A stretch of DNA of 64,000 nt from Rhodococcus sp. G-MC3 (GTDB lineage: Bacteria > Actinomycetota > Actinomycetes > Mycobacteriales > Mycobacteriaceae): positions 62,001-126,000 of the forward strand of contig NZ_JASISW010000006.1 in NCBI RefSeq assembly GCF_030063335.1, written 5' to 3'. The position numbers and the translations under genes were made by a program. Shown here one piece after another: positions 1-64,000 of this stretch. The notes under the pieces are model-generated. The model saw only the letters and a list, made by a program, of their open reading frames with translations, did not search any database and was not told the origin of the DNA. Numbering within the stretch: the stretch's first letter is position 1; each line of letters opens with the position of its first letter.

Positions 1-357
1 GTCTGGCTCATAGCTGGGAATGCCGCTGAACGTCTGCAGGTGCGGGGATTTCGGGTCATGCACTCGAAGTGCGACGGAGCCGGTGCGGCGAATCACCTCG
101 ATGCGGCGGTCACCGTCCTCGACGAGGATGCCGGGTGCTCCCTCTTTCGGGTCCAGTGTGTCTCCACCCTCGACGTACACGGCATTCTTGTCGGCACGCC
201 ACCGGCCGGGAAGATCTGCAATGGACTCGAACTCGTCTGTCAACCAGTAGATTCCGGTTAGGGACACCCAGCCGAGCGGGTCGCCGTAATAGGTTTCACG
301 CTCGGCGTGCCACACGTTCCATGCCTCTTCGAATGTACTGGTGATGATGCTGGTCAC
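1..357 (-). CDS. DUF1684 family protein, 3' end cut off by window
   Basis: The reading frame runs from a GTG whose first bases overlap the TGA of the upstream monooxygenase (GTGA overlap), so translation is probably coupled; 119 codons are visible and the gene continues beyond the left edge. The motif GWVSLTGIYWL (about residues 25-35) followed by a region ending in an RIEV/GSVALRVHD strand is typical of DUF1684 proteins. No catalytic role is established for this family that I can name. Its place as last visible gene of a SAM-riboswitch operon with an ABC importer and two flavin monooxygenases suggests a part in processing an organosulfur or related substrate (inference). Confidence 0.75.
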   Translation of the reverse strand, partial: MTSIITSTFEEAWNVWHAERETYYGDPLGWVSLTGIYWLTDEFESIADLPGRWRADKNAVYVEGGDTLDPKEGAPGILVEDGDRRIEVIRRTGSVALRVHDPKSPHLQTFSGIPSYEPD

Positions 358-1709
358 GATGCTCGCACTCCTTCTCGCTTGTCGTATGGGTGAACCAAAT
401 TCAGGTGATCCCGCAGCGTGGTACCGGTGTATTCGGTACGGAAGCTGCCGCGTGCCTGGAGTTCGGGAACGACCTTGTCGACAAATTCGTCCAGGCCGGC
501 CGGGGTGATGTGCGGTACCAGAATGAATCCGTCACACGCGTCGTTCTGTACGTAACTGTCGATCTCCTCGGCGACCTGAGCCGGAGTCCCGACGAACTGC
601 TGGCGCGTCGTGACTTCGATGATCAGTTCGCGGATGCTGAGGTTGCCCGCTTCGGCTTTCGCTCGCCAGTCTTTCGCGACCTGGACAGGATCGCCGTGAC
701 GTACGCGTCCGCGGGTGATGTTGACGTCGTCCGATGGGTCTTCCTTCGGCAGGGGTCCGTCGGGATCGTAGTTCGACAGATCGCGGCCCCACACCTGTTC
801 GAGGAAGGAGATCGCCGTCTGCGGGCCCACCTGCTGGTGCCGGATGACGTTCGCGCGCTCGTGCGCCTCCGACTCGGTGTCACCGAGAACAAATGTCGCG
901 GCCGGCAGCACCTTGAGATCACCGTGCTCACGGCCGTACTTCGCGAGACGGCCCTTCACGTCCGAGTAGAACGCCTGTCCCGCTTCGAGAGTCCCGTGGA
1001 CGGTGAAGATTGCGTCGGCTTTCGCTGCACCGAATTCGCGTCCCTCGTCGGAGTCGCCCGCCTGCAGCAGCACCGGGTGACCCTGTGGACTGCGCGGGAC
1101 CGTGAAGGCTGCATCGATGTCGAACTGCGGTCCGCTGCGGCGTACCTGCGCGATCGAATCCCGGCGCGCGAACACTCCGTTCTCACGGTCGACCACGAGG
1201 GCGTCGGGCGACCAGCTGTCCCACAGTTCGCGTGCGGTGTCGATGATCTCGCGGGCGCGTACGTAGCGGTCGTTTCGGTCCAGGTATCCACCGCGCCGAA
1301 AGTTCTCACCTGTAAATGCATCCGAGGACGTCACCATGTTCCACGCTGCTCGGCCACCGGACAGGTGATCGAGCGAGGCGAACTGACGTGCAATCTCGAA
1401 CGGCTCGTTGAACGTGGTGTTGATGGTTCCGGCGAGACCCAGGTGCGTGGTCACCGCAGCCAGTGCATTGAGCACGATCAGCGTGTCGGGGCGACCGACG
1501 ACGTCGAGGTCGTGGATGCGCCCCTGGTGCTCACGCAGACGCAGGCCCTCGGCCAGGAAGAAAAAGTCGAACAATCCGCGCTCGGCGGTCTCGGCGAGAT
1601 GGACGAACGAGTCGAACTCGATCTGGCTCTTCGACTCGGGATCGGCCCACACGGTGGTGTTGTTGACGCCGGGGAAATGAGCGCCCAGGTGGATCTGTTT
1701 CTTGCTCAT
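354..1709 (-). CDS. NtaA/SnaA/DszA-family FMN-dependent monooxygenase
   Basis: A 451-residue cytoplasmic bacterial-luciferase-fold (LLM) enzyme. The opening HLGAHFPGVNNTTVW, the FFLAEGLRLR segment, SGGRAAWNMVTSSDAFTGENFRRGG and the late VVGRPDTL and QAGDSDEGREFGA segments are those of the NtaA/SnaA/DszA branch, which uses reduced FMN from a separate reductase to oxidise N-acetyl amino acid derivatives, sulfides or sulfones. No flavin reductase gene is seen in the window. It overlaps both neighbours by four bases (ATGA at its start, GTGA at its end). A closely related paralogue lies in the next sulfur unit at 9443-10834. The substrate is not readable from sequence; C-S bond cleavage is inferred from riboswitch control. 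Confidence 0.85.
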   Translation of the reverse strand: MSKKQIHLGAHFPGVNNTTVWADPESKSQIEFDSFVHLAETAERGLFDFFFLAEGLRLREHQGRIHDLDVVGRPDTLIVLNALAAVTTHLGLAGTINTTFNEPFEIARQFASLDHLSGGRAAWNMVTSSDAFTGENFRRGGYLDRNDRYVRAREIIDTARELWDSWSPDALVVDRENGVFARRDSIAQVRRSGPQFDIDAAFTVPRSPQGHPVLLQAGDSDEGREFGAAKADAIFTVHGTLEAGQAFYSDVKGRLAKYGREHGDLKVLPAATFVLGDTESEAHERANVIRHQQVGPQTAISFLEQVWGRDLSNYDPDGPLPKEDPSDDVNITRGRVRHGDPVQVAKDWRAKAEAGNLSIRELIIEVTTRQQFVGTPAQVAEEIDSYVQNDACDGFILVPHITPAGLDEFVDKVVPELQARGSFRTEYTGTTLRDHLNLVHPYDKREGVRAS

Positions 1710-2809
1710 TTCGCTGATTCCTTTGCTGCATAGCGGTTCGCCGGGCGCGTGAGTCCGAGGCGTTCGCGCAGGAGACCTGAAGTCGACCGTCGGTTCAGCT
1801 GCGACACAACGCCCGCAATCGCGGGCAGCGCCGAGGCCAGCGCGAGCGGACGAAGAGTCACGCCGTCGACGACGGCCTCGAGCTCCCCCAGTAGAGCAAC
1901 CAGTCCGGCACTCTCACCCACGAAGGACACGGACTGCGAGGTGTAGGACCCCCAGCCGTTCAGTTGTGCGAGATCTACTCCCGCCGAGTCGGACACGAGC
2001 ACGTCGAGGTCGAGGAGCACGTGGACGTTTGCCGGATCACGGCCAGCGGTGACCACCGCGCGCCGCACCCTGGCAGCAATGACGGAAGCCTCGTCGACCG
2101 TGGGAGCCGCGATCCGAACGATGTCCGCGCGCTGGGCGGCAACTTTCAGCGAATCACTGGTCGCCCGGATCACCACGAGCGACTGCCCCTGCGGCGACCT
2201 CGGGGTGATCGACGGCCCTCGCACGGAGAAGTGTTCGCCCTCGAAGTCGATGTAGTGCAGCTTGTCTCGGTCGATGAAGCGTCCGGTCGATACGTCGCGG
2301 ATCTCGGCGTCGTCCTCCCAGCTGTCCCATAGCCGCGACACTACCTCGATGGCATCGTCGGCTTCGGCCCACAAGCTTGTCGCCGACTGCACACCCTTGC
2401 GCCCGAACGACTTCGTTTCGGCATCTGATTCCGACACCGACACTTCCCAGCCTGCTCGGCCGTGTGAGGCGAAGTCGATACTGGCGATCTGCTTCGACAC
2501 GTGGAACGGTTCGGTGTGCGTCACAGTGACGGTCGGAACGAGTCCGATCGAGTGTGTCGGCGCGGCCGCACGGGCTGCGATGGACGCGGCGTCGAGCCTG
2601 CCGAGCTCCGAACCGTCAGCGCTCTGCAGCGCGAACGAGTCTGGAATGAATACGAGGTCGACGCCGGCGCTGTCGGCTTGCTCGATCAGCCCGGTCCAGT
2701 ACTGCGCGGTGAACAATTCCTCCGCGCGCGAGTCGGTGCGCCGCCAGGCCTGCGGGTGAACTCCGGTCCCCTGCAGGTCGACGGCGACGATGAATGTCTT
2801 CTCAGGCAC
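1706..2809 (-). CDS. LLM class flavin-dependent oxidoreductase (short form)
   Basis: A 367-residue luciferase-like protein starting at a GTG inside the end of the upstream ATPase gene (8-base overlap); an upstream ATG in the same frame at 2941 would lie deep in that gene and gives a low-complexity extension, so it was not used. Recognisable LLM features are FIVAVDLQG at the N terminus, [17 protein letters not shown], and [25 protein letters not shown], the part that normally cradles the flavin phosphate. The C terminus [10 protein letters not shown] is shared with the paralogue at 10836-11879. It stands directly before an NtaA-type monooxygenase, an arrangement that is repeated in unit B, so the two proteins may act as a pair (inference). 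Confidence 0.8.
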
Positions 2810-4397
2810 GAACTGCCTCCTTGTCGATCGAAGTACCGGGAATAGCCGCCAGCAGTTCGCGGGTGTACTCCTGCACCGGGTTGTCGAATATCTCCGCGAC
2901 CCCGCCGTATTCGACGATGGTGCCTGATTGCATGACTGCAACGGTGTCGCTGATCTGCCGGACCACCGCCAAGTCGTGCGAGATGAACAGGTAACTCAGC
3001 TCGAGCTCGCTCTGCAGATCGGCCAGTAGCTCGAGGATCTGTGACTGCACCGAGACGTCCAGTGCCGACACCGGCTCGTCGAGTACGACGAGATCGGGCC
3101 GCAGTGCAAGCGCCCGCGCGATGGCCACTCGCTGCCGCTGCCCGCCGGACAATTCGGATGGCCTGCGGCGCAGGTACTCCCCCGACAGGGAAACCTGATC
3201 GAGCAGCTCCGCTGTACGAGCCGAGCGTTCCGCCTTCGAACCGACCTTGAACGCGTCGAGCGGTTCCTTGACGATTTGTTCGACGCTCAACTTCGGGTTC
3301 AACGAGGCGTACGGGTTCTGATACACGATCTGTACGCGTCGGCGTAGCGCCCGCAGAGCCGATCCGCGAAGCGTGGCGACCTCGGTGCCGTCGAACTGCA
3401 CCGAGCCGCTGGTGAGCGCCTCCAGTCCGATCGCGACGCGTGCGAGTGTCGATTTCCCCGAGCCCGATTCACCGACGACCGAGAGTGTGCGCCCGCGTTG
3501 GACTGTGACGGAAGCCGATTTCACGGCATCGAGGGTCACACCTCGGCCGATCCGGAAGGTCTTGGACACCTCGCTCACCGTCAGAATTGGCTCCGTCGCG
3601 GATCTATGCGGCCGGAGCTCGCTGCCAAGACTCGGCGCGGCGGCAAGCAACGACTTGGTGTACTCGTGCTGCGGGTTCGCGAGGATCTCGGCGGTTCTGC
3701 CGGTTTCGACGATCTCACCCTTGCTCATGACGATCAGTCGGTCCGCACGGTCCGCGGCGACGCCAAGGTCGTGGGTGATGAGCAAGACGGCGGCGCCGGT
3801 TTCGGCGACACGCGCGTCGAGATGATCGAGGATCCGACGCTGCACGGTGACGTCGAGCGCGCTCGTCGGCTCGTCGGCGATGAGAAGCTCGGGCCTGCAC
3901 GCCAACGCAATTCCGATGAGCACACGCTGTCGCTGCCCACCGGACAGATCCTGCGGGTACTGCCGGGCACGAACCTCGGGATTGTCGATGCCTGCCTCGG
4001 TGAGGATCCGGATGGCCTCTAGGCGCGCGGACCGTGTGGTGGCGAGTCCGTGTACGCGCAGAACCTCGGCCACCTGGTCACCGATCCGGATGACCGGGTT
4101 CAGTGACGTCGTCGGGTCCTGCGGTACGAGCCCGATGTGGGCACCGCGCAGCCGGTCGAGGGTCTTCTCCGAGGCGTCGTCGATACGGTGTCCGTCGAAC
4201 CGCACTGTGCCGCCGGTGACGTGGCCGGTACCTGCGAGCAGCCCGATGATGGCGTGAGCCGTCGTCGATTTTCCGGAACCGGACTCCCCGACAACAGCAA
4301 CGACCTCGCCCTGGTCGACGGTGAGACTGACGCCGGCCACCGCTACGTTGTCACCGTACGAGACTCGGAGGTTCTCGACGTCGAGAATGCGACTCAT
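2802..4397 (-). CDS. ABC transporter ATPase, two fused nucleotide-binding domains (DppD-DppF type)
   Basis: 531 residues with two complete ATPase halves. The first has Walker [10 protein letters not shown] at about 37-45, signature LSGGQRQRV near 152 and Walker [13 protein letters not shown]; the second starts around 270 and repeats [18 protein letters not shown] and [12 protein letters not shown]. This fusion powers peptide/nickel-type (PepT family) importers at the inner face of the membrane. It overlaps the permease gene by four bases and is followed, again overlapping, by monooxygenase genes, so uptake and oxidation of the ligand are co-expressed. The ligand is not certain; glutathione-like or S-containing oligopeptide-type compounds fit the SAM riboswitch upstream. 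Confidence 0.92.
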
Positions 4398-5287
4398 GAC
4401 TTATCTCCATCGATTGCGTGACCTATGCGGTGCGCGGACAGGACCACTGCGACGATCACGAGACCGGGCAGAGTAGTCATCCACCACGCGGTGGCCAAGA
4501 AGCTGCGACCCTCGGAGATCATCGATCCCCATTCGGGGGTCGGCGGAACCGCACCGAATCCGAGGAAGCTCAGCGAGGACACGGCCAGCACCGCCATACC
4601 GAATTCGACTGCAGCAAGTGCAATCACCGGAGCATACGAGTTGCGCAGAATGTGCCGGCGAAACACGTCGTACCAGCGGACCCCCGATGCATAGGCAGCT
4701 TCGACATAGAGGGACTGCCGCACGCGCAGAACCTCCGAACGCATCACGCGGGCGAAGTTCGCGATGAGCGAGACGCCCACGGCGATCGCGACATTGATGG
4801 TCCCGAATCCGAGCGCCGTCACCAGTGCCAGCGACAACAACAGCGCCGGGATCGACAGCATCACATCGACGATGCGCATCAGAACGGCGTCGAGGACTCC
4901 GCCCACAGCGCCCGACAGCAGGCCGATGAGCGAGCCGACGACAAGCGCGATACCGACGGCCATCAACGTCGCCGTCAACGACAGACCGGCTCCGTGCACG
5001 ACACGCGTGTACAGGTCACGGCCGATGTTGTCGGTACCGAACCAGTGCGCGGCGCTCGGCCCCTGCAGTTTGTCGGCAGGAACACCGTTGCGCGGGTCTC
5101 CGCTCGCGAACCCCGATGGGAACAGGGCGAATCCGACTGCGAGGAGCAACACGACGATCGAGATGGCCAGCCAGATGTTTTTCAGGATCACGCGACCGAG
5201 CCGGCGAGAACGTCTCGGTCGCGCGGTCGGTGGCGCAGCAGGCACCCGTGCCTCCAGACCGACTTCGCGGGTCAGAATGTCAGACAT
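4394..5287 (-). CDS. ABC transporter permease, DppC-like
   Basis: 297-residue integral membrane subunit. A cytoplasmic Arg-rich N terminus leads into a first membrane helix (about 35-55), then the family segment [18 protein letters not shown] and at least four more helices; the EAA loop lies around [20 protein letters not shown], which docks on the ATPase. It forms a heterodimeric channel with the preceding DppB-like permease, overlapping its gene by eight bases. Nothing in it reveals ligand choice. Member of the SAM-riboswitch unit C. Confidence 0.92.
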
Positions 5288-6260
5288 GTGCCTTCTCCTT
5301 CACTGCAACGGATGCCGACTTCTTGTACTGCGTCACGATGCGCGGGTCTATCAGCGGGTAGAGCAGGTCCACCGCGAGGTTCACCAGTACGAACACAAGC
5401 GAGGTCAGTACGACGATGCCCTGCACCACCGGGATGTCCTGCGCCAAGACCGAAGTCTGGGTCAGTCGCCCGACGCCCGCGCGGGAGAATACCGTTTCGA
5501 CGACGACGGAGCCGGCAAGCAGGTTCCCGACGAGCACTCCGGCGATGGTGAATGCGGGGATCGACGACAACCGCGCAACGTGCCTGGTCTGTACCCGCAG
5601 CCGTGAGACGCCCTTGGCTCGGGCTGATTCGACGAAAGGTTGCTTCCACGTTGTCGACATCGACGTTGCCAACACCTGCGCGATGACCGCTCCGGTGGGT
5701 AGTGCCAGGGTGATCGCCGGCAGCACCAACGAGGATGCACCCTGATCTCCGAACGCCGGGAAAATTCGTAGCTGAAACGAGAAGACCTGCAGCAGTAACA
5801 GACCCACCCAGAACGTCGGGACTGCGACGCCGAGGGGCGGGATGGAGAACAGCAGGGTCCGCAGCCAGCGGATTTTCGTATACGTGGCCAGGAATGCGAT
5901 GGTGCCGCCGAAGAACACCGACAGGACGAGCGCTGTGCCTGCCAAAGCCAACGTGCTCGGGAGCGCGTCGAAGACAGCAGTGGTCACGGACTGGCCGGTG
6001 GAGATGGAATACCCGAAATCACCTCGCACAGCACCGCTGAGCGAATTCCAATACTGAACCCACACCGGCTGATCGAGACCGTAGCGGGCCTGTAGTTCCG
6101 CGATCGCCGCGGCATCGACCGGCGTACCGGACCCTGCTGCATCGGCTGCAATGCTCACTGGGTCGGAAGGAAGAAGGAACAGCACACCGAACGAGATGGT
6201 GAACGCTGCCCACAGCACCGCAACCGCTTGCAGTACGCGCTGCGCGAGGTATCGAGTCAT
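5280..6260 (-). CDS. ABC transporter permease, DppB-like
   Basis: 326-residue membrane subunit beginning MTRYLAQRVLQ, the usual start of DppB/OppB permeases; a longer in-frame extension to 6380 would run into the binding-protein gene and was rejected. The segment IAELQARYGLDQPVWVQYW in the first periplasmic-side loop and the TSVLAQDIPVVQG stretch near the end are family hallmarks. Its ATG follows the stop of the lipoprotein gene by two bases, showing tight operon organisation. It pairs with the DppC-like subunit to make the translocation pore. Confidence 0.92.
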   Translation of the reverse strand: MTRYLAQRVLQAVAVLWAAFTISFGVLFLLPSDPVSIAADAAGSGTPVDAAAIAELQARYGLDQPVWVQYWNSLSGAVRGDFGYSISTGQSVTTAVFDALPSTLALAGTALVLSVFFGGTIAFLATYTKIRWLRTLLFSIPPLGVAVPTFWVGLLLLQVFSFQLRIFPAFGDQGASSLVLPAITLALPTGAVIAQVLATSMSTTWKQPFVESARAKGVSRLRVQTRHVARLSSIPAFTIAGVLVGNLLAGSVVVETVFSRAGVGRLTQTSVLAQDIPVVQGIVVLTSLVFVLVNLAVDLLYPLIDPRIVTQYKKSASVAVKEKAHV

Positions 6261-6262
6261 GG

Positions 6263-7879
6263 TTACTGTCCGCTCAGCCAGGTGTCGAAGAACTGCAGAC
6301 GGGCGGACGCTTCGAACTTCAGGTCCTGAACCTTCGGTCCGGCGCCGATCGCCTGCGACAGTTCGATGGTCGGAATCCACAAGCCGTTGTCGAGCACTTG
6401 CTGCTGCGCCGCCGCAATGAACCCGTTCCGTGTCGCGGTATCGGTCGCCGCCAATTCGTCGGTCAACGCCGTGTCGAGATCCGGGATCGGGCCGCGCGCG
6501 TTCAAGTTTCGACCGTCCAAGCCGAACGAAGTGCGCAGGATGTCGCCATCGGCGCGAGTGCTGTTGAAGTAGGTGACATCGAAGTCCTTGCTGTTCTGCC
6601 GTGCCGTCGATTCCGGTAGCGACACCAGTTCGAGTTGAAGATCGACGCCCACGTCACGCAGTTGCTGTTGTGTCAGCTCGAGGATTGCCTGGTTCCCGGC
6701 GAAGACCGCACTGAACATGACCCTGAAACTGAGCTTCTGGCCGTCTTTCTCACGGATGCCGTCGGCTCCGGGGACCCAGCCTGCTGCGTCGAGAATCGAC
6801 TTCGCCTTCTCCGGGTCGTACTTGACGTCCGACAGTTCGGTGTAGCCGGGAGTCTTGCTGGCGAGCGTCGACGTCGCAGTCTTGAAGTCGGGTCCGAGGA
6901 TAGTGTCGACGAGTTCTTGGCGATTGATCGCCGGGACGAGCGCCTTACGAACCTCCACGTCCCGTAAGACACCACGAGTGACGTTGGGTTGGAAGCCGAA
7001 TGGAACTCCAGGGTTGGACGTCGTCACGATCTGGCCGCCGGTGGCCTCGATCTGCGGTGCGTCCTGCGGCAGTGCATCGCTGATGGCGTCGAGCTGATTG
7101 GATGACAGGCTGCCGGTACGTACACCGGACTCTGGAACGACGGTGAACTCGATCTTGTCCAGGTAGGCCTCGCCAGTGTGACCGAAAGCATCGGAGCCCC
7201 AGTTGTATCCGGTGCGCTTGGCAAGCGTCACCGACTTGTCCTGCTGATAGTCGGCGTAGGCGAACGGGCCGCTACCGATATTGTTGCCGAGGCAGCGTTC
7301 CTCGGCGGGCTTCGCTACGGTGCCCGGCGACTGAATTCCGAGCTGAGCAGTCGAAGTTGCTTGCAGGAACTGTGCATTCGGGCCGCTGAAGTCGACCTTG
7401 GCCGTCAATGGATCGACGACGGTCGTGCCTGTGTAGCCCGACAGGTAGCTGGCACCGAGGGGCGCCTTGGCGGAGGAAAGATCGTTCGCAATGGAGTCGA
7501 AGTTGGCCTTGACGGCAGCGGCGTCGACCGTGGTGCCGTCACTGAACGTCACCCCGTCCTTCAGCGAAAAGGTGAACGACTTCGCGTCGGGGGATACTTC
7601 CCAGCGGTTCGCAAGCCACGGGGTGAGCTCGCCGGTGTCGGGATCCTGATCGGTGAGCGAGTCGACGATCTGGCGAGCGACGTAGATGGTCTGATTGGAG
7701 CTGGCCTGCGCTGGGTCGGAGCATGTCGGCGCACCGGAGAGCCCGTAACGCAAGGTACCTCCGGACTGCGGCTCTCCGGCATCGGCCGCGGACGAGGCGG
7801 GACCACCGCCACAGGCAGTCAATACGACGCTCAGGGCAGCGATAGCGCTGGCTCCGGCAAGAAGGGAACGTGAAGACAC
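6263..7879 (-). CDS. ABC transporter substrate-binding lipoprotein, SBP_bac_5 family
   Basis: 538 residues from a GTG start preceded by GGAG with an 8-base gap. A signal peptide ends in lipobox LTAC with Cys at about 23, so it is probably a lipid-anchored cell-surface receptor. The body has the peptide/nickel-binding protein pattern (SGGTLRYGLS near the N terminus, LTPWLANRWEVSPDAKSFTFSLKDGVTFSDGT). It delivers ligand to the two permeases encoded just downstream. Expression is expected to depend on the upstream SAM riboswitch and the Cys leader peptide, from which it is separated by about 105 bases. The ligand is unknown; an organosulfur compound is inferred from context. Confidence 0.9.
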   Translation of the reverse strand: MSSRSLLAGASAIAALSVVLTACGGGPASSAADAGEPQSGGTLRYGLSGAPTCSDPAQASSNQTIYVARQIVDSLTDQDPDTGELTPWLANRWEVSPDAKSFTFSLKDGVTFSDGTTVDAAAVKANFDSIANDLSSAKAPLGASYLSGYTGTTVVDPLTAKVDFSGPNAQFLQATSTAQLGIQSPGTVAKPAEERCLGNNIGSGPFAYADYQQDKSVTLAKRTGYNWGSDAFGHTGEAYLDKIEFTVVPESGVRTGSLSSNQLDAISDALPQDAPQIEATGGQIVTTSNPGVPFGFQPNVTRGVLRDVEVRKALVPAINRQELVDTILGPDFKTATSTLASKTPGYTELSDVKYDPEKAKSILDAAGWVPGADGIREKDGQKLSFRVMFSAVFAGNQAILELTQQQLRDVGVDLQLELVSLPESTARQNSKDFDVTYFNSTRADGDILRTSFGLDGRNLNARGPIPDLDTALTDELAATDTATRNGFIAAAQQQVLDNGLWIPTIELSQAIGAGPKVQDLKFEASARLQFFDTWLSGQ

Positions 7880-7985
7880 GTCAGGTACTCCGGATCTCGA
7901 GAAGTGCCCGAAGAACTCAGCCCAAAGCGCAGGGCGAGTCCACGGACATGAACTGGTGAGGGTGTTGAGAAAGGGGCGGCTGTGT

Positions 7986-8090
7986 TCAGCCGAGACAGAT
8001 CGAGCCGGTCAAACGGCACAGATCCACGTGAAGGCGACCCCACGCGGTGACGAAGCCAGCACCCAGCACCGGGTTGCCTGCTGTTCTCAT
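7986..8090 (-). CDS. Cys-containing leader peptide (HVDLCR family), 34 aa
   Basis: A 34-codon ORF whose ATG sits five bases after the GGAGG that ends the SAM riboswitch. The C-terminal part reads WGRLHVDLCRLTGSICLG, nearly the same as the peptide at 16782-16868 and related to the one at 22933-23004. Conservation of the end with one or two Cys codons, and position ahead of sulfur genes, fits a cis-acting leader whose translation senses cysteinyl-tRNA. Mycobacteria are known to use short Cys-rich ORFs as cysteine-responsive attenuators; the present peptide is not poly-Cys, so the mechanism here is inferred. Confidence 0.75.
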   Translation of the reverse strand: MRTAGNPVLGAGFVTAWGRLHVDLCRLTGSICLG

Positions 8091-8096
8091 CGTTCC

Positions 8097-8196
8097 TCCA
8101 TCGGTCCCGGCGGTAGCACCCGCTCCCGCGATGACATGCCCCGCGGGGGGTTGCTGCGACGTCGTAGAGCCAGGTCTCTCGGTCGCTCTGGATGGT
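8097..8196 (-). promoter_or_regulatory. SAM-I (S-box) riboswitch, unit C
   Basis: The transcript strand carries the S-box core in order: ATCCAGAG at the 5' side, then GAGAGACCTGGCTC, GACGTCGCAGCAACC, a GC-rich variable P3/P4 arm, GGTGCTACCGCC, and closing strand GATGG pairing with 5' CCATC (P1). The Shine-Dalgarno GGAGG of the leader ORF shares two bases with the 3' strand of P1, so SAM-stabilised P1 would hide it. No Rho-independent terminator with a U-run follows, favouring translational control. Near-identical aptamers occur at 13464 and 16878. Confidence 0.85.
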
Positions 8197-8209
8197 GTTG
8201 CTGTTTGAA

Positions 8210-8240
8210 AGTGTACGAGCATCGGCGATCATTGCGCCAA
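8210..8240 (-). promoter_or_regulatory. Possible promoter of unit C
   Basis: On the minus strand TTGGCG is followed after 19 bases by TACACT, ending about 13 bases before the riboswitch P1 strand. The spacing is long and neither box is perfect, so this is only the best candidate for the transcription start of the riboswitch-leader-transporter operon. Confidence 0.35.
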
Positions 8241-8282
8241 TTGGGGTCTTTTCCTACTGGATAGCGGGGGAATAGGTCACAT

Positions 8283-9383
8283 CTACTGCAGCAGAGGAAG
8301 TACCCCGCGGCCGAAGTGCTCGGCTTCTTCGAGGTGCGGGTAGCCGGAGAAGATGAATTCCTCGATGCCTGCGTCCCGATATTCACGGATGCGGTCGGCG
8401 ACCTCCTCGTGACTACCCACCAGTGCGGTCCCTGCGCCGCCGCGGACGAGTCCGAAACCTGCCCAGAGGTTGGGTGCCACCTCCAGGTTGTTCCGATCGC
8501 CGCCGTGCAGGTCGAGCATGCGGCGCTGGCCTTCGGATCCGAGGCTGCGCAGGGCCTGTTGGCGTCGGGCGATGAGCTCGTCGTCGAGGCCTGCGATGAG
8601 ATTCTCGGCGACAGTCCAAGCCTGCGCTGCGGTGTCGCGAGTGATCACGTGCAACCTGATCCCGCCGCGGATGGTTCTCCCCTTACCTCCCGCGGCATCT
8701 TTCGCCGCGGCGATCTTCTCGGCGACCTGAGCCGGCGGTTCACCCCAGGTCAGGAACACCTCGGCCTGCGCTGCGGCCACTTCGATTGCTGCGGGCGAGG
8801 ATCCACCGAGGTAGACGTCGGGAAGCGGAACGGGCAGGTGACCGCCGAAGCCGGCGCCGCTCGGACGGTCGACGGTGTAGAACTCGCTGTCGACCGATAC
8901 CGGCTTTCCATCGCCGACGGCTCGGGCGATCTCGAGAAACTCACGGGCACGCCGGTAACGATCGTCCTTGCTGAGAGTGTCTCCGTAGCTGCGTTGTTCG
9001 ACGTCGTCGCCGCCGACCACGACATTGAGCAGCGCGCGGCCTCCCGAGAGTCGCTGGAAGGTACTGACCATCTGCGCCGACAGCACCGGAGCGACTGCGC
9101 CCGGACGGAACGCAACGAGGAATTTCAGATTCTCGGTAGCCCCGATCAGTGCCGCAGTGACGAGCCACGCATCCTCACAGTGCCCACCGGTGGGCGTCAG
9201 GACCGCGTGAAACCCCAAGCGGTCGACGGTCTGTGCCACCGCGGTGAGGTATTCGAGGGAGGCGTTGCGGTGGCCGGTGTCGACGACGGCATCGCGACCG
9301 TCACCAGCGATGCCGACGCCGTGGGACGCGCCACCGAGGCGTTCGTCGTCGCCCCCGGTGGGAAGGAACCAAGAAACTTTCAC
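8283..9383 (-). CDS. ssuD: FMNH2-dependent alkanesulfonate monooxygenase SsuD
   Basis: 366 residues. The start was set at a GTG (MKVSWFLPTGG) because AAGGAG lies six bases before it; the ATG two codons earlier would touch the Shine-Dalgarno. SsuD oxidises alkanesulfonates to aldehydes and sulfite with reduced FMN. Supporting segments are the KVSWFLP start, DRLGFHAVLTPTG, HCEDAWLVTAALI, RLSGGRALLNVVVGGD, SKDDRYRRAREFLE and YLGGSSPAAIEVAA. No ssuE reductase or ssuABC transporter is adjacent; it is the last gene of unit B, 59 bases after the NtaA-type gene, and may rely on reductase encoded elsewhere. Sulfite produced would enter cysteine synthesis. Confidence 0.9.
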   Translation of the reverse strand: MKVSWFLPTGGDDERLGGASHGVGIAGDGRDAVVDTGHRNASLEYLTAVAQTVDRLGFHAVLTPTGGHCEDAWLVTAALIGATENLKFLVAFRPGAVAPVLSAQMVSTFQRLSGGRALLNVVVGGDDVEQRSYGDTLSKDDRYRRAREFLEIARAVGDGKPVSVDSEFYTVDRPSGAGFGGHLPVPLPDVYLGGSSPAAIEVAAAQAEVFLTWGEPPAQVAEKIAAAKDAAGGKGRTIRGGIRLHVITRDTAAQAWTVAENLIAGLDDELIARRQQALRSLGSEGQRRMLDLHGGDRNNLEVAPNLWAGFGLVRGGAGTALVGSHEEVADRIREYRDAGIEEFIFSGYPHLEEAEHFGRGVLPLLQ

Positions 9384-9442
9384 GAGCATCTCCTTCTGCC
9401 GTCGATGACGCGCAGGCCAACGTCTACGTCCATGCGGGAGCC

Positions 9443-10834
9443 TCAGCCTGCAGCGCTGATCTCGGTCCCATCGACTCTTCTGCGAGAGAGTGACTCGCGT
9501 AGCCCGAGGTGTCCACGCAGCGTGGTCTCGGTGTATTCGGTTCGGTACGCGCCGCGCTCCTGGAGTTCGGGAACGAGCCAGTCCACGATCTCGTCCAACC
9601 CTCCCGGAACGATGTATGGCGAGATGTTGAACCCATCGGTCGCACCCTCACGGACCCACCGAGTCAGCTCGTCGGCCACCTGTCCGGGGGTCCCTGCGAA
9701 TCCGGAGCGTGCCGTCGTCTCGATGGCGACCTCGCGGAGCGAGAGGTTCTTCGCCTCGGCGAGTGCCCGCCATTGCCTGGCGATCTCCACCGGGTCCTTA
9801 CCGTCCCGGAAAGCGCCGCGCGTCCCCGAAATCGATCGCGCTACAGGATCATCGGCTGGAAGAGGTCCGTCGGGATCGAGATCGGACAGGTCACGCCCCC
9901 ACACCAATCCGACGAGCGAGAGCGCCGTCGGGCCAGTGAATTGACCCTCACGGACCCAGCGTTCCTTCTCTTCGACCTCGGCTGCGTTCTCCGCCAGCAC
10001 GATCTGCGTCCCGGGAAGGATCTTGATGTCGTCCTCGGGACGACCGGCAGCACGGAGCCGCTTGCGGATGTCGTTCGCGAATGTCAACGCCTCGTCGAAG
10101 TTCGTACCGTGGCGCGAGAAGATGACGTCGGCGTTCGCTGCCGCGAAGTCTCGACCCGTCGGCGAGTCGCCTGCCTGGAAGATGACGGGATGTCCCTGAC
10201 GGCTGCGTGGAAGCGTCGAGTCGAGCTCGACGTCGAATTGCGACGTCGACTTGGAAACACGCTGCACCGCAGTGTTATCTGCCCAGAATTCGCTGCTCGC
10301 GGACGTTGCGATCGCGTCGTCCGCCCAGGCATCCCAGAGTGTGCGGGCGGTACGGATGAATTGATCTGCGCGTTCGTACCGAAGCTCGTGGTCCAGGAAC
10401 CCGCCGCGGCGGAAGTTCTCACCGGTCCACGCATTGTCGGTGGTGACGGCATTCCAGCCGGCTCTGCCGTCGGACAGAATATCCAGGCCCGCCAGCCTTC
10501 GTGCGAGATCGCCCGGCTCGTTGTAGGTGGTGTTCTGGGTGGCGACAAGTCCGATGTGCTCGGTGATCCCGGCCAGTGCCGACAGCTGAGCGATCGCGTC
10601 GGGACGCCCCGCGATGTCGAGATCGAGGATCTTGCCTTCTTGCTCACGAAGCCGCAGACCCTCACCCAGGAAGAAGGCGTCGAACAGGCCGCGTTCGGCA
10701 ACGGTCACCATATGACGGAAGGTCTCGAAGTCGATCTGTGAGCCGCTCTGCGGATCGGACCACACGGTCGTGTGGTTGACGCCCTGAAAGAAGACACCGA
10801 AGTGGACATGTGCATTGGGTCTCTGAATTGTCAT
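9443..10834 (-). CDS. NtaA/SnaA/DszA-family FMN-dependent monooxygenase (second copy)
   Basis: 463 residues, starting MTIQRPNAHVHFGVFFQG at an ATG one base beyond the stop of the upstream LLM gene; the longer frame to 11089 lies inside that gene. It shares GVNHTTVW, FFLGEGLRLREQEGKILDLD, DGRAGWNAVTTDNAWTGENF, and QAGDSPTGRDFAAANADVI with the copy at 354-1709. This enzyme type uses FMNH2 from a partner reductase to oxygenate chelators, sulfides, sulfones or N-acetyl-S-alkylcysteines. The acetyltransferase at the head of the same operon makes the last class an attractive substrate (inference from the Bacillus S-alkylcysteine pathway logic). Confidence 0.85.
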   Translation of the reverse strand: MTIQRPNAHVHFGVFFQGVNHTTVWSDPQSGSQIDFETFRHMVTVAERGLFDAFFLGEGLRLREQEGKILDLDIAGRPDAIAQLSALAGITEHIGLVATQNTTYNEPGDLARRLAGLDILSDGRAGWNAVTTDNAWTGENFRRGGFLDHELRYERADQFIRTARTLWDAWADDAIATSASSEFWADNTAVQRVSKSTSQFDVELDSTLPRSRQGHPVIFQAGDSPTGRDFAAANADVIFSRHGTNFDEALTFANDIRKRLRAAGRPEDDIKILPGTQIVLAENAAEVEEKERWVREGQFTGPTALSLVGLVWGRDLSDLDPDGPLPADDPVARSISGTRGAFRDGKDPVEIARQWRALAEAKNLSLREVAIETTARSGFAGTPGQVADELTRWVREGATDGFNISPYIVPGGLDEIVDWLVPELQERGAYRTEYTETTLRGHLGLRESLSRRRVDGTEISAAG

Positions 10835-10835
10835 G

Positions 10836-11879
10836 TCAGGCACTCTCGTAGCGGTTTGCGGGGCGGGCCAATCCAAGGTTGCTACGCAACGTGGCTCCGG
10901 CGACGGGCCGATGCGCGACGCCGGATGTGAACAGCTGGGGCAGCACGTAGCGCGCGAGGGCCGGGAGATCCTCGTCGACGACCGTCGGAAACACGCGGAC
11001 GCCGTCGAATTTCGCGGCCAGGTCGGTGAGCAGATCCACCAGTCCTGCTGCGCTGCCGGCGTATTCGAGTCGCGAGGTAGCCGGGGCAACCGAATGCGAG
11101 TTCAGATCGTCCAGCCTGGCCGCGGCCGAAGCGCCTGGCGTGTCGAGCGTGACATCGATTTCGACGAAGGTCAGGCCTGTCCCCGGGGTTTCTCGCGGGG
11201 TGTCGTCCTGGACGAGCACGACGTCCACCTGGTCTCGGTCCGCCTCGGTGCCGAACACGACGAGCTGACCCTGAGGAGGCCTCGGCACGATGGCCGGACC
11301 CTTGACCTTGAACGACTCCCCCTCGAAGTCGACGTAGTGCAGCTTGTTACGGTCGAGGAATCGTCCGCTCGCGTAATCGCGGATCACTGCGTCGTCCTCC
11401 CAGGAATCCCACAGGTCGCGGGCGACCGTGATCGAATCACGTTGTTCTCGATCGAGATCGGACGGTTCGGTGATCTCCGGTCGACCCCATGCCCGAGCTG
11501 CCGCAGGGCCTGGCACACGCGCGGGGATCCACCCCGCTCTACCGCGTGAAGAGTAATCCAGCGTCGCCAACTGGGACGAGGTATGGAACGGCTCGGCGTA
11601 GGTGGTTCCCACAACGGCAACAAGACCGATGGTCGACGTGGTCGCAGCGACGAACGAGGCTCGGTTGACGGCGTCCACCCGACCTCGGATGTCACCAGCC
11701 GGCGGAACTATCGAGTCGTCGAAGGTCACGAAGGTGAAGCCTGCGTTCTCGGCAGCCGCGACACGGCGCTTCAGAACCCGCCCGCCGAGCGATTCGCTGG
11801 GGGCGTGGCCGGCACGGCGCCAGGCGGCGCGATGGCTCCCCTCCGCGTCCAACTCGATCCCCAGGGCGAAAATACTCAT
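10836..11879 (-). CDS. LLM class oxidoreductase, short divergent paralogue
   Basis: 347 residues beginning with an ATGA overlap on the preceding LLM gene. The block [13 protein letters not shown]...LDRNKLHYVDFEGE and tail LARPANRY mark it as paralogue of the protein at 1706-2809. Compared with that copy, the stretch after PPQGQLVVFG is about 18 residues shorter and lacks the recognisable flavin-phosphate segment, so catalytic competence is uncertain; it may be a partner subunit or a degenerating enzyme. It again directly precedes an NtaA-type gene. Confidence 0.75.
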   Translation of the reverse strand: MSIFALGIELDAEGSHRAAWRRAGHAPSESLGGRVLKRRVAAAENAGFTFVTFDDSIVPPAGDIRGRVDAVNRASFVAATTSTIGLVAVVGTTYAEPFHTSSQLATLDYSSRGRAGWIPARVPGPAAARAWGRPEITEPSDLDREQRDSITVARDLWDSWEDDAVIRDYASGRFLDRNKLHYVDFEGESFKVKGPAIVPRPPQGQLVVFGTEADRDQVDVVLVQDDTPRETPGTGLTFVEIDVTLDTPGASAAARLDDLNSHSVAPATSRLEYAGSAAGLVDLLTDLAAKFDGVRVFPTVVDEDLPALARYVLPQLFTSGVAHRPVAGATLRSNLGLARPANRYESA

Positions 11880-12946
11880 ACCAGAACCTCTATCGACACG
11901 TGATGTTCAGTGAGTGGGCGGCTCGGAATCCGTTCGCGTAGAACGGGTGCAACCTCGGATTGGAACAGTTCGAGACTTCTGCGCTGCTGAAGCGGCGTCA
12001 CACCGTCGGCATCGGCGCTGAGATGGATGACCTCGTGGCCGAACTGTTCGTAGTAGCGACCGACCTTGTCGATCACCTGCTCGGGGCTACCGATAAGCGC
12101 CGAGCTCCGCTCTACCAGATCCTCCACCGTGTCGAACACGACAGGCATCCCTGCGCTTCGCTGAGCCGCCAGACGCGCCTCGAACGAGAACCGGTATGCC
12201 GCAACGGCCTCTTGCGAGGTGCGGGCGATATGGAAACCTGCGGTGCCCGCCCCGACCAGAGCGTCCTCGGGCCGGTGCCCGTAGAACTTCCAGCGTTCGC
12301 GATAGTGCCGGATCAGCGCGGCGTACGGCTCGATGGTGTTGGTCACATTGGCCGAGAAGATCGGATCACCGTATTGCGCAGCAAGATCCACCGATTCCTT
12401 GCTCGTCGCACTTCCGTGCCAGATACGAAGGCGTTGCTGCAGCGGCCTCGGTAAGGCCTTCGCCTTGGTGAGCGACGGGCGGAATTGCCCCGACCACGTC
12501 ACCTCGTCGTTCTCCCACAGCTCGCGAAAAAGCTCGTACCCTTCACGATTGCGGTCCCATTGATCCTCGGGAGTCACGTGAAACAGTTCGGCCTGCGCGG
12601 TGCCGTTGCCCTTACCGATGATGAGCTGCAGACGGCCCGCCGAAAGATTGTCGAGCGTCGAATAGTCCTCGAAGGCACGGACTGGATCGAGCAGGCTCAA
12701 CGTAGTCACGGCCGTGAACAATCCGATGTCGCGGGTACGCGCGGCAATGTTGCTCAGTACGACGGGCGGCGACGATGAGATGAACGGATCCTCGTGACGT
12801 TCCCCCACGGCAAACCCGTCGAAACCCAGTTCTTCGGCAAGCACCGCAGTGTCGATGACATCGGCCAGCCGAGCGGCCGGGCTCTTCTTCTCCTGGGAGA
12901 TCGGGTCTCGGCTATGGGAAATGAGGGTCATCAGCAGGAATTTCAT
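11876..12946 (-). CDS. LLM class flavin-dependent monooxygenase (alkanal-type)
   Basis: 356-residue luciferase-like enzyme starting MKFLLMTLISHSRDP, with ATGA overlap on the acetyltransferase stop. LLM landmarks include AEELGFDGFAVGERH, LDNLSAGRLQLIIGKGNG and LIGSPEQVIDKVGRYYEQFGHEVIHL. It is not a paralogue of the other LLM types here, so unit B encodes four different flavin enzymes. In Bacillus sulfur operons a monooxygenase of this general class sits beside an N-acetyltransferase; the exact substrate is not readable. Confidence 0.8.
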   Translation of the reverse strand: MKFLLMTLISHSRDPISQEKKSPAARLADVIDTAVLAEELGFDGFAVGERHEDPFISSSPPVVLSNIAARTRDIGLFTAVTTLSLLDPVRAFEDYSTLDNLSAGRLQLIIGKGNGTAQAELFHVTPEDQWDRNREGYELFRELWENDEVTWSGQFRPSLTKAKALPRPLQQRLRIWHGSATSKESVDLAAQYGDPIFSANVTNTIEPYAALIRHYRERWKFYGHRPEDALVGAGTAGFHIARTSQEAVAAYRFSFEARLAAQRSAGMPVVFDTVEDLVERSSALIGSPEQVIDKVGRYYEQFGHEVIHLSADADGVTPLQQRRSLELFQSEVAPVLRERIPSRPLTEHHVSIEVLV

Positions 12947-13455
12947 GCTGCGCCCTCACAGTTCAGTAGCTTTTCGAACGGGTGAACGCCGACTTCTTCG
13001 GAAGGCAGTGTTCTGTCGAACAGCGCCGTGTAACCGCTGGCCAGATACAGCGAGACTGCCTCGGGCTGGCGCCAACCGGTGGTGAGGTAGATGCGCCGGT
13101 AACCCCGCTCTGCGACGATTCGCTCGAGTTCGGCCACAACGAGCTTTCCGTAGCCGCGCTTGCGCTGCGTCGTCGCAGTCCAGATGCGCTTGAGTTCGGC
13201 GGTGGTGTCGTCGTACTGCCGAAATGCGCCGCCGGCGACCGGCACACCGTTGGATAGCCCGACGATCAACGCACCACCGGGCGGCGCGAACTCCGCCGCC
13301 GGGTAGGCGCGAAGTTCGTTGTACTGCTCACCCGGTGGTCGCTCGTACCTGGTCGTGTATTCGTGCGCCAATTCTTCGATGAGCGGTGCCGCGAGCGGGT
13401 CGTCCTGCTGAACGGCGACGAACTTCAGTGCAATCGTTTCTATCGAGGTAGTCAC
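12943..13455 (-). CDS. GNAT family N-acetyltransferase, first gene of unit B
   Basis: 170 residues from a GTG start seven bases after the GGAGG that ends the SAM riboswitch, so initiation is directly exposed to the aptamer state. The acetyl-CoA loop is visible as RKRGYGKLVVAELERI (about 111-126), followed by RRIYLTTGWRQPEAVSLYLASGY, the usual C-terminal half of GNAT enzymes. With monooxygenases downstream and a polar amino acid importer in the neighbouring unit, the likely job is N-acetylation of an S-substituted cysteine before oxidative cleavage (inference from the YxeL/SnaB-type pathway). No deacetylase gene that such a pathway needs is in the window. Confidence 0.8.
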   Translation of the reverse strand: MTTSIETIALKFVAVQQDDPLAAPLIEELAHEYTTRYERPPGEQYNELRAYPAAEFAPPGGALIVGLSNGVPVAGGAFRQYDDTTAELKRIWTATTQRKRGYGKLVVAELERIVAERGYRRIYLTTGWRQPEAVSLYLASGYTALFDRTLPSEEVGVHPFEKLLNCEGAA

Positions 13456-13463
13456 GTGCGTCC

Positions 13464-13554
13464 TCCATCGGTCCTGGCGGGAGCACCCGCACGCACGAAG
13501 CGTGATGGTTGCTGCGACGTCGTCGAGCCAGGTCTCTACGTCGCTCTGGATGGT
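13464..13554 (-). promoter_or_regulatory. SAM-I (S-box) riboswitch, unit B
   Basis: Transcript strand: CCATCCAGAG, GAGACCTGGCTCGACGACG, TCGCAGCAACC, a short variable arm, GGTGCTCCCGCC and closing GATGG. The last three bases of the P1 closing strand run into GGAGG, which serves the GNAT gene eight bases later. Unlike the two other copies, no leader peptide lies between aptamer and first structural gene. Direct occlusion of the ribosome binding site by SAM-bound P1 is the simplest mode. Confidence 0.85.
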
Positions 13555-13898
13555 TTCAGTTCAATTGTCGTCGAGCTTCAGATGTACGAACCGGGCCAGA
13601 TGCTATTCCATTCCCGATCGCTAGGAAATTCGCTACGGCTACCGAGAGCCGAGCTGAAACCGCGACGTCGACGGTCGACGCCCGCCCACCAGATCGGCAA
13701 CCAGTTCACTTCTCCCGCACCGGACTCCCGTACTCGACCTGCGCCCTGAGGGCCTGCCTGCATCGGGGTGGTAGAGCACTGTGGTGTCGAATTTCAGTCC
13801 AGACCACCGGTTCAGCGCGTGGTCGACGGCCGCCTCCGATGACTACTACGTTCATTATTTCTTCTTACCTGACTGATCGCCGGTCTGTTGCTCTCGGG
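13555..13898 (-). other. Intergenic region between units A and B
   Basis: About 340 bases with no convincing gene; the short frames found here have no family resemblance and lack ribosome sites. It must hold the end of unit A and the promoter of unit B. A possible -10 (TACATC) lies upstream of the unit B aptamer on the minus strand but no matching -35 is clear. No strong terminator hairpin was recognised after the binding-protein gene. Confidence 0.4.
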
Positions 13899-14873
13899 TT
13901 AAGGAGCCTTTCGCGGCAGTCCGGGAGGGTTGACGATCGATTCGGAGACTGCCTCGGACTGCAGGCCCCACTTCTCGAGGACCTTCTCGTAGCTGCCGTC
14001 CTCGATCACGTGGTTGAGCGCTTCCTGGATGGGCCCGACGAGTCCGTTGTCCTTCTTCGTCAGGACGGCAATCTCGCCCTGCAGCGCGTCTCCTGCGCCG
14101 GAGAAGGTTCCGATCACTTCGGTCTCACCGGTGCTGGAGGAGTGGTACACGGCCGACGGATTGGGGCCGAAGTAGGCGCCGATTCGCCCCGATCCGAGCG
14201 CCAGGTAGTAGTCGGACGTGTTCTGGTAGTAGGCGATCTCGGCAGGAGCAAGGCCGTCTGCTGCGTTCTGCTCGTTCCAGTCGACGAGGAGCTGTTCCTG
14301 GTTGGTGCCGGAGCTGACGCCGATCTTCTTGCCGACGATGTCTTTGCGTCCCTGGACCGTCCAGCCACTGTCCTTCTTTGCCTCGAACGCGACGTTGTCC
14401 AGACGGTAGGTCGCGAAGTCGTACTTGTCCTTGCGCTCCTCGGTGACGGTGACGTTGGCAATGAACACGTCGTTCTCACCGGAGTCGATCTTGACGAAGT
14501 TCTGGGCCCAGTCCGCAGTCTGGCGCTCGTACCGAAGGCCGAGAGTGTCGGCGACCAGCCAGGAGAGATCGATCTCGGAGCCGATGGGAGTCTTGTCGTC
14601 GGTAGCGTAGAAGCCGAGCGGCGGTGTTGCGCCGGTGGATCCGGTACCGATCAACGTTCCGCGGTCGCGGATCGACTGCGGGACCTTTGCAGCGATCTCG
14701 TCGACCTTGTCGACGTGGATGCGACCACCTTGCTCCGGGGACAGATCGTACGTGACTCCATCGGATGCGGTGACGGTGTTCTCGGTCTCGGGCTCACTGC
14801 AGGCGGACGCAGTGAGGGCAACGGCGACGAGCGCCGAGGCGAGCACTGCGAGACCTCTGCTGGATCTGGACAT
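13899..14873 (-). CDS. Polar amino acid ABC transporter substrate-binding lipoprotein
   Basis: 324 residues with signal peptide and lipobox ASAC (Cys about 25). The SBP_bac_3 pattern is clear: PPLGFYATDDKTPIGSEIDL, an ADTLGLRYE segment, IANVTVTEERKDKYDFA and DIVGKKIGVSSGTNQEQ. It should capture an amino acid-like ligand outside the membrane for the permease and ATPase encoded just upstream in the same unit. Riboswitch control and the neighbouring acetyltransferase/monooxygenase unit suggest cystine, methionine or an S-substituted cysteine as ligand (inference). Confidence 0.88.
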   Translation of the reverse strand: MSRSSRGLAVLASALVAVALTASACSEPETENTVTASDGVTYDLSPEQGGRIHVDKVDEIAAKVPQSIRDRGTLIGTGSTGATPPLGFYATDDKTPIGSEIDLSWLVADTLGLRYERQTADWAQNFVKIDSGENDVFIANVTVTEERKDKYDFATYRLDNVAFEAKKDSGWTVQGRKDIVGKKIGVSSGTNQEQLLVDWNEQNAADGLAPAEIAYYQNTSDYYLALGSGRIGAYFGPNPSAVYHSSSTGETEVIGTFSGAGDALQGEIAVLTKKDNGLVGPIQEALNHVIEDGSYEKVLEKWGLQSEAVSESIVNPPGLPRKAP

Positions 14874-14904
14874 GATTGTTCCTTGATTTCGGGTATCGGT
14901 GAGT

Positions 14905-15687
14905 TCAGAGAACGTGCGCGAGAAACGCCTTGGTGCGTTCCTCGGTGGGATTGTCGAGAAGTTGAGCGGGCGAACCTTGTTCGATGATCAGGCCGTCGTC
15001 CATGAAGACGATGGTGTCGGCGATCTCACGGGCGAATCCGACCTCGTGAGTGACGATCACCAACGTGGCGCCGTCGCGAGCGAGTCCACGAATCACCTCG
15101 AGCACCTCGCCGACGAGCTCCGGATCGAGTGCAGAGGTGGGCTCGTCGAACAGAATCACTTTGGGGCGCAATGCAAGTGCTCTGGCGATAGCCACACGCT
15201 GCTGCTGCCCGCCCGACAGGCGTCGGGGATAGTCGTGAGCTTTGTCTTTCAGACCGACGCGTTCGAGCAGGGCAAGCGCCTCGGGTTCGACGTCGGACTT
15301 CGTGCGTTTCTGCGCCGAGATGGGCGCCTCGATGACGTTCTCGAGCGCCGTCAAGTGTGGGAACAGGTTGAAGTTCTGAAAGACGAACCCGATCCGAGAA
15401 CGCTGGCGGAGAATGTCCCTGTTGCTCAGCTCATGAAGCTTGGTGCCCTTCCGGCGGTAACCGACGAGGTCGCCGTCGACCCGGACAGTCCCCTGGTCGA
15501 CCTTCTCCAGATGATTGAGGGTGCGCAGCAGCGTGGACTTGCCCGATCCGGACGGCCCGATGATGACAGTCACTTCACCCGGCCTCACGACCAGATCGAT
15601 GCCTTTCAGGACTTTGAGAGGGCCGAACGACTTGTGAATCCCGCGAACCTCCACAGCGTACTGGGAGTTTTCGGGTGCAATGGTCAT
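14905..15687 (-). CDS. Polar amino acid ABC transporter ATPase (GlnQ/TcyN type)
   Basis: 260 residues with Walker A GPSGSGKST (about 44-52), Q-loop in FQNFNLFPHLTALENV, signature [17 protein letters not shown], Walker [13 protein letters not shown] and H-loop VTHEVGF: a complete single ATPase domain of the amino acid uptake family. Its ATG overlaps the permease stop by four bases. It acts at the cytoplasmic membrane face, driving the single permease (presumably a homodimer). Confidence 0.92.
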   Translation of the reverse strand: MTIAPENSQYAVEVRGIHKSFGPLKVLKGIDLVVRPGEVTVIIGPSGSGKSTLLRTLNHLEKVDQGTVRVDGDLVGYRRKGTKLHELSNRDILRQRSRIGFVFQNFNLFPHLTALENVIEAPISAQKRTKSDVEPEALALLERVGLKDKAHDYPRRLSGGQQQRVAIARALALRPKVILFDEPTSALDPELVGEVLEVIRGLARDGATLVIVTHEVGFAREIADTIVFMDDGLIIEQGSPAQLLDNPTEERTKAFLAHVL

Positions 15688-16646
15688 CGTGTCGCTCCCC
15701 GCGGCGCGAGAGTGATCTCGGCCAGCTTCTCACGCAGTTTCTGAATGGGCGTCGACGGGATGTTACGTACCGCACCCTTGGCGTAGTGCCGCTCGACGTA
15801 GAACTGTACGACCGAGAGTATCGAGGTCAACACGATGTACCAGACAGTGGCTACCAGCAGCAACGGCACCACTCGGCCGTTACGGCCGTAGACCACCTGG
15901 ACCTGGTAGAACAGCTCGGCGATGGCCATCACCGACACGATCGAGGTGCCCTTGAAGAGGCTGATCACCTCGTTTGCGGCGTTGGGAAGAATCCCTCGCA
16001 TGGCCTGGGGTAGGACGATCTTGAAGAACTCGCGGTGCTTCGGAATACCCAGGGCAGCAGCGGCTTCGAGCTGGCCTTGATCAACCGAGTTGATCCCCGC
16101 ACGTACGATCTCGGCGGAATACGCGGCCTGGTGTAGCGCCAAACCGATGATCGCGGCGGTGGTGCCGCTGATTACGTTGTTCACGTTGAATTCGAAGAAC
16201 GACGGACCGAATGGTACTCCGAAAGAGAGCGTTTGGTACAGGTACGCGATGTTGAACCAGAAGAGCAACTGCACGATCAACGGAATCGACCGGAACGCCC
16301 AGATGTAGAACCACGCAATGATCTGCAGAACAGGATTGTTCGACAGTCGGGCGATGGCGAGAGCAATTCCGATCGCGAAGCCGATCAGCGTTCCCCAGAA
16401 GGTCAGCTGGATGGTCAACCACAGAGCCGCGAGAATGGATGGTGCGGTGAAGTAGTCGGCGAACGTGCCCCAACCCCAACCAGGGTTGGAGACGAATCCG
16501 TGGAGGAATTGAGCCACCAGCACCAGAGTGACGATGCTGACGACCCACCGCCACGGATGCCACTGCCTGGCGACGACGAGTTTTTCATCGTCGACCGGCA
16601 CTTCAGCGGCCGGCGGACGCACTTCGAGTTGGGTCACCGGGGCCAC
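15684..16646 (-). CDS. Polar amino acid ABC transporter permease (HisM type)
   Basis: 320 residues; membrane helices at about 35-55, 75-100, 110-135 and three further on, with the family loop LEAAAALGIPKHREFFKIVLPQAMR (interaction with ATPase) near 205-230. The N-terminal cytoplasmic extension of some 30 residues is longer than usual. The start is uncertain: GTG at 16646 lacks a clear ribosome site, and a GTG three codons later could be used instead through coupling with a nine-codon mini-ORF (ATG at about 16664 after AGAAGG) whose TGA overlaps it. First structural gene after the unit A leader peptide. Confidence 0.88.
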   Translation of the reverse strand: MAPVTQLEVRPPAAEVPVDDEKLVVARQWHPWRWVVSIVTLVLVAQFLHGFVSNPGWGWGTFADYFTAPSILAALWLTIQLTFWGTLIGFAIGIALAIARLSNNPVLQIIAWFYIWAFRSIPLIVQLLFWFNIAYLYQTLSFGVPFGPSFFEFNVNNVISGTTAAIIGLALHQAAYSAEIVRAGINSVDQGQLEAAAALGIPKHREFFKIVLPQAMRGILPNAANEVISLFKGTSIVSVMAIAELFYQVQVVYGRNGRVVPLLLVATVWYIVLTSILSVVQFYVERHYAKGAVRNIPSTPIQKLREKLAEITLAPRGATR

Positions 16647-16781
16647 CGGGTGTGTGCATGCATGATCGAGCCTTCTGTCGAGGATGTGTCGTGTGACGAG
16701 CGCTGCGTACCGATATCTGGGACGCGCATGTGAGTCTCATAGCCTGCCCTGCAACGTCATTGCTGGAGTGCGGGCGGGGCT

Positions 16782-16868
16782 CTATTCGCGGGTGGTGCGC
16801 TGCCTACAGACGCAGGTGCTCACTCGGCACAGGTCGACATGAAGACGTCGCCATGTAGCACTACTCAT
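16782..16868 (-). CDS. Cys-containing leader peptide (HVDLCR family), 28 aa
   Basis: 28 codons starting at an ATG six bases after the GGAGG of the unit A riboswitch. It reads ...WRRLHVDLCRVSTCVCRQ..., with three Cys codons within eight, aligned to the conserved end of the peptide at 7986-8090. About 135 bases separate it from the permease gene. The double arrangement, aptamer immediately followed by a Cys leader ORF, strongly suggests a regulatory peptide and not a functional protein. Cysteine sensing is inferred. Confidence 0.75.
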   Translation of the reverse strand: MSSATWRRLHVDLCRVSTCVCRQRTTRE

Positions 16869-16877
16869 ACTGTTCCT

Positions 16878-16970
16878 CCATCGGTCCTGGCGGTAGCACC
16901 CGTACCTTCCGCGAGGAAGGGGGTTGCTGCGACGTCGTCGAGCCAAGGTCTCTCGGTCGCTCTGGATGGT
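16878..16970 (-). promoter_or_regulatory. SAM-I (S-box) riboswitch, unit A
   Basis: Same aptamer order as the other two: CCATCCAGAG, GAGAGACC, TTGGCTCGACGACG, TCGCAGCAACC, a stem with CTTCC/GGAAG arms, GGTGCTACCGCC, AGGACCGATGG. P1 pairs CCATC with GATGG and its last GG begins the GGAGG of the leader ORF. The J1/2-P2 region has one extra base compared with the two other copies. Confidence 0.85.
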
Positions 16971-16976
16971 GATGAG

Positions 16977-17006
16977 AATGTATGCGGTAGATAGTCGAAT
17001 CGTCAA
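16977..17006 (-). promoter_or_regulatory. Promoter of unit A
   Basis: On the minus strand TTGACG, an 18-base gap and TACATT lie just upstream of the riboswitch; the start of transcription would fall only a few bases before P1, as expected for a 5' leader aptamer. Confidence 0.5.
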
Positions 17007-17090
17007 GTCGGCGCAATCGATTTACGTTGCGAGGCTGTAACTTCGGCTTCGAATCACCTCGATTTCAACTCTTGCATTGGTGGTCCATTC

Positions 17091-17306
17091 ATGGCTGACC
17101 GCCGCCTGTTCACTCCTGTGTTCGACAACATGTCGACTTCATTGTTGGACTCGGGGAAGCCGGGGGCCCCACCGGACTGGTACTGCTCGATCCCGACGCA
17201 TCCGCTGCCGTTCTGCTCGCAGGGCGTACCGACATTCGACGACGAGGCGTTCTCCACGAGAGACCTGGTTTCTTCGCGTACAGAAAAGCCGGATTCCAAT
17301 TCCTGA
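17091..17306 (+). CDS. Small hypothetical protein, 71 aa
   Basis: An ORF starting MADRRLFTPVFDNM with strongly G/C-biased third codon positions (roughly three quarters), which is better than the overlapping frames and hints at real coding. It has three Cys residues (YCS, FCS region) and a charged C terminus, but no family I recognise. It precedes the whiB-like gene on the same strand by some 60 bases. It could also be the unfunctional remnant of a longer gene. Confidence 0.35.
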   Translation: MADRRLFTPVFDNMSTSLLDSGKPGAPPDWYCSIPTHPLPFCSQGVPTFDDEAFSTRDLVSSRTEKPDSNS

Positions 17307-17364
17307 AATTCACCTCATCATTGGACTCTCGATGATTGGAAACCTTCTCCGAGGTCTGTTGAAC

Positions 17365-17679
17365 GTGCATCATCGATCCATGGCACCCACAACACAAGCG
17401 TGGCAGTGGCAACTCGACGCGGTCTGCCGCGGGAACGGTCCCGTTGGTCACTGCGCAGGCTCCGATCCGATCTCGGACGTGTTCTTCTCGCCGTCGGGCG
17501 AAGGACGCACCGCTCGACGCCACCGCGAGGACGAGGCGAAGGTGGTGTGCAACCGATGCCCCGTTCTTGCGCAGTGCCGGCAATTCGCGTTGGAAACAAA
17601 CGAGCCGTTCGGGGTGTGGGGCGGTATGACTGCCCGGGAACGCTCGCTGGGTCGTACCGCCGCGCGCCTTGCCGGGTAG
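17365..17679 (+). CDS. WhiB-family iron-sulfur transcriptional regulator
   Basis: About 104 residues. The four cluster cysteines are in DAVCRG, and VVCNRCPVLAQC (C-x2-C-x5-C), followed by the GVWGG turn and a basic tail ERSLGRTAARL for DNA contact: the full WhiB signature. An insertion rich in Gly/His/Asp sits between the first Cys and the triad. Start chosen at GTG with GAGG ten bases upstream; an ATG five codons later or one at 17332 are alternatives. It stands alone in front of the HAD phosphatase gene, 15 bases apart, so the two may be co-transcribed. Which WhiB subtype it is cannot be settled by eye. Confidence 0.85.
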   Translation: MHHRSMAPTTQAWQWQLDAVCRGNGPVGHCAGSDPISDVFFSPSGEGRTARRHREDEAKVVCNRCPVLAQCRQFALETNEPFGVWGGMTARERSLGRTAARLAG

Positions 17680-17694
17680 CGCACAATAGGGGTT

Positions 17695-18492
17695 GTGAGC
17701 GAACAGGACGAACCGCAGCAGTGGACCTATCTGATGGACATGGACGGCGTTCTCGTCCACGAGGATCACCTCATTCCCGGGGCGGACACGTTTGTCGCGG
17801 AGCTGCAATCGAACGAGATCCCGTTCATCGTGCTGACCAACAACTCCATCCGCACCCCTCGTGACCTGCGGGCACGCCTCGAACGTACGGGACTCGACAT
17901 CCCGGAGAAGTCCATCTGGACCTCGGCGTTGGCCACCGCCAATTTCCTCGGGAATCAACGGCCCAACGGAAGCGCGTACGTCGTCGGCGAATCAGGTCTC
18001 ACGACGGCCCTTCACGACATCGGTTACGTACTCACCGACTCGAACCCCGACTACGTGGTGCTCGGCGAGACCCGTACGTATTCGTTCGAAGCCATCACCA
18101 CCGCGATCAGGCTTGTCGAAAAGGGCGCACGCTTCATCGCCACCAACCCGGACGCCACCGGTCCTTCCCGAGAAGGTTCCCTGCCGGCGACGGGCTCGGT
18201 CGCTGCACTGATCACCAAGGCAACCGGGAAGGAGCCGTACTACGTCGGCAAGCCGAATGCGCTCATGATGCGGTCCGCGCTCCGCGCCATCGGCGGCCAT
18301 TCCGAGAGCACCCTGATGATCGGTGACCGCATGGACACCGACGTTCTCTCGGGTCTGGAAGCCGGCCTGCAGACCATCCTCGTCCTGACCGGCATCTCGA
18401 CGAGCGCGTCGGTGGAGAACTACCCGTTCCGCCCGACGAAGGTGATCAACTCGGTGGCCGATCTGGTCGGCCGCACGCAGTCGCCGTTCTGA
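17695..18492 (+). CDS. HAD-IIA family hydrolase (NagD-like phosphatase)
   Basis: 265 residues with HAD motif I DMDGVLVHED (nucleophile Asp), motif II LTNNS, motif III Lys in VGKPNALM and motif IV MIGDRMDTD. The C2-type cap between motifs II and III marks subfamily IIA, sugar/nucleotide phosphatases such as NagD or PNP phosphatase. GTG start with an AGGGG just upstream. Its TGA overlaps the ATG of the isochorismate synthase gene (TGATG), implying coupled translation, although no metabolic link between the two is obvious. Confidence 0.88.
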   Translation: MSEQDEPQQWTYLMDMDGVLVHEDHLIPGADTFVAELQSNEIPFIVLTNNSIRTPRDLRARLERTGLDIPEKSIWTSALATANFLGNQRPNGSAYVVGESGLTTALHDIGYVLTDSNPDYVVLGETRTYSFEAITTAIRLVEKGARFIATNPDATGPSREGSLPATGSVAALITKATGKEPYYVGKPNALMMRSALRAIGGHSESTLMIGDRMDTDVLSGLEAGLQTILVLTGISTSASVENYPFRPTKVINSVADLVGRTQSPF

Positions 18493-19583
18493 TGCAGTTC
18501 GTACTGTCTCGCGCTGAATACAACATCGAGGGCGACGGCGTTCGTGATTGCTTCTCGGAGGTGCGAGACGCCGTCGCCGCGGTCCGCACCGGGCATTCGA
18601 TCGCCGGTGCCCTCCCCTTCGACCTGGCCGATCCTGCCGCACTGATCGAACCAGAACACCTCATCAGGCGCCAAGGCCCGTGGCGCCCTCGGAATGAGCT
18701 GCCCGAACTGCCACCCGTTCACCTCGGCGAGCAACTTCCGTCTGCCTCGGAGCACGTCGAACGCGTTCGCGCACTCGTCGAATCATTGCGTGCAGGCGAA
18801 GCCCGGAAGGTCGTGCTGGCGCGAGCATTGACCCTGTATGCGGCCACCCCGGTTCCGCCCCTCGCGATTCTCGCCTCGCTCGTGGGCAACGACCCCACCG
18901 GCAACGGCTATGCCGTCGACCTCACGGCGGCAGGCGCCGCCTACGCAGGCAAGTATCTGGTGGGCTCGAGCCCCGAATTGTTGGTGCGCCGCCGCGGCAC
19001 CACCGTGGAGTGCCATCCGTTCGCTGGAACCGCGGCTCGCAGCAGTGACCCCGCAGCCGACGCCGTCATCGCCGAACAGCTTGCCGCCAGCGCCAAGGAT
19101 CAGGCGGAGCACCGATTCGTCGTCGACGAAATCCGTGCGGCTCTCGAACCCTTCTGCACGAGCCTGCACGTCCCCGAAACCCCCCGCCTCAGCAGCACCC
19201 CCCAGCTGTGGCATCTGAGCTCACCGATCACCGGTGTACTTCGCGACCCCGCCACGACGGCACTGGATCTTGCTCTGGCCCTCCACCCGACCCCCGCTGT
19301 TGCCGGAGTACCGCGAGATGCAGCCATGGCTGCGATCTCCCGCATCGAAGGCCCTCGCGGGTTCTATGCAGGTGCGGTCGGCTGGACCGACAGCAGCGCC
19401 GAGGGAAGCTACGGTGACGGCGAATGGATGGTGGCCATCCGCGGCCTCGAACTTGCCGCCGACGGTCTGTCCGCAGTGGCCACTGCGGGCGGCGGCATCG
19501 TCGAGGCCTCCGACCCTGACGCCGAACTCGCCGAAACTACCGCAAAATTCCGAACCGTGCTGTCGGCCTTCGGTTTGGGCTGA
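18492..19583 (+). CDS. Isochorismate synthase (EntC/DhbC/MenF family)
   Basis: 363 residues of the chorismate-binding family. GSSPELLVRR, VECHPFAGTAAR, the KDQAEHRFVVDEIR helix, LHPTPAVAGVPRDAA and IEGPRGFYAGAVGW are the conserved active-site blocks of isochorismate synthases, which convert chorismate to isochorismate for siderophore (salicylate or 2,3-dihydroxybenzoate) or menaquinone synthesis. No siderophore or men genes are next to it here, so the pathway is open. Slightly shorter N-terminal region than EntC. It converges on metZ with only nine bases between the stops. Confidence 0.88.
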   Translation: MQFVLSRAEYNIEGDGVRDCFSEVRDAVAAVRTGHSIAGALPFDLADPAALIEPEHLIRRQGPWRPRNELPELPPVHLGEQLPSASEHVERVRALVESLRAGEARKVVLARALTLYAATPVPPLAILASLVGNDPTGNGYAVDLTAAGAAYAGKYLVGSSPELLVRRRGTTVECHPFAGTAARSSDPAADAVIAEQLAASAKDQAEHRFVVDEIRAALEPFCTSLHVPETPRLSSTPQLWHLSSPITGVLRDPATTALDLALALHPTPAVAGVPRDAAMAAISRIEGPRGFYAGAVGWTDSSAEGSYGDGEWMVAIRGLELAADGLSAVATAGGGIVEASDPDAELAETTAKFRTVLSAFGLG

Positions 19584-19592
19584 CAGCGAAAG

Positions 19593-20903
19593 TCAGCGCA
19601 GCGCCTGGTCCAGATCCGCGATCAAATCCTCGGTATCTTCCAGACCGATCGAGATGCGCACCACTCCGTCGGTAATCCCTACTGCCGCACGACCTTCCGG
19701 CCCCATGGCCCGGTGTGTCGTTGTCGCAGGATGCGTGATCAACGACTTCGAGTCACCGAGGTTGTTCGAGATGTCGACGACGCGCAGTGCATCCAGCAAT
19801 TCGAACGCCCGCTTCTTGCCTTCGCCCTCGGCAGCCTCCAACTCGAAGGTGACGACTGTTCCGCCGCCGCTCATTTGGCTCATCGCCAACGCGTGCTGCG
19901 GATGCGATTCGAGGTACGGGTACTTGACCCACGACGTCGCCGGATGCGCTTCGAGGAATCGAGCGATCTCGAGCGCGGACCGAGTCGAATGACGAACGCG
20001 CACCGGCATCGTCTCTAGTCCTTTGAGCAGAGTCCACGCATTGAACGGACTCAGCGCAGGACCGGTGTGACGCATGAGCGTCTGGACCGGTCCGTCGATG
20101 TACTCGCGACTGCCGAGGATCGCACCGCCGAGCACGCGGCCCTGACCGTCGATGTGTTTTGTACCGGAGTAGACCACCACATCGGCGCCCAGATCGAGGC
20201 TCTTCTGCAGCAGTGGAGTCGCAAAGACGTTGTCCAACACAACAGTTGCACCTGCAGCGTGCGCCAACTCGGACACCCGGCGTACATCCACCAGCGACTG
20301 CATCGGGTTCGACGGAGTCTCGAAGAACACCGCGGTCGTCGGAACCGACAGTGCCTCTTCCCACTGATCGTTGTCTTCGCCGTCGACGAACACCGTCTCG
20401 ACTCCCCACCGCGGCAGGATTTCGTTGCACACGACGAAGCACGAACCGAACAAGCTACGGGCGGCAACCAATCGGTCGCCTGCCTTCAACAGAGCGCCAA
20501 GCGCGGTGAACACCGCCGACATGCCACTCGACGTACCGAAGCACGCCTCGGCACCCTCGATGAGACGCAACCGCTCCTCGAACATCTTGACCGTCGGATT
20601 GCCGTACCGGGAGTAGACGAAATGGTCGATATCACCGGTGAACGCCTGCTCCGCGGCACCCGCGCTCTCGTAGACGAAGCCCGACGTCAGATAGAGCGCC
20701 TCGGAGTTCTCGTCGAACCCGGACCGCATCAAACCACCGCGAACACCCAAAGTTCCTTGGCCTACCCCGTCGGGCAACGCCTTGTAAAAACCCCCGCCCT
20801 TCGGAATGCGATTCCCCGAGTCGCTTCGCTCCTGCCCGCCGCCCGGAATGCGATTCCCCGAGTCGCTTCGCTCCTGCCCGCCGCCCGGAATCTTCGCGCT
20901 CAT
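19593..20903 (-). CDS. metZ: O-succinylhomoserine sulfhydrylase MetZ
   Basis: 436 residues; PLP-dependent Cys/Met metabolism enzyme making homocysteine from O-succinylhomoserine and sulfide. The catalytic Lys is in SGTKHIDGQGRVLGG; SRYGNPTVKMFEERL, ETPSNPMQSLVD and SNNLGDSKSLITHPATTTHR are family blocks. Start at an ATG that overlaps the rhodanese stop (ATGA). The N terminus (residues about 4-33) carries a duplicated 14-residue unit encoded by a 42-base tandem repeat, absent from normal MetZ proteins and probably tolerated as a disordered tail. Last gene of the leader-tauD-like-rhodanese unit. M. tuberculosis has the same rhodanese-metZ pair. Confidence 0.93.
   Translation of the reverse strand: MSAKIPGGGQERSDSGNRIPGGGQERSDSGNRIPKGGGFYKALPDGVGQGTLGVRGGLMRSGFDENSEALYLTSGFVYESAGAAEQAFTGDIDHFVYSRYGNPTVKMFEERLRLIEGAEACFGTSSGMSAVFTALGALLKAGDRLVAARSLFGSCFVVCNEILPRWGVETVFVDGEDNDQWEEALSVPTTAVFFETPSNPMQSLVDVRRVSELAHAAGATVVLDNVFATPLLQKSLDLGADVVVYSGTKHIDGQGRVLGGAILGSREYIDGPVQTLMRHTGPALSPFNAWTLLKGLETMPVRVRHSTRSALEIARFLEAHPATSWVKYPYLESHPQHALAMSQMSGGGTVVTFELEAAEGEGKKRAFELLDALRVVDISNNLGDSKSLITHPATTTHRAMGPEGRAAVGITDGVVRISIGLEDTEDLIADLDQALR
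20803..20886. repeat. 42-bp tandem duplication inside metZ
   Basis: Two identical 42-base copies start with the palindromic GGAATGCGATTCC and continue CGAGTCGCTTCGCTCC; the first bases (GGAAT) begin a third, partial copy. The unit is a multiple of three and adds 14 residues per copy (IPGGGQERSDSGNR) to the MetZ N terminus. It looks like a REP-type element captured in frame. Confidence 0.85.
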
Positions 20904-21313
20904 GCCTGCCTCCACGGCAACCCGACGGCGCGCCAGCCGACAACGCCGCGGTGGCCGTCGGCGTCCGTCGCACCTTCGAAACCGTCGAGCACGTTGTACG
21001 ACGGGCCGATGCCTGCCGCGGTCGCGGCCTCGGCAGCACCGATGGAGCGCTGGCCGGAACGGCACAGAAACACCACCGGCCGCGTCCCGTCGACACCCGC
21101 TTCTTTCAACTGTTCGACGAAGTTCTCGTTCTTCGCACCGTTCGGGTAGCTGACCCACTCGATGAGGTGCGTCGGGCGCTCGATCGACGACGTGTCAGGC
21201 ACTCCGACGTACTGCCATTCGGCGTGGGTGCGCACGTCCACCAGGACCGCTTCCGGGTCGTCGCGAAGCAGCTCCCACGCTGCCTTCGGGGTTATGTCAC
21301 CTGCATAGCTCAC
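20900..21313 (-). CDS. Rhodanese-domain sulfurtransferase
   Basis: 137 residues of a single rhodanese domain. The active-site loop is CRSGQRS (Cys acceptor of sulfane sulfur), preceded by VLVDVRTHAEWQYVG. GTG start with GGAAGG nine bases upstream; the longer frame to 21352 lacks such a site. It directly precedes metZ with coupled translation, matching the rhodanese-metZ pair near Rv0390-Rv0391. It probably hands sulfur on from thiosulfate or persulfide to sulfide-using steps such as MetZ (inference). Confidence 0.88.
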   Translation of the reverse strand: MSYAGDITPKAAWELLRDDPEAVLVDVRTHAEWQYVGVPDTSSIERPTHLIEWVSYPNGAKNENFVEQLKEAGVDGTRPVVFLCRSGQRSIGAAEAATAAGIGPSYNVLDGFEGATDADGHRGVVGWRAVGLPWRQA

Positions 21314-21358
21314 GGGCTTCAGCCTTCCACTGCTGGTCAAAAGACAACTCACACGACT

Positions 21359-21886
21359 TCAGACATTGCACACCAACCACGTGTCGTTGACGCGCACGAA
21401 CTTCCACTGACTCGACGAAGTCTCGCCCGACTTCTCCAGCTTGGTCGAAACATCGACCACACCGCGGTCGCCGTTGATCTCGTAGCCCGACGGTGCCCCA
21501 TCGACCACAGTCTTGCCGCTTCGTTCGACATCCGCTGCCCGGGCCGCTGAATAGTCGTCGTCACTGCCGGTGATCAGGCGCGCTACCTGGTCGTCGCAGG
21601 TCGCGGCCCTCAGTGCATCCGCATCACCGTCGTTCTGAGCGTCGACGAACTCCGTGATGCTGTCGGTGAGCAGCTGCGCCTGCGTCACATTGTTCTCCGC
21701 GGGAGCGAACTTCGCAGCAAGAAAGATCGCGGCAAGAATGGCAGCGACGATTCCGACGGCGATCAGGAACGGCCAGGCGGTGGGCGGACGGCGCTCACCT
21801 GCGTCGGCAGCCTCATCGGACGCATTGTTCTGCGCTTCCTCGCGACTGTCGACCCAATGTTGCCTTCGTTCACGCCACGACGCCAT
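21359..21886 (-). CDS. Single-pass membrane protein, Mce-associated-like fold
   Basis: 175 residues: charged cytoplasmic N terminus (residues 1-35), one membrane helix WPFLIAVGIVAAILAAIFLA (about 38-57) and an outside domain resembling the small NTF2-like/DUF4878 fold found in actinobacterial envelope proteins (DSITEFVDAQNDGDADALRAATCDD, then WKFVRVNDTWLVCNV at the end). Two Cys in the outer domain (about 97 and 173) could form a disulfide. It lies between the dioxygenase and rhodanese genes on the same strand. Function unknown. Confidence 0.65.
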   Translation of the reverse strand: MASWRERRQHWVDSREEAQNNASDEAADAGERRPPTAWPFLIAVGIVAAILAAIFLAAKFAPAENNVTQAQLLTDSITEFVDAQNDGDADALRAATCDDQVARLITGSDDDYSAARAADVERSGKTVVDGAPSGYEINGDRGVVDVSTKLEKSGETSSSQWKFVRVNDTWLVCNV

Positions 21887-21921
21887 GTGTGCAATCTTCC
21901 CCGGCTCATCTTCAGACGGTG

Positions 21922-22782
21922 TTATCGGGGTCCGACCGGAATATCCCCACGCAGAGTGATGCGGTGCATGACGCGGCGCTCGGCCCCGTAGTCGCGATTG
22001 GCGTAGTGCGAGGTACTGCGGTTGTCCCACAGCACGAGATCGCCAAGACGCCAGCGATGCCGCACGACATGCTCGGGCTTGGTCAGGTGCGCGTAGAGGA
22101 AATCGAGGATGCCGCGGCTTTCGGCCTCGGACACTCCCGCGATATGGGACGTGAATCCCGGATTGACGAAGATCCCCTTGCGTCCGGTTTCCGGGTGCAC
22201 CCGAACCACCGGATGCTCGACGGGTACCAGCGCGGTCACCTCTTTGCCGTCCCACACGTTGCCCTTGCCGCCGCGCTTCTGGGCAAGGTAGTAGCCGAAT
22301 TCGCGGTTACCGTCGTGCACAGCGGTGAGCTGATCGATCATCTGACGGACCGGCGCCGCGAGCGATTCATAGGCGAGTTGACTGTCCGCCCAGTTGGTGT
22401 CACCACCGTGTGGAGGTAGGACCACGGGCCGCAGAATCGAACCCATCGGCGGACGCTCCATGAACGTGACGTCGGTGTGCCAGATGTCGGCGAAACCATT
22501 GTCCGCACTGTCGAGGGCGTAGACCTCGGCGGAGACATGACCACTGTCGTGCACGGGATGCCCGGCCGTCAGGTCGCCGAGGCGTCGACCGAAATCGATC
22601 TGCCCCGCGTCGTCGAGCGACTGACCGCGCAACACGAGGACCTTCTGCTCGACGAGCGTGTCACGAATGGCGAGCACCTCGGCATCCGACGCCGATGCGA
22701 CGTCGAGTCCGATGACTTCGGCCCCGAAGTTGGGGCCGAATTTGTCGAGTGTCAGTGAAATCGCTGTGTCCAACGTGGTCAT
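21922..22782 (-). CDS. TauD/TfdA-family 2-oxoglutarate dioxygenase
   Basis: 286 residues. Non-haem Fe(II) ligands are visible as HTD in ADIWHTDVTF and His in RRVMHRITLRG, with the nearby Arg for 2-oxoglutarate; HRWRLGDLVLWDNRSTSH is the typical TauD/AtsK block. Enzymes of this type free sulfite from taurine or other sulfonates, or sulfate from alkyl sulfates. Start at an ATG with AAGGA upstream. Operon context (Cys leader peptide, rhodanese, metZ) supports a sulfur-scavenging role; taurine versus alkylsulfate cannot be decided. Confidence 0.87.
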   Translation of the reverse strand: MTTLDTAISLTLDKFGPNFGAEVIGLDVASASDAEVLAIRDTLVEQKVLVLRGQSLDDAGQIDFGRRLGDLTAGHPVHDSGHVSAEVYALDSADNGFADIWHTDVTFMERPPMGSILRPVVLPPHGGDTNWADSQLAYESLAAPVRQMIDQLTAVHDGNREFGYYLAQKRGGKGNVWDGKEVTALVPVEHPVVRVHPETGRKGIFVNPGFTSHIAGVSEAESRGILDFLYAHLTKPEHVVRHRWRLGDLVLWDNRSTSHYANRDYGAERRVMHRITLRGDIPVGPR

Positions 22783-22896
22783 GGGTTTTCCTTGCCAGGA
22801 GAGGATGCCGAAGAAAGTTGGGGACGGCGCTGTGAACCCAGATGCAGATTTTCGCACGATCGGGGCGGTTCAGCGCGGCAGGCAAGCAGCCTGATC

Positions 22897-22914
22897 GGCC
22901 ACGAACTCGTGGCC
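22897..22914 (-). promoter_or_regulatory. Strong hairpin between leader peptide and dioxygenase gene
   Basis: GGCCACGA and TCGTGGCC form a near-continuous stem with a tiny loop, 18 bases after the leader ORF stop. A second small stem (CAGGC/GCCTG) follows at once. There is no U-run, so a factor-dependent or translational attenuation step is more likely than an intrinsic terminator. Confidence 0.5.
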
Positions 22915-22932
22915 GGAAGGGGTCGGGTGCAG

Positions 22933-23004
22933 TCACCGACAGCGCATATTGGTGGCACGACAGAAGTCGACGTTGAGACGTCGAACCAGAAAAGTCGTGT
23001 ACAC
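22933..23004 (-). CDS. Cys-containing leader peptide (NVDFCR variant), 23 aa
   Basis: 23 codons from a GTG with AGGTAGGG eight bases upstream. It ends ...VRRLNVDFCRATNMRCR, clearly related to the HVDLCR peptides of units A and C, with Cys codons at the same two positions. Here no SAM riboswitch precedes it, so the peptide seems to be an independent regulatory module placed ahead of the dioxygenase-rhodanese-metZ genes. Confidence 0.65.
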   Translation of the reverse strand: MYTTFLVRRLNVDFCRATNMRCR

Positions 23005-23145
23005 GGAACAAACCCTACCTGAAAGGTGGAAATGCCCGTTAGCGTGGCGGTTACCGTATAGCTACGCCCACCAGCACAGATCAGGTAACACTTAATTTAT
23101 GCTGGGGTGTCCGTACTTGCCCTCGACGAAGGTAGTTCGCTGCAC

Positions 23146-24516
23146 ATGACTGATCAGACTCGTCCACTCCGCGTCGCCATCGTCGGCGCGGGCCCGGCAG
23201 GCATCTACGCCGCCGACGCGCTCATGAAGTCCGAAACAGACGTGAGTATCGACCTGTTCGAGCGCATGCCCGCACCCTTCGGACTCATCCGCTACGGCGT
23301 CGCCCCGGACCACCCCCGCATCAAGGGCATCATCACCGCCCTCCACAAAGTACTCGACAAACCCCAGGTCAGACTCCTCGGCAACATCGACTACGGCACC
23401 GACATCACCCTCGATGACCTACACCGCTTCTACGACGCCGTCATCTTCTCCACCGGCGCCAATGCCGACCGCGCCCTGAAAATCCCCGGCATCGACCTCG
23501 ACGGCAGCTACGGCGCCGCCGACTTCGTCTCCTGGTACGACGGACACCCCGACGTCCCACGCACCTGGCCCCTCGATGCCGAAAAAGTCGCAGTGCTCGG
23601 TGTCGGCAACGTCGCCCTCGACGTCGCACGTGTCCTCGCCAAAACCGGCGACGAACTGCTCCCCACCGAAATTCCCGCCAACGTCTTCGACGGCCTCAAA
23701 GCAAACAAAGCCATCGAAGTCCACGTCTTCGGACGCCGCGGACCCGCACAAGCCAAATTCACCCCCCTCGAACTCCGCGAACTCGACCACTCCCCGAACA
23801 TCGAGGTCATCGTCGCCCCCGAAGACATCGACTACGACGAAGGCTCCGAACAGGCACGCCGCAGCTCCAAGCAGGTCGACATGGTCGCCAACACTCTGCA
23901 GGACTGGGCCATTCGCGATGTCGGCACCCGCCCCCACAAACTGTTCCTACACTTCTTCGAATCCCCCACCGAAATCCTCGGCGAGGACGGCAAAGTCGTC
24001 GGACTACGTACCGAGCGCACCGAACTCGACGGCACCGGCAACGTCAAGGGCACCGGCAAATACAACGACTGGGACGTCCAAGCCGTCTACCGCGCCGTCG
24101 GCTACCTCTCCCAGAACATCGCCCAGCTCCCCTTCGACGAGCAGGCAGGCACCATCCCCAACGAAGCCGGCCGAGTGGTCGAGTCCGCGTCGTCGACGGT
24201 GACCGTCCCCTCGACCTACGTCACCGGCTGGATCAAACGCGGACCCGTCGGCCTCATCGGCCACACCAAAGGCGACGCCAACGAAACCGTCGCCAATCTC
24301 CTCGAAGACGCCCCCACCTTCACCGGAGCCGATGAACCAGAACTCGACGCAGTCACCAACTTCCTCGAAGGCAAGCAGGTCCCCTTCACCACCTGGGACG
24401 GCTGGTACCGCCTCGACGCCCACGAACGCTCCCTCGGCGAAGAAGAAGGCCGCGAACGCGTCAAGGTCGTCGAGCGTCACGACATGTTGAAGGCGTCGGA
24501 GCCCGACAAGGCCTAG
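23146..24516 (+). CDS. fprA: Ferredoxin/flavodoxin-NADP+ reductase, FprA type
   Basis: 456-residue adrenodoxin-reductase-like flavoprotein. FAD-binding VAIVGAGPAGIYAADAL lies at about 10-26, GLIRYGVAPDHPRIKGI is the family hallmark, VLGVGNVALDVARVLAKT is the NADP domain, and GWIKRGPVGLIGHTKGDANET closes the FAD site near the C terminus. It moves electrons between NADPH and ferredoxins, for example for P450s or sulfite reductase. ATG start chosen; a GTG 13 codons upstream is possible. Codon use is strikingly rich in C-ending codons, suggesting high expression. It diverges from the leader-dioxygenase unit. Confidence 0.9.
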   Translation: MTDQTRPLRVAIVGAGPAGIYAADALMKSETDVSIDLFERMPAPFGLIRYGVAPDHPRIKGIITALHKVLDKPQVRLLGNIDYGTDITLDDLHRFYDAVIFSTGANADRALKIPGIDLDGSYGAADFVSWYDGHPDVPRTWPLDAEKVAVLGVGNVALDVARVLAKTGDELLPTEIPANVFDGLKANKAIEVHVFGRRGPAQAKFTPLELRELDHSPNIEVIVAPEDIDYDEGSEQARRSSKQVDMVANTLQDWAIRDVGTRPHKLFLHFFESPTEILGEDGKVVGLRTERTELDGTGNVKGTGKYNDWDVQAVYRAVGYLSQNIAQLPFDEQAGTIPNEAGRVVESASSTVTVPSTYVTGWIKRGPVGLIGHTKGDANETVANLLEDAPTFTGADEPELDAVTNFLEGKQVPFTTWDGWYRLDAHERSLGEEEGRERVKVVERHDMLKASEPDKA

Positions 24517-24522
24517 CGGCAT

Positions 24523-24564
24523 ATGAGCGGAAATACGTCCCCCACAACGTACTTCCGCTCACAT
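24523..24564. terminator. Palindrome at convergent gene ends (repeat family copy 1)
   Basis: ATGAGCGGAAATACGT and ACGTACTTCCGCTCACAT are imperfect inverted arms between fprA and the lactonase gene, touching the stop codon of the latter. Likely a bidirectional terminator. The same sequence family recurs at 52803 and 60754. Confidence 0.6.
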
Positions 24565-25446
24565 GTGGCTCAGCTGCACCGCCAGCAGTTTCCCCTCGGT
24601 TTCGACCTTGCGCTGATGCTCGTTGAAATCCGGTGCAGCACAGACGAAGAGCGTTCGGCCGTCGTCGCCGCCGAGCCCGCACGCGAACACTCCTGTCTCG
24701 AACTCGAGCTGGTCGACTATGCCCTTGCCTCGAACGATATGCACGATCCGCTGACCGAGAGCATCTGCCGCCCACAGTGATCCGTCGGTATCGATGCAAC
24801 ATCCGTCGGCCGCCACCACCAACTGCCCCATCGCCGTCGCCATATCGCTCATGTCGGGGACCTCGGCAAACTTCACCCAATCGCGCCGCTCCCCCAGCGA
24901 ACCATCCGGATGCACGGCGAAAGCGCTCACCCGATTTCCGACCGTCTCGTCGACGAGCAGTTCTCCGTCGGGCGTCAGTGCCATTCCGTTGGGGAAGTAC
25001 AGGTCCTTGGCGACGACGTGCGCGGACCCGTCCGGGTCGACCCTGATCAGATCTGCGGTCTCCGGTGTCGCCTGGTTCATCAGATCGAAGCCGAAATTGC
25101 CGACGTAGGCGCGGCCCCGGTCGTCGACAAGCATGTCGTTGAGGTTGGCGTTCACGTGAGACGACAGATCGGCGTGCACGACGAGCGAGCCGTCGTGCTC
25201 TCGCCGCAGGATCATCTTGTCGCGCATGGACACGATCAAAAGCCTGCCGTCGGGCAACCACCCGAGTCCCGACGGCTGCTGCGGCACCTCGGCTTCCACA
25301 CGCACGTCGGAACCGTCGGCGTTCGCCGAGAGGACCTTGTAGCTGTAGAAGTCGGACACCCAGATCCTGCCGTCGTGCCAGCGCGGACATTCGAAATAGG
25401 TGTAGCCCTCCAGGACAACTGTGACATCGGGTTTCATGTCTCGCAT
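24559..25446 (-). CDS. SMP-30/gluconolactonase family protein
   Basis: About 295 residues of a six-bladed propeller. FECPRWHDGRIWVSDFYSYKV, LGWLPDGRLLIVSM, NDMLVDDRGRAYVGNFGFD, PNGMALTPDGELLVDET and DGSLWAADA are the strands that bring metal ligands (Glu, Asn, Asp) together in this family. Such enzymes open sugar or other lactones. Start chosen at ATG 25446; ATG at 25437 or 25494 are alternatives, and the opposite gene begins at 25493. The divergent amidohydrolase of the lactonase-like group suggests a joint catabolic role (inference). Confidence 0.82.
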   Translation of the reverse strand: MRDMKPDVTVVLEGYTYFECPRWHDGRIWVSDFYSYKVLSANADGSDVRVEAEVPQQPSGLGWLPDGRLLIVSMRDKMILRREHDGSLVVHADLSSHVNANLNDMLVDDRGRAYVGNFGFDLMNQATPETADLIRVDPDGSAHVVAKDLYFPNGMALTPDGELLVDETVGNRVSAFAVHPDGSLGERRDWVKFAEVPDMSDMATAMGQLVVAADGCCIDTDGSLWAADALGQRIVHIVRGKGIVDQLEFETGVFACGLGGDDGRTLFVCAAPDFNEHQRKVETEGKLLAVQLSHM

Positions 25447-25492
25447 TGAAACACCCGGCCGGGTCGTCGTGAGCCGAAACGATGGAGCTGGC

Positions 25493-26239
25493 ATGCTGTC
25501 ACTTGTGTTCGATGCCCATCGCTACATTCTCGACCCGCGGTTTCCGCTGGTCGAGAATCGAGGGTATCCGCCCGAGCCCTACACGATCGACGACTACGAG
25601 CGGGATACCGACGGTCTCGGAATTACCGGTGGAGCAGTCGTCAGCTCCTCGTTCCACACCACCGATCAGGCCTACCTCGTCGCAGCTCTCGAAGCACTCG
25701 GAAGTAGCTGGGTGGGCGTCGCCCAGCTCGATCCGGATTCATCCGCCGAGGACATCGTCAGCCTCGACGAGGCCGGTGTCCGGGCAATCCGTCTCAACCT
25801 CAAGCGGGGCGCAACCGACGTACAGACATTGACCGCTCAAGCCCGACAGGCGCACGAGCTCGTCGGCTGGCATGCCGAACTGTATGTCGAGGCGTCGATG
25901 TTGCTCTCTCTCGAACCGATTCTCTCGAAGCTGCCTGCGGTGAGCATCGACCACCTCGGGATGTCGTCGCAGGGGCTGTCTTATCTCTTGGACCTCGTCG
26001 ACCGTGGGGCCCGCGTCAAGGCTTCGGGTTTCGGCCGCGTCGACATGGACGTGGTCGATACGATGCGACAGATCCACGGGGTCAATCCGGCAGCACTGAT
26101 GTTCGGCACGGATCTCCCCGGCACTCGTGCCTCGCGCCGGTTTCTGGAGTCCGATATCGACCTGGTCGCCGAAGCCGTCGGCGGCGATCTCCCTGCTGTT
26201 CTCGACGGCAACGCCCGGGCTTGGTATCGGGTGAAGTAG
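25493..26239 (+). CDS. Amidohydrolase_2 family metal-dependent hydrolase/lactonase
   Basis: 248 residues, a short TIM-barrel amidohydrolase related to 2-pyrone-4,6-dicarboxylate and sugar lactonases. FDAHRYIL at the start corresponds to the usual D-x-H motif, SIDHLGM supplies the central His and FGTDLPG the late Asp. GGAG five bases before ATG sets the start; a longer frame from 25421 would overlap the opposite gene. The second His of the typical DxHxH motif is not evident, seen here as DAHRY. Substrate unknown. Confidence 0.75.
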   Translation: MLSLVFDAHRYILDPRFPLVENRGYPPEPYTIDDYERDTDGLGITGGAVVSSSFHTTDQAYLVAALEALGSSWVGVAQLDPDSSAEDIVSLDEAGVRAIRLNLKRGATDVQTLTAQARQAHELVGWHAELYVEASMLLSLEPILSKLPAVSIDHLGMSSQGLSYLLDLVDRGARVKASGFGRVDMDVVDTMRQIHGVNPAALMFGTDLPGTRASRRFLESDIDLVAEAVGGDLPAVLDGNARAWYRVK

Positions 26240-26242
26240 CGC

Positions 26243-26725
26243 TCACGCGACTACAGCTGCGGCCAGCCACACTCCGCTGGCGAGTAATGCACCGAACAGT
26301 TCGACGAGGATCGACAAGCCCGCCGCCTTGGTTGCGTGAACCGTGGATCGCCATGCCTCGGAATGGCTTTTGTGGCGCGGTAGCTCGGCGACATACGTCC
26401 CCAGGATGAAGCCGACGAAAAGGCCGACGATCGGGATGACGAAGAATCCGACGATGCCGACGAGTCCGCCGACGATCAGTGACCGAGTCGGAATGCCCGC
26501 ATCCTTCATCTTGCGGCCGGGCCAGGTGTACTTGACGATTCCGCTCGCCACCAGCAGAGCCGTCGCCACGCCGAAGGCCGTCCACGCGGCAGCGCCCCCG
26601 GTCATGAAGGCCCACAGCATAATTGCCGCGAAGATCAGGATCGTTCCGGGCAGTATCGGAACCACGACGCCGACGAGACCAACCAAAATCGCCAGGCCGA
26701 CGACTACCTCACCGGCGACGCTCAT
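26243..26725 (-). CDS. DUF456 domain membrane protein
   Basis: 160 residues, nearly all membrane helices rich in Gly, Val and Ile. The [20 protein letters not shown] start, a [21 protein letters not shown] loop and [20 protein letters not shown] with the following LGTYVAEL are typical of DUF456. No biochemical function is established. It overlaps the end of purT by four bases and is thus co-transcribed with it. Confidence 0.8.
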
Positions 26726-27936
26726 TCGACAACTCTGACCTTGTACGCAGCTTCGGTGGCGCGAGCTCTTGCGGTGACGATGTCGCCCGCCGTCGACACG
26801 GCAACACCCATCCGGCGACGCACGAAGCTCTCGGGCTTTCCGAACAGTCGCAGATCGGTCTCCGGTACCGCCAGGGCATCGGCAACGCCCTCGAAGGTGA
26901 TTCCTTCGGCATCGACTCCGCCGTAGATCACCGCGGACGCGCCGGGCGAGAGAAGCGTCGTGTCCACCGGGAGCCCGAGGATCGCGCGCGCGTGGAGTTC
27001 GAACTCCGAGAACCGTTGCGTACGAAGGGTTACCAGCCCGGTATCGTGCGGACGCGGACTGACCTCCGAGAAGTAGACGTCGTCACCCTTGACGAACAAC
27101 TCGACCCCGAAGAGCCCGCGCCCACCCAGTGCGATCGTAATCTTGGTCGCGACATCCTTGGCCGCCGCGATCGCAGTGTCGGACATAGGCTGCGGTTGCC
27201 ACGATTCCACGTAGTCGCCCGATTCCTGCCGGTGGCCGATGGGATCACAGAAGTCGGTCCCCGCCGCCGATCGGATCGTGAGAAGTGTTATCTCGTAATC
27301 GAAGTCGACGAAACCCTCCACGATGACCTTGCCGAGATCGACGCGGCCGCCATTCAGCGCGTACTCCCAGGCCTGCTCGACGTCCCCCGGCCCGCGCACG
27401 ACGGACTGCCCCTTGCCCGACGACGACATCACCGGCTTGATCACCGCCGGGAAGCCGATTTCCGATAGCGCTGCCTCGACCTCGGCCAACGACTCCGCGA
27501 ACGCGTAAGGCGAGGTGGGCAGTCCGAGTTCTTCGGCCGCGAGACGCCTGATGCCTTCGCGGTTCATCGTCAGCTGAGTAGCCCGTGCCGTCGGGATGAC
27601 GACGGTGCGTCCTCTGCTCTCGACTTCGGCGAGCGCATCGGTGGCGATGGCCTCGATCTCGGGAACGACGAAGTCGGGTTGCTGCGCATCGATCAGGGCC
27701 AGCAACTGCTCGGGATCACTCATGTCGATGGTGAACGCGTGGTGGGCCACCTGATGACCGGGAGCATTGTCGTATCGGTCCACCGCGAGGACCTCGACGC
27801 CGAGGCGCTGGAACGCGATGATCACCTCTTTGCCGAGCTCACCGGCGCCGAGCAGCATCACTCGCGTCGCTCCGGATGTCAGTGGTGTGCCGATCCTTGG
27901 CTGTTCCGTCGCTGCGCTCACCCGACCATTATCCAT
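26722..27936 (-). CDS. purT: Formate-dependent phosphoribosylglycinamide formyltransferase PurT
   Basis: 404-residue ATP-grasp enzyme that formylates GAR with formate and ATP in purine synthesis. [20 protein letters not shown] at the N terminus, [30 protein letters not shown], and [14 protein letters not shown] are characteristic of PurT and its PurK relatives; PurT is favoured by the LGAGELGKE start and HDTGLVT. AGAGGGGG lies immediately before the ATG. M. tuberculosis carries purT two genes from the rhodanese-metZ pair, consistent with conserved neighbourhood. Confidence 0.92.
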
Positions 27937-28022
27937 GCCCCCTCTGTTTCCCAGCCTTTCGCTAAGTTAACCTCGATTCACCTTGCCGAACGCGTTGTCG
28001 GCCTTATCGGAACGAGGAATAC

Positions 28023-29099
28023 GTGTCGAGTAGTGGTGGACCGCTCACAGGACTGCGCGTCGTCGAGTTGGCCGGAATCGGGCCGGGGCCTCATGCTGCA
28101 TTGCTGCTGGCAGATCTCGGTGCCGATGTTGTGCGAGTCCAACGGGCCGGACAGATCGCCGAGCACGACCAACAGCTTCGAAGCCGAACCCTTGTCGAGG
28201 CCAACCTCAAGGACCCCGCAGACATCGAGAAGGTTCTCGGCCTGATCGAGCGTGCCGACGTCCTCATCGAGGGCTTTCGGCCCGGGGTGACCGAACGCAT
28301 GGGGCTCGGCCCCGACGACGCCCTCGCCCGCAACCCGCGCCTCGTCTACGGCCGCATGACCGGCTGGGGCCAGGAAGGGCCGTGGGCGTCGGCTGCCGGG
28401 CACGACATCAACTACATCTCGGTCACCGGCGTCCTGCATGCGATCGGCCGCCAAGGCGAGCGACCTGTCCCTCCGTTGAACATGGTCGGCGACTTCGGCG
28501 GCGGCTCGATGTTCCTGATCTTCGGAATTCTGGCTGCACTGTTCGAGCGTCAGACCTCGGGGCAGGGCCAGGTGGTCGATGCGGCAATGGTCGACGGCAC
28601 CGCGGCGCTCTCGCACATGATCTGGGGGATGCGCGGCATCGGTGCGTGGTCCGACGAGCGCGGCGTCAATATGCTCGACACCGGCTGGCCGTGGTACGAC
28701 ACCTACGAGACATCCGACGGCAAGCACATGGCTGTCGGCGCGCTCGAACCACAGTTCTTCGCCGAGTTGATGCGCCTCCTCGAACTCGACCCGGCGGCCA
28801 CGCCCGGCCAAGGTGACGTAGCGCGGTGGCCCGAGTTGCGCGAGATCTTCACTGCCACATTCAGAACGAAGAAGCGCGACGAATGGGCCGCGATCTTCGA
28901 CGGGACCGATGCCTGCGTATCACCGATCCTCACGTTCGCCGAGGCCCCCGAGCAGGTGCATCTGAAGGAGCGCGGCACGCTGATCGAGGTCGATGGCGTG
29001 ACTCAGCACCGCCCGGCGCCCCGATTCTCGCGGACACCCAATGGAATCCCAACGGCTCCACCTTCTACCGCAGCCGACGCAGACTCCGTCTGGCGCTGA
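28023..29099 (+). CDS. CaiB/BaiF family CoA transferase, alpha-methylacyl-CoA racemase-like
   Basis: 358 residues. [29 protein letters not shown] is the N-terminal CoA-binding block, [22 protein letters not shown] holds the catalytic His and [11 protein letters not shown] the Asp that together racemise 2-methylacyl-CoA esters in AMACR/Mcr enzymes. That pair, instead of the Asp nucleophile used by CoA transferases, favours racemase activity, needed for beta-oxidation of branched chains and sterol side chains. It is transcribed towards the MocR gene. Confidence 0.87.
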
Positions 29100-29115
29100 C
29101 GGCACGCGCTCGCGC

Positions 29116-30594
29116 TCAGAACACCAGGGCAGGCTGTCTGCTTTCGATGTTCGGCGCGAGCGCCTGGTAGGCGGCTGCGGTGGCAGCCACGGCAGTCGTC
29201 AGTTCCGCCGGCTCACGGGTGTACGGCATACGAAGGAAACGTTCGAACGCTCCCTCGATGCCGAATCTCGGCCCTGCCGCGAGAACCGCACCGAATGCGG
29301 GCACCGTCGCGGCGAGCGCACTCGACACCGGCGCGGGAATTTGCAGCCACAGCGACATTCCGCCAGTCGATCGCCGATATTGCCAGTCCGGAAGATGTTC
29401 GGCGAGAGCGGCTTCCAGCACCCCGCGGCGCTCACGTAATTGCTCACGCCTCGTGTCGAGGATCGCGTCGGCATCCTGCAGGAGAAAACCTGCAGCAAGC
29501 TGATCCATGATCGACGTACCCAGATCGTGCGCCGCACGCGAGCCGGCAAGCCGACCGATCAGCGACGGGTTGGCTCGAATCCACCCGATCCGCAGGCCAC
29601 CCCAGTAGGACTTCGACGCCGAACCGATGGTGACGATGTCCGTTCCCGACACCCGACCGAACGACGCGACCGGGGGCGGCGGTGGTGCGTCGAGCCAAAG
29701 ATCCACCATGGTCTCGTCGACGATCAGCGTCATCGACGTATCTCGCGCGATCTTTGCGAGTTCGGCGCGGCCGTCGGCAGGAAGGCACCGACCGGTGGGG
29801 TTGTGAAAATCAGGAATCATGTAGGCGACCTTCGCTGCTGTCTGCCGTGCCGCACTGCGAATGCCATCGAGGTCCCACGGTTGGCTCGAAGGGGAGATCG
29901 GGACGGGCACCGGACGGGCGCCGACTCTTTTGATCGCCTCCAACGCATTGGGATACGTCGGATGATCGATGAGAACGCGGTCGCCGGGTGAGGTCAGAGT
30001 GCCGAGTAGCAGACGCACGGCCTGCTGCGCTCCCGAGGTGACCATGATCTGGTCGGGGGTCGTAGGCAGCCCACGTTCGGTGAACCGACGAGAAATGGCC
30101 TCGCGGAGCACCGAGATCCCGATCGGCTCCATCCCGTGGTTGGAAAGATACGCCGGAAGTGCTTGCAGCGCAGAGTTGTACGCCGACAACATCGCTTCCG
30201 TCGGTGCGGCCATCGCGGCGTGGCTCATGTCCACGACCGGGCCGGTGGAATTTCGGGTCTGCACCAGAATGCCGTTGGGGCGAGCGCTGTCCGGCAGTGC
30301 GACCGTGCTCCGAGCCCCCTGCTTGCTGATCAGATAGCCCTCTTCACGAAGCACGGCGTACGACGAGGTGATGGTGGTCCGGCTCAGATCAAGCGCTGAG
30401 GACAGGTCGCGTTCGCTCGGCAGCCCCACCCCCAGCGGAATCCGGCCGTCGTGGATCAGCAGCCTGACGCCGTCTGCCAGCGCTCGGTAGGTTGGCCTCG
30501 ACGTGCGCTTGCGGCCCGAGTGGTCCTCCGATTCCGTACGCCAACGACCGAGGTCGCGTGCCAGTGACGTTGCGTTGAGCACTCGGATGGCCAT
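29116..30594 (-). CDS. MocR-type regulator: GntR helix-turn-helix fused to aminotransferase domain
   Basis: 492 residues. Residues about 30-105 form a GntR winged helix (PLGVGLPSERDLSSALDLSRTTITSSYAVLREEGYL), and the rest is a fold-type I aminotransferase domain with HNPTG and the PLP Lys in GSASKSYWGGLRIGW. Such proteins bind PLP as cofactor-sensor and control vitamin B6, GABA or other amine genes. ATG chosen with GAAGG close upstream; a GTG four codons later is also possible. Divergent from ogt with 76 bases between starts, which may hold its operator. Confidence 0.88.
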   Translation of the reverse strand: MAIRVLNATSLARDLGRWRTESEDHSGRKRTSRPTYRALADGVRLLIHDGRIPLGVGLPSERDLSSALDLSRTTITSSYAVLREEGYLISKQGARSTVALPDSARPNGILVQTRNSTGPVVDMSHAAMAAPTEAMLSAYNSALQALPAYLSNHGMEPIGISVLREAISRRFTERGLPTTPDQIMVTSGAQQAVRLLLGTLTSPGDRVLIDHPTYPNALEAIKRVGARPVPVPISPSSQPWDLDGIRSAARQTAAKVAYMIPDFHNPTGRCLPADGRAELAKIARDTSMTLIVDETMVDLWLDAPPPPPVASFGRVSGTDIVTIGSASKSYWGGLRIGWIRANPSLIGRLAGSRAAHDLGTSIMDQLAAGFLLQDADAILDTRREQLRERRGVLEAALAEHLPDWQYRRSTGGMSLWLQIPAPVSSALAATVPAFGAVLAAGPRFGIEGAFERFLRMPYTREPAELTTAVAATAAAYQALAPNIESRQPALVF

Positions 30595-30636
30595 GACCTT
30601 CAGTGTCCGCTCACTGGCATTGAGAAACAAATCCAG

Positions 30637-30664
30637 TTGAGTCGTCGGCGGACTGGTTCATACT
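30637..30664 (+). promoter_or_regulatory. Promoter for leaderless ogt transcript
   Basis: TTGAGT and CATACT are 16 bases apart and only six bases separate the -10 from the ATG of ogt, so the mRNA would begin at or next to the start codon; no Shine-Dalgarno is present, which agrees with leaderless translation common in actinobacteria. Confidence 0.5.
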
Positions 30665-30670
30665 GGGTCG

Positions 30671-31189
30671 ATGCCGTACGCATTGTTCGATACCGCTCTC
30701 GGCCGCTGCGGTCTTGCGTGGACGAGTGAGGGCGTCACCGCCGTGGGCTTGCCGGAGTCGGACGATGCCTTGGTCAGGTATCTGACGAGATTCGATGCCG
30801 TCTCCGCCGCCCCCGACGGAGTTGCCCTGGGCGCAGTCGAAGCGATCAGTGCTTTGCTCGACGGTTTCGCGGTGGATCTGTCGACCATCCCCGTCGTCCT
30901 GACCGTCTCCGTGTTCGACAGGGCGGTGTACGACGTCACCAGTTCCATCCCTCGCGGATCGACACTCACCTACGGCGCCGTCGCCACCAGATTGGGCCAA
31001 CCCGGTGCAGCTCAGGCCGTCGGCGGTGCGCTCGGGCGCAATCCGGTGCCGGTCATCGTCCCGTGCCATCGAGTGCTGGGCGCCGGACGGGAAGTGGGCG
31101 GTTTTTCGGCGCCGGGTGGGGCGTCGACCAAGCAGAAGATCCTGGCAATCGAGGGCGTCGCCGGTTTCGGGGAGCCGACACTGTTCTGA
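30671..31189 (+). CDS. ogt: Methylated-DNA--[protein]-cysteine S-methyltransferase
   Basis: 172 residues. The suicide-acceptor motif PCHRV with following GGFSAPGG is intact (VIVPCHRVLGAGREVGGFS) and is preceded by the helix-turn-helix TYGAVATRLGQPGAAQAVGGALGRNP. Removes alkyl groups from O6 of guanine. Slightly unusual N-terminal domain (LFDTALGRCGLAW) but length is normal for the family. Stands alone, divergent from the MocR gene. Confidence 0.92.
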   Translation: MPYALFDTALGRCGLAWTSEGVTAVGLPESDDALVRYLTRFDAVSAAPDGVALGAVEAISALLDGFAVDLSTIPVVLTVSVFDRAVYDVTSSIPRGSTLTYGAVATRLGQPGAAQAVGGALGRNPVPVIVPCHRVLGAGREVGGFSAPGGASTKQKILAIEGVAGFGEPTLF

Positions 31190-31332
31190 TGCCCCCGGGT
31201 TGGCATGAATGGACCATCGCAACGGTTAGACGGTTGCCAGGTGACATTCATACGCGGATTTGCGCATTCAATTGAATTTCCAATTGCAATCTTCGAGTTT
31301 AAATAACCTACGAAAAAACAACTGCGAGTATC

Positions 31333-31773
31333 TTATGCAGAAATCGGCAAGTTTCCGGCTGGTGGGTCGACAGCGGATACGACGGCCACATTTGCTCCGT
31401 GCGCCATGGTCTCGTCTTCGCGCTTTCCACCGATCGTGAAAGCCCCGGTCTCGGGTAGCCAACCCACGGATCCACGCTCGAACAAGTTGTAGCGACCGTG
31501 GCCCGTCGGCGTGGGCTTCTCGTTGCTGATGGGGTAGCCCAACGCGCCGTAGGGTCCCCCGTGGGCCAGATACCAGGCCAATATCTCACCGTGCACCTCG
31601 TGCGCACCGCCCTCGGGGAGCGCGAACACTGTCGCCTTCTGATACTCGAGCATTCCGCCCCCACTCGGGCCGAGCATGAACTCACCGAGCTGATCGCCGA
31701 TCCACGGATGTTCGTAAGCAAAGCGATCGAATTGATAACCGAATACTTCGAGACCGCTGTATGAAGTGGACAT
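31333..31773 (-). CDS. LGFP-repeat protein, small
   Basis: 146 residues with no signal peptide visible. The units GDQLGEFMLGPSGGGMLEYQKATVFA and YGALGYPISNEKPTPTGHGRYNLFERGSVGW correspond to LGFP repeats that attach corynebacterial/mycolate-bearing envelope proteins to the cell wall. GGAAAGG seven bases before the ATG sets the start. Flanking DNA (about 31240-31330 and 31775-31900) is notably A/T-rich for this genome, so the gene may have arrived by transfer or be in a regulated island. Lack of an export signal is odd for this repeat class. Confidence 0.7.
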   Translation of the reverse strand: MSTSYSGLEVFGYQFDRFAYEHPWIGDQLGEFMLGPSGGGMLEYQKATVFALPEGGAHEVHGEILAWYLAHGGPYGALGYPISNEKPTPTGHGRYNLFERGSVGWLPETGAFTIGGKREDETMAHGANVAVVSAVDPPAGNLPISA

Positions 31774-32050
31774 CGACCGACCTTTCCGTCGCTTTACCTG
31801 GCGCCTATTGTCCGCCTGAACACCAGATAAAGCACGTCGATTCCACATTAAAAATTCGTCGAAAATTTCAATTCAATCGTAAATCAAATGTCGACAGGTA
31901 TCTCTTCGTCGACGACGGATCGACGACACTGCGCCGACCGTCTGGTCCCCGTGCTGTCCAGTTTCACCAACTGGTCGGCCCCAGGGAGCCACGAGAGATC
32001 TCCCGACGGCGAAATCAGCTCGACGGGTGCGGGTGGGGTGGTTGACGAAT
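31774..32050. other. Intergenic, A/T-rich towards left part
   Basis: Contains the promoter region of the LGFP-repeat gene and the distal side of the purA terminator. Overlapping short frames on both strands (about 70-80 codons) have similar third-position bias and no recognisable domain, so none is called. Confidence 0.4.
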
Positions 32051-32089
32051 ACAAAACGGCCCCAAAGAACCGGAGGTTCCTGGGGCCGT
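32051..32089 (-). terminator. Intrinsic terminator of purA
   Basis: On the minus strand ACGGCCCCA, GGAACC, a short loop, GGTTC and TGGGGCCGT followed by TTTTG form a long interrupted stem with a T-run, 14 bases after the purA stop. Confidence 0.8.
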
Positions 32090-32102
32090 CCAAACCCACG
32101 AC

Positions 32103-33503
<1,401 letters not shown>

Positions 33504-33586
33504 TCACCCGTCATGGCGCTACGGTGGACTGACAACGCGAGCAACGCCGTGAGACACGTTCGACCCGAAAGACCATTGGGAGCACA

Positions 33587-34252
33587 GTGACACCGTTCGT
33601 CCTGCAGTGCGGAAACCCGCTGATCCCCATCTCTCTGACCGATGTGCCCCTGACAGCTGCATCGACCGTCCCCACCAACGACGAATGCGACATTCTGTTC
33701 TCGGCGATCGGCAACAGCATCGATCCCCGCATCATCGTCCTTGGTGACGACTCGTCGCTCGCCGCCGTACTGACTCGCCTGATGCGGACCGAGCGCTTGC
33801 ATTTCGAAATCGCTTTCGTTCCCGAGGCTGCCACCGCAGCCGGGCACATCTACCGACTCGGGACCGGATCGCGCGCGGCAAAGGTTGCAATGACCGGCAC
33901 AGCGACGCCGCTGCCCCTCATCCGCGACGACGCGGGCAAAGCCGTCGTCGGAAATGCCGTACTGATCGGTTCGCCCGGCGCCGAGTTGGAAGGCGAAGCG
34001 TATGTCGACGACACCAAGCTGTTCTCCGGATCGGTCGCGGGTGTCGAGGTCGTTCCCACCCCCGACATGCCAGGACTCAAAGCCCGAGTGACGGGCCGAC
34101 GCAGGTTCTTCAAAGCTCGATGGGTAGCTGGGCGGGCGATGCAACTGGGCGCGCACGCAGCCACGCTGACGCGGGACGGTGTGCCGGGCGACCGCGAGGT
34201 CAAGCGTTCGACTTTCTATCGCCACGACCGCGAGTGGTTGTTGGTTCGGTGA
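33587..34252 (+). CDS. Conserved actinobacterial hypothetical (Rv0358-type position)
   Basis: 221 residues, GTG start. Contains MTPFVLQCGNPLIPISLTD, a central GTGSRAAKVAMTGTATPLPLIRDDAG segment and a basic C-terminal part TGRRRFFKARWVAGRAMQ. No membrane helix or signal peptide. Location between divergent purA and the M50 protease, with its stop overlapping the protease GTG, matches Rv0358. The LIRDDAG and beta-rich middle recall the C-terminal domain of diacylglycerol-kinase-like proteins, but this is only a weak impression. Function unknown. Confidence 0.75.
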   Translation: MTPFVLQCGNPLIPISLTDVPLTAASTVPTNDECDILFSAIGNSIDPRIIVLGDDSSLAAVLTRLMRTERLHFEIAFVPEAATAAGHIYRLGTGSRAAKVAMTGTATPLPLIRDDAGKAVVGNAVLIGSPGAELEGEAYVDDTKLFSGSVAGVEVVPTPDMPGLKARVTGRRRFFKARWVAGRAMQLGAHAATLTRDGVPGDREVKRSTFYRHDREWLLVR

Positions 34253-35019
34253 GCATTCCTCTTCGGCGCACTCCGGTCAGGCCGAGTCCGGTCTTTCTCG
34301 GCGTCGTTGCCGTCGCGGGTGCGGGAGGCGTCATCGCGTGGACCAACCCCGTTGCCTCGAGCACTGCGCGCCTCGGCGTTTTCGTCCTGGTGTTGGCAGG
34401 CTGGATTGCGACGGTATGTCTTCACGAATTCGGTCACGCCTTCACCGCATTCAAGGCCGGCGACCGCGACGTAGAGCTCCGCGGCTATTTGACCCTGAAT
34501 CCGTTGAAGTATTCGAATCCTCTTCTGTCGGTGATACTTCCGATCATCTTCATCGCCATCGGCGGTATCGGACTTCCCGGCGGAGCCGTGTATCTGCGCA
34601 CGGACATGTTCGAACCGAAGGTGCAGCGCCGCATTTCGCTCGCGGGGCCTGCAGCGAACGCGCTCGTAGCGGTGATACTGCTGATCGTCATTCGACTGTT
34701 CGGCACAGACGGCACCCACGCGGCGTTCTGGTACGGGCTGAGCTTCCTGGCGTTTCTTCAAGTCATGGCAACGATCTTGAATCTACTGCCGGTGCCGGGT
34801 CTCGACGGCTATGCCGCACTCGAGCCGTACCTGTCCTACGACACCCGCCGATCGCTCGCGAACGTCAAGGGATACGGCATCCTGATACTCGTGGCGATAC
34901 TGTTCGTTCCACAGGTGAACAGTGCATTCTTCGGCGCGATCTACTGGATCTTCGGTCTGTCCGGTGTACCGGAAATTTTCGCCCAGTACGGGAACTACCT
35001 CATGCGGTTCTGGGCCTGA
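34249..35019 (+). CDS. M50-family zinc metalloprotease (Rv0359-like)
   Basis: 256 residues, polytopic membrane protein. The zinc motif HEFGHAF (about 62-68) sits in a membrane helix and the third ligand region is NLLPVPGLDGY (about 180-190), as in site-2-protease relatives. GTG start overlaps the upstream stop (GTGA). Probably an intramembrane protease; targets unknown. The 3' end overlaps by 25 bases the convergent HxlR gene. Confidence 0.88.
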   Translation: MSIPLRRTPVRPSPVFLGVVAVAGAGGVIAWTNPVASSTARLGVFVLVLAGWIATVCLHEFGHAFTAFKAGDRDVELRGYLTLNPLKYSNPLLSVILPIIFIAIGGIGLPGGAVYLRTDMFEPKVQRRISLAGPAANALVAVILLIVIRLFGTDGTHAAFWYGLSFLAFLQVMATILNLLPVPGLDGYAALEPYLSYDTRRSLANVKGYGILILVAILFVPQVNSAFFGAIYWIFGLSGVPEIFAQYGNYLMRFWA

Positions 35020-35492
35020 CGACTTGGCCTGACGACGAGATCTTCGGCTGTCACCGGTGAACCTCCGAGGCCGCGAACATCGGCGTGTGCCGGTTCTCCG
35101 TCCACGGTGACTTCCAGCGGGCCGCCGCCATCCTGAAGATATTTGTCACCCCACTGCATCAACCCGAGCAGCACGGGCAGCAGGTCGTTGCCCATCTCGG
35201 TCAGCAGATATTCGTATCGCGTGCGCTGGCCGGCCTCCCGATACGGCGATTTTTCGAACAATCCTGCCGTCGTCAGATCCTTCAATCTCGCGGCCGCAAC
35301 CGCCTCGGTAATCCCGACGCGTTTGGCGAAATCGTCGAACCTCGTCGTCCCGTAGAACGCCTCGCGAAGAATCAGCACAGCCGATCTCGTCCCGATGATG
35401 CCCATCGCGCGGTCGATCGAGCATCGATTCGCCGTCCATGCGGATCTGTCGGCCAGCCCGCCCTCCAAAGTCATTGCAGCCACGCCCGTCAT
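34995..35492 (-). CDS. HxlR-family winged-helix transcriptional regulator
   Basis: About 165 residues. CSIDRAMGIIGTRSAVLILREAFYGTTRFDDFAKRVGIT, then LTTAGLFEKSPYR and YEYLLTEMGNDLLPVLLGLMQWGDKY are the standard HxlR order, with a conserved Cys (about 24) just before the helix-turn-helix that often senses thiol or aldehyde stress. Start is ambiguous between ATG 35492, GTG 35483 and a further ATG. It diverges from the PPOX-type gene and may regulate it. Confidence 0.85.
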   Translation of the reverse strand: MTGVAAMTLEGGLADRSAWTANRCSIDRAMGIIGTRSAVLILREAFYGTTRFDDFAKRVGITEAVAAARLKDLTTAGLFEKSPYREAGQRTRYEYLLTEMGNDLLPVLLGLMQWGDKYLQDGGGPLEVTVDGEPAHADVRGLGGSPVTAEDLVVRPSRQAQNRMR

Positions 35493-35596
35493 CCTACTCT
35501 GGCTTTGTCGCACAGTAGCCAGGACTGCTCCACCCCGTGCGCGTTTCGATACCGCCGACTGTCACCAAACACGCACGGGTTTTGCATAATCTCTCC

Positions 35597-36064
35597 ATGG
35601 CCACCTGGAAAGAGTTCGAGATCGATGCCCCCGACATGGCGAGATCGGTCGCCGCACGATTCTCAGCGCACAAGCATCACGTACTCGCGACGATCAGGAA
35701 AGATGGCTCTCCGCGCGTCAGCGGCACCGAAATCGAGTTTCGCGACGACGGAATCCTGCGCCTCGGTTCGATGCTCGAATCGCTGAAAGCCCAAGATTTA
35801 CAACGAGACCCGCGATATGCGATCCACAGCAATCCAGGCCACCACACGATGGACGGTGGTGATGCAAAGATCTCGGGACGCGCAATCGAAATCACCGACC
35901 CCGACGCTCTCCAGAAGATTTTCGACGCTGCCCCACCTGAACTGACGCCGTACAACGCCTTCGATCTCGACATCACCGAGGTTGTGCTGACATCGATCGC
36001 CGATGATCACTTACGCATAGAGCTGTGGCGTCCTGGCGCTGCAGTGAGGACCTTCACCAAGTGA
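35597..36064 (+). CDS. Pyridoxamine 5'-phosphate oxidase-like (PPOX) flavin/F420-binding protein
   Basis: 155 residues of the split-barrel fold: HHVLATIRKDGSPRVSGTEIEF forms the first strands, then GILRLGSMLESLKAQDLQRDPRYAIHS and KISGRAIEITD. Members bind FMN or F420 and reduce diverse substrates. No catalytic residue set can be assigned by eye. Overlaps the convergent cation-efflux gene by 11 bases. Possible target of the divergent HxlR regulator. Confidence 0.78.
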   Translation: MATWKEFEIDAPDMARSVAARFSAHKHHVLATIRKDGSPRVSGTEIEFRDDGILRLGSMLESLKAQDLQRDPRYAIHSNPGHHTMDGGDAKISGRAIEITDPDALQKIFDAAPPELTPYNAFDLDITEVVLTSIADDHLRIELWRPGAAVRTFTK

Positions 36065-36974
36065 GCTCGTCCCTGCATGTCGCACCCTGAGCGCTCGGCT
36101 CGACCTGAACAGTGGCGTGATCGAGCCCGTAGGTGCCGAGAACCGCCCTGGCGCGCTGCAGGAGAACTGAGCCCGATCCGTCACATTCGAGGTGAACCGT
36201 CGCGACGTCCATTCCGGTGGTGAGAGTCCAGATATGGAGGTCGTGCACGCCGACGACACCGGGCAATGCTGCGAGATCCGCTTCCACTGCTCCGACGTCG
36301 ACGTGGCCCGGGCTTGCCTGCGTCAGGATGCGCAAAGCGGAACCGGCGAGCTTGATAGCCCGCGGAACAACCCACAGTGAAATCAGGACACCGACGACGA
36401 CGTCTGCCCATGTCCAGTCGAACACCAACAGCAGCAAGCCCGCGACGAGTACTCCAACGCTTCCAACGGCGTCGGCCAGCACCTCCATGTACGCGCCGCG
36501 TACCGCGATGCTGTCCTTCGCATCGCCGCGGATGAGCAGCATGACCACGAGATTCGCGACAAGCCCGGCGGCGGCCGTGAGGATCAGCGCGAGGCCTGGA
36601 ATCTCCGGCGCGTCACCGATTCGGTCGATGGCTTCGTACATGATGAAAGCGGCGACACCGAGTAGCAGAACGGCGTTGGCGATGGCGGTGAGCACCTCGG
36701 CCCGATGCCACCCGAAGGTGCGGGCGGCGACCGCACTTCCCTTCCTGGCCAGCAACAGCGCAACGAGGCCCATCGACATGCCGAGGACATCGGTGAGCAT
36801 GTGGCCTGCGTCGGCTAGCAGGCCGAGCGAGTTGATCGTCAACGCAACCGTGGCTTCCAGAATCAAGAACGCCATCAGAATGCCGAGAGCGATCACCATG
36901 TTCCTGATGCGCTTGCTCGACGGTGCAGCCGGTTCGCCCGTCATCCCGTGACTGTGGCCGTGCCCCGCGCCCAT
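36054..36974 (-). CDS. Cation diffusion facilitator (CDF) metal efflux protein
   Basis: 306 residues. His-rich N terminus GHGHSHG, six membrane helices, and the two metal-site motifs SLGLLADAGHMLTD (helix 2) and YMEVLADAVGSVG (helix 5), plus a cytoplasmic domain with GVVGVHDLHIWTLTTGMDVATVHLE. The D-x3-... H-x3-D pattern fits Zn(II)/Cd(II)/Co(II) exporters. ATG after AAGGGGAG. A perfect ArsR/SmtB-type palindrome lies 33 bases upstream, so expression is probably metal-inducible. Confidence 0.9.
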   Translation of the reverse strand: MGAGHGHSHGMTGEPAAPSSKRIRNMVIALGILMAFLILEATVALTINSLGLLADAGHMLTDVLGMSMGLVALLLARKGSAVAARTFGWHRAEVLTAIANAVLLLGVAAFIMYEAIDRIGDAPEIPGLALILTAAAGLVANLVVMLLIRGDAKDSIAVRGAYMEVLADAVGSVGVLVAGLLLLVFDWTWADVVVGVLISLWVVPRAIKLAGSALRILTQASPGHVDVGAVEADLAALPGVVGVHDLHIWTLTTGMDVATVHLECDGSGSVLLQRARAVLGTYGLDHATVQVEPSAQGATCRDELTW

Positions 36975-37006
36975 GTCTCCCCTTTTCTCGTTCGTAGAGA
37001 CGTCAC

Positions 37007-37028
37007 CATATGCGTACATGCGCATATG
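37007..37028. promoter_or_regulatory. ArsR/SmtB-type metal operator
   Basis: CATATGCG, six bases TACATG, and CGCATATG make a perfect 8-8 inverted repeat upstream of the CDF gene. Its ATATGnn...nnCATAT shape is that of operators for ArsR-family metal sensors such as KmtR/NmtR, which control cation exporters in mycobacteria. No ArsR gene is present in the window. Confidence 0.75.
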
Positions 37029-37045
37029 TGCAATGGGTTCGATTG

Positions 37046-38176
37046 TCAGAACGGGTCGGGCGTCACATCCGGCTTGTCGACAGTCGGGGGCAGCGTAGCG
37101 AGCGCCGAAATCCGCTTCAAGCCCGCGACCTGCAACAGATCGACGATGATCGAACGCAACTGGGCAAGCACAACCGTCGCCGACAATCCGGAATTGGTGA
37201 TCAGCTCCGGCTTGGCCCCAGCGGCCACCCTCCGCAGCACTCGTGCGGCCTCCGCTGCGTCGGGTTGCTGTCCTGGATCGGCAAGCACCATGCGCCTGAG
37301 CACATCGAGCGCCTGCGCCAACTTCTCGACCTCGTCGACAAGCCGGGGATCGAGAATCTCGTCATCGCGAACCAGCGTCAGCGAGCGACGAGCCAACACC
37401 CGAATGTTGCGAATCGCGTTGTCGATCGGGTCGGCTGTCCTTTCCAGGCCTGCGAGACGGGAGCGTTGCCCCCAGTACAACGGCGAGATCCGCGCGATCT
37501 CGCGACCGCCTTTGAGGTCCGTACGCAACGTATCGATGTCGGACTGCGTCGCGCGGGCCTTGCGGAGAGCTTCTTCGATAGGTTTCGGATCGTTCGCGAT
37601 CAGGCCGTCGGCAACCTTCTGCAGTACCTCGGATGCCGTCCCGAGCACCTTCGCTGCATCTTTGCGAGCTCGCCACACCGGATGAGTGGGAATCAGGGCT
37701 ACAATGGCGATACCGACGAGACCACCGGTCAATGCGTCGACCATCCGGTCGATTCCTCCGGAATTGCCGGGAGGAATGAGAGTCGCCACCAGCACCGCCG
37801 ACGAACCCGCCTGCATCGCAATGATCGGCCCACCGTCGAGGAACACCGCGGTGGACATCGCCAGTACAACGACGAGAGCGATCTGCCAGGGACCACTGCC
37901 GATGGCAGAAATGATCAAATCGCCCACACCGATGCCGACGGTGACACCGACGACGAGTTCCGCCGACCGTCGCATCCGAGCACCGAGCGATACACCCAGT
38001 GAGACCACTGCAGCGATCGGAGCAAAGAACGGGTGCGAGTGTCCGACGATGTCGGTCGCGACGAACCACGCGACGCCTGCGGCAAGCGCGCACTGAACGA
38101 TCGGCAGCAACGACAGCTGCAGCCGAGCGCGACCAGCTTTCAGACGGGCTTTGCCCCGACGAGCAGTAGGGCGCAT
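37046..38176 (-). CDS. FUSC-family/aromatic acid exporter-like membrane protein
   Basis: 376 residues from an ATG giving MRPTARRGKARLKAGRARLQ; the longer frame runs through the upstream gene. Residues about 20-175 hold six membrane helices, with SHPFFAPIAAVVSLGVSLGARMRRSAELVVG typical of FUSC/ArAE proteins; the C-terminal half is a soluble helical domain. Presumed efflux of small organic acids or drugs; substrate unknown. It follows the DUF3151 gene by 22 bases. Confidence 0.8.
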   Translation of the reverse strand: MRPTARRGKARLKAGRARLQLSLLPIVQCALAAGVAWFVATDIVGHSHPFFAPIAAVVSLGVSLGARMRRSAELVVGVTVGIGVGDLIISAIGSGPWQIALVVVLAMSTAVFLDGGPIIAMQAGSSAVLVATLIPPGNSGGIDRMVDALTGGLVGIAIVALIPTHPVWRARKDAAKVLGTASEVLQKVADGLIANDPKPIEEALRKARATQSDIDTLRTDLKGGREIARISPLYWGQRSRLAGLERTADPIDNAIRNIRVLARRSLTLVRDDEILDPRLVDEVEKLAQALDVLRRMVLADPGQQPDAAEAARVLRRVAAGAKPELITNSGLSATVVLAQLRSIIVDLLQVAGLKRISALATLPPTVDKPDVTPDPF

Positions 38177-38198
38177 CCGTTCCAGGGACTGTGGGCGA

Positions 38199-38615
38199 TC
38201 AGCCGAGGCCGAGGGCTTCCGCTGCTTTGGGGTCGCTGTCTTCGAGGAGGTCGAGGCAGCGGGCGTACTCGTCGTTCTCCCCGATATCGCGCGCAGCCTT
38301 CGCGAGAACGGCGACACAGCGGAGGAATCCTCGGTTGGGCTCATGGCTGTACGGGACCGGCCCGAATCCCTTCCATCCGTTGCGACGCAGCTGATCGAGT
38401 CCGCGGTGGTAACCGGTCCGTGCGTACGCATACGCCGTGATGGTCTGACCAGCATCGAACGCAGCTTCCGCCAGGTATGCCCACGCGATGGAAGCAGTCG
38501 GGTTATCCGCCGCCACCTTCGCAGGATCCTCGTGGTTCAGCAGGGCGGACTCAGCCTCGTCGTCACCGGGCAGCAATGTCGGCTGCGGTCCGAGAAGGTC
38601 ACCGAAAGAAGTCAT
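38199..38615 (-). CDS. DUF3151 family protein
   Basis: 138 residues with conserved start GDLLGPQPTLLP and NHEDPAKVAADNPTASIAWAYLAEAAF, AYAYARTGYHRGLDQLRRNGWKG, PVPYSHEPNRGFLRCVAVLAKAA: an actinobacteria-specific TPR-like helical protein (Rv0360c region in M. tuberculosis). Function not known. Divergent from the membrane protein gene at 38719. Confidence 0.88.
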   Translation of the reverse strand: MTSFGDLLGPQPTLLPGDDEAESALLNHEDPAKVAADNPTASIAWAYLAEAAFDAGQTITAYAYARTGYHRGLDQLRRNGWKGFGPVPYSHEPNRGFLRCVAVLAKAARDIGENDEYARCLDLLEDSDPKAAEALGLG

Positions 38616-38718
38616 GACGACCATTGTGCCCCGACACTCCATGCCGTTGCGGCCGACCACCCCATTGCTCGATAGGCTCGACGCTTCGGTCGAAGTCTCG
38701 GTGAGTTGGGAGCCAGCG

Positions 38719-39516
38719 GTGTCGGAGGACAAGCACGAATCGAAGACCGGTGCGGACGAACCCGCAACCGAAGCGATTCCATCGCAGAAGCCTGTACCGA
38801 CTGTGCCGCCGGAAACGACAGCCCCTGAGCCAGCCGACACGAAGGAGGCTTCCCCTCCGGAGAACGAAACCGTCGCCATCGAAGTCATACCTGTCGAAGC
38901 CGTACCTGTCGAAGCCACACCTATCGAGGCCATCGCCCCGGGCGTGCGCCCGCCGGCCAGGAAACCTCACGCCGAGCCCCGACGGATTCCGGCCCGAGGT
39001 GAGGACCCGTCGCCGCAGCGAAACCCTGCACCCCAGGCGACACCACAGCGGGTAGGACCACCCACCGAGGAATCCGGTAGGCACGGTGGACGTCGGTGGC
39101 TTGCTGCACTCATTGCTGCGCTCGCGGTGATCGTCGCGGCCGGCATCGCGGGTTACTTCTATCTGTCCAAAGACTATGAAGAGACCTCACCGGACGCCCA
39201 GATCAGGACGACGATTCAATCGTTCACACAGGCTCTCTCCTCGGGAGATCTGGCCACACTGCGCACCTCGTCGTGCGGGGACCTTGCAACGTATTACCGC
39301 GACATCCCCGACGCCGAATTCACCGACGTGCACCGGGTGGCGGTCGAGCAGGGAAACATTCCCGTGGTCGACGGCGTCGATGCCGTTCAGATCACAGGCG
39401 ACACCGCGATCGCACAAGTCATCGCCTTCACCGCCGCCAACCCCAACGAACGCTCAGCGCGTACGTTCGACCTTCAGCTCGAAGGCGAGGACTGGAAAGT
39501 CTGCAGTCCCGCCTAA
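38719..39516 (+). CDS. Pro/Glu-rich single-pass membrane protein (Rv0361-like)
   Basis: 265 residues from a GTG with GGGAG six bases upstream. Residues 1-120 are disordered and rich in Pro, Glu and Ala, including a run of VIPVEAVPVEATPIEA repeats; a membrane helix lies at about 130-152 (WLAALIAALAVIVAAGIAGYFYL), and an outer NTF2-like domain follows (IRTTIQSFTQALSSGDLATLRTSSCGDL ... WKVCSPA) with a probable disulfide. Similar outer domain to the protein at 21359-21886. Function unknown, envelope-located. Confidence 0.75.
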   Translation: MSEDKHESKTGADEPATEAIPSQKPVPTVPPETTAPEPADTKEASPPENETVAIEVIPVEAVPVEATPIEAIAPGVRPPARKPHAEPRRIPARGEDPSPQRNPAPQATPQRVGPPTEESGRHGGRRWLAALIAALAVIVAAGIAGYFYLSKDYEETSPDAQIRTTIQSFTQALSSGDLATLRTSSCGDLATYYRDIPDAEFTDVHRVAVEQGNIPVVDGVDAVQITGDTAIAQVIAFTAANPNERSARTFDLQLEGEDWKVCSPA

Positions 39517-39528
39517 CGCCCCCACGCA

Positions 39529-39576
39529 ATCGATTCGGCCCTACGAACAAAGGTGCGTTCGTAGGGCCGAATCGAT
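39529..39576. terminator. Bidirectional terminator between convergent genes
   Basis: ATCGATTCGGCCCTACGAAC and its exact complement GTTCGTAGGGCCGAATCGAT are separated by eight bases, a 20-base perfect stem just after the membrane protein stop and before the fba stop. Confidence 0.75.
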
Positions 39577-39592
39577 CGAAAGCGACTGAGGG

Positions 39593-40633
39593 CTAGCCTG
39601 CGGAAACGCTCCGACCTGCAGACTTGAGATCGTTGCATGCTTCGATGACGCGGGCCGTCATACCGGCCTCGGCCTTCTTGAGGTAGCTGCGGGGGTCGTA
39701 GACCTTCTTGTTGCCGACCTCGCCGTCGACCTTCAGCACACCGTCGTAGTTGCTGAAGAAGTGTCCGGCCAGCGGACGGCTGAACGCGTACTGGGTGTCG
39801 GTGTCGACGTTCATCTTCACGACGCCATACCCCAAAGCCTCTTCGATCTCGCTCTTGGCCGAGCCCGATCCGCCGTGGAAGACGAAGTCGAACGGCTTCG
39901 AACCGGCAGGCAAACTCAGCTTCTCGGACGCGACCTTCTGGCCGTCGGCGAGAACGGACGGCTTCAGCTTGACGTTGCCCGGCTTGTACACACCGTGGAC
40001 GTTGCCGAACGTCGCAGCGAGAAGGTAGCGCGAACCGGCGTCGCCTGCGCCGAGTGCCTCGACGGTCTTGAGGAAGTCCTCGTTCGAGGTGTAGAGCTTG
40101 TCGTTGATCTCGGCCTCGACGCCGTCTTCTTCGCCGCCCACGACACCGATCTCGATCTCGAGAATGATGCGAGCAGCAGCGGCCTTGGCGAGCAGATCCT
40201 TGGCGATCTCGAGGTTCTCGTCGATCGGCACTGCGGAACCGTCCCACATGTGCGACTGGAACAGCGGGTTACGCCCAGCGTCGACACGCTCCTGCGAGAT
40301 GGCGAGCAACGGACGGACATAGGTGTCCAGCTTGTCCTTCGGGCAGTGATCGGTGTGCAGGGCAATGGTGACGTCGTAGCGAGCGGCGACAACGTGAGCG
40401 AACTCGGCCAGCGCTACTGCTCCGGTGACCATGTCCTTGATTCCCAGTCCGGACGCGAACTCGGCGCCGCCGGTCGAGAACTGGATGATGCCGTCACTTC
40501 CGGCGTCGGCGAAGCCTTTGATTGCGGCGTTGACGGACTCCGAACCCACGCAGTTGATAGCCGGAAATGCGAATTGGTGTTCCTTGGCCCGGCCGAGCAT
40601 CTCGGCGTAGACCTCGGGAGTTGCGATCGGCAC
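39593..40633 (-). CDS. fba: Class II fructose-bisphosphate aldolase
   Basis: 346 residues from a GTG with GGAGG nine bases upstream. Zinc ligands and active-site blocks are present: ALHTDHCPKDKLD, SHMWDGSA, EIEIGVVGGEEDGV, ATFGNVHGVYKPG, VFHGGSGS and KMNVDTDTQYA. Catalyses cleavage of fructose 1,6-bisphosphate in glycolysis/gluconeogenesis. Matches the chromosomal position of Rv0363c; stands as a single gene, divergent from DedA. Confidence 0.97.
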   Translation of the reverse strand: MPIATPEVYAEMLGRAKEHQFAFPAINCVGSESVNAAIKGFADAGSDGIIQFSTGGAEFASGLGIKDMVTGAVALAEFAHVVAARYDVTIALHTDHCPKDKLDTYVRPLLAISQERVDAGRNPLFQSHMWDGSAVPIDENLEIAKDLLAKAAAARIILEIEIGVVGGEEDGVEAEINDKLYTSNEDFLKTVEALGAGDAGSRYLLAATFGNVHGVYKPGNVKLKPSVLADGQKVASEKLSLPAGSKPFDFVFHGGSGSAKSEIEEALGYGVVKMNVDTDTQYAFSRPLAGHFFSNYDGVLKVDGEVGNKKVYDPRSYLKKAEAGMTARVIEACNDLKSAGRSVSAG

Positions 40634-40825
40634 GGCGTCATTCCTCCAGTGAAGAGATTGATTGTCCTGTGCAGTATGGCAACCCACCGGCGATCGTGTC
40701 GCCGGTACCCACCGGCCCGCCGCAAGTCACTCGGCGCCCGATCGTGACGAATCGGACATCGAACTTGCAGCGTTCGGACACCGGTTGTTCAGGTTCTCCC
40801 AGGTTCGGCCGGTAGTGTGGGCGCA

Positions 40826-41554
40826 GTGAGTCTTCTTGCCGCCTCGGAATCCGTGACGACGAACCTGGCATTGCTGCCCGGGTTTCTCGATCCAGTGAAT
40901 TTGCTCAACTCGTTCGGCACCTGGGTGCTGGTCGGGTTGCTGCTGGTCGTTTTCATCGAATCGGGGTTGCTGTTTCCGCTGCTCCCCGGCGATTCGCTGC
41001 TGTTCACAGCAGGTCTGATCGCAGCGTCGAAGTCCACCGACATCGAACCGTTCGCGCCGATCTGGCTCCTGCTGATCCTCATTCCGATCGCAGCGATCCT
41101 TGGTGACCAGGTCGGCTTCTTCATCGGCGCCAAGGGCGGCGCGGCCCTGTTCAAGTCCAACGACGCCAAGTTCTTCAAGAAGAAGTACATCGACGAGTCA
41201 CACGCATTCTTCGAAAAGCACGGACCGATCACCATCATCCTGGCGCGTTTCGTGCCGATCGTCCGTACCTTCGCGCCTGTCGTTGCCGGTGCCGCCAAGA
41301 TGAAGTACTCGCTGTTCCTGACCTACAACGTTGTCGGCGGCGTCCTCTGGGGCGCAGGCGTGACGATGCTCGGATTCTTGCTCGGACAGATCGATTTCAT
41401 CCGCGAGCACGTCGACATCATCTTCATCATCATCGTCCTGGTATCGGTCCTGCCGATCGCGATCGAAGTCGGTAAGCGCATGCTCAAGGCACGGAAGACC
41501 CCGCTGGCCGAGGCGAACGATGCCATCGACGCCCAGCAGGATCACAACTCCTAG
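40826..41554 (+). CDS. DedA-family membrane protein 1
   Basis: 242 residues. FIESGLLFPLLPGDSLLFTAGLIA and FFEKHGPITIILARFVPIVRTFAPVVAGAAKM are the two re-entrant DedA signatures, the latter containing the conserved Arg needed for lipid/ion scrambling in this family. DedA proteins are thought to flip phospholipids or undecaprenyl phosphate and to support membrane potential. GTG start chosen; a GTG three codons earlier is possible. Followed after 13 bases by a second DedA gene. Confidence 0.9.
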   Translation: MSLLAASESVTTNLALLPGFLDPVNLLNSFGTWVLVGLLLVVFIESGLLFPLLPGDSLLFTAGLIAASKSTDIEPFAPIWLLLILIPIAAILGDQVGFFIGAKGGAALFKSNDAKFFKKKYIDESHAFFEKHGPITIILARFVPIVRTFAPVVAGAAKMKYSLFLTYNVVGGVLWGAGVTMLGFLLGQIDFIREHVDIIFIIIVLVSVLPIAIEVGKRMLKARKTPLAEANDAIDAQQDHNS

Positions 41555-41567
41555 GTTCGTGCAGCCG

Positions 41568-42230
41568 ATGATTCAGTCGATGGGCTCGTTCGGCCCCCTT
41601 GAAACCGCAGGCCCATTGGTCGTGTGGGTCATAGTGGTGGCATTCGTCTTCATCGAATGCGCGGTCATCATCGGGTTGTTCCTCCCCGGCGATTCCATGC
41701 TGATCACCGCAGGCATTGTCATGACCACCCACGCGTCGGGCACCGGCCACGTCTGGGCGCTGTCCGGCGGCGCGATGGTCGCTGCGATCGCAGGCAATCA
41801 GGTCGGCTATGTCATCGGACACCGGACCGGATCCACCCTCGTCGCACGCAAGAACGGCAAATATCTCAACACCAAAAACCTGCATAAGGTAAACCTGCTG
41901 CTCGAGAAGCACGGCTTCTGGGCAGTTCTCGTTGCACGCTGGATCCCGTGGGTGCGCACTCTGTGCCCGATGGTCGCGGGCGCGGCGAAGATGAATCACC
42001 GGCGTTACACGATCGCGAGCACACTCGGCGCCATCATCTGGGCACCTGTATTACTGCTTATCGGCTTCTACTTCGGTAGCTTCCTCGAGAAGGTGCCGTG
42101 GCTGCTGCCCGCCGTTCTCATCGGCATGGTCGCGCTGCTCGTCGTCGGTACCGGAATCGGGATTTGGCAGTACAGAAAAGAAATGGCCAGGCCCGCGGAG
42201 ACCATCGAAGTCGAGGAAGTCCTCGAATAA
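41568..42230 (+). CDS. DedA-family membrane protein 2
   Basis: 220 residues with the same signatures: VFIECAVIIGLFLPGDSMLITAGIV and LLEKHGFWAVLVARWIPWVRTLCPMVAGAAKM, and GNQVGYVIGHRTG between. About half the residues differ from its neighbour, so this is an old tandem duplication. Start among ATG 41568, ATG 41580 and GTG 41559 is not certain. Its stop lies one base from the convergent methyltransferase gene. Confidence 0.9.
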   Translation: MIQSMGSFGPLETAGPLVVWVIVVAFVFIECAVIIGLFLPGDSMLITAGIVMTTHASGTGHVWALSGGAMVAAIAGNQVGYVIGHRTGSTLVARKNGKYLNTKNLHKVNLLLEKHGFWAVLVARWIPWVRTLCPMVAGAAKMNHRRYTIASTLGAIIWAPVLLLIGFYFGSFLEKVPWLLPAVLIGMVALLVVGTGIGIWQYRKEMARPAETIEVEEVLE

Positions 42231-42231
42231 C

Positions 42232-43005
42232 TCAGGACTTCGCACCCACAACGAAGATCCTCCGGAACGGGAACAACGTTCCCGAAGCATTCGACGGGTA
42301 AGCCTCACGCAGCAGCGCTGCATATTGGTCGACGAATCTCGGACGTTGTTCGTCGTCCAACGCATCGAGCACCGGCCGCAATCCGGTTCCGGTAACCCAC
42401 TTCAGCACCGGATCTTCGCCGTGGAGAACGTGAACGTAGCTGGTCTCCCATGCGTCGACGGTCAAACCTGTCGCCACGAGTGCCGCTGCGTACTGCTCCG
42501 CCGAATCGACGCTGTCGCCGCCGCGGAGGACCCCAGCCAACAGCGGCGACCACTCGTCGGAATCCGCGAGCGCTCGCATCAGTACATGCGACGGTGCGTC
42601 GAAGTTACCGGGAACCTGCCAGGCCAACGTACCGCCAACGTCGAGCTGATCGGCCCACTTCGGAATCAGCGTGCGATGTTCCGGCACCCATTGCAACGCA
42701 GCGTTGGAGACCACGACATCGATCCCCGAGGCGTCGAAATCGCCGATGTCACCGCGCACGACGGTGACGCCCGGCGGCAAGTCCGTCGATTGGCCGGCAA
42801 CCATGTCGGGAGACGAATCGATGCCGACGATTGTCGCCTCGGGCCACCGCGCAGCAAGGGTCGCCGTCTGAACGCCGGTGCCGCAACCCAGGTCGACGAC
42901 GTTGGCGGGGGAATCGTGGCGTACTCGACCGACCATCTCGTGAAAGGGCCTCGACCGTTCGTCGGCGTAGCGGCGGTACACGGCCGGATCCCACGAAGTC
43001 CCCAT
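42232..43005 (-). CDS. SAM-dependent methyltransferase, trans-aconitate methyltransferase-like
   Basis: 257 residues. SAM-binding motif VVDLGCGTGVQTATLA, then VGIDSSPDMV, GDIGDF and SNAALQWVPEH are the class I methyltransferase core; WDPAVYRRYADERSRPF and PFRRIFVVG at the ends match Tam. Tam methylates the toxic aconitate isomer; related mycobacterial enzymes may have other acids. ATG start fits the family, though no strong ribosome site is seen. 14 bases after the GH76 gene stop. Confidence 0.83.
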   Translation of the reverse strand: MGTSWDPAVYRRYADERSRPFHEMVGRVRHDSPANVVDLGCGTGVQTATLAARWPEATIVGIDSSPDMVAGQSTDLPPGVTVVRGDIGDFDASGIDVVVSNAALQWVPEHRTLIPKWADQLDVGGTLAWQVPGNFDAPSHVLMRALADSDEWSPLLAGVLRGGDSVDSAEQYAAALVATGLTVDAWETSYVHVLHGEDPVLKWVTGTGLRPVLDALDDEQRPRFVDQYAALLREAYPSNASGTLFPFRRIFVVGAKS

Positions 43006-43019
43006 GACCGGGACTTTAG

Positions 43020-44132
43020 CTAACGAAAACCGGCGTCGGCAACGACATAGGCAGCTTCCATCAGCATCCAGCCACTGAGCTGCACTGCAAAGTCGCGTTC
43101 GGGAACCACCGACGACCGAACCGTGCCACCACTGAAAGCTGCGACGGTACTTCCCGGACCAGGAAGGTGTGCCTGCGTTTCCCATGCTGCGCCGAACAGT
43201 GGATGGTCCTCCACTTCGAGTCGGTTCTCCCATGCAGCCTCGGCCGACGCGAGGACGATCGACGCCGCGATGCTCCGTGCCGCCTCGTCTTCGTCGGAAT
43301 CGCCGGGGAGCGTCGTTGCAACGAGCGCGAGATTGCGCACAAGGATGCCGTCGAACAGCCCGCCGTCACCGCCTCCTCCCCCCACGATCACGAAGTCCCG
43401 ACACAGCTGACTTTCGACAGCCGCGACCAGCGCATGCACGCGGGCCGCGTGCCGGGGTGCGCCGAGACGCACCGCGAGCTCGGTCTCCGCGCCCAGAACA
43501 ACACCCTGGCAATAGCTGTAGACGGCCCGGTCCAACACGTCCCCTGTCCGGATGCCGTCGAGTATTAGGCCGGTCTCGGGATCTTTGAGCTTGGCATCCA
43601 TCCAGTCCGCCATGGCCTGCGCTCGCCACAGCCTGCCGGTCCGTGCCAGCAGAACAGAGGCTGGCCCGTTGGCGGGCGCGTTGAAGAAGTCGTCGCGCTT
43701 CCGCCACGGGATACCGCCGCCGGCCTCGGGGGACCAGGCATCGAACAATTCATTCTCGATCTTCGAGATACCGGTCCGATTTCCGACGCCATGAAGACGC
43801 TGAGCGCGTTCGAGTGCGAGACCGAGCCACGCCATGTCGTCGTAGTAATTGTTGGTCCATCCGGTCAGATTCCGGATGCGGTGCGAACGGGCGATCTTGG
43901 TCAATCGACGACGCCGCTTGGCCGTCGGCTCGCGACTCGCGGCATCGACAGCACAGTCCAGCAAATGCGCCTGCCACCAGTAGTGCCACTTCAAGAACAG
44001 TCGTTCGCGTCGAACCGGAGGCCACGCGACCACACCGAGCGCAGTTCCAGGCAGCGCCCACAGACGGCGCACATGCCGCGCGAGCACGGCTCCTTCCGCA
44101 GCATCCGCGCGCTGCGCCCATTTCTCGGCCAT
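43020..44132 (-). CDS. Glycoside hydrolase family 76-like protein (Rv0365c homologue)
   Basis: 370 residues starting MAEKWAQRADAAEGAVLARH, matching the start of mycobacterial homologues and preceded by AGGA. WHYWWQAHLLDCAVDAA, LTGWTNNYYDDMAWLGLALERAQ (the adjacent Asp pair DD is the catalytic centre of alpha-1,6-mannanases) and GIPWRKRDDFFNAPANGPASVLLAR support the family. No signal peptide, so action in the cytoplasm on mannan-type or storage glycans is likely. Often misnamed; precise substrate unproven. Starts 47 bases after the SPOUT methylase gene. Confidence 0.85.
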   Translation of the reverse strand: MAEKWAQRADAAEGAVLARHVRRLWALPGTALGVVAWPPVRRERLFLKWHYWWQAHLLDCAVDAASREPTAKRRRRLTKIARSHRIRNLTGWTNNYYDDMAWLGLALERAQRLHGVGNRTGISKIENELFDAWSPEAGGGIPWRKRDDFFNAPANGPASVLLARTGRLWRAQAMADWMDAKLKDPETGLILDGIRTGDVLDRAVYSYCQGVVLGAETELAVRLGAPRHAARVHALVAAVESQLCRDFVIVGGGGGDGGLFDGILVRNLALVATTLPGDSDEDEAARSIAASIVLASAEAAWENRLEVEDHPLFGAAWETQAHLPGPGSTVAAFSGGTVRSSVVPERDFAVQLSGWMLMEAAYVVADAGFR

Positions 44133-44179
44133 ACCAACAGATCCTGCCATTCCGTTCATCGACGACGCGTAGCCAGGCG

Positions 44180-44869
44180 TCAGGTCCAGGCCGTAGTAAG
44201 GTCTGCGTGCCGCCGAATCCAGGAGTGCATGGCGATTCCCGCGGCGACACCCGCGTTGATGCTTCGAGTCGAACCGAACTGCGCGATGGACACTGTCATC
44301 GATGCTCCTGCGCGAGCATCCTCGGTCACCCCCGGGCCTTCCTGACCGAACAACAGTAAGCACTCGCGCGGCAGTTCCGCTGTCTCGATGGGAACAGAAC
44401 CGGGAGTGTTGTCGACGGCGACGACGGTCAGGCCTGATTCTCTCGCGTACGCGAGGAGGTCGGCGACGGAGTCATGGTGGTGGATGTGCTGATATCGATC
44501 GGTCACCATCGCTCCGCGGCGATTCCAACGCCGTCGTCCGACAATGTGAACAGCCTGTGCAGCAAAGGCATTGGCGGTCCTGACGACGGTGCCGATATTG
44601 GCATCGTTGGCAAAGTTCTCGATCGCGACGTGCAGCGGATGACGACGCGTATCGATGTCGGCGACGATAGCTTCCCTGGACCAGTACCGATAGGCGTCGA
44701 CGACATTGCGCCGGTCACCGGAGTCCAACAGGTCTTGGTCGTAATGCGCGCCCGTCGGGCGCGGGGAATCGTGCTCGTCTTCCCACGGCCCGACTCCGTT
44801 GGGATTCTCACTCCACTCGGTCGGGCCGAGCGCGGCCGGGTCTTTTTCTGGTAAATCGTTGTTGCTCAA
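44180..44869 (-). CDS. SPOUT (TrmH-type) RNA methyltransferase
   Basis: 229 residues from a TTG start that overlaps the stop of the lipoprotein gene (TTGA). Motif 1 ANIGTVVRTANAF, motif 2 LLLFGQEGPGV and motif 3 VSIAQFGSTRSINAGVAAGIAMHSW form the knotted SAM site of 2'-O-ribose methylases. Residues 1-60 are an acidic extension. Probably methylates tRNA or rRNA; the M. tuberculosis counterpart is Rv0380c. Confidence 0.9.
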   Translation of the reverse strand: MSNNDLPEKDPAALGPTEWSENPNGVGPWEDEHDSPRPTGAHYDQDLLDSGDRRNVVDAYRYWSREAIVADIDTRRHPLHVAIENFANDANIGTVVRTANAFAAQAVHIVGRRRWNRRGAMVTDRYQHIHHHDSVADLLAYARESGLTVVAVDNTPGSVPIETAELPRECLLLFGQEGPGVTEDARAGASMTVSIAQFGSTRSINAGVAAGIAMHSWIRRHADLTTAWT

Positions 44870-45492
44870 TATATTTCGTTACTATCAGGGGCTATGCGAA
44901 AGCCGTGGCCGGTGTCGTCGTTGGCGCAGGAGATGCCGTCGGGAGTCGAGGTGCAGGTGTACCCGTCGGCTGCGATCTGCGCTCCCACCGCGAGCGGCGG
45001 GTCGATCTGTTCACCGCCGGAGGTATAGACGGCGCCCCCGGAGCACATGAACTCGGCCACGCCCTCACCGGTGACTCGAATCCCGTTGCCCCAACTGATC
45101 ATGCAGCTCTCCGGCGCCGGGGGCACCGGCGACGTGACGCCCTGACAGCCCGCCTCGGTTCGGCTGGACAGCGGCACGATTCCGCACTGGAACTGGCCGT
45201 CGGGCGAGCTGAAGTAGTAAGCCCCACCCAGCGCCGCGTAAGTCGTCTGGGGCGCCGGCTCTGGAGCCATTACGGACGGCGGTGGCGGCGGTGGCGGGGG
45301 CGGGGCTTCGGTTGTCGTGATCGGCGCGGGCGCCTCGGTCGTCGCCTCGACCGTTGTGGTCGTGGGCGACGCCGAGGACGTGGTCGGCGCTGCTACATCC
45401 GCGCCCGATTCACTACTGCACCCGACCAGAACAGTCGAGAATGCCGCCATTGCAGCCAGCGCCAGGTACTTCTTCGCCCGCTCGTTCACCAT
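44866..45492 (-). CDS. Putative lipoprotein with Thr/Pro-rich linker
   Basis: 208 residues. Signal peptide with lipobox LVGC (Cys about 25), then a Ser/Thr/Ala/Pro linker with a run of nine prolines (about residues 63-71) and a folded C-terminal domain with six Cys (QCGIV, AGCQG, SCMISW, FMCSG, YTCTS, ISCAND), probably three disulfides. Mycobacterial secreted proteins of this pattern exist but no function is known. ATG chosen over an upstream GTG because it fits the signal peptide better. Confidence 0.75.
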   Translation of the reverse strand: MVNERAKKYLALAAMAAFSTVLVGCSSESGADVAAPTTSSASPTTTTVEATTEAPAPITTTEAPPPPPPPPPSVMAPEPAPQTTYAALGGAYYFSSPDGQFQCGIVPLSSRTEAGCQGVTSPVPPAPESCMISWGNGIRVTGEGVAEFMCSGGAVYTSGGEQIDPPLAVGAQIAADGYTCTSTPDGISCANDDTGHGFRIAPDSNEIY

Positions 45493-45586
45493 AAAAGAAC
45501 CCGACCCACTTTCGCTCACAAGTACTGCTGAGCGACCCTACCGGCGAATCCGAGCCGGTGCCTACGTGCGATGGTTTGGGAAGTGT

Positions 45587-46375
45587 CTAAGTGTGGCTCA
45601 GGCGTCGATTGACCTCGCGCGTAAGCCATGCGGGAGAGAAACGTGAACCGAGGGAGAGCGCCTTCGACTGCAGGCCGACGGGGAAATGCACCTTGTGCAC
45701 CAATCGTTTCGACGGCTGTGTGGCGTTGAAGATGGCCTCCGATACATCGTCGGCGGTGAGCTTGATTCCCAGTGAGTTGGTGGTCCCCGTGGAGACGTCT
45801 TTGGTCATCGCAGTCTGCACGAACAGTGGCCACATGGCCTTCACCGAGATGTCGTACTCGGCCCATTCGAGATCGAGAGCTTCGGTGATGCCGCGGACGG
45901 CGAACTTCGTCGCACCGTAGGTGACGAGCTCGGGTTGGCCGTAGATCGCCGATGCCGAGCACAAGTTGACGACCTGCGCGCCGCGAGTGGCCTTCAGATA
46001 CGGGAATGCGGCGAGCGTTCCGTAGACGACTCCGTTGAAGTTGATGTCGATCTGGCGTTTGTGAAGTTCGAGGGGCATCTCCTCGAAACGACCCGCGACC
46101 AGGACGCCTGCGTTGTTGACCAGAACGTCGAGCCGGCCATCGGCCTCGACCGCGAACTCTTCGAGCCGCTCTTTCCACTGTTCGGGTTGCGTGACGTCGA
46201 GAGTTCCGGTGACAACGCGTCCACCGGTGGAGGTGATCGCTCTACTCAGCGAAGCCAAACCGGTTTCGTCGATATCGTAGGCACCGACGAGGTAACCCGA
46301 ACGAGCGAATTTGAGGGCCGTTGATCGTCCGATCCCGGCTGCAGCGCCGGTGATGAACACAGTTGGTGAGGACAC
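45587..46375 (-). CDS. Short-chain dehydrogenase/reductase
   Basis: 262 residues. Nucleotide-binding TGAAAGIG (about 9-16), structural NNAG (VLVNNAG), catalytic Ser in CSASAIYG, and YGATK with Tyr and Lys are all intact: a classical SDR, NAD(H)-preferring as judged by an acidic residue in YDIDE after the second strand. The C-terminal part SLGSRFSPAWLTREVNRRL recalls mycobacterial enzymes acting on lipids or retinoids. Substrate unknown. Confidence 0.88.
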   Translation of the reverse strand: MSSPTVFITGAAAGIGRSTALKFARSGYLVGAYDIDETGLASLSRAITSTGGRVVTGTLDVTQPEQWKERLEEFAVEADGRLDVLVNNAGVLVAGRFEEMPLELHKRQIDINFNGVVYGTLAAFPYLKATRGAQVVNLCSASAIYGQPELVTYGATKFAVRGITEALDLEWAEYDISVKAMWPLFVQTAMTKDVSTGTTNSLGIKLTADDVSEAIFNATQPSKRLVHKVHFPVGLQSKALSLGSRFSPAWLTREVNRRLSHT

Positions 46376-46463
46376 TTCGACAGACTAGGCGTTACTTCGA
46401 TTATCGGTAAGACCCTCGACTACATTTCGAGACTAGCCTGAAGTTATATCGAGGAGAGTGTGG

Positions 46464-46916
46464 GTGAATCACCAAAAAACGTTGCGCGCGGTGGTCGTCG
46501 TCACGGGCGGCTATGTAATCGTGTTGGCGGTCTGGGCCGGGTGGCTTCGGCCCCACTCGCCGCCGGGAACTCTCCCCTACCAACTGGTCGCGCTCATTGC
46601 CGGCTTCGCCTCGGCGCTCGGCCTGGCGATGATGGTCGCCAACAGAAGCACCGCCGCCCAACGTCGATTGTCGAGGAACGGCGTCGAGGGGTGGGCGACG
46701 ATCGAATTCGCGCGGCAGATCGATGAGGCGTCCACCGAACTGCATCTGCGATTCACAATTCCGGGATCGGAATCGTTTGCCGGACGCATCGTCTACTCGA
46801 TCCCACCGAACGAAGTATCCCGGTTCGAAACGGGGAACATTGTGCCGATCATGGTCGACCCGTCGGACCACCACCGCGTTCTGTTACTCCCCGCTCAATC
46901 CCTCGACCAGGAATAG
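46464..46916 (+). CDS. Small membrane protein with DUF3592-like outer domain
   Basis: 150 residues; GTG start with GAGGAG seven bases upstream. Two membrane helices (about 10-28 and 42-62) precede a beta-rich domain RNGVEGWATIEFARQ ... IPPNEVSRFETGNIVPIMVDPSDHHRVLLLP, which resembles DUF3592 proteins (V-x-Y-x-P and DP motifs). No known role. Overlaps the convergent lysoplasmalogenase gene by 33 bases. Confidence 0.65.
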   Translation: MNHQKTLRAVVVVTGGYVIVLAVWAGWLRPHSPPGTLPYQLVALIAGFASALGLAMMVANRSTAAQRRLSRNGVEGWATIEFARQIDEASTELHLRFTIPGSESFAGRIVYSIPPNEVSRFETGNIVPIMVDPSDHHRVLLLPAQSLDQE

Positions 46917-47552
46917 CTGAGCAAGCGCGTAGGTCGCAAGTATCAACCCCTCTAACACGTGACGATGTGAATCCTTGTCGGCGAACAGCCGCCGAACCAC
47001 GATCAGCGCGTCCGACAGCGTGAACAGCATCCCGCCCACAGCCAGCCGGGAGCGCGGATTCGAGCTCGGAACAACCACGCCGGCGACCGTCTTGGCGCCT
47101 GGAGCCAGGGACGGGTCGGCAGCGAGGGTGGACATCGTCGCGACCGTCAATCCGTAGCCGGACAGACCGGGTGCCACCGCGGGCGATTTGAACACCAACG
47201 CCGCAGCCGCGGCAGCCCAGCCGAGCAGCCTAGGGAGCGCGTTGATGGGTGTCGGCCTCCCGCCGCGCCTGCGCAGCAACTCGCAGTAGACCGTCTGCAT
47301 CACCGCGAAGGCAGCCGCACCACGCAGAATGCGGGAGTCGTCGTCCGGATCGATGAGCAGAACATCGCCGACTGTTGCGGCCACCAGCGCTCCCCCGAGC
47401 ATCGACGCGGGCGTCGGGAGACCAACTATCAGGGCTGGGACCATCAAAGGCTTTGCTGCTCGATGCAGGCGCTCGGCGCCGGACACGGCACCGACGACGG
47501 TGGCTGTAGCAGCGGAAGCGAACAGAATACGGGACAAATCGGACCGATTCAT
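46884..47552 (-). CDS. Lysoplasmalogenase (YhhN/TMEM86 family)
   Basis: 222 residues, mostly membrane helices. The AAKPLMVPALIVGL motif, LLIDPDDD after the second helix and GGMLFTLSDALIVVRRLFAD are the family's catalytic blocks (conserved Asp residues). These enzymes hydrolyse vinyl-ether lysophospholipids. Stand-alone gene; GGAC at the initiation site is weak but the MNRSDLS start gives normal length. Confidence 0.83.
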   Translation of the reverse strand: MNRSDLSRILFASAATATVVGAVSGAERLHRAAKPLMVPALIVGLPTPASMLGGALVAATVGDVLLIDPDDDSRILRGAAAFAVMQTVYCELLRRRGGRPTPINALPRLLGWAAAAAALVFKSPAVAPGLSGYGLTVATMSTLAADPSLAPGAKTVAGVVVPSSNPRSRLAVGGMLFTLSDALIVVRRLFADKDSHRHVLEGLILATYALAQLFLVEGLSGE

Positions 47553-47676
47553 CGGGCAACCACGTGGTTCGCCAAACTAAATAAATATGTGATGCTGGCC
47601 CCTATCGCTTGATCGATAACCCTGCGCCTTGTCATGGTTGAAAGGTAAACACGAGACTCGACACGTTGGGACCACT

Positions 47677-48279
47677 ATGCGCCGGAAAAACACTGACCAC
47701 GCCAGGTCGTCCCGAGTCGACCTTGTCGGAGGTCAGAATCCGCTGGTACGGCGGTCCGACCGAATCCAATCCAGGACCAAGAGCGTCATAGTGACGCTGA
47801 TGATTCTGATGCTGCCGCTGGCGACTTGGTGCGCAATGTCGACCCTGTCGAGCCAGCAGAATCGCTCCGTGGAGCAGCAAACGTCACGGCATGCAACATC
47901 TGCCGAGACCACAGCGGACGCTACCGCCCCGTCCACGCTCGTCCAATCGGACTTCAGCTCACAGGGCAGCACCACGGTCGACGCGAAGTGGACGTACCGA
48001 GGCGTCGAGCATCACGAGGAGATCTCCGCAGTCACCGGATCACCCGCCGGTACTGCGATTCCAATCTGGGTGGACGACAACGGTGCACGCTCGACCCAAC
48101 CGATCACGCACGCCGACGCTGTTGCGGCCGCGATCTTCACCGGCGTCGGGAGCTTGTTCGCGGTGAGCCTCATTCTGCTCGGTCTATATTCCGCGGTGCG
48201 CTTCAATCTGGATTCGAAGCGAGACGCCGAGTGGGATCTGGCGATCAAGAACTTCATGGATTCCAACAGCCTGAGCTGA
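47677..48279 (+). CDS. Two-helix membrane protein of the Rv1733c family
   Basis: 200 residues. RNPLVRRSDRIQSR-type block (here QNPLVRRSDRIQSRTKSV) at about 20-38, a first helix to about 60, an outer region with WTYRGVEHHEEI and IPIWVDDNGARSTQP, and a second helix at about 155-178. This layout, NPLVR-x-DR then WVD-x-x-G, matches mycobacterial Rv1733c, a dormancy-regulon membrane antigen. No DosR-type site was noted upstream. Function unknown. Confidence 0.78.
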   Translation: MRRKNTDHARSSRVDLVGGQNPLVRRSDRIQSRTKSVIVTLMILMLPLATWCAMSTLSSQQNRSVEQQTSRHATSAETTADATAPSTLVQSDFSSQGSTTVDAKWTYRGVEHHEEISAVTGSPAGTAIPIWVDDNGARSTQPITHADAVAAAIFTGVGSLFAVSLILLGLYSAVRFNLDSKRDAEWDLAIKNFMDSNSLS

Positions 48280-48355
48280 CCAGAACCTGGCGGTCGTCGG
48301 CGCTGCACAGTTCCCACGAACGACACCTACGCGAACTGCCGCGACACTCTCTAGC

Positions 48356-48383
48356 TTGAATAAATAGTTAGCTTATGTAATAT
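48356..48383 (+). promoter_or_regulatory. Promoter of the marR-MFS operon (leaderless)
   Basis: TTGAAT and TAATAT with a 16-base spacer stand seven bases before the GTG of the MarR gene, and no ribosome binding site is present, so the transcript should start at the GTG. The A/T-rich spacer contains partial dyads (TAGTTAGCTTA) that could serve as the regulator's own operator. Confidence 0.6.
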
Positions 48384-48390
48384 TATTCGA

Positions 48391-48840
48391 GTGTCATCAA
48401 TCGCCACCGAACAACATCTCCGCGACCTTCTCTCCGAGTTGGTCACGAGCTCGTCCCGGTTCGTTCGACTTGCCGCGCATCTCGGCACCGACGACAAGCC
48501 CAAAGCATGGATGCGGGCGCTGTCCCTCCTTGAGGAGTATCAGCCTCTGCGGATCAGCGAGTTCGCTCGCCTCGACCGCTGCTCCCAACCCTCCGCAACG
48601 TTGCTGCTGGGGAAGTTGGCGGCCGCAGGACTTGTCGACCGGAGCGCCGACCCCAAGGATTCGCGTGCGGTCATCGTTGCGATGACCGCCGAAGGAACCC
48701 GCTGGCTTGCCTCCGGGAGGCAACACATCGGCGACGGACTGATGCCCTACCTGTCCGAACTGGACCCCGAACAGATCCAAAAATTGACCGACGGGTTGAG
48801 CGAGCTTCGCAGCGTGCTCAAGTCGTCGATCACGGAATGA
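48391..48840 (+). CDS. MarR-family transcriptional regulator
   Basis: 149 residues. Winged helix: LRISEFARLDRCSQPSATLLLGKLAAAGLVDRSADPKDSRAVIVAMTAEG with the wing DPKDSRA, typical of MarR. Its TGA overlaps the beginning of the next frame and the transporter gene begins 14 bases on, so it most likely represses the co-transcribed MFS exporter and is relieved by its substrate. Confidence 0.9.
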   Translation: MSSIATEQHLRDLLSELVTSSSRFVRLAAHLGTDDKPKAWMRALSLLEEYQPLRISEFARLDRCSQPSATLLLGKLAAAGLVDRSADPKDSRAVIVAMTAEGTRWLASGRQHIGDGLMPYLSELDPEQIQKLTDGLSELRSVLKSSITE

Positions 48841-48854
48841 GAGGAACCTCTTTC

Positions 48855-50075
48855 GTGAGTACCCCCACCGAGAGTCTGCTGAAACAGCCGAAAGCCGTAT
48901 GGGCCGTTGCCTTTGCGAGCGTCATCGCATTCATGGGCATCGGACTCGTCGACCCCATTCTCAAACCGATCGGTGAACAACTCGACGCATCCCCGTCACA
49001 GGTGTCGCTGCTCTTCACCAGCTACATGCTCGTCACCGGCGTGGCGATGCTCATCACCGGAGTGGTGTCGAGCCGACTCGGCCCCAAAAGAACCCTACTG
49101 CTCGGACTGGCGATCATCGTCGTATTCGCCGCCCTCGCAGGCATGTCCGGCTCGGTCGGTGAGATCATCGGCTTCCGTGCCGGCTGGGGACTCGGCAATG
49201 CGCTGTTCATTGCCACCGCCCTGTCGACCATCGTCGGCGCCGCGTCGGGCGGGGTGGCCAGAGCCATCATCCTCTACGAGGCCGCACTGGGAATCGGCAT
49301 TGCCACCGGACCGCTCGTCGGCGGAGTACTCGGTGGATTCTCCTGGCGTGGACCGTTCTTCGGTGTAGCAGCATTGATGGCCGTGGCCTTCGTTCTGCTC
49401 GTCGTCATGCTCCCTGACACCCCGAGGCCCGAGCACACCACGTCGATACTCGATCCGTTCCGCGCGCTTCGTCACCGCGGACTGCTCACGGTCGGCATCA
49501 CCGCGCTCCTCTACAACTACGGCTTCTTCACGTTGCTGGCCTACACCCCGTTCCCACTCGACATGGGCACGTACAGCATCGGCTTCATCTTCTTCGGCTG
49601 GGGACTGTGCCTTGCAGTCGCATCGGTCTTTCTCGCACCGAAACTGCAACGCGCCTACGGAACGCTGAACATGATGATGCTCTCGCTGCTGCTGTTCGCC
49701 GTGGATCTCGGCGTGATGGCGATGTTCACCGAGAACAAGACAGTGCTCGTCGTCGGCACCGTGGTGGCCGGATTGTTCCTCGGCGTCAACAACACACTCA
49801 TCACCGAGACCGTGATGATCGCGGCTCCGGTGGAACGAGCAACGGCGGCCGCCGCCTACAGCTTCGTTCGCTTCGCCGGCGGAGCTGCCGCACCATACCT
49901 CGCGGGCAAACTCGGTGAGAGCAACGCACACGTGCCCTTCTGGGTCGGCGCGGTCTGCACGCTGCTCGCGATCGTCGTCCTCTCGACCGGCCGCACAGTT
50001 CTCGCACATGTGGACGACCACGATCCGGCGCCGCACAGCATCGACGAGGCCGAAGCGGTCACCGTCGGCGACTGA
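48855..50075 (+). CDS. MFS transporter, drug:H+ antiporter-like
   Basis: 406 residues, twelve predicted helices. Motif A SRLGPKRTLLLGLAI in the loop between helices 2 and 3 and the helix 5 pattern ALGIGIATGPLVGGVLGGFSWRGPF (motif C, antiporters) identify a DHA1-type exporter. GTG start because GAGGAA lies eight bases upstream, instead of an ATG 18 bases before. Regulated by the MarR protein encoded immediately upstream. Confidence 0.9.
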   Translation: MSTPTESLLKQPKAVWAVAFASVIAFMGIGLVDPILKPIGEQLDASPSQVSLLFTSYMLVTGVAMLITGVVSSRLGPKRTLLLGLAIIVVFAALAGMSGSVGEIIGFRAGWGLGNALFIATALSTIVGAASGGVARAIILYEAALGIGIATGPLVGGVLGGFSWRGPFFGVAALMAVAFVLLVVMLPDTPRPEHTTSILDPFRALRHRGLLTVGITALLYNYGFFTLLAYTPFPLDMGTYSIGFIFFGWGLCLAVASVFLAPKLQRAYGTLNMMMLSLLLFAVDLGVMAMFTENKTVLVVGTVVAGLFLGVNNTLITETVMIAAPVERATAAAAYSFVRFAGGAAAPYLAGKLGESNAHVPFWVGAVCTLLAIVVLSTGRTVLAHVDDHDPAPHSIDEAEAVTVGD

Positions 50076-50091
50076 CCTCCCCTTGCTTCGC

Positions 50092-50124
50092 AAGGCCCAG
50101 GTTCTCCCGAACCTGGGCCTTCTT
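50092..50124 (+). terminator. Intrinsic terminator after the MFS gene
   Basis: AAGGCCCAGGTTC, four bases, then GAACCTGGGCCTT followed by CTTC: a 13-base perfect stem 17 bases after the stop codon. Confidence 0.8.
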
Positions 50125-50358
50125 CGTGTCGGTTGGTGTGCACAAAACCGTCACACAGCGCACCATAAGTAATCTCCAGTCACAAATACACCATGCGTAA
50201 CACTCTTATAACTAAACCCTCAGTAAACTCACAGTTAGACCATGTGGTCCGTTACGGTTCTCGAAGCACTTGTACGTGTGCCTCACTAAAAGCATTTCCG
50301 GATCGGGACGGAGGTGTCGGCGGCTGAGGCCGCCACCGACCGAAGGGCCAACAGTTCC

Positions 50359-52212
50359 ATGTCACAGAAGTCGATCGCACGATCACGAAAAATTCGAATC
50401 GCCGCCGCCGGTGCCGCGGTTGCGCTGTCTTTCGCCGTCGCAGCACCGGGTATTGCCTCCGCCCAGGAACCGACACCGTCACCATCGGAAAGTGCCGAGC
50501 AAGAACCGACGGGTGAGAACTCCGAGGAATCCCCTGCGCCCTCCGGCGAAGTAAGCACCTCGGTAGACGGTTCAGTCGACGGCTCGGTGGCAACCGAAGG
50601 TGTACCCAATCTCGCACCGGCCGCTGTAGTTCCATCCGTTGGAACAGGTGACGCATCCGTCGCGGCCGTACCCCCACCCGCACCGTCGACCGATCGCCCA
50701 CTCCCCCAGGTATCTGCAGGCGTGGTGATGAACGACGATGGCACTGCCACCGTCAACATCGATATCGTGCCGCAGCTGTCCGAGGCCGAGAAGAAGGCCC
50801 TCACCGACGCCGAAGCTGCCAGCAAGGCTGCCGTCGCAGCGTCCACAGCGGCGCAGCTCGAGGTGGACAAGGCCAAGGCCGCCGACAGCGCAGCAAGCGA
50901 CGCCGTCACCAAGGCCAAGGTCGCATCGACCGAGGCCATCGCCAAGGCCAAGGCAGCGGACGTCGTCGCGGCAGCGGCCAAGGTCGACCAAATGGCTGCG
51001 ACCGCCGCGGTGAACGAGGCGAAAGCCGACACCGCAGCGCTGAAGGCTGACGCCGCCGCCAAGGCAACAGCCAAAACCACAGCAGACGCTGCCGCCAAGA
51101 CGGCGGTGGACGAGGCCGTCCGCCTCGAAGCCGTTGCGCAGGCCTCGGGCGACGCGGACGCCGTCGCTGCGGCCCAAGCAGCCAGGGCCGACGCCGATGC
51201 GAAAGCCGATCTTGCCCTGACAGCAAGCGCCGACGCCGAGGCATCGGCGAAAGCATTGCAGGACTCCGTCGTCGCAATTCAGGATGCATTCAAGACGCTC
51301 AACATCGCCAAGGTGACGGCAGCAGTTCGCGCTGCGGCGGCCACGGCGGCAGCATCGCTGTCGGCTGCGATCGAGGCACGCACCGCACTCGATGTTGCAG
51401 CAGCAGCCGAAGCCAAGGCGAAGGACCTGGAAGCCGCTGCAGCGACGTCGAGCGACGAAGCCATTGCCGCAACCAAGGCCGCCACCGACGCCCGTACCGC
51501 AGCGACCGAGGCCGAGGCGAAAGCAACAGCTGCCGCCGCAGCATCAGCGAAGGCAGAAGCCGATCTCGCTGCAGCACCGTCGGATGCCGACATGGCCGCG
51601 CTCGAAGCCGCAGTCGTGACTGCTCAGAAGGCCCTCGACGACGCGAACACCGCGAAGCTGGACGCCGACACCAAGGCCACGGCGGCAGCGACTGCCGTGA
51701 CAGAGGCCCAGGCAACCGCCGACACCAAGGCCGGTGAGCTGAAAGCTGCGCAGACCGTGGCAGCGGAAGCGAAGACCGCCTCCGACGCTGCCACCAAAGC
51801 CGAAGCCGACCTGAAGGCCAAGGCGGCCGAACTCGCCGCCAGCGGCCCGAAGTTCAGCTGGACCATCAACCTCGGCGACACCGTCAAGGAAGATGTTCCG
51901 GTCACTCAGGTCGACGACACCACGGTCGTCGTCGACGAGACCGGTGTTGCGTTGGTCGGCGTCTCCAACGACGATGGCTCGTTCACGGTGGCGGATTACT
52001 TCACCACGAACGAGGACGGCGTCACCGTCGTCGCGGGTGAACTGCCTGCCGTCGATCTAGCTCTCGGAGATTCGTCGAGCTCCGCATCGAGCAGTTCCGA
52101 CAGCTCGTCCAACACCCCCGCCATCTTGGTCGGCGTCGGAGTGGTCGCTATCGCTGCAGTCGGCGGCACGGTGTACATGCGCCGTCGCAGCAACGGTGCA
52201 GATGCGTCGTAG
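50359..52212 (+). CDS. Secreted Ala-rich helical repeat protein with C-terminal membrane anchor
   Basis: 617 residues. A signal peptide (RKIRIAAAGAAVALSFAVAA...ASA at about 11-36) is followed by a Pro/Ser/Glu-rich segment, then about residues 135-510 of Ala/Lys/Asp/Glu helical repeats (AAKADT, KAKAADVVAAAAK) that should form a long rod, a beta-type domain (FSWTINLGDTVKEDV ... VTVVAGELPAVDL), a Ser-only linker, one membrane helix (about 588-607) and a short RRRSNG tail. This is the layout of a wall-anchored or sortase-processed stalk, but no LPxTG is present. The sortase-like gene overlaps its end. Confidence 0.7.
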   Translation: MSQKSIARSRKIRIAAAGAAVALSFAVAAPGIASAQEPTPSPSESAEQEPTGENSEESPAPSGEVSTSVDGSVDGSVATEGVPNLAPAAVVPSVGTGDASVAAVPPPAPSTDRPLPQVSAGVVMNDDGTATVNIDIVPQLSEAEKKALTDAEAASKAAVAASTAAQLEVDKAKAADSAASDAVTKAKVASTEAIAKAKAADVVAAAAKVDQMAATAAVNEAKADTAALKADAAAKATAKTTADAAAKTAVDEAVRLEAVAQASGDADAVAAAQAARADADAKADLALTASADAEASAKALQDSVVAIQDAFKTLNIAKVTAAVRAAAATAAASLSAAIEARTALDVAAAAEAKAKDLEAAAATSSDEAIAATKAATDARTAATEAEAKATAAAAASAKAEADLAAAPSDADMAALEAAVVTAQKALDDANTAKLDADTKATAAATAVTEAQATADTKAGELKAAQTVAAEAKTASDAATKAEADLKAKAAELAASGPKFSWTINLGDTVKEDVPVTQVDDTTVVVDETGVALVGVSNDDGSFTVADYFTTNEDGVTVVAGELPAVDLALGDSSSSASSSSDSSSNTPAILVGVGVVAIAAVGGTVYMRRRSNGADAS

Positions 52213-52789
52213 TACTTACGCGCTCGCGGCGGCGGCGCTGATTCTCGTATCGGGTTGTTCCGGTACGGAATCGGCGCCGCCGCCTGCTGCGGACCGCTCG
52301 GCGGTGGAGGCTCAGATCTCCCCATCGCCAGAGGTTCTCGTTGCCGCGGCGCAGCCCGAACGGATCGAACTCCGCTCCCCGGATGGCGTCACCTACATGA
52401 GTAGTCCCGTCAATCCCGATGGCCTCTACCGCAACAGCGATCAGGTGCTCAATCCAGTCGACGAGCTTCCTGCGTGGTGGGCCGAGAGTGGTTTGCCTGG
52501 AACCGACACGCAAGAGACCGTCGTCGTTGCCGGACACAACTATTCGAAGCGCGACGCACCGTTCAAGGCCCTCGCGGTGATGCAACCCGGAGATTCCATC
52601 GTGTTGGAAACTGCCACCGGGACCCTGGACTACACCGTCGAAAGCGTCGGGCCACTCCCCAAGGGTTCACTGTTGGGGGACAACGACTTGCGTCAGCAGG
52701 TGCCGGGTCGATTGATCTTGGCCAACTGCGACGTACGCGGCGGCGAACCCACGAACGACAATTTCATCGTGGTTGCCCAGTTGTCTTAG
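52202..52789 (+). CDS. Class F-like sortase, lipoprotein form
   Basis: 195 residues. The signal has lipobox VSGC (Cys 19). Catalytic His is in VVVAGHNYS (H112) and catalytic Cys in RLILANCDVRGG (C176), with NDNFIVVAQ closing the barrel; this order and the DN-x-VV ending resemble actinobacterial class F sortases. The usual T-L/V-T-C is replaced by LANC and the first motif lacks the common DG-x-GGPA segment. Start overlaps the stalk gene by eleven bases (GTG six bases earlier is alternative). It probably joins the neighbouring protein or another substrate to the wall (inference). Confidence 0.72.
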   Translation: MRRSTYALAAAALILVSGCSGTESAPPPAADRSAVEAQISPSPEVLVAAAQPERIELRSPDGVTYMSSPVNPDGLYRNSDQVLNPVDELPAWWAESGLPGTDTQETVVVAGHNYSKRDAPFKALAVMQPGDSIVLETATGTLDYTVESVGPLPKGSLLGDNDLRQQVPGRLILANCDVRGGEPTNDNFIVVAQLS

Positions 52790-52802
52790 GCGCTCCGCGC
52801 TT

Positions 52803-52842
52803 GTGAGTGGAAATACGTCCCCTGGGACGTATTTCCACTCAC
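52803..52842. terminator. Perfect palindrome at convergent gene ends (repeat family copy 2)
   Basis: GTGAGTGGAAATACGTCCC and its exact complement are separated by two bases, a 19-base stem filling the gap between the sortase and pyrE stop codons. Same family as 24523 and 60754. Confidence 0.8.
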
Positions 52843-52847
52843 CTCGC

Positions 52848-53387
52848 CTACAGGCCCAGATCAGCCAATCCCAGGAGCGAGCGGTACTCCAGACCCTCGG
52901 CAGCGATGACGTCGTCGGCACCCGTCGCACGATCGACGACGGTTGCCACTCCCACGACTGTCGCCCCTGCGTCACGCAGCGCCTTCACAGCGGTGAGCGG
53001 TGAGTTGCCTGTAGTCGTGGTGTCTTCCACGACGAGAACCCGCTGCCCGACGATGTTCGGCCCCTCGATCTGCCGCTGCATGCCGTGCGCCTTTGCCGCC
53101 TTGCGGACGACGAACGCGTCGATCGGCCGTCCCGGCGCATGCATGATGGCCATCGCGACCGGATCGGCGCCCATTGTCAGGCCACCGACGGACACGAAAT
53201 CCCAGTCCGCCACCAGCTCTCGCATCAGCGATCCGATCAACGCTCCCGCGCGATGATGAAGCGTCGCACGACGCAGATCGACGTAGTAGTCGGCTTCCTT
53301 GCCCGAGGACAACGTCACCTTCCCGTGCACTACGGCGAGTTCACGAACCAGCTCGGCTAGCTCGGCGCGCTGGGCACTGTCGGCCAT
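52848..53387 (-). CDS. pyrE: Orotate phosphoribosyltransferase
   Basis: 179 residues. FVSVGGLTMGADPVAMAI, RKAAKAHGMQRQIEG (flexible catalytic loop with Lys/His) and the PRPP-binding motif VLVVEDTTTTGNSPLTAV are the PyrE signature. Forms OMP from orotate and PRPP in pyrimidine synthesis. M. tuberculosis has pyrE (Rv0382c) next to the same secreted-protein gene and clpB; here a LemA-like and an SDR gene intervene. Confidence 0.95.
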   Translation of the reverse strand: MADSAQRAELAELVRELAVVHGKVTLSSGKEADYYVDLRRATLHHRAGALIGSLMRELVADWDFVSVGGLTMGADPVAMAIMHAPGRPIDAFVVRKAAKAHGMQRQIEGPNIVGQRVLVVEDTTTTGNSPLTAVKALRDAGATVVGVATVVDRATGADDVIAAEGLEYRSLLGLADLGL

Positions 53388-53431
53388 TACGGTTCCCTTC
53401 GGTCGATTCAGTGAACGAATCTACCGTCAAC

Positions 53432-54001
53432 CTAGGCCGGTACGTCTTCGGGATGCTCGTCGGAGGCCACAGCGACGTGTTCGACGAACGGTTCGGGATC
53501 TGCCACCTTCAGCGCCGTCGCCATGAATTTCGTCGTGAATGAACTCCGCAGCATGGACAGCTTGTACGCGTTGTCGTTGTAGACGCGGACTGCCCCGGCA
53601 ATGCGCTTCTCGGTGGTCTCCAAGTCACGGGCAGGGCCCTGGAACGCCCAGTTGGACTTGAGCTTCTGATGCGTATCGGACTCCGAAAGCACGGCATGCA
53701 CGGCAGCGGACAGAGCGTTCTCGGCGGCCGCCTGTGCGGCAAGGCCGAGACCGCGATCTCGCACGGCCTTCGACCACGACCGCGCGCCGACGAGTTGGCG
53801 AACAACTTCTGGATCGAGGCCGGACAAATCGATGGCCGCGATGAACGGTTCCAGCTGGATATACCTGCGCTCCAGTTCGACGGTGACGAGATGCCTACTA
53901 GCTGCGGTGTTCGATCTGTATCGGCGCACACGCCGTTCGACGCTCGCCGAATAGACGAGAACCGCAAGTACGAGGATCACCACGAACACGAAAACAGTCA
54001 C
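53432..54001 (-). CDS. LemA-like single-pass membrane protein
   Basis: 189 residues from a GTG eight bases after TAAAAT (54010-54015), so a leaderless transcript is likely; frames further upstream lack sense. One helix at the N terminus (VTVFVFVVILVLAVLVYSA) is followed by a helical domain with LVTVELERRYIQLEPFIAAI and AGAVRVYNDNAYKLSMLRSSFTTKFMATAL, recalling LemA segments (LKRRYDLIPNLV and YN-x-YN). Divergent from typical LemA, function unknown. Confidence 0.62.
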   Translation of the reverse strand: MTVFVFVVILVLAVLVYSASVERRVRRYRSNTAASRHLVTVELERRYIQLEPFIAAIDLSGLDPEVVRQLVGARSWSKAVRDRGLGLAAQAAAENALSAAVHAVLSESDTHQKLKSNWAFQGPARDLETTEKRIAGAVRVYNDNAYKLSMLRSSFTTKFMATALKVADPEPFVEHVAVASDEHPEDVPA

Positions 54002-54090
54002 AAGGTTTGATTTTATAGGTGATCGAGGCAACACGCTCGCAGGCACGCCATGGCAGGGCCGACAATGTCGTCCGCCCCGTATCCAATCGA

Positions 54091-54903
54091 CTATGTACGT
54101 CCGCGTCCTCGCCCGACGATGTTTGTCAGCCTGCGAACGAAGCTCTTCGGAATCTTGGTGCCCACTGCGGTCAGAATTTTGTACTGCACCCCCGGCACAC
54201 TGATTACTTTGCCTTTGCCCAGATCTCGCATCGAATCCCGCACGACCTGTTCGACGTTCAACCACATGAAACGCGGAATCGTGGACATCTCTATCCCGGC
54301 TCGCGCGTGGAACTCGGTCTTGATGAATCCCGGGCACAGCGCCTGTACCTGCACTCCGGTACCCGCCAGCCCGCCGGACAGCCCCTCCGAGAACGAGATC
54401 ACATACGCCTTGGATGCCGAGTACGTCGATCCGCGTCCGGACAGAATGCCGGCGACACTGGCCACGTTGACGACAGTTCCCTTCGCTGCGGCAACCATCG
54501 AGGGGAGTGCGGCACGAGTCAACTGCATGACCGCGGTGACATTGACATCGAGTTGCGACTGCAGAAGTTCCGGCTCTGCAGTCCAGAACTCGCCTGAAGT
54601 ACCGAATCCTGCGTTGTTGACCAGAAACTCGACTCCACGGTGCAACCGCTCTGCGGCGGCATCGCGTCCCTGCTGCGTGGCCAGGTCGACCGCAAGTATT
54701 TCTGAGTCGGCGCCGAAACTCGAACGCAGATCATCGGCGAGCGCACGCAGTTTCAGTTCGTTACGCGCCACCAGGACGAGGTCGTAGCCACGCGCAGCGA
54801 GGTGTCTGGCAAAGCCTTCACCCAGCCCTGACGTAGGTCCGGTTACGAAAGCTACCGGGCGAACAGTGACGGGGGACGTGGGTTCGATGTGCTCGGCGGT
54901 CAT
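54091..54903 (-). CDS. Short-chain dehydrogenase/reductase (ketoacyl-reductase-like)
   Basis: 270 residues. TGPTSGLGEGFARHLA binds NAD(P), VARNE indicates NADP preference, NNAGFG, NVASVAGILSG and YSASKAYV form the active site; the C-terminal KIPKSFVRRLTNIVGRG is basic. Similar to mycobacterial DltE/YqjQ-like SDRs acting on long-chain substrates. Lies between LemA-like and the membrane protein gene on the same strand. Confidence 0.87.
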   Translation of the reverse strand: MTAEHIEPTSPVTVRPVAFVTGPTSGLGEGFARHLAARGYDLVLVARNELKLRALADDLRSSFGADSEILAVDLATQQGRDAAAERLHRGVEFLVNNAGFGTSGEFWTAEPELLQSQLDVNVTAVMQLTRAALPSMVAAAKGTVVNVASVAGILSGRGSTYSASKAYVISFSEGLSGGLAGTGVQVQALCPGFIKTEFHARAGIEMSTIPRFMWLNVEQVVRDSMRDLGKGKVISVPGVQYKILTAVGTKIPKSFVRRLTNIVGRGRGRT

Positions 54904-54943
54904 AGGACTCGAGAGTACGGCCCCAGCACGTCATTCAACAGGC

Positions 54944-55861
54944 TCAGGATTCGGTCGAGCGCCGATCCGCCTCACGGTTGATCGGCGTCGGCCGGTTCGG
55001 AGCGTCCCGAGAAGCCGACGGCGGACGCGGTCCCGGGCGCGCGCCGGGCACCGCCCGATTCGGTCCAGGCCGAGCTGAGGGGTTGGCTTCGGTACGCGGT
55101 AAGTCGGGACGAGCCGTGTCGGAGCGGCGGGCAGTCTCAGACGATTCCCTGCGCATGTCGGTAGGAGGGGAGTCCGTGCGGGCGCCGTACGCGGGGCGGT
55201 CGTCGCGGCGGCGTTGTGGCGCCTCGCCACGAGTGCCGCCTGCTGGCCTTCGGGCGGCGGGCGGAAGCACGTGAAGCATCCCTGACAGCCGTGCGACGGC
55301 GTCGATGGCACCGTCCCAATCACGCCCGGTGGATCCGAGAGGCAATGCGCCGAGTGTCCAGTCGTTCTCGCTCCACAACAGCGACACGTTGGTCGGCACG
55401 GATTCGGTGAAAGCGACCATCCGCTGGTCGCACACACGCCGGGCAACTTCGACCTCGGTGGCGAACACCACGCGTGGCCCGATCGAGCCCAACAGCTCCA
55501 TGTCCGGGTCTCGCGGAGGCGGAGTCGACTTCAAACGGAGGTCGATGTCGACGTCTGATCCGACCGGTCTCTGTACGGCGACGATGGTGGACGTCTCCTC
55601 CACGTCGAAAAGCACGAACTTCTCGCCGCGTCGTACACCCCGGACAAGATCGAGCGCTGTGGTGTGTTCCGGCTTGGCAAGTGCTGCACGACGGAACTTC
55701 GAGACGATGTCGTCGTCGTACGCCGTATACGTGTATCCCTGCGCCTTCGCCCACCCTTGGCGCACGCGACCGAGCTCGTCTCGACGAGACCTGTCGATAT
55801 ACAGAAGGGCGACCGCGCCCACGAGGGCGATCGCTGCAAGTCCGAACCACATAGCCGTCAT
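54944..55861 (-). CDS. Conserved membrane-anchored protein (Rv0383c-like)
   Basis: 305 residues. An N-terminal helix (FGLAAIALVGAVALLYID) anchors a folded domain of about 160 residues (WAKAQGYTYTAYDDDIVSKFRR ... VFATEVEVARRVCDQRMVAF), then a long disordered tail rich in Arg, Pro and Glu. Gene order pyrE - this type - clpB matches the Rv0382c-Rv0384c neighbourhood. No function known. Confidence 0.75.
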   Translation of the reverse strand: MTAMWFGLAAIALVGAVALLYIDRSRRDELGRVRQGWAKAQGYTYTAYDDDIVSKFRRAALAKPEHTTALDLVRGVRRGEKFVLFDVEETSTIVAVQRPVGSDVDIDLRLKSTPPPRDPDMELLGSIGPRVVFATEVEVARRVCDQRMVAFTESVPTNVSLLWSENDWTLGALPLGSTGRDWDGAIDAVARLSGMLHVLPPAARRPAGGTRGEAPQRRRDDRPAYGARTDSPPTDMRRESSETARRSDTARPDLPRTEANPSARPGPNRAVPGARPGPRPPSASRDAPNRPTPINREADRRSTES

Positions 55862-55928
55862 CGCACGTCAGCTTATAGCGTCATGCGTGCAGCTTGCGGA
55901 ACGACCCGAGCGCGTCTGGTCCGGCTAC

Positions 55929-56774
55929 CTATCCCCCGAGATTCGGAGTTTCGACGATCACATCCGCTGTGATCGTTCCATTTTGCATCGGGCTTCCGTT
56001 CACGACGACAAGCGAACCGACCTTCAACGACGACGCGTCGAACCCGGAGAGCGACAACACCTGAGTCTCCGGTGTGATCAGGACGGTCACGGGCGCGCCG
56101 TCGATCCCGCTGATCTGGAGCGTCGACCCGTCGATTGCAGTGATCGTGCCGATCGCCGCTCCCGAGTTGCCGAGCGCCTCGGGTATCCCGCCAGGAATCA
56201 GGCCCCCGGGAACCGAGGGAAGGGCGGGCGATGGGCTGGTGGTGAGGGGTGCGAGTGACGTCGGCGCGGGCCGCACCGTCGTCGGCAACGCTGCGGAACT
56301 CGGCTCCGGTGAACTGTTGGTGACGATGAGAATCCCGCCGAGCACGAGGACTGCAAGGCCCGCCAGTCCTACGAGCGCGAAGATCCATTTCTTCGAAGAG
56401 TTGCCCCCTGAACCGGGATCGCCGCTGGTATAGGGCGTTCCGCCGGTGTAGGGCGGAGGCTGACCGTAGCCCTGATTGTCGGCGTACTGCTGATTGGCCG
56501 AGTAGCGCTGATCCGGGTCGTACGGCGGCATTGCTTGGGTCGGGTTGGGCTGCTGGGCGTAGGGCCCGGATTGGCCATATTGTTGGGGCTGGCCATATTG
56601 CTGTGTCGGATAGTGCTCGGTCGGCTGGTCCGGAAGCGGTTGCGAGTCCGGGTACTGCTGCCACGCCTGAGTCGACTGCCAGTCCTCGCCCGATCCGCTG
56701 GCCGGCCGATCGGGCGGCGGGTTCGCCGTGCCGTCGTCCCATGACCGGTCGCGAGGATCATCCGGATTCGTCAT
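55929..56774 (-). CDS. Gln/Tyr-rich membrane protein with DUF5666-type outer domain
   Basis: 281 residues. Residues 1-115 are a low-complexity tail with YGQP-type repeats, a membrane helix follows at about 128-150 (WIFALVGLAGLAVLVLGGIL), then a Pro/Ser/Thr linker and an OB-like domain GTITAIDGSTLQISGIDG ... SLKVGSLVVVNGSPMQNGTITADVI matching DUF5666. Cytoplasmic YGQP-rich tails are common in actinobacterial cell-division and envelope proteins. Function unknown. Confidence 0.75.
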   Translation of the reverse strand: MTNPDDPRDRSWDDGTANPPPDRPASGSGEDWQSTQAWQQYPDSQPLPDQPTEHYPTQQYGQPQQYGQSGPYAQQPNPTQAMPPYDPDQRYSANQQYADNQGYGQPPPYTGGTPYTSGDPGSGGNSSKKWIFALVGLAGLAVLVLGGILIVTNSSPEPSSAALPTTVRPAPTSLAPLTTSPSPALPSVPGGLIPGGIPEALGNSGAAIGTITAIDGSTLQISGIDGAPVTVLITPETQVLSLSGFDASSLKVGSLVVVNGSPMQNGTITADVIVETPNLGG

Positions 56775-56790
56775 GACACGAGGGTACGTC

Positions 56791-56830
56791 CAAAAAAAGG
56801 CCCACCGGCTGCTGCCGGTGGGCCTTTCTT
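56791..56830 (-). terminator. Intrinsic terminator of clpB
   Basis: On the minus strand AAGGCCCACCGGC, a four-base loop and GCCGGTGGGCCTT followed by TTTTTT: textbook structure, 22 bases after the clpB stop. Confidence 0.9.
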
Positions 56831-56851
56831 GTCGATCCGGACCGTAGATCT

Positions 56852-59398
56852 TTACCCCAGGATCAGCCCGTCCCCGTCCGGTGTCACATTGACCGGGACG
56901 ATATCGCCGTCGCGTACCTTGCCGGCGAGCAACAGCTTTGCGAGCTGGTCACCGATGGCCTGCTGGATCAGCCTGCGGAGTGGACGCGCGCCGTACAGCG
57001 GGTCGTAGCCGCGAGCAGCGAGCCACATTTTCGCCGGCGACGACACCTCGAGTGTCAACCGGCGCGCCGCCAACCGAGACGAGAGCGACCTGAGCTGGAT
57101 GTCGACGATCGACTCCAACTGCTCCTCGGACAAGGCGTCGAACACGACGACATCGTCGAGGCGGTTGACGAATTCAGGCTTGAACGAACGCCGGACAGCG
57201 TCCATGACCTGGTCCTTGTTCCCGCCTGCACCGAGGTTCGACGTCAGGATCAGAATCGTGTTCCTGAAGTCGACCGTGCGGCCCTGCCCGTCCGTCAACC
57301 TGCCCTCGTCGAGTACGGCGAGCAGGATATCGAATACGTCGGGGTGAGCCTTTTCGACCTCGTCGAACAGCACCACCGTGTACGGACGCCTACGAACAGC
57401 TTCGGTGAGCTGACCGCCTGCCTCGTACCCGACATAGCCGGGAGGCGCGCCCACGAGCCGCGCAACAGCATGCTTTTCGCTGTACTCGCTCATGTCGATC
57501 CGGACCATGGCTCGCTCGTCGTCGAACAGGAAGTCCGCGAGTGCCTTCGCGAGTTCGGTCTTACCGACACCGGTCGGACCAAGAAACAGGAACGATCCCG
57601 TCGGCCGATTCGGGTCGGCGACACCCGCCCGCGCTCGCCGGACTGCGTCGGACACCGCTTGCACGGCATCTTTCTGCCCGACAACACGTTTGCCCAGCTC
57701 GTCCTCCATGCGGAGCAGCTTCGCCGTTTCGCCTTCGAGCATCCGTCCCGCCGGAATACCGGTCCACGCCGCCACGACATCGGCGACGTCGTCCGGCCCG
57801 ACCTCTTCCTTGAGCATGACGTCGTCCTGCGCCGGCGTGTCGCTCGTCTTCTGCTCGAGGTCCTTCTCCAGGGCTGGGATTCGGCCGTAGCGAAGTTCAG
57901 CTGCCTTCCCGAGGTCGCCGTCGCGTTCGGCCCTCTCGGACTCGCCGCGCAGATTCTCGAGCTCCTCCTTCAGCACACGCACCGCATCGATGGCATGCTT
58001 CTCGTTCTGCCACCGAGTGCTCAGCTGCGTGAGCTTCTCCTGGCCGTCGGCCAGTTCTGCCCGAAGCTTCTCGAGCCGAGCCTTCGACGCATCGTCGGTC
58101 TCCTTCTCGAGTGCCATCTCTTCGATCTCGAGTCGCCTGACTGCCCGCTCGACCTCGTCGATCTCGACGGGACGCGAGTCGATCTCCATGCGGAGCCTCG
58201 ATGCAGCCTCGTCGACCAGGTCGATCGCCTTGTCGGGAAGGAATCGCGAGGTGATGTAGCGGTCGGACAGTGTTGCTGCCGACACGAGGGCGGAGTCCGT
58301 GATCCGAACACCGTGGTGCACCTCGTAGCGCTCCTTGAGTCCGCGCAGGATCCCGACGGTGTCTTCCACGGACGGTTCGCCGACGTAGACCTGCTGGAAT
58401 CGACGTTCCAGCGCCGCGTCCTTCTCGATGTACTTGCGGTACTCCTCCAGCGTGGTCGCACCGACCAACCGGAGCTCACCTCGGGCGAGCATCGGCTTGA
58501 TCATGTTGCCCGCATCCATCGCGGACTCTCCGGTGGCACCGGCCCCGACGATGGTGTGTACCTCGTCGATGAAGGTGATGACCTGCCCGGCAGAGTTCTT
58601 GATGTCGTCGAGAACGGCTTTGAGCCGTTCCTCGAATTCGCCACGATACTTCGCGCCTGCGACCATCGAACCGAGATCGAGCGAGACGACGGTCTTGCCC
58701 TTCAAGCTCTCCGGGACGTCGCCAGCGATGATCCGCTGTGCGAGCCCTTCGACGATGGCGGTCTTGCCGACGCCTGGCTCACCGATGAGCACCGGGTTGT
58801 TCTTGGTGCGGCGCGAGAGAACCTGAACGACACGACGAATCTCGGTGTCGCGGCCGATGACGGGATCGAGCTTGCCTTCGCGGGCCTGCGCCGTCAGGTC
58901 GGTGCTGTACTTCTCGAGCGCCTGATAGGTGCTCTCGGGATCTGCACTGGTGACGCGGGCACTGCCGCGGACCGTCTGGAAGGCATCGCGCAGCTCGTTG
59001 GCGCTAGCACCGTGGCCGGTCAGGAGCTTCGCGATGTCGGAATCTCCGGTCGCCAAGCCGACCATCAAGTGCTCGGTGGAGACGTACTCGTCGTCGAGCT
59101 CGGTGGCGAGGCCCTGGGCAGCAGTGATCGCCGCGAGTGCCTCACGACCGAGCTGGGGTGTGGTTGTCGAACCTGTTGCCGACGGCAGACGCTCGACCAG
59201 CTTCTGTGCTTCACCGCGCACGGTCACCGGATCGACGCCTACAGCCTTCAACAAAGGGGAGGCGATGCCGTCGGTCTGATCGAGCAGCGCCACCAACAAA
59301 TGGGCCGGACGAATGTCCGGGTTTCCTGCCGCGGATGCGGCCTGCAGAGCTGCGCTGAGTGCGGCCTGCGTCTTCGTGGTGGGGGTGAAACTGTCCAC
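56852..59398 (-). CDS. clpB: Chaperone disaggregase ClpB
   Basis: 848 residues, standard length. N-terminal Clp-N repeats, AAA domain 1 with GEPGVGKT (about 206-213), coiled-coil M-domain (about 410-520), AAA domain 2 with GPTGVGKT and arginine-finger region, and the C-terminal [13 protein letters not shown]. It pulls aggregated proteins apart with DnaK. GTG start after GAAGG. A HspR-type inverted repeat lies 55 bases upstream, so it belongs to the heat-shock regulon. Confidence 0.97.
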
Positions 59399-59452
59399 CG
59401 GTCACCTTCTTTCTACTGGATTTCGAGTGTCGCTAGCTGCAACCATACCGAA

Positions 59453-59473
59453 GTTGAGCGTATTCCACTCAAC
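59453..59473. promoter_or_regulatory. HAIR element (HspR operator) upstream of clpB
   Basis: On the minus strand GTTGAGT, seven bases GGAATAC, then GCTCAAC, against the known consensus CTTGAGT-N7-ACTCAAG; one arm position differs. A -10-like TATGGT lies about 10 bases downstream for clpB. The divergent globin-reductase gene begins 100 bases away and might be affected as well. Confidence 0.8.
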
Positions 59474-59574
59474 CCTGGAAAACTCTCAGAATTTTGCTGT
59501 GGCCTGCAATCGACAATCGGGATACTCTCAACCGGTCTACTTTGGAACCGTCTAGCTATGGCGGAGGTTGATCG

Positions 59575-60738
59575 ATGCTGGATTCGCGAACAATCTCCCT
59601 GGTTCGTGCCGGTTTCAAGTCCGTTCTGGCAGCCGAGGACGGTCCTGCACATCTCGCGCAGTCCTTCTACGCCCAACTATTCGTCGAGAATCCAGATTTC
59701 CGCTCTTTGTTTCCCGCGTCGATGGACCAGCAGCGCGACCATTTCGTGCGCGCACTTGCCTACGTGTTCGACAACCTCGACAAGGACGAGCGGATCGAAC
59801 CGTTCCTTCGACAACTCGGACGCGACCACCGAAAGCACGGTGTCGACGGGTCGCATTTTCGGGCAGGCGCCTCGGCGCTGATCGCAGCGTTTCGCAACTT
59901 CGTCGGGAACGAAGTGTGGACGGACGAGGTCGAGGTTGCATGGCACGAGACTCTTGCACTCCTCACCGACAACATGGCCGTAGCCGCAGACTCCGACGAA
60001 CTACCCCCGTATTGGGGCGCAACCATCGTCGAACATCAGCGCGTCCTCGACGACCTGGCGATCATCAGGTTGCAACTCGACGAGGGAGTCCACTACTACC
60101 CAGGCCAGTACGTCAGCGTGCAGATTCCGCAGCGCCCCAAGTTGTGGCGATACCTGTCCCCGGCCATCCCGTGCAATCCGCAGGGTGAGCTCGAATTTCA
60201 CGTTCGGCGCGTCTCCGGAGGCTGGGTCAGCCCCGCTATGGTGACCGAATCCGTCGTCGGCGGCCGCTGGGCGATAAGTCCTCCTCTCGGCGGACTACAG
60301 GTCGACCGCAACATCCCCGAGGATGTGCTGATGATCGCCGGCGGTACCGGACTCGCTCCCCTGCGTGCACAGATCATGGACATGGCACGACGCAGCCGGA
60401 ACCCCCGAGTGCACCTGTTCACGAGCGGAATCTATCCGCGTGATCTCTACGACGCGCAGACGCTCTGGCAGCTGTCACTGTCCAACCCCTGGCTCACCGT
60501 CGTTCCCGTCACCGAGGAGTACGAAAATCCATGGTGGCATTGCGGTCCGACACCCGAGTTGCCGTCGGGTATGCACCACCAGTTGCACGGTTCGATCGGA
60601 AAGGTGGTCACCCAGTTCGGATCGTGGGCGGACCGACAGATTCAGATCAGCGGATCACCGTCGATGGTGCGCACCACGCTGTATGCGCTTCGCAAGGTCG
60701 GGACGCCGATGAGCCACGTCCAGCACGATCCGCTGTAG
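59575..60738 (+). CDS. Type II flavohemoglobin-like globin-reductase
   Basis: 387 residues. A globin domain (1-135) has the proximal His in GRDHRKHGV, followed by a FNR-type reductase: FAD site WRYLSPAI in place of the RxYS usual in nitric oxide dioxygenases, and NAD site IAGGTGLAPLRAQ, then SGSPSMVRTTLYAL near the end. These features and position beside clpB match Rv0385, the type II flavohemoglobin of M. tuberculosis, reported to use D-lactate and not to act as a classic NO dioxygenase. Single gene ending at a shared palindrome. Confidence 0.87.
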   Translation: MLDSRTISLVRAGFKSVLAAEDGPAHLAQSFYAQLFVENPDFRSLFPASMDQQRDHFVRALAYVFDNLDKDERIEPFLRQLGRDHRKHGVDGSHFRAGASALIAAFRNFVGNEVWTDEVEVAWHETLALLTDNMAVAADSDELPPYWGATIVEHQRVLDDLAIIRLQLDEGVHYYPGQYVSVQIPQRPKLWRYLSPAIPCNPQGELEFHVRRVSGGWVSPAMVTESVVGGRWAISPPLGGLQVDRNIPEDVLMIAGGTGLAPLRAQIMDMARRSRNPRVHLFTSGIYPRDLYDAQTLWQLSLSNPWLTVVPVTEEYENPWWHCGPTPELPSGMHHQLHGSIGKVVTQFGSWADRQIQISGSPSMVRTTLYALRKVGTPMSHVQHDPL

Positions 60739-60753
60739 GCGACACCGTCGCCC

Positions 60754-60793
60754 GTGAGCGAAAATACACACCCCGCGACGTATTCGCACTCAC
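60754..60793. terminator. Imperfect palindrome at convergent gene ends (repeat family copy 3)
   Basis: GTGAGCGAAAATAC... and ...GACGTATTCGCACTCAC are degenerate arms of the same palindrome seen at 24523 and 52803, located between the globin-reductase and acyl-CoA synthetase stops. Confidence 0.6.
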
Positions 60794-60806
60794 GTGCGCG
60801 CAGCGC

Positions 60807-62363
60807 CTAGATCTGGCGTCCCTGCCAATACGGATCCCTGAGCCTGCGCTTGTACAACTTCCCGTTCGGGTCGCGCGGTAGTTCTACCGAATAGTCGACG
60901 GACTTCGGCAGCTTGAACTTCGCCAGCCGCTCGCGTGCAAAGGCCATGATCTCCTGCGTCAGCGCATCATTCGGCTCGATCCCCACTTCAGGCTGCACGA
61001 CGGCTTTGATCTCCTCACCCCAATCGACATGGGGCACACCGAATACCGCAATGTCCGCGACCTTTGGATGAGTGATCAGTTCGCCCTCGATTTCGGCAGG
61101 GTAGATGTTGACGCCACCGGAGATGATCATGTCGGACTTGCGATCACACAGGAACAGGTAGCCGTCCTCGTCGAGATAGCCGATGTCGCCGAGCGTGAAC
61201 AGATCCCCGACGCGTGCGGACTCTGTCTTTTTCTTGTCGTGGTGGTATTCGAAGCTGGAGCCGCCCATCCGCATGTACACCTGGCCGGGTTCGCCGAGGG
61301 GGAGCTCGGCACCGTCGTCGCCGAGTACCTTGACGACCGAGTTCGGCCACGACCGCCCCACCGAACCCGGCTTTCGGAGCCATTCTTCGCCGGAGATGAC
61401 GGTGCCTCCGCCCTCAGTCGCGGCGTAGTACTCGGTGACAACAGGCCCCCACCACTCCAGCATTCGACGCTTCACTTCCAGAGGACACGGTGCTGCGCCA
61501 TGGATCATGACGCGAAGTGACGATACGTCGTACTTCTGTCGAACGTCTTCCGGAAGTGCCAGCAACCGGTGGAACTGCGTCGGAACCATGTGACTGTGGG
61601 TGACGCGGTGCCGGTCGATCAACGCGAGCATCTCCTCGGGATCCCAGCGGTCCATCAAAACCACCTTGTGCCCCAACTGAATCGAGATGGCCACGAAGTT
61701 CAGCACCGCTGTGTGATAGAGCGGCGAGCCACAGATGTGCACGTGGTCGTCGAACGGCCTGATCCCGAAAATTCCGAAGAATCCACTGGAGGCGAGCGGC
61801 ACCTGGTCAGGATCGGCGCCGGTGAGTGGGCGTCGCACTCCCTTGGGCTTTCCGGTTGTCCCCGAGGTGTAGAGCATCGGGCCACCCGCCGTCCTGACCT
61901 CGGGCCGTTCCGAACCTTCCCCTAGACCCTCCAGCGGCGTGAACCCCTCGATCACGCCTACCGAAAATCGACCTGCGACACCGGACTCGTCCGCCGCCGA
62001 AACGGCAGCATCGGCAAAACGATCCGATGCCACAAAGGCTTTTGCCTCACTGTCCTTCAGGATATAGGCCACTTCGGGGCCGGTGAGATGCCAGTTGACG
62101 GCGACGATATAGAGCCCGGTTTGGAATGCCGCGAAGTAGAAAGCCACGAGGTCGACGCTGTTGTGCAGCATCATCACGACGCTGTCGCCTGGCTGCAGTC
62201 CCATGCCCTGCAGTCCGCGACCGTATCTGTTTGCCGCGGCGGATAATTCGCCGTAGGTGAACTCCGCGCCGAACGGATCCACCAGCGCGATCCGGTCCGG
62301 GTTCTCGGCAGCGATGTTCCAGAATCCGCCCGTGCGTGTTTCAGCCTTGTCGTCGACCGTCAT
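60807..62363 (-). CDS. Acyl-CoA synthetase, FadD-like
   Basis: 518 residues. AMP-binding motif YTSGTTGKPKGVRR (about 170), ATEGGGTV, LGDIGYLDEDGYLFLCDRKSDMIISGG and catalytic Lys in PNGKLYKRRL give a full ANL-family ligase, activating a carboxylic acid with ATP and CoA. ATG after GGGAGG. A 25-base gap to the upstream LLM gene holds a palindrome matching the KstR consensus, hinting at a sterol-derived or propionate-side-chain substrate; the exact FadD subgroup cannot be set by eye. Confidence 0.88.
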   Translation of the reverse strand: MTVDDKAETRTGGFWNIAAENPDRIALVDPFGAEFTYGELSAAANRYGRGLQGMGLQPGDSVVMMLHNSVDLVAFYFAAFQTGLYIVAVNWHLTGPEVAYILKDSEAKAFVASDRFADAAVSAADESGVAGRFSVGVIEGFTPLEGLGEGSERPEVRTAGGPMLYTSGTTGKPKGVRRPLTGADPDQVPLASSGFFGIFGIRPFDDHVHICGSPLYHTAVLNFVAISIQLGHKVVLMDRWDPEEMLALIDRHRVTHSHMVPTQFHRLLALPEDVRQKYDVSSLRVMIHGAAPCPLEVKRRMLEWWGPVVTEYYAATEGGGTVISGEEWLRKPGSVGRSWPNSVVKVLGDDGAELPLGEPGQVYMRMGGSSFEYHHDKKKTESARVGDLFTLGDIGYLDEDGYLFLCDRKSDMIISGGVNIYPAEIEGELITHPKVADIAVFGVPHVDWGEEIKAVVQPEVGIEPNDALTQEIMAFARERLAKFKLPKSVDYSVELPRDPNGKLYKRRLRDPYWQGRQI

Positions 62364-62374
62364 GCCTCCCAATC

Positions 62375-62388
62375 TAGAACGTGTTCTA
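62375..62388. promoter_or_regulatory. KstR-consensus palindrome ahead of the acyl-CoA synthetase
   Basis: TAGAACGTGTTCTA is a perfect palindrome that fits TnnAACnnGTTnnA, the operator of KstR, TetR-family repressor of cholesterol catabolism in mycobacteria and rhodococci. It occupies the short gap between the LLM stop and the fadD start. Confidence 0.7.
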
Positions 62389-63414
62389 CTACTTGAGCAA
62401 GGCCCCGAGCTCACCGACTCGCGCTACGCTCTGCGCCGTCACCAACAGCATCGTCACGCCCGCATCCTCCCAGCGCTTCACTTCACCGCGAACATGCTCG
62501 GCATTGCCGATGATCATCGTCTCGGCGACCATCTCGTCGGGCACGGCGGCGGCCGCCTCCTCCTTGCGGCCGGCCTGGAAGAGTGCGCTGATCTCCGCTA
62601 CCTCGTCGTGGTAGCCCATGCGCTCGTAGACCTGCGCGTGAAAGTTCAGCTCCTTTGCCCCCATGCCGCCGACATAGAGCGCGATCGTCGGCTTGAGCTT
62701 GGCGATCGCGCCTGCTCGGTCGTCGGTGAGTACCACCTGACACGTCGCGGCGACCGCGAAGTTCTCCCTGCTCCGACGGGCCCCGGCTCGCGCGAATCCT
62801 TCGTCGAGCCACTGGTTGTACATCGGGGCAAGGCGAGGTGAGTAGTAGATCGCGAGCCAGCCGTCGGCGATCTCCGCTGCCAACGCGACGTTCTTCGGAC
62901 CCTCGGCGCCCAGCCAGATAGGCAGGTCAGCCCTGAGGGGGTGAGTGATCGGCTTCAACGCCTTGCCGAGTCCGGTCCCGCCTGCGGGCAGCCGATAGTG
63001 CGGCCCGTCGCTGGTCACCGGCCTCTCCCGAGCCAAAACTTGCCGAACGATGTCGATGTACTCGCGGGTCCGTGCCAACGGCTTGGCGAACGGCTGACCG
63101 TACCAACCCTCGACCACCTGCGGCCCGGACACTCCGAGCCCAAGAATGGCCCGTCCGCCGCTGAGGTGATCGAGCGTCAGCGCGTGCATCGCACAGTTGG
63201 TCGGAGTTCGCGCAGAGAGCTGCGCGACCGAGGTACCGAGAGCGACGTGGCTGGTTCGCGACCCCCACCACGCCAACGGAGTGAAGGCATCGGACCCCCA
63301 GGACTCGGCCGCGAAGATCGCATCGAAGCCCGCGGCTTCCGCGGCGTCGACGAGTTCTCCCGTCCCTGCAGGCGGCTGCGCACCCCAGTATCCGAGTTGC
63401 AATCCGAGCTTCAT
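62389..63414 (-). CDS. LLM class F420-dependent oxidoreductase (Rv3520c-like)
   Basis: 341 residues starting MKLGLQLGYWGAQPP; longer frames are rejected. DHLSGGRAILGLGVSGPQVVEGWYGQPFAKPLARTREYI and PIWLGAEGPKNVALAAEIADGW are characteristic of mycobacterial F420-type LLM proteins near KstR-controlled genes (Rv3520c type). The divergent DUF35 gene at 63481 matches Rv3521. Probably takes part in sterol ring or side-chain catabolism (inference). Not related in detail to the LLM enzymes of the sulfur island. Confidence 0.85.
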   Translation of the reverse strand: MKLGLQLGYWGAQPPAGTGELVDAAEAAGFDAIFAAESWGSDAFTPLAWWGSRTSHVALGTSVAQLSARTPTNCAMHALTLDHLSGGRAILGLGVSGPQVVEGWYGQPFAKPLARTREYIDIVRQVLARERPVTSDGPHYRLPAGGTGLGKALKPITHPLRADLPIWLGAEGPKNVALAAEIADGWLAIYYSPRLAPMYNQWLDEGFARAGARRSRENFAVAATCQVVLTDDRAGAIAKLKPTIALYVGGMGAKELNFHAQVYERMGYHDEVAEISALFQAGRKEEAAAAVPDEMVAETMIIGNAEHVRGEVKRWEDAGVTMLLVTAQSVARVGELGALLK

Positions 63415-63452
63415 TTCAGAGCCTTCCTTCGGTGCGGTCTTGCCACCATAAT

Positions 63453-63466
63453 AAGAACCTGTTCTA
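63453..63466. promoter_or_regulatory. KstR-like palindrome in the divergent LLM/DUF35 promoter region
   Basis: AAGAACCTGTTCTA matches TnnAACnnGTTnnA except for the first base. It lies in the 66-base divergent region and could control both genes. Confidence 0.6.
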
Positions 63467-63480
63467 CTCGACGGGTGACT

Positions 63481-64000
63481 ATGGTGAACACACCACTCAG
63501 CGCACCTCTGAACAACGCCTTCGACTACACCCGCTCGGTCGGGCCGACAATCGGGGCGTTCTTGACGGGCTTGCGCCGCAAGCAGATTATCGGCGGCCGA
63601 GGGAGCGACGGACGTGTCTACGTTCCGCCGCCCGAATATGATTCGGCGACAAAGGAACCCATCACCGATTTCGTCGACGTCGGATCTTCCGGCACGGTGC
63701 AGTCGTGGTCGTGGGTGACGAATCCTTACGACGGCCAACCATTGGGCCGCCCCTTCGCGTACGCGCTGATCCGGCTCGACGGAGCCGACACGTCACTGCT
63801 GCATGCCGTGGATGCTGGAACGTCGGCGACGATGTCGACGGGCATGCGAGTCCACGCTGTGTGGGCCGACGAGCGGGTGGGCGACATTCACGACGTGCTC
63901 TTCTTCCAACCTGGTGAGGGCGAACCCAGCGACAGGGCAGAACCCAGCGGGGATCCCGTCACAATGATCACCACCCCGGTTCGGCTGGAGTACATGCATG
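63481..64000 (+). CDS. DUF35 OB-fold/Zn-ribbon protein (Rv3521-like), 3' end cut by window
   Basis: 173 codons visible from MVNTPLSAPLNNAFDYTRSVG; GTG at 63475 or 63484 are alternatives. GRVYVPPPEYDS is the region that in full DUF35 proteins follows the rubredoxin-like Zn ribbon; here the Cys pairs are replaced (GGRGSDGRVYVPP), so the metal site is lost. The OB-fold part GTVQSWSWVTNP ... FAYALIRLDGADTSLLHAVD follows. Such proteins pair with thiolase-like Ltp aldolases in cholesterol side-chain degradation; the partner gene would lie just right of the window. Confidence 0.75.
   Translation, partial: MVNTPLSAPLNNAFDYTRSVGPTIGAFLTGLRRKQIIGGRGSDGRVYVPPPEYDSATKEPITDFVDVGSSGTVQSWSWVTNPYDGQPLGRPFAYALIRLDGADTSLLHAVDAGTSATMSTGMRVHAVWADERVGDIHDVLFFQPGEGEPSDRAEPSGDPVTMITTPVRLEYMH

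Follow-up and report, generated by a model that had tools for sequence, protein, structure and literature searches.

The closing P1 strand of a SAM-I (S-box) aptamer in Rhodococcus sp. G-MC3 doubles as the ribosome site of a cysteine-containing leader peptide ahead of an amino-acid transporter operon, an arrangement that is supported by sequence comparison and conserved well beyond the source genome. We consider it probable (approximately 0.6) that the two elements act as a serial two-input sulfur switch, SAM-I first and Cys leader next, with the operon on when SAM and cysteine are both scarce. Of the serial SAM/Cys gate put forward in the original prediction, the anatomy stands: its parts, their order (S-box P1 as the Cys leader ribosome site), their conservation and the selection on the peptide are all well supported. 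The "logic gate" function, comprising SAM binding, stalling and operon control, is what we infer from that anatomy. Two sulfur signals may thereby be read in series on one mRNA of a soil actinobacterium. A riboswitch is usually drawn as one ligand acting on one gene; here the controlled gene would itself be a sensor and, if the reading is true, two unlike RNA-level sensors act in series on one messenger. Related species supply natural controls (aptamer plus leader, aptamer alone, leader alone), and the stacked-sensor logic is directly testable with short reporter constructs.

The window (the whole stretch of DNA analysed, 64,000 nt) holds three SAM-I units, of which unit A, with the three-cysteine leader, comprises:

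16977..17006, minus strand: promoter-like site (TTGACG, 18 nt, TACATT), a consensus match only
16875..16972, minus strand: SAM-I (S-box) aptamer, 52.1 bits with RF00162
16782..16868, minus strand: Cys leader peptide ORF, MSSATWRRLHVDLCRVSTCVCRQRTTRE followed by a stop, 33.6 bits with NCBIfam NF042934 (cut-off 27)
16638..16781, minus strand: spacer from leader stop to permease start (C 0.37, G 0.26)
16634..16663, minus strand: second short ORF, MHAHTRWPR followed by a stop, preceded by AGAAGG; its stop overlaps the permease start (GTGA)
15684..16637, minus strand: permease, polar amino-acid ABC transporter (PF00528), conserved start MTQL
14905..15687, minus strand: ATPase of the ABC transporter, with L-cystine TcyN as its best model, below cut-off
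13899..14873, minus strand: family 3 solute-binding protein (PF00497), for which a cystine-binding model came second, below cut-off

A SAM-I riboswitch had been predicted at this locus, and the RF00162 search bore this out with a match at 16972-16875 on the minus strand, scoring 52.1 bits (gathering threshold, 44.4 bits). Three SAM-I matches were obtained in the 5.6 Mb genome, all on the minus strand of the window, and no others matched. P4 of the unit A aptamer is reduced to approximately two pairs, and the score stays above the cut-off despite this remnant; where the model has 18 positions there are 2 here, and the two pairs of the remnant (CC..GG) were present in 59 and 58 of 59 distinct leader-class aptamers. 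These aptamers scored 48-58 bits, modestly above 44.4. P1, P2 and P3 pairs were kept in nearly all of the 59, with compensation in the outer P3 pairs (CG, TA and GC exchanges); P1 and P2 were mostly invariant and hence offer little test of covariation. Predicted folding of unit A was not unusual relative to shuffles (z of -0.48 for the aptamer and -0.67 for the leader-to-gene region). Judged by model score and the P1-P3 helices, the element appears to be a genuine S-box, with SAM as its putative ligand. One promoter-like site was found in 16600-17110 (0.2 expected from shuffles), from which the unit A transcript would start at approximately the first aptamer base.

The 3' strand of P1 reads GATGGAGG, with an ATG 6 nt beyond it, and GAUGGAGG (3' P1 strand of unit A) is the apparent Shine-Dalgarno sequence of a 28-codon ORF with Cys at positions 14, 19 and 21, which confirms the earlier description of a closing P1 strand merging with the GGAGG of a three-Cys ORF. 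Across 71 leader-class loci the inner five P1 pairs were formed without exception and GATGGAGG was kept in 60. Within GGAGG, the inner GG was always paired, the two outer positions were paired in 47/71 and 31/71 loci, and the intervening A in 0/71. Given five constant pairs, plus one or two across GGAGG in some loci, SAM should therefore lower access to the leader ribosome site. P1 position 3 was unpaired in 71/71 leader loci and paired in 13/67 others, which is perhaps a tuning of the ribosome site. The peptide itself passes NF042934, an NCBIfam "putative leader peptide" model of type cis_reg_atten with a cut-off of 27 bits; of six peptides given to it, four passed, the two below (21.1 and 23.9 bits) coming from genus g27. 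Scores with NF042933 (leader_Ms5788A) were 24.9 and 13.9 bits for units A and B, below its cut-off of 45.

The other two units, with the genes directly under them, are:

8095..8198, minus strand: SAM-I aptamer of unit B, 50.9 bits with RF00162
7986..8090, minus strand: Cys leader ORF of unit B, MRTAGNPVLGAGFVTAWGRLHVDLCRLTGSICLG followed by a stop, 39.6 bits with NF042934 (cut-off 27)
6263..7879, minus strand: family 5 solute-binding protein of the peptide/nickel type, under unit B
13462..13556, minus strand: SAM-I aptamer of unit C, without leader peptide, 46.7 bits with RF00162
12943..13455, minus strand: GNAT acetyltransferase (PF00583), under unit C

Unit B repeats the unit A design upstream of an oligopeptide/nickel-type transporter with a family 5 binding protein; its start codon lies 4 nt past the same P1 strand, and RLHVDLCR is common to both leaders. 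In unit C the P1 strand serves the GNAT coding sequence directly. Unit C sits between the two leader-bearing units, so that SAM-only and SAM-plus-Cys designs lie side by side. For the unit A permease (scanned from 16646) the top NCBIfam model was a cystine permease, below cut-off. Luciferase-like monooxygenases occur between and beyond the units, one of them nearest to alkanesulfonate monooxygenase, also below cut-off. Overall, the region looks like a cluster for sulfur-compound uptake and salvage, and may resemble the ytmI operon of Bacillus subtilis.

Exact HVDLCR was sought with the pattern CAY-VTN-GAY-YTN-TGY-CG, using the reversed pattern as a control. Two matches were found in the 5.6 Mb genome, both directly after a SAM-I aptamer, against one for the control; a longer leader pattern gave 2 against 0 in the same genome. 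Across the 37 genomes of the genus the pattern matched 53 times, in 31 genomes, against 11 for the reversed control; 26 of the matches, by hand count, stood just behind SAM-I, and the pattern also occurs in the genus away from SAM-I. Some 7 of the 19 aptamer-free loci inspected by eye read as leader ORFs and the others as chance matches. Four aptamer-free leaders (L056, L060, L070 and L084) start right behind a TAGCATG-like -10 element, less clearly so in L070, and precede a protein of 144-175 aa, which in L084 weakly resembles the C-terminal part of an NtaA-family monooxygenase.

At least two Cys codons were present in 71/81 short ORFs behind aptamers (9-60 codons, start 2-13 nt past P1), compared to 23% of 7,425 short ORFs drawn at random from these loci, and HxDLxR in 46/65 distinct leader peptides compared to 0.2% of the random ORFs. 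R-x-H-V/I-D-L-C-R is conserved at the peptide level, and 47/58 distinct leaders have their last Cys no more than four codons before the stop. The Cys codon of HVDLCR is TGC in 52/57 cases; those among the last eight leader codons are TGT in 72/93, and TGT accounts for 28 of the 89 Cys codons in the window's predicted genes. Differences at codon positions 1/2/3 numbered 98/64/274 over 53 leader pairs matched for genus and length and sharing at least 70% identity, and 24/21/58 over 17 disjoint pairs; this dominance of third-position change argues that the peptide is translated and under selection.

SAM-I was detected in 22/37 genus genomes (51 matches, including 6 that score under the family cut-off), in 114/401 family genomes and, in a phylum search, in 199/396 genomes; leader counts cover the genus, the family and the named loci. 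Classification of 138 places (51 genus plus 87 family matches, further family matches being left out) gave 71 with a Cys leader, 39 with the aptamer directly on a coding sequence and 28 other or unclear, where the leader class was set by a motif expression that also admits CTC and CIC and misses the pair of copies in genome G023 and locus L155. Of the 13 genera represented among these places, 9 had Cys leaders behind SAM-I. All these are counts of loci, many closely related, and not of independent events. Leaders range from 9 to 72 codons, their lengths and N-terminal parts varying freely.

Among the named-genome matches listed (at least 80 stretches) were Williamsia, Kineococcus, Blastococcus, Geodermatophilus and Pseudonocardia. 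An aptamer beside the leader was confirmed by cmscan in 13/16 named loci given, the misses being L211, L174 and L227 (none at cut-off, aptamer-like letters present). Ten non-actinobacterial pattern matches inspected by eye showed no S-box-like letters, and L174 was also negative by cmscan. A rhodanese-like sulfurtransferase (PF00581) follows the SAM-I element and Cys leader of Kineococcus L177, with L207 alike by eye. For the ATPase behind the leader of Blastococcus L188 the best model was MetN, below cut-off; L196, L206 and L227 resemble L188 at the ATPase start.

Close copies of the unit A permease, collected by protein search at an identity of at least 80%, numbered 20 in 19/37 genus genomes. 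SAM-I preceded the permease in 20/20, and a leader with at least one Cys was present in 19/20 and with at least two in 17/20, so that within the genus homologous loci keep both the aptamer and, with one exception, a Cys ORF, as the original prediction expected of them. Exact HVDLCR was found in nine copies and was absent from 11, among them five with a CxC leader of nine codons; CxC lies close to the peptide end in many. Genome G023 has two copies with the one-Cys leader MNTCIRTPA (L024 and L031, on the same contig in opposite orientation), and in genome G035 the aptamer stands directly on the permease, without a leader. At g22 loci L110, L111 and L133 a permease of the same kind, judged by its first residues, likewise comes directly after the aptamer. 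As the aptamer is present in all close copies and the leader is short or absent in some, the aptamer appears to be the constant part, and the peptide module to have been shortened or lost in places.

In the mechanism we propose, the transcript would begin at or near the SAM-I aptamer. At high SAM, a stable P1 would hold part of GGAGG, leaving the Cys leader untranslated and the operon off, as the anatomy suggests; at low SAM, ribosomes would translate the leader. When charged Cys-tRNA is low they would stall at Cys codons, chiefly those few codons before the stop, and thus allow downstream expression; with Cys codons so close to the stop, Cys-tRNA would be the natural second input. The last link would most likely be protection of the C-rich, G-poor spacer from Rho, or a similar event, and in unit A the second short ORF would then bring ribosomes to the permease start. 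Full expression of the operon would require that SAM and cysteine both be scarce. In relatives, a permease of this kind follows the aptamer with no leader between, and SAM is therefore likely to be an off signal at leader-bearing loci as well, provided that the output is conserved; with that sign kept, leader translation must favour expression. A more specific formulation, which we offer tentatively and would not expect to hold in full, is a conserved actinobacterial AND gate in which the output of the SAM riboswitch is a second sensor, the R-x-H-V/I-D-L-C-R nascent peptide aids a Cys-tRNA-sensitive arrest that chooses between Rho termination and expression, and lineages add, shorten or drop the peptide and keep the aptamer.

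The distance of 135 bases originally given from leader to transporter genes holds for a start at GTG 16646; to the conserved permease start (MTQL, GTG 16637) it is 144 nt. An equivalent of the second short ORF, with a GAAAGG- or GAAGG-like site and the GTGA overlap, was present in 18/20 close unit A copies, and equivalents with other sequences occur in other genera; as its peptide differs between genera, this ORF looks like a candidate coupling device. No terminator-like site was found in 16600-17110, and a classical attenuator was rejected for unit A on this count. Two varied alignments of the unit A leader-to-gene region (13 and 9 loci, indel-rich, the row for L123 shortened) revealed no conserved RNA structure; these alignments cover unit A only. 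Five near-identical short-leader copies fold together at -27.9 kcal/mol, their near-identity making this uninformative on conservation.

Base composition of the spacers was distinctive. Of 69 distinct spacers of 60 nt, 96% had more C than G, with a mean C-G of 0.165, compared to 0.010 within leaders, 0.013 over the 60 nt before the aptamers and -0.004 at 400-460 nt downstream. Among 67 leaderless loci, 76% had more C than G at 20-80 nt past P1 (mean 0.071), as did 66% of 29 upstream stretches of the window (mean 0.033), the latter drawn from a single window and including three that belong to the SAM-I/leader system itself. The spacer of the window itself is milder and not uniform: over one stretch of 40 nt, G exceeds C. 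With modest confidence, we regard the C-rich, G-poor spacer as a candidate Rho-like site, and a Rho-type step as the favoured link between leader and gene.

Ribosome stalling in the Ms5788A-type mechanism of mycobacteria exposes the ribosome site of the ORF that follows. The same could happen here, SAM acting as an additional gate; this reading, which we find doubtful, differs from the preferred one in its last step, and the odds of the two overlap. Membership of units A and B in the same leader family, NF042934, speaks for it, and so does modelling of a ribosome centred on the His of HVD, by which the second-ORF AGAAGG of the window copy is predicted to go from fully paired (0.00 open) to 0.80 open, L020 and L021 from 0.19 to 0.58 and 0.62, and the unit A mean from 0.41 to 0.51. 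However, placing the model ribosome at the last Cys gave no average effect, with a mean change at downstream sites, chosen by pattern, of -0.005 over 57 distinct loci (of 58 found), 7 going up and 8 down by >0.05, and conserved structure was not found in unit A. A pairing seen in the window between the RLHVD codons and the second-ORF AGAAGG was rejected as the mechanism; it looked similar in L017 and was not seen in the other copies compared by eye.

If SAM were instead the sole regulator, the leader would be a relay, serving message protection or translational coupling, and its Cys codons would matter little here. The one-Cys leader in two copies of G023 and the leaderless locus of G035 fit such a relay, for which the riboswitch-gated uORF of ppe2 in M. 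tuberculosis, as described in the available parts of PMC11260477, is a precedent. Yet most close copies have at least two Cys codons (17/20), leaders generally place their last Cys close to the stop, and the peptides of units A and B belong by score to a leader family, so that we consider this account unlikely. Much less likely still is that the short peptide is itself the product, e.g. a Cys-x-Cys metal or thiol binder under ordinary S-box control of a small gene: the R-x-H-V/I-D-L-C-R conservation and the CxC close to the end of many unit A copies would suit it, whereas N-terminal parts and lengths are variable, HVDLCR is absent from 11/20 close copies, and the genes behind, where inspected, have sulfur or transport functions. 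A chance ORF behind an ordinary S-box was rejected as scarcely credible; short ORFs are frequent in GC-rich DNA and almost a quarter of random ones carry two or more Cys codons, but co-occurrence with the aptamer in the genome, the HxDLxR excess and the third-position substitution bias all stand against it. The serial two-input switch thus remains our preferred reading.

Canestrari et al. reportedly described, in 2020, cysteine-responsive polycysteine short ORFs of mycobacteria, a system to which NF042934 (cis_reg_atten) and NF042933 (leader_Ms5788A) presumably correspond. The likeness lies in the peptide family (NF042934, units A and B) and in Cys codons near the stop. Translation of those ORFs is leaderless and starts at the 5' end of the mRNA, whereas here the aptamer and GGAGG lie upstream of the leader start, in the sequence and on the predicted transcript, and the SAM-I aptamer supplies the ribosome site and would gate it. 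In the ubiG operon of Clostridium acetobutylicum, an S-box and a Cys T-box place one sulfur operon under the control of SAM and Cys-tRNA; that operon differs in its parts, an antisense S-box and a T-box.

SAM-I elements and Cys leaders were each said at the outset to be known and their stacking to be undescribed, and the literature searched, with partial coverage, agrees: both modules are known, and no description of a SAM riboswitch gating a Cys leader was found there, nor of the SAM-I/Cys-leader stack in the available parts of PMC13236596, PMC9094748, PMC9031893, PMC11109978 and PMC6429828. Cys leader peptides of actinobacterial cys operons were described by Seliverstov et al. 2005 (PMC1262725), where, for leaders without a conserved hairpin, Rho was suggested and the prediction called weak; they share Cys codons in a short ORF, and the parts of that paper available describe no riboswitch upstream. 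The same likeness and difference apply, within the accessible text of PMC8632094, to the uORFC-8-2 motif ahead of cysS in Rhodobacterales, which is accompanied by an intrinsic terminator. A leaderless ORF of Streptomyces lividans ending in CMCRRMCAF before metNIQ is called methionine-dependent in the portion of PMC8079986 at hand; its Cys codons resemble those of the leaders here, and the SAM-I-led Cys leader of Blastococcus likewise precedes a MetN-like ATPase.

In two other known systems a riboswitch is joined to a further element. According to the available parts of PMC11260477, a B12 riboswitch controls the ppe2 uORF, which is needed for the next gene; the likeness is a riboswitch-gated uORF leading to the next gene, in ppe2 via a 4-nt stop/start overlap, and the difference is a B12 aptamer with one input, amino-acid sensing by the uORF not being described in those parts. 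The Xanthomonas SAM-I riboswitch, as far as the portion of PMC7270179 consulted goes, also senses uncharged initiator tRNA, and the term "leader peptide" is absent from that text. What it shares with the present system is a SAM-I element acting on translation together with a further signal from tRNA charging; it differs in that this further signal binds the RNA directly and is initiator tRNA rather than Cys-tRNA.
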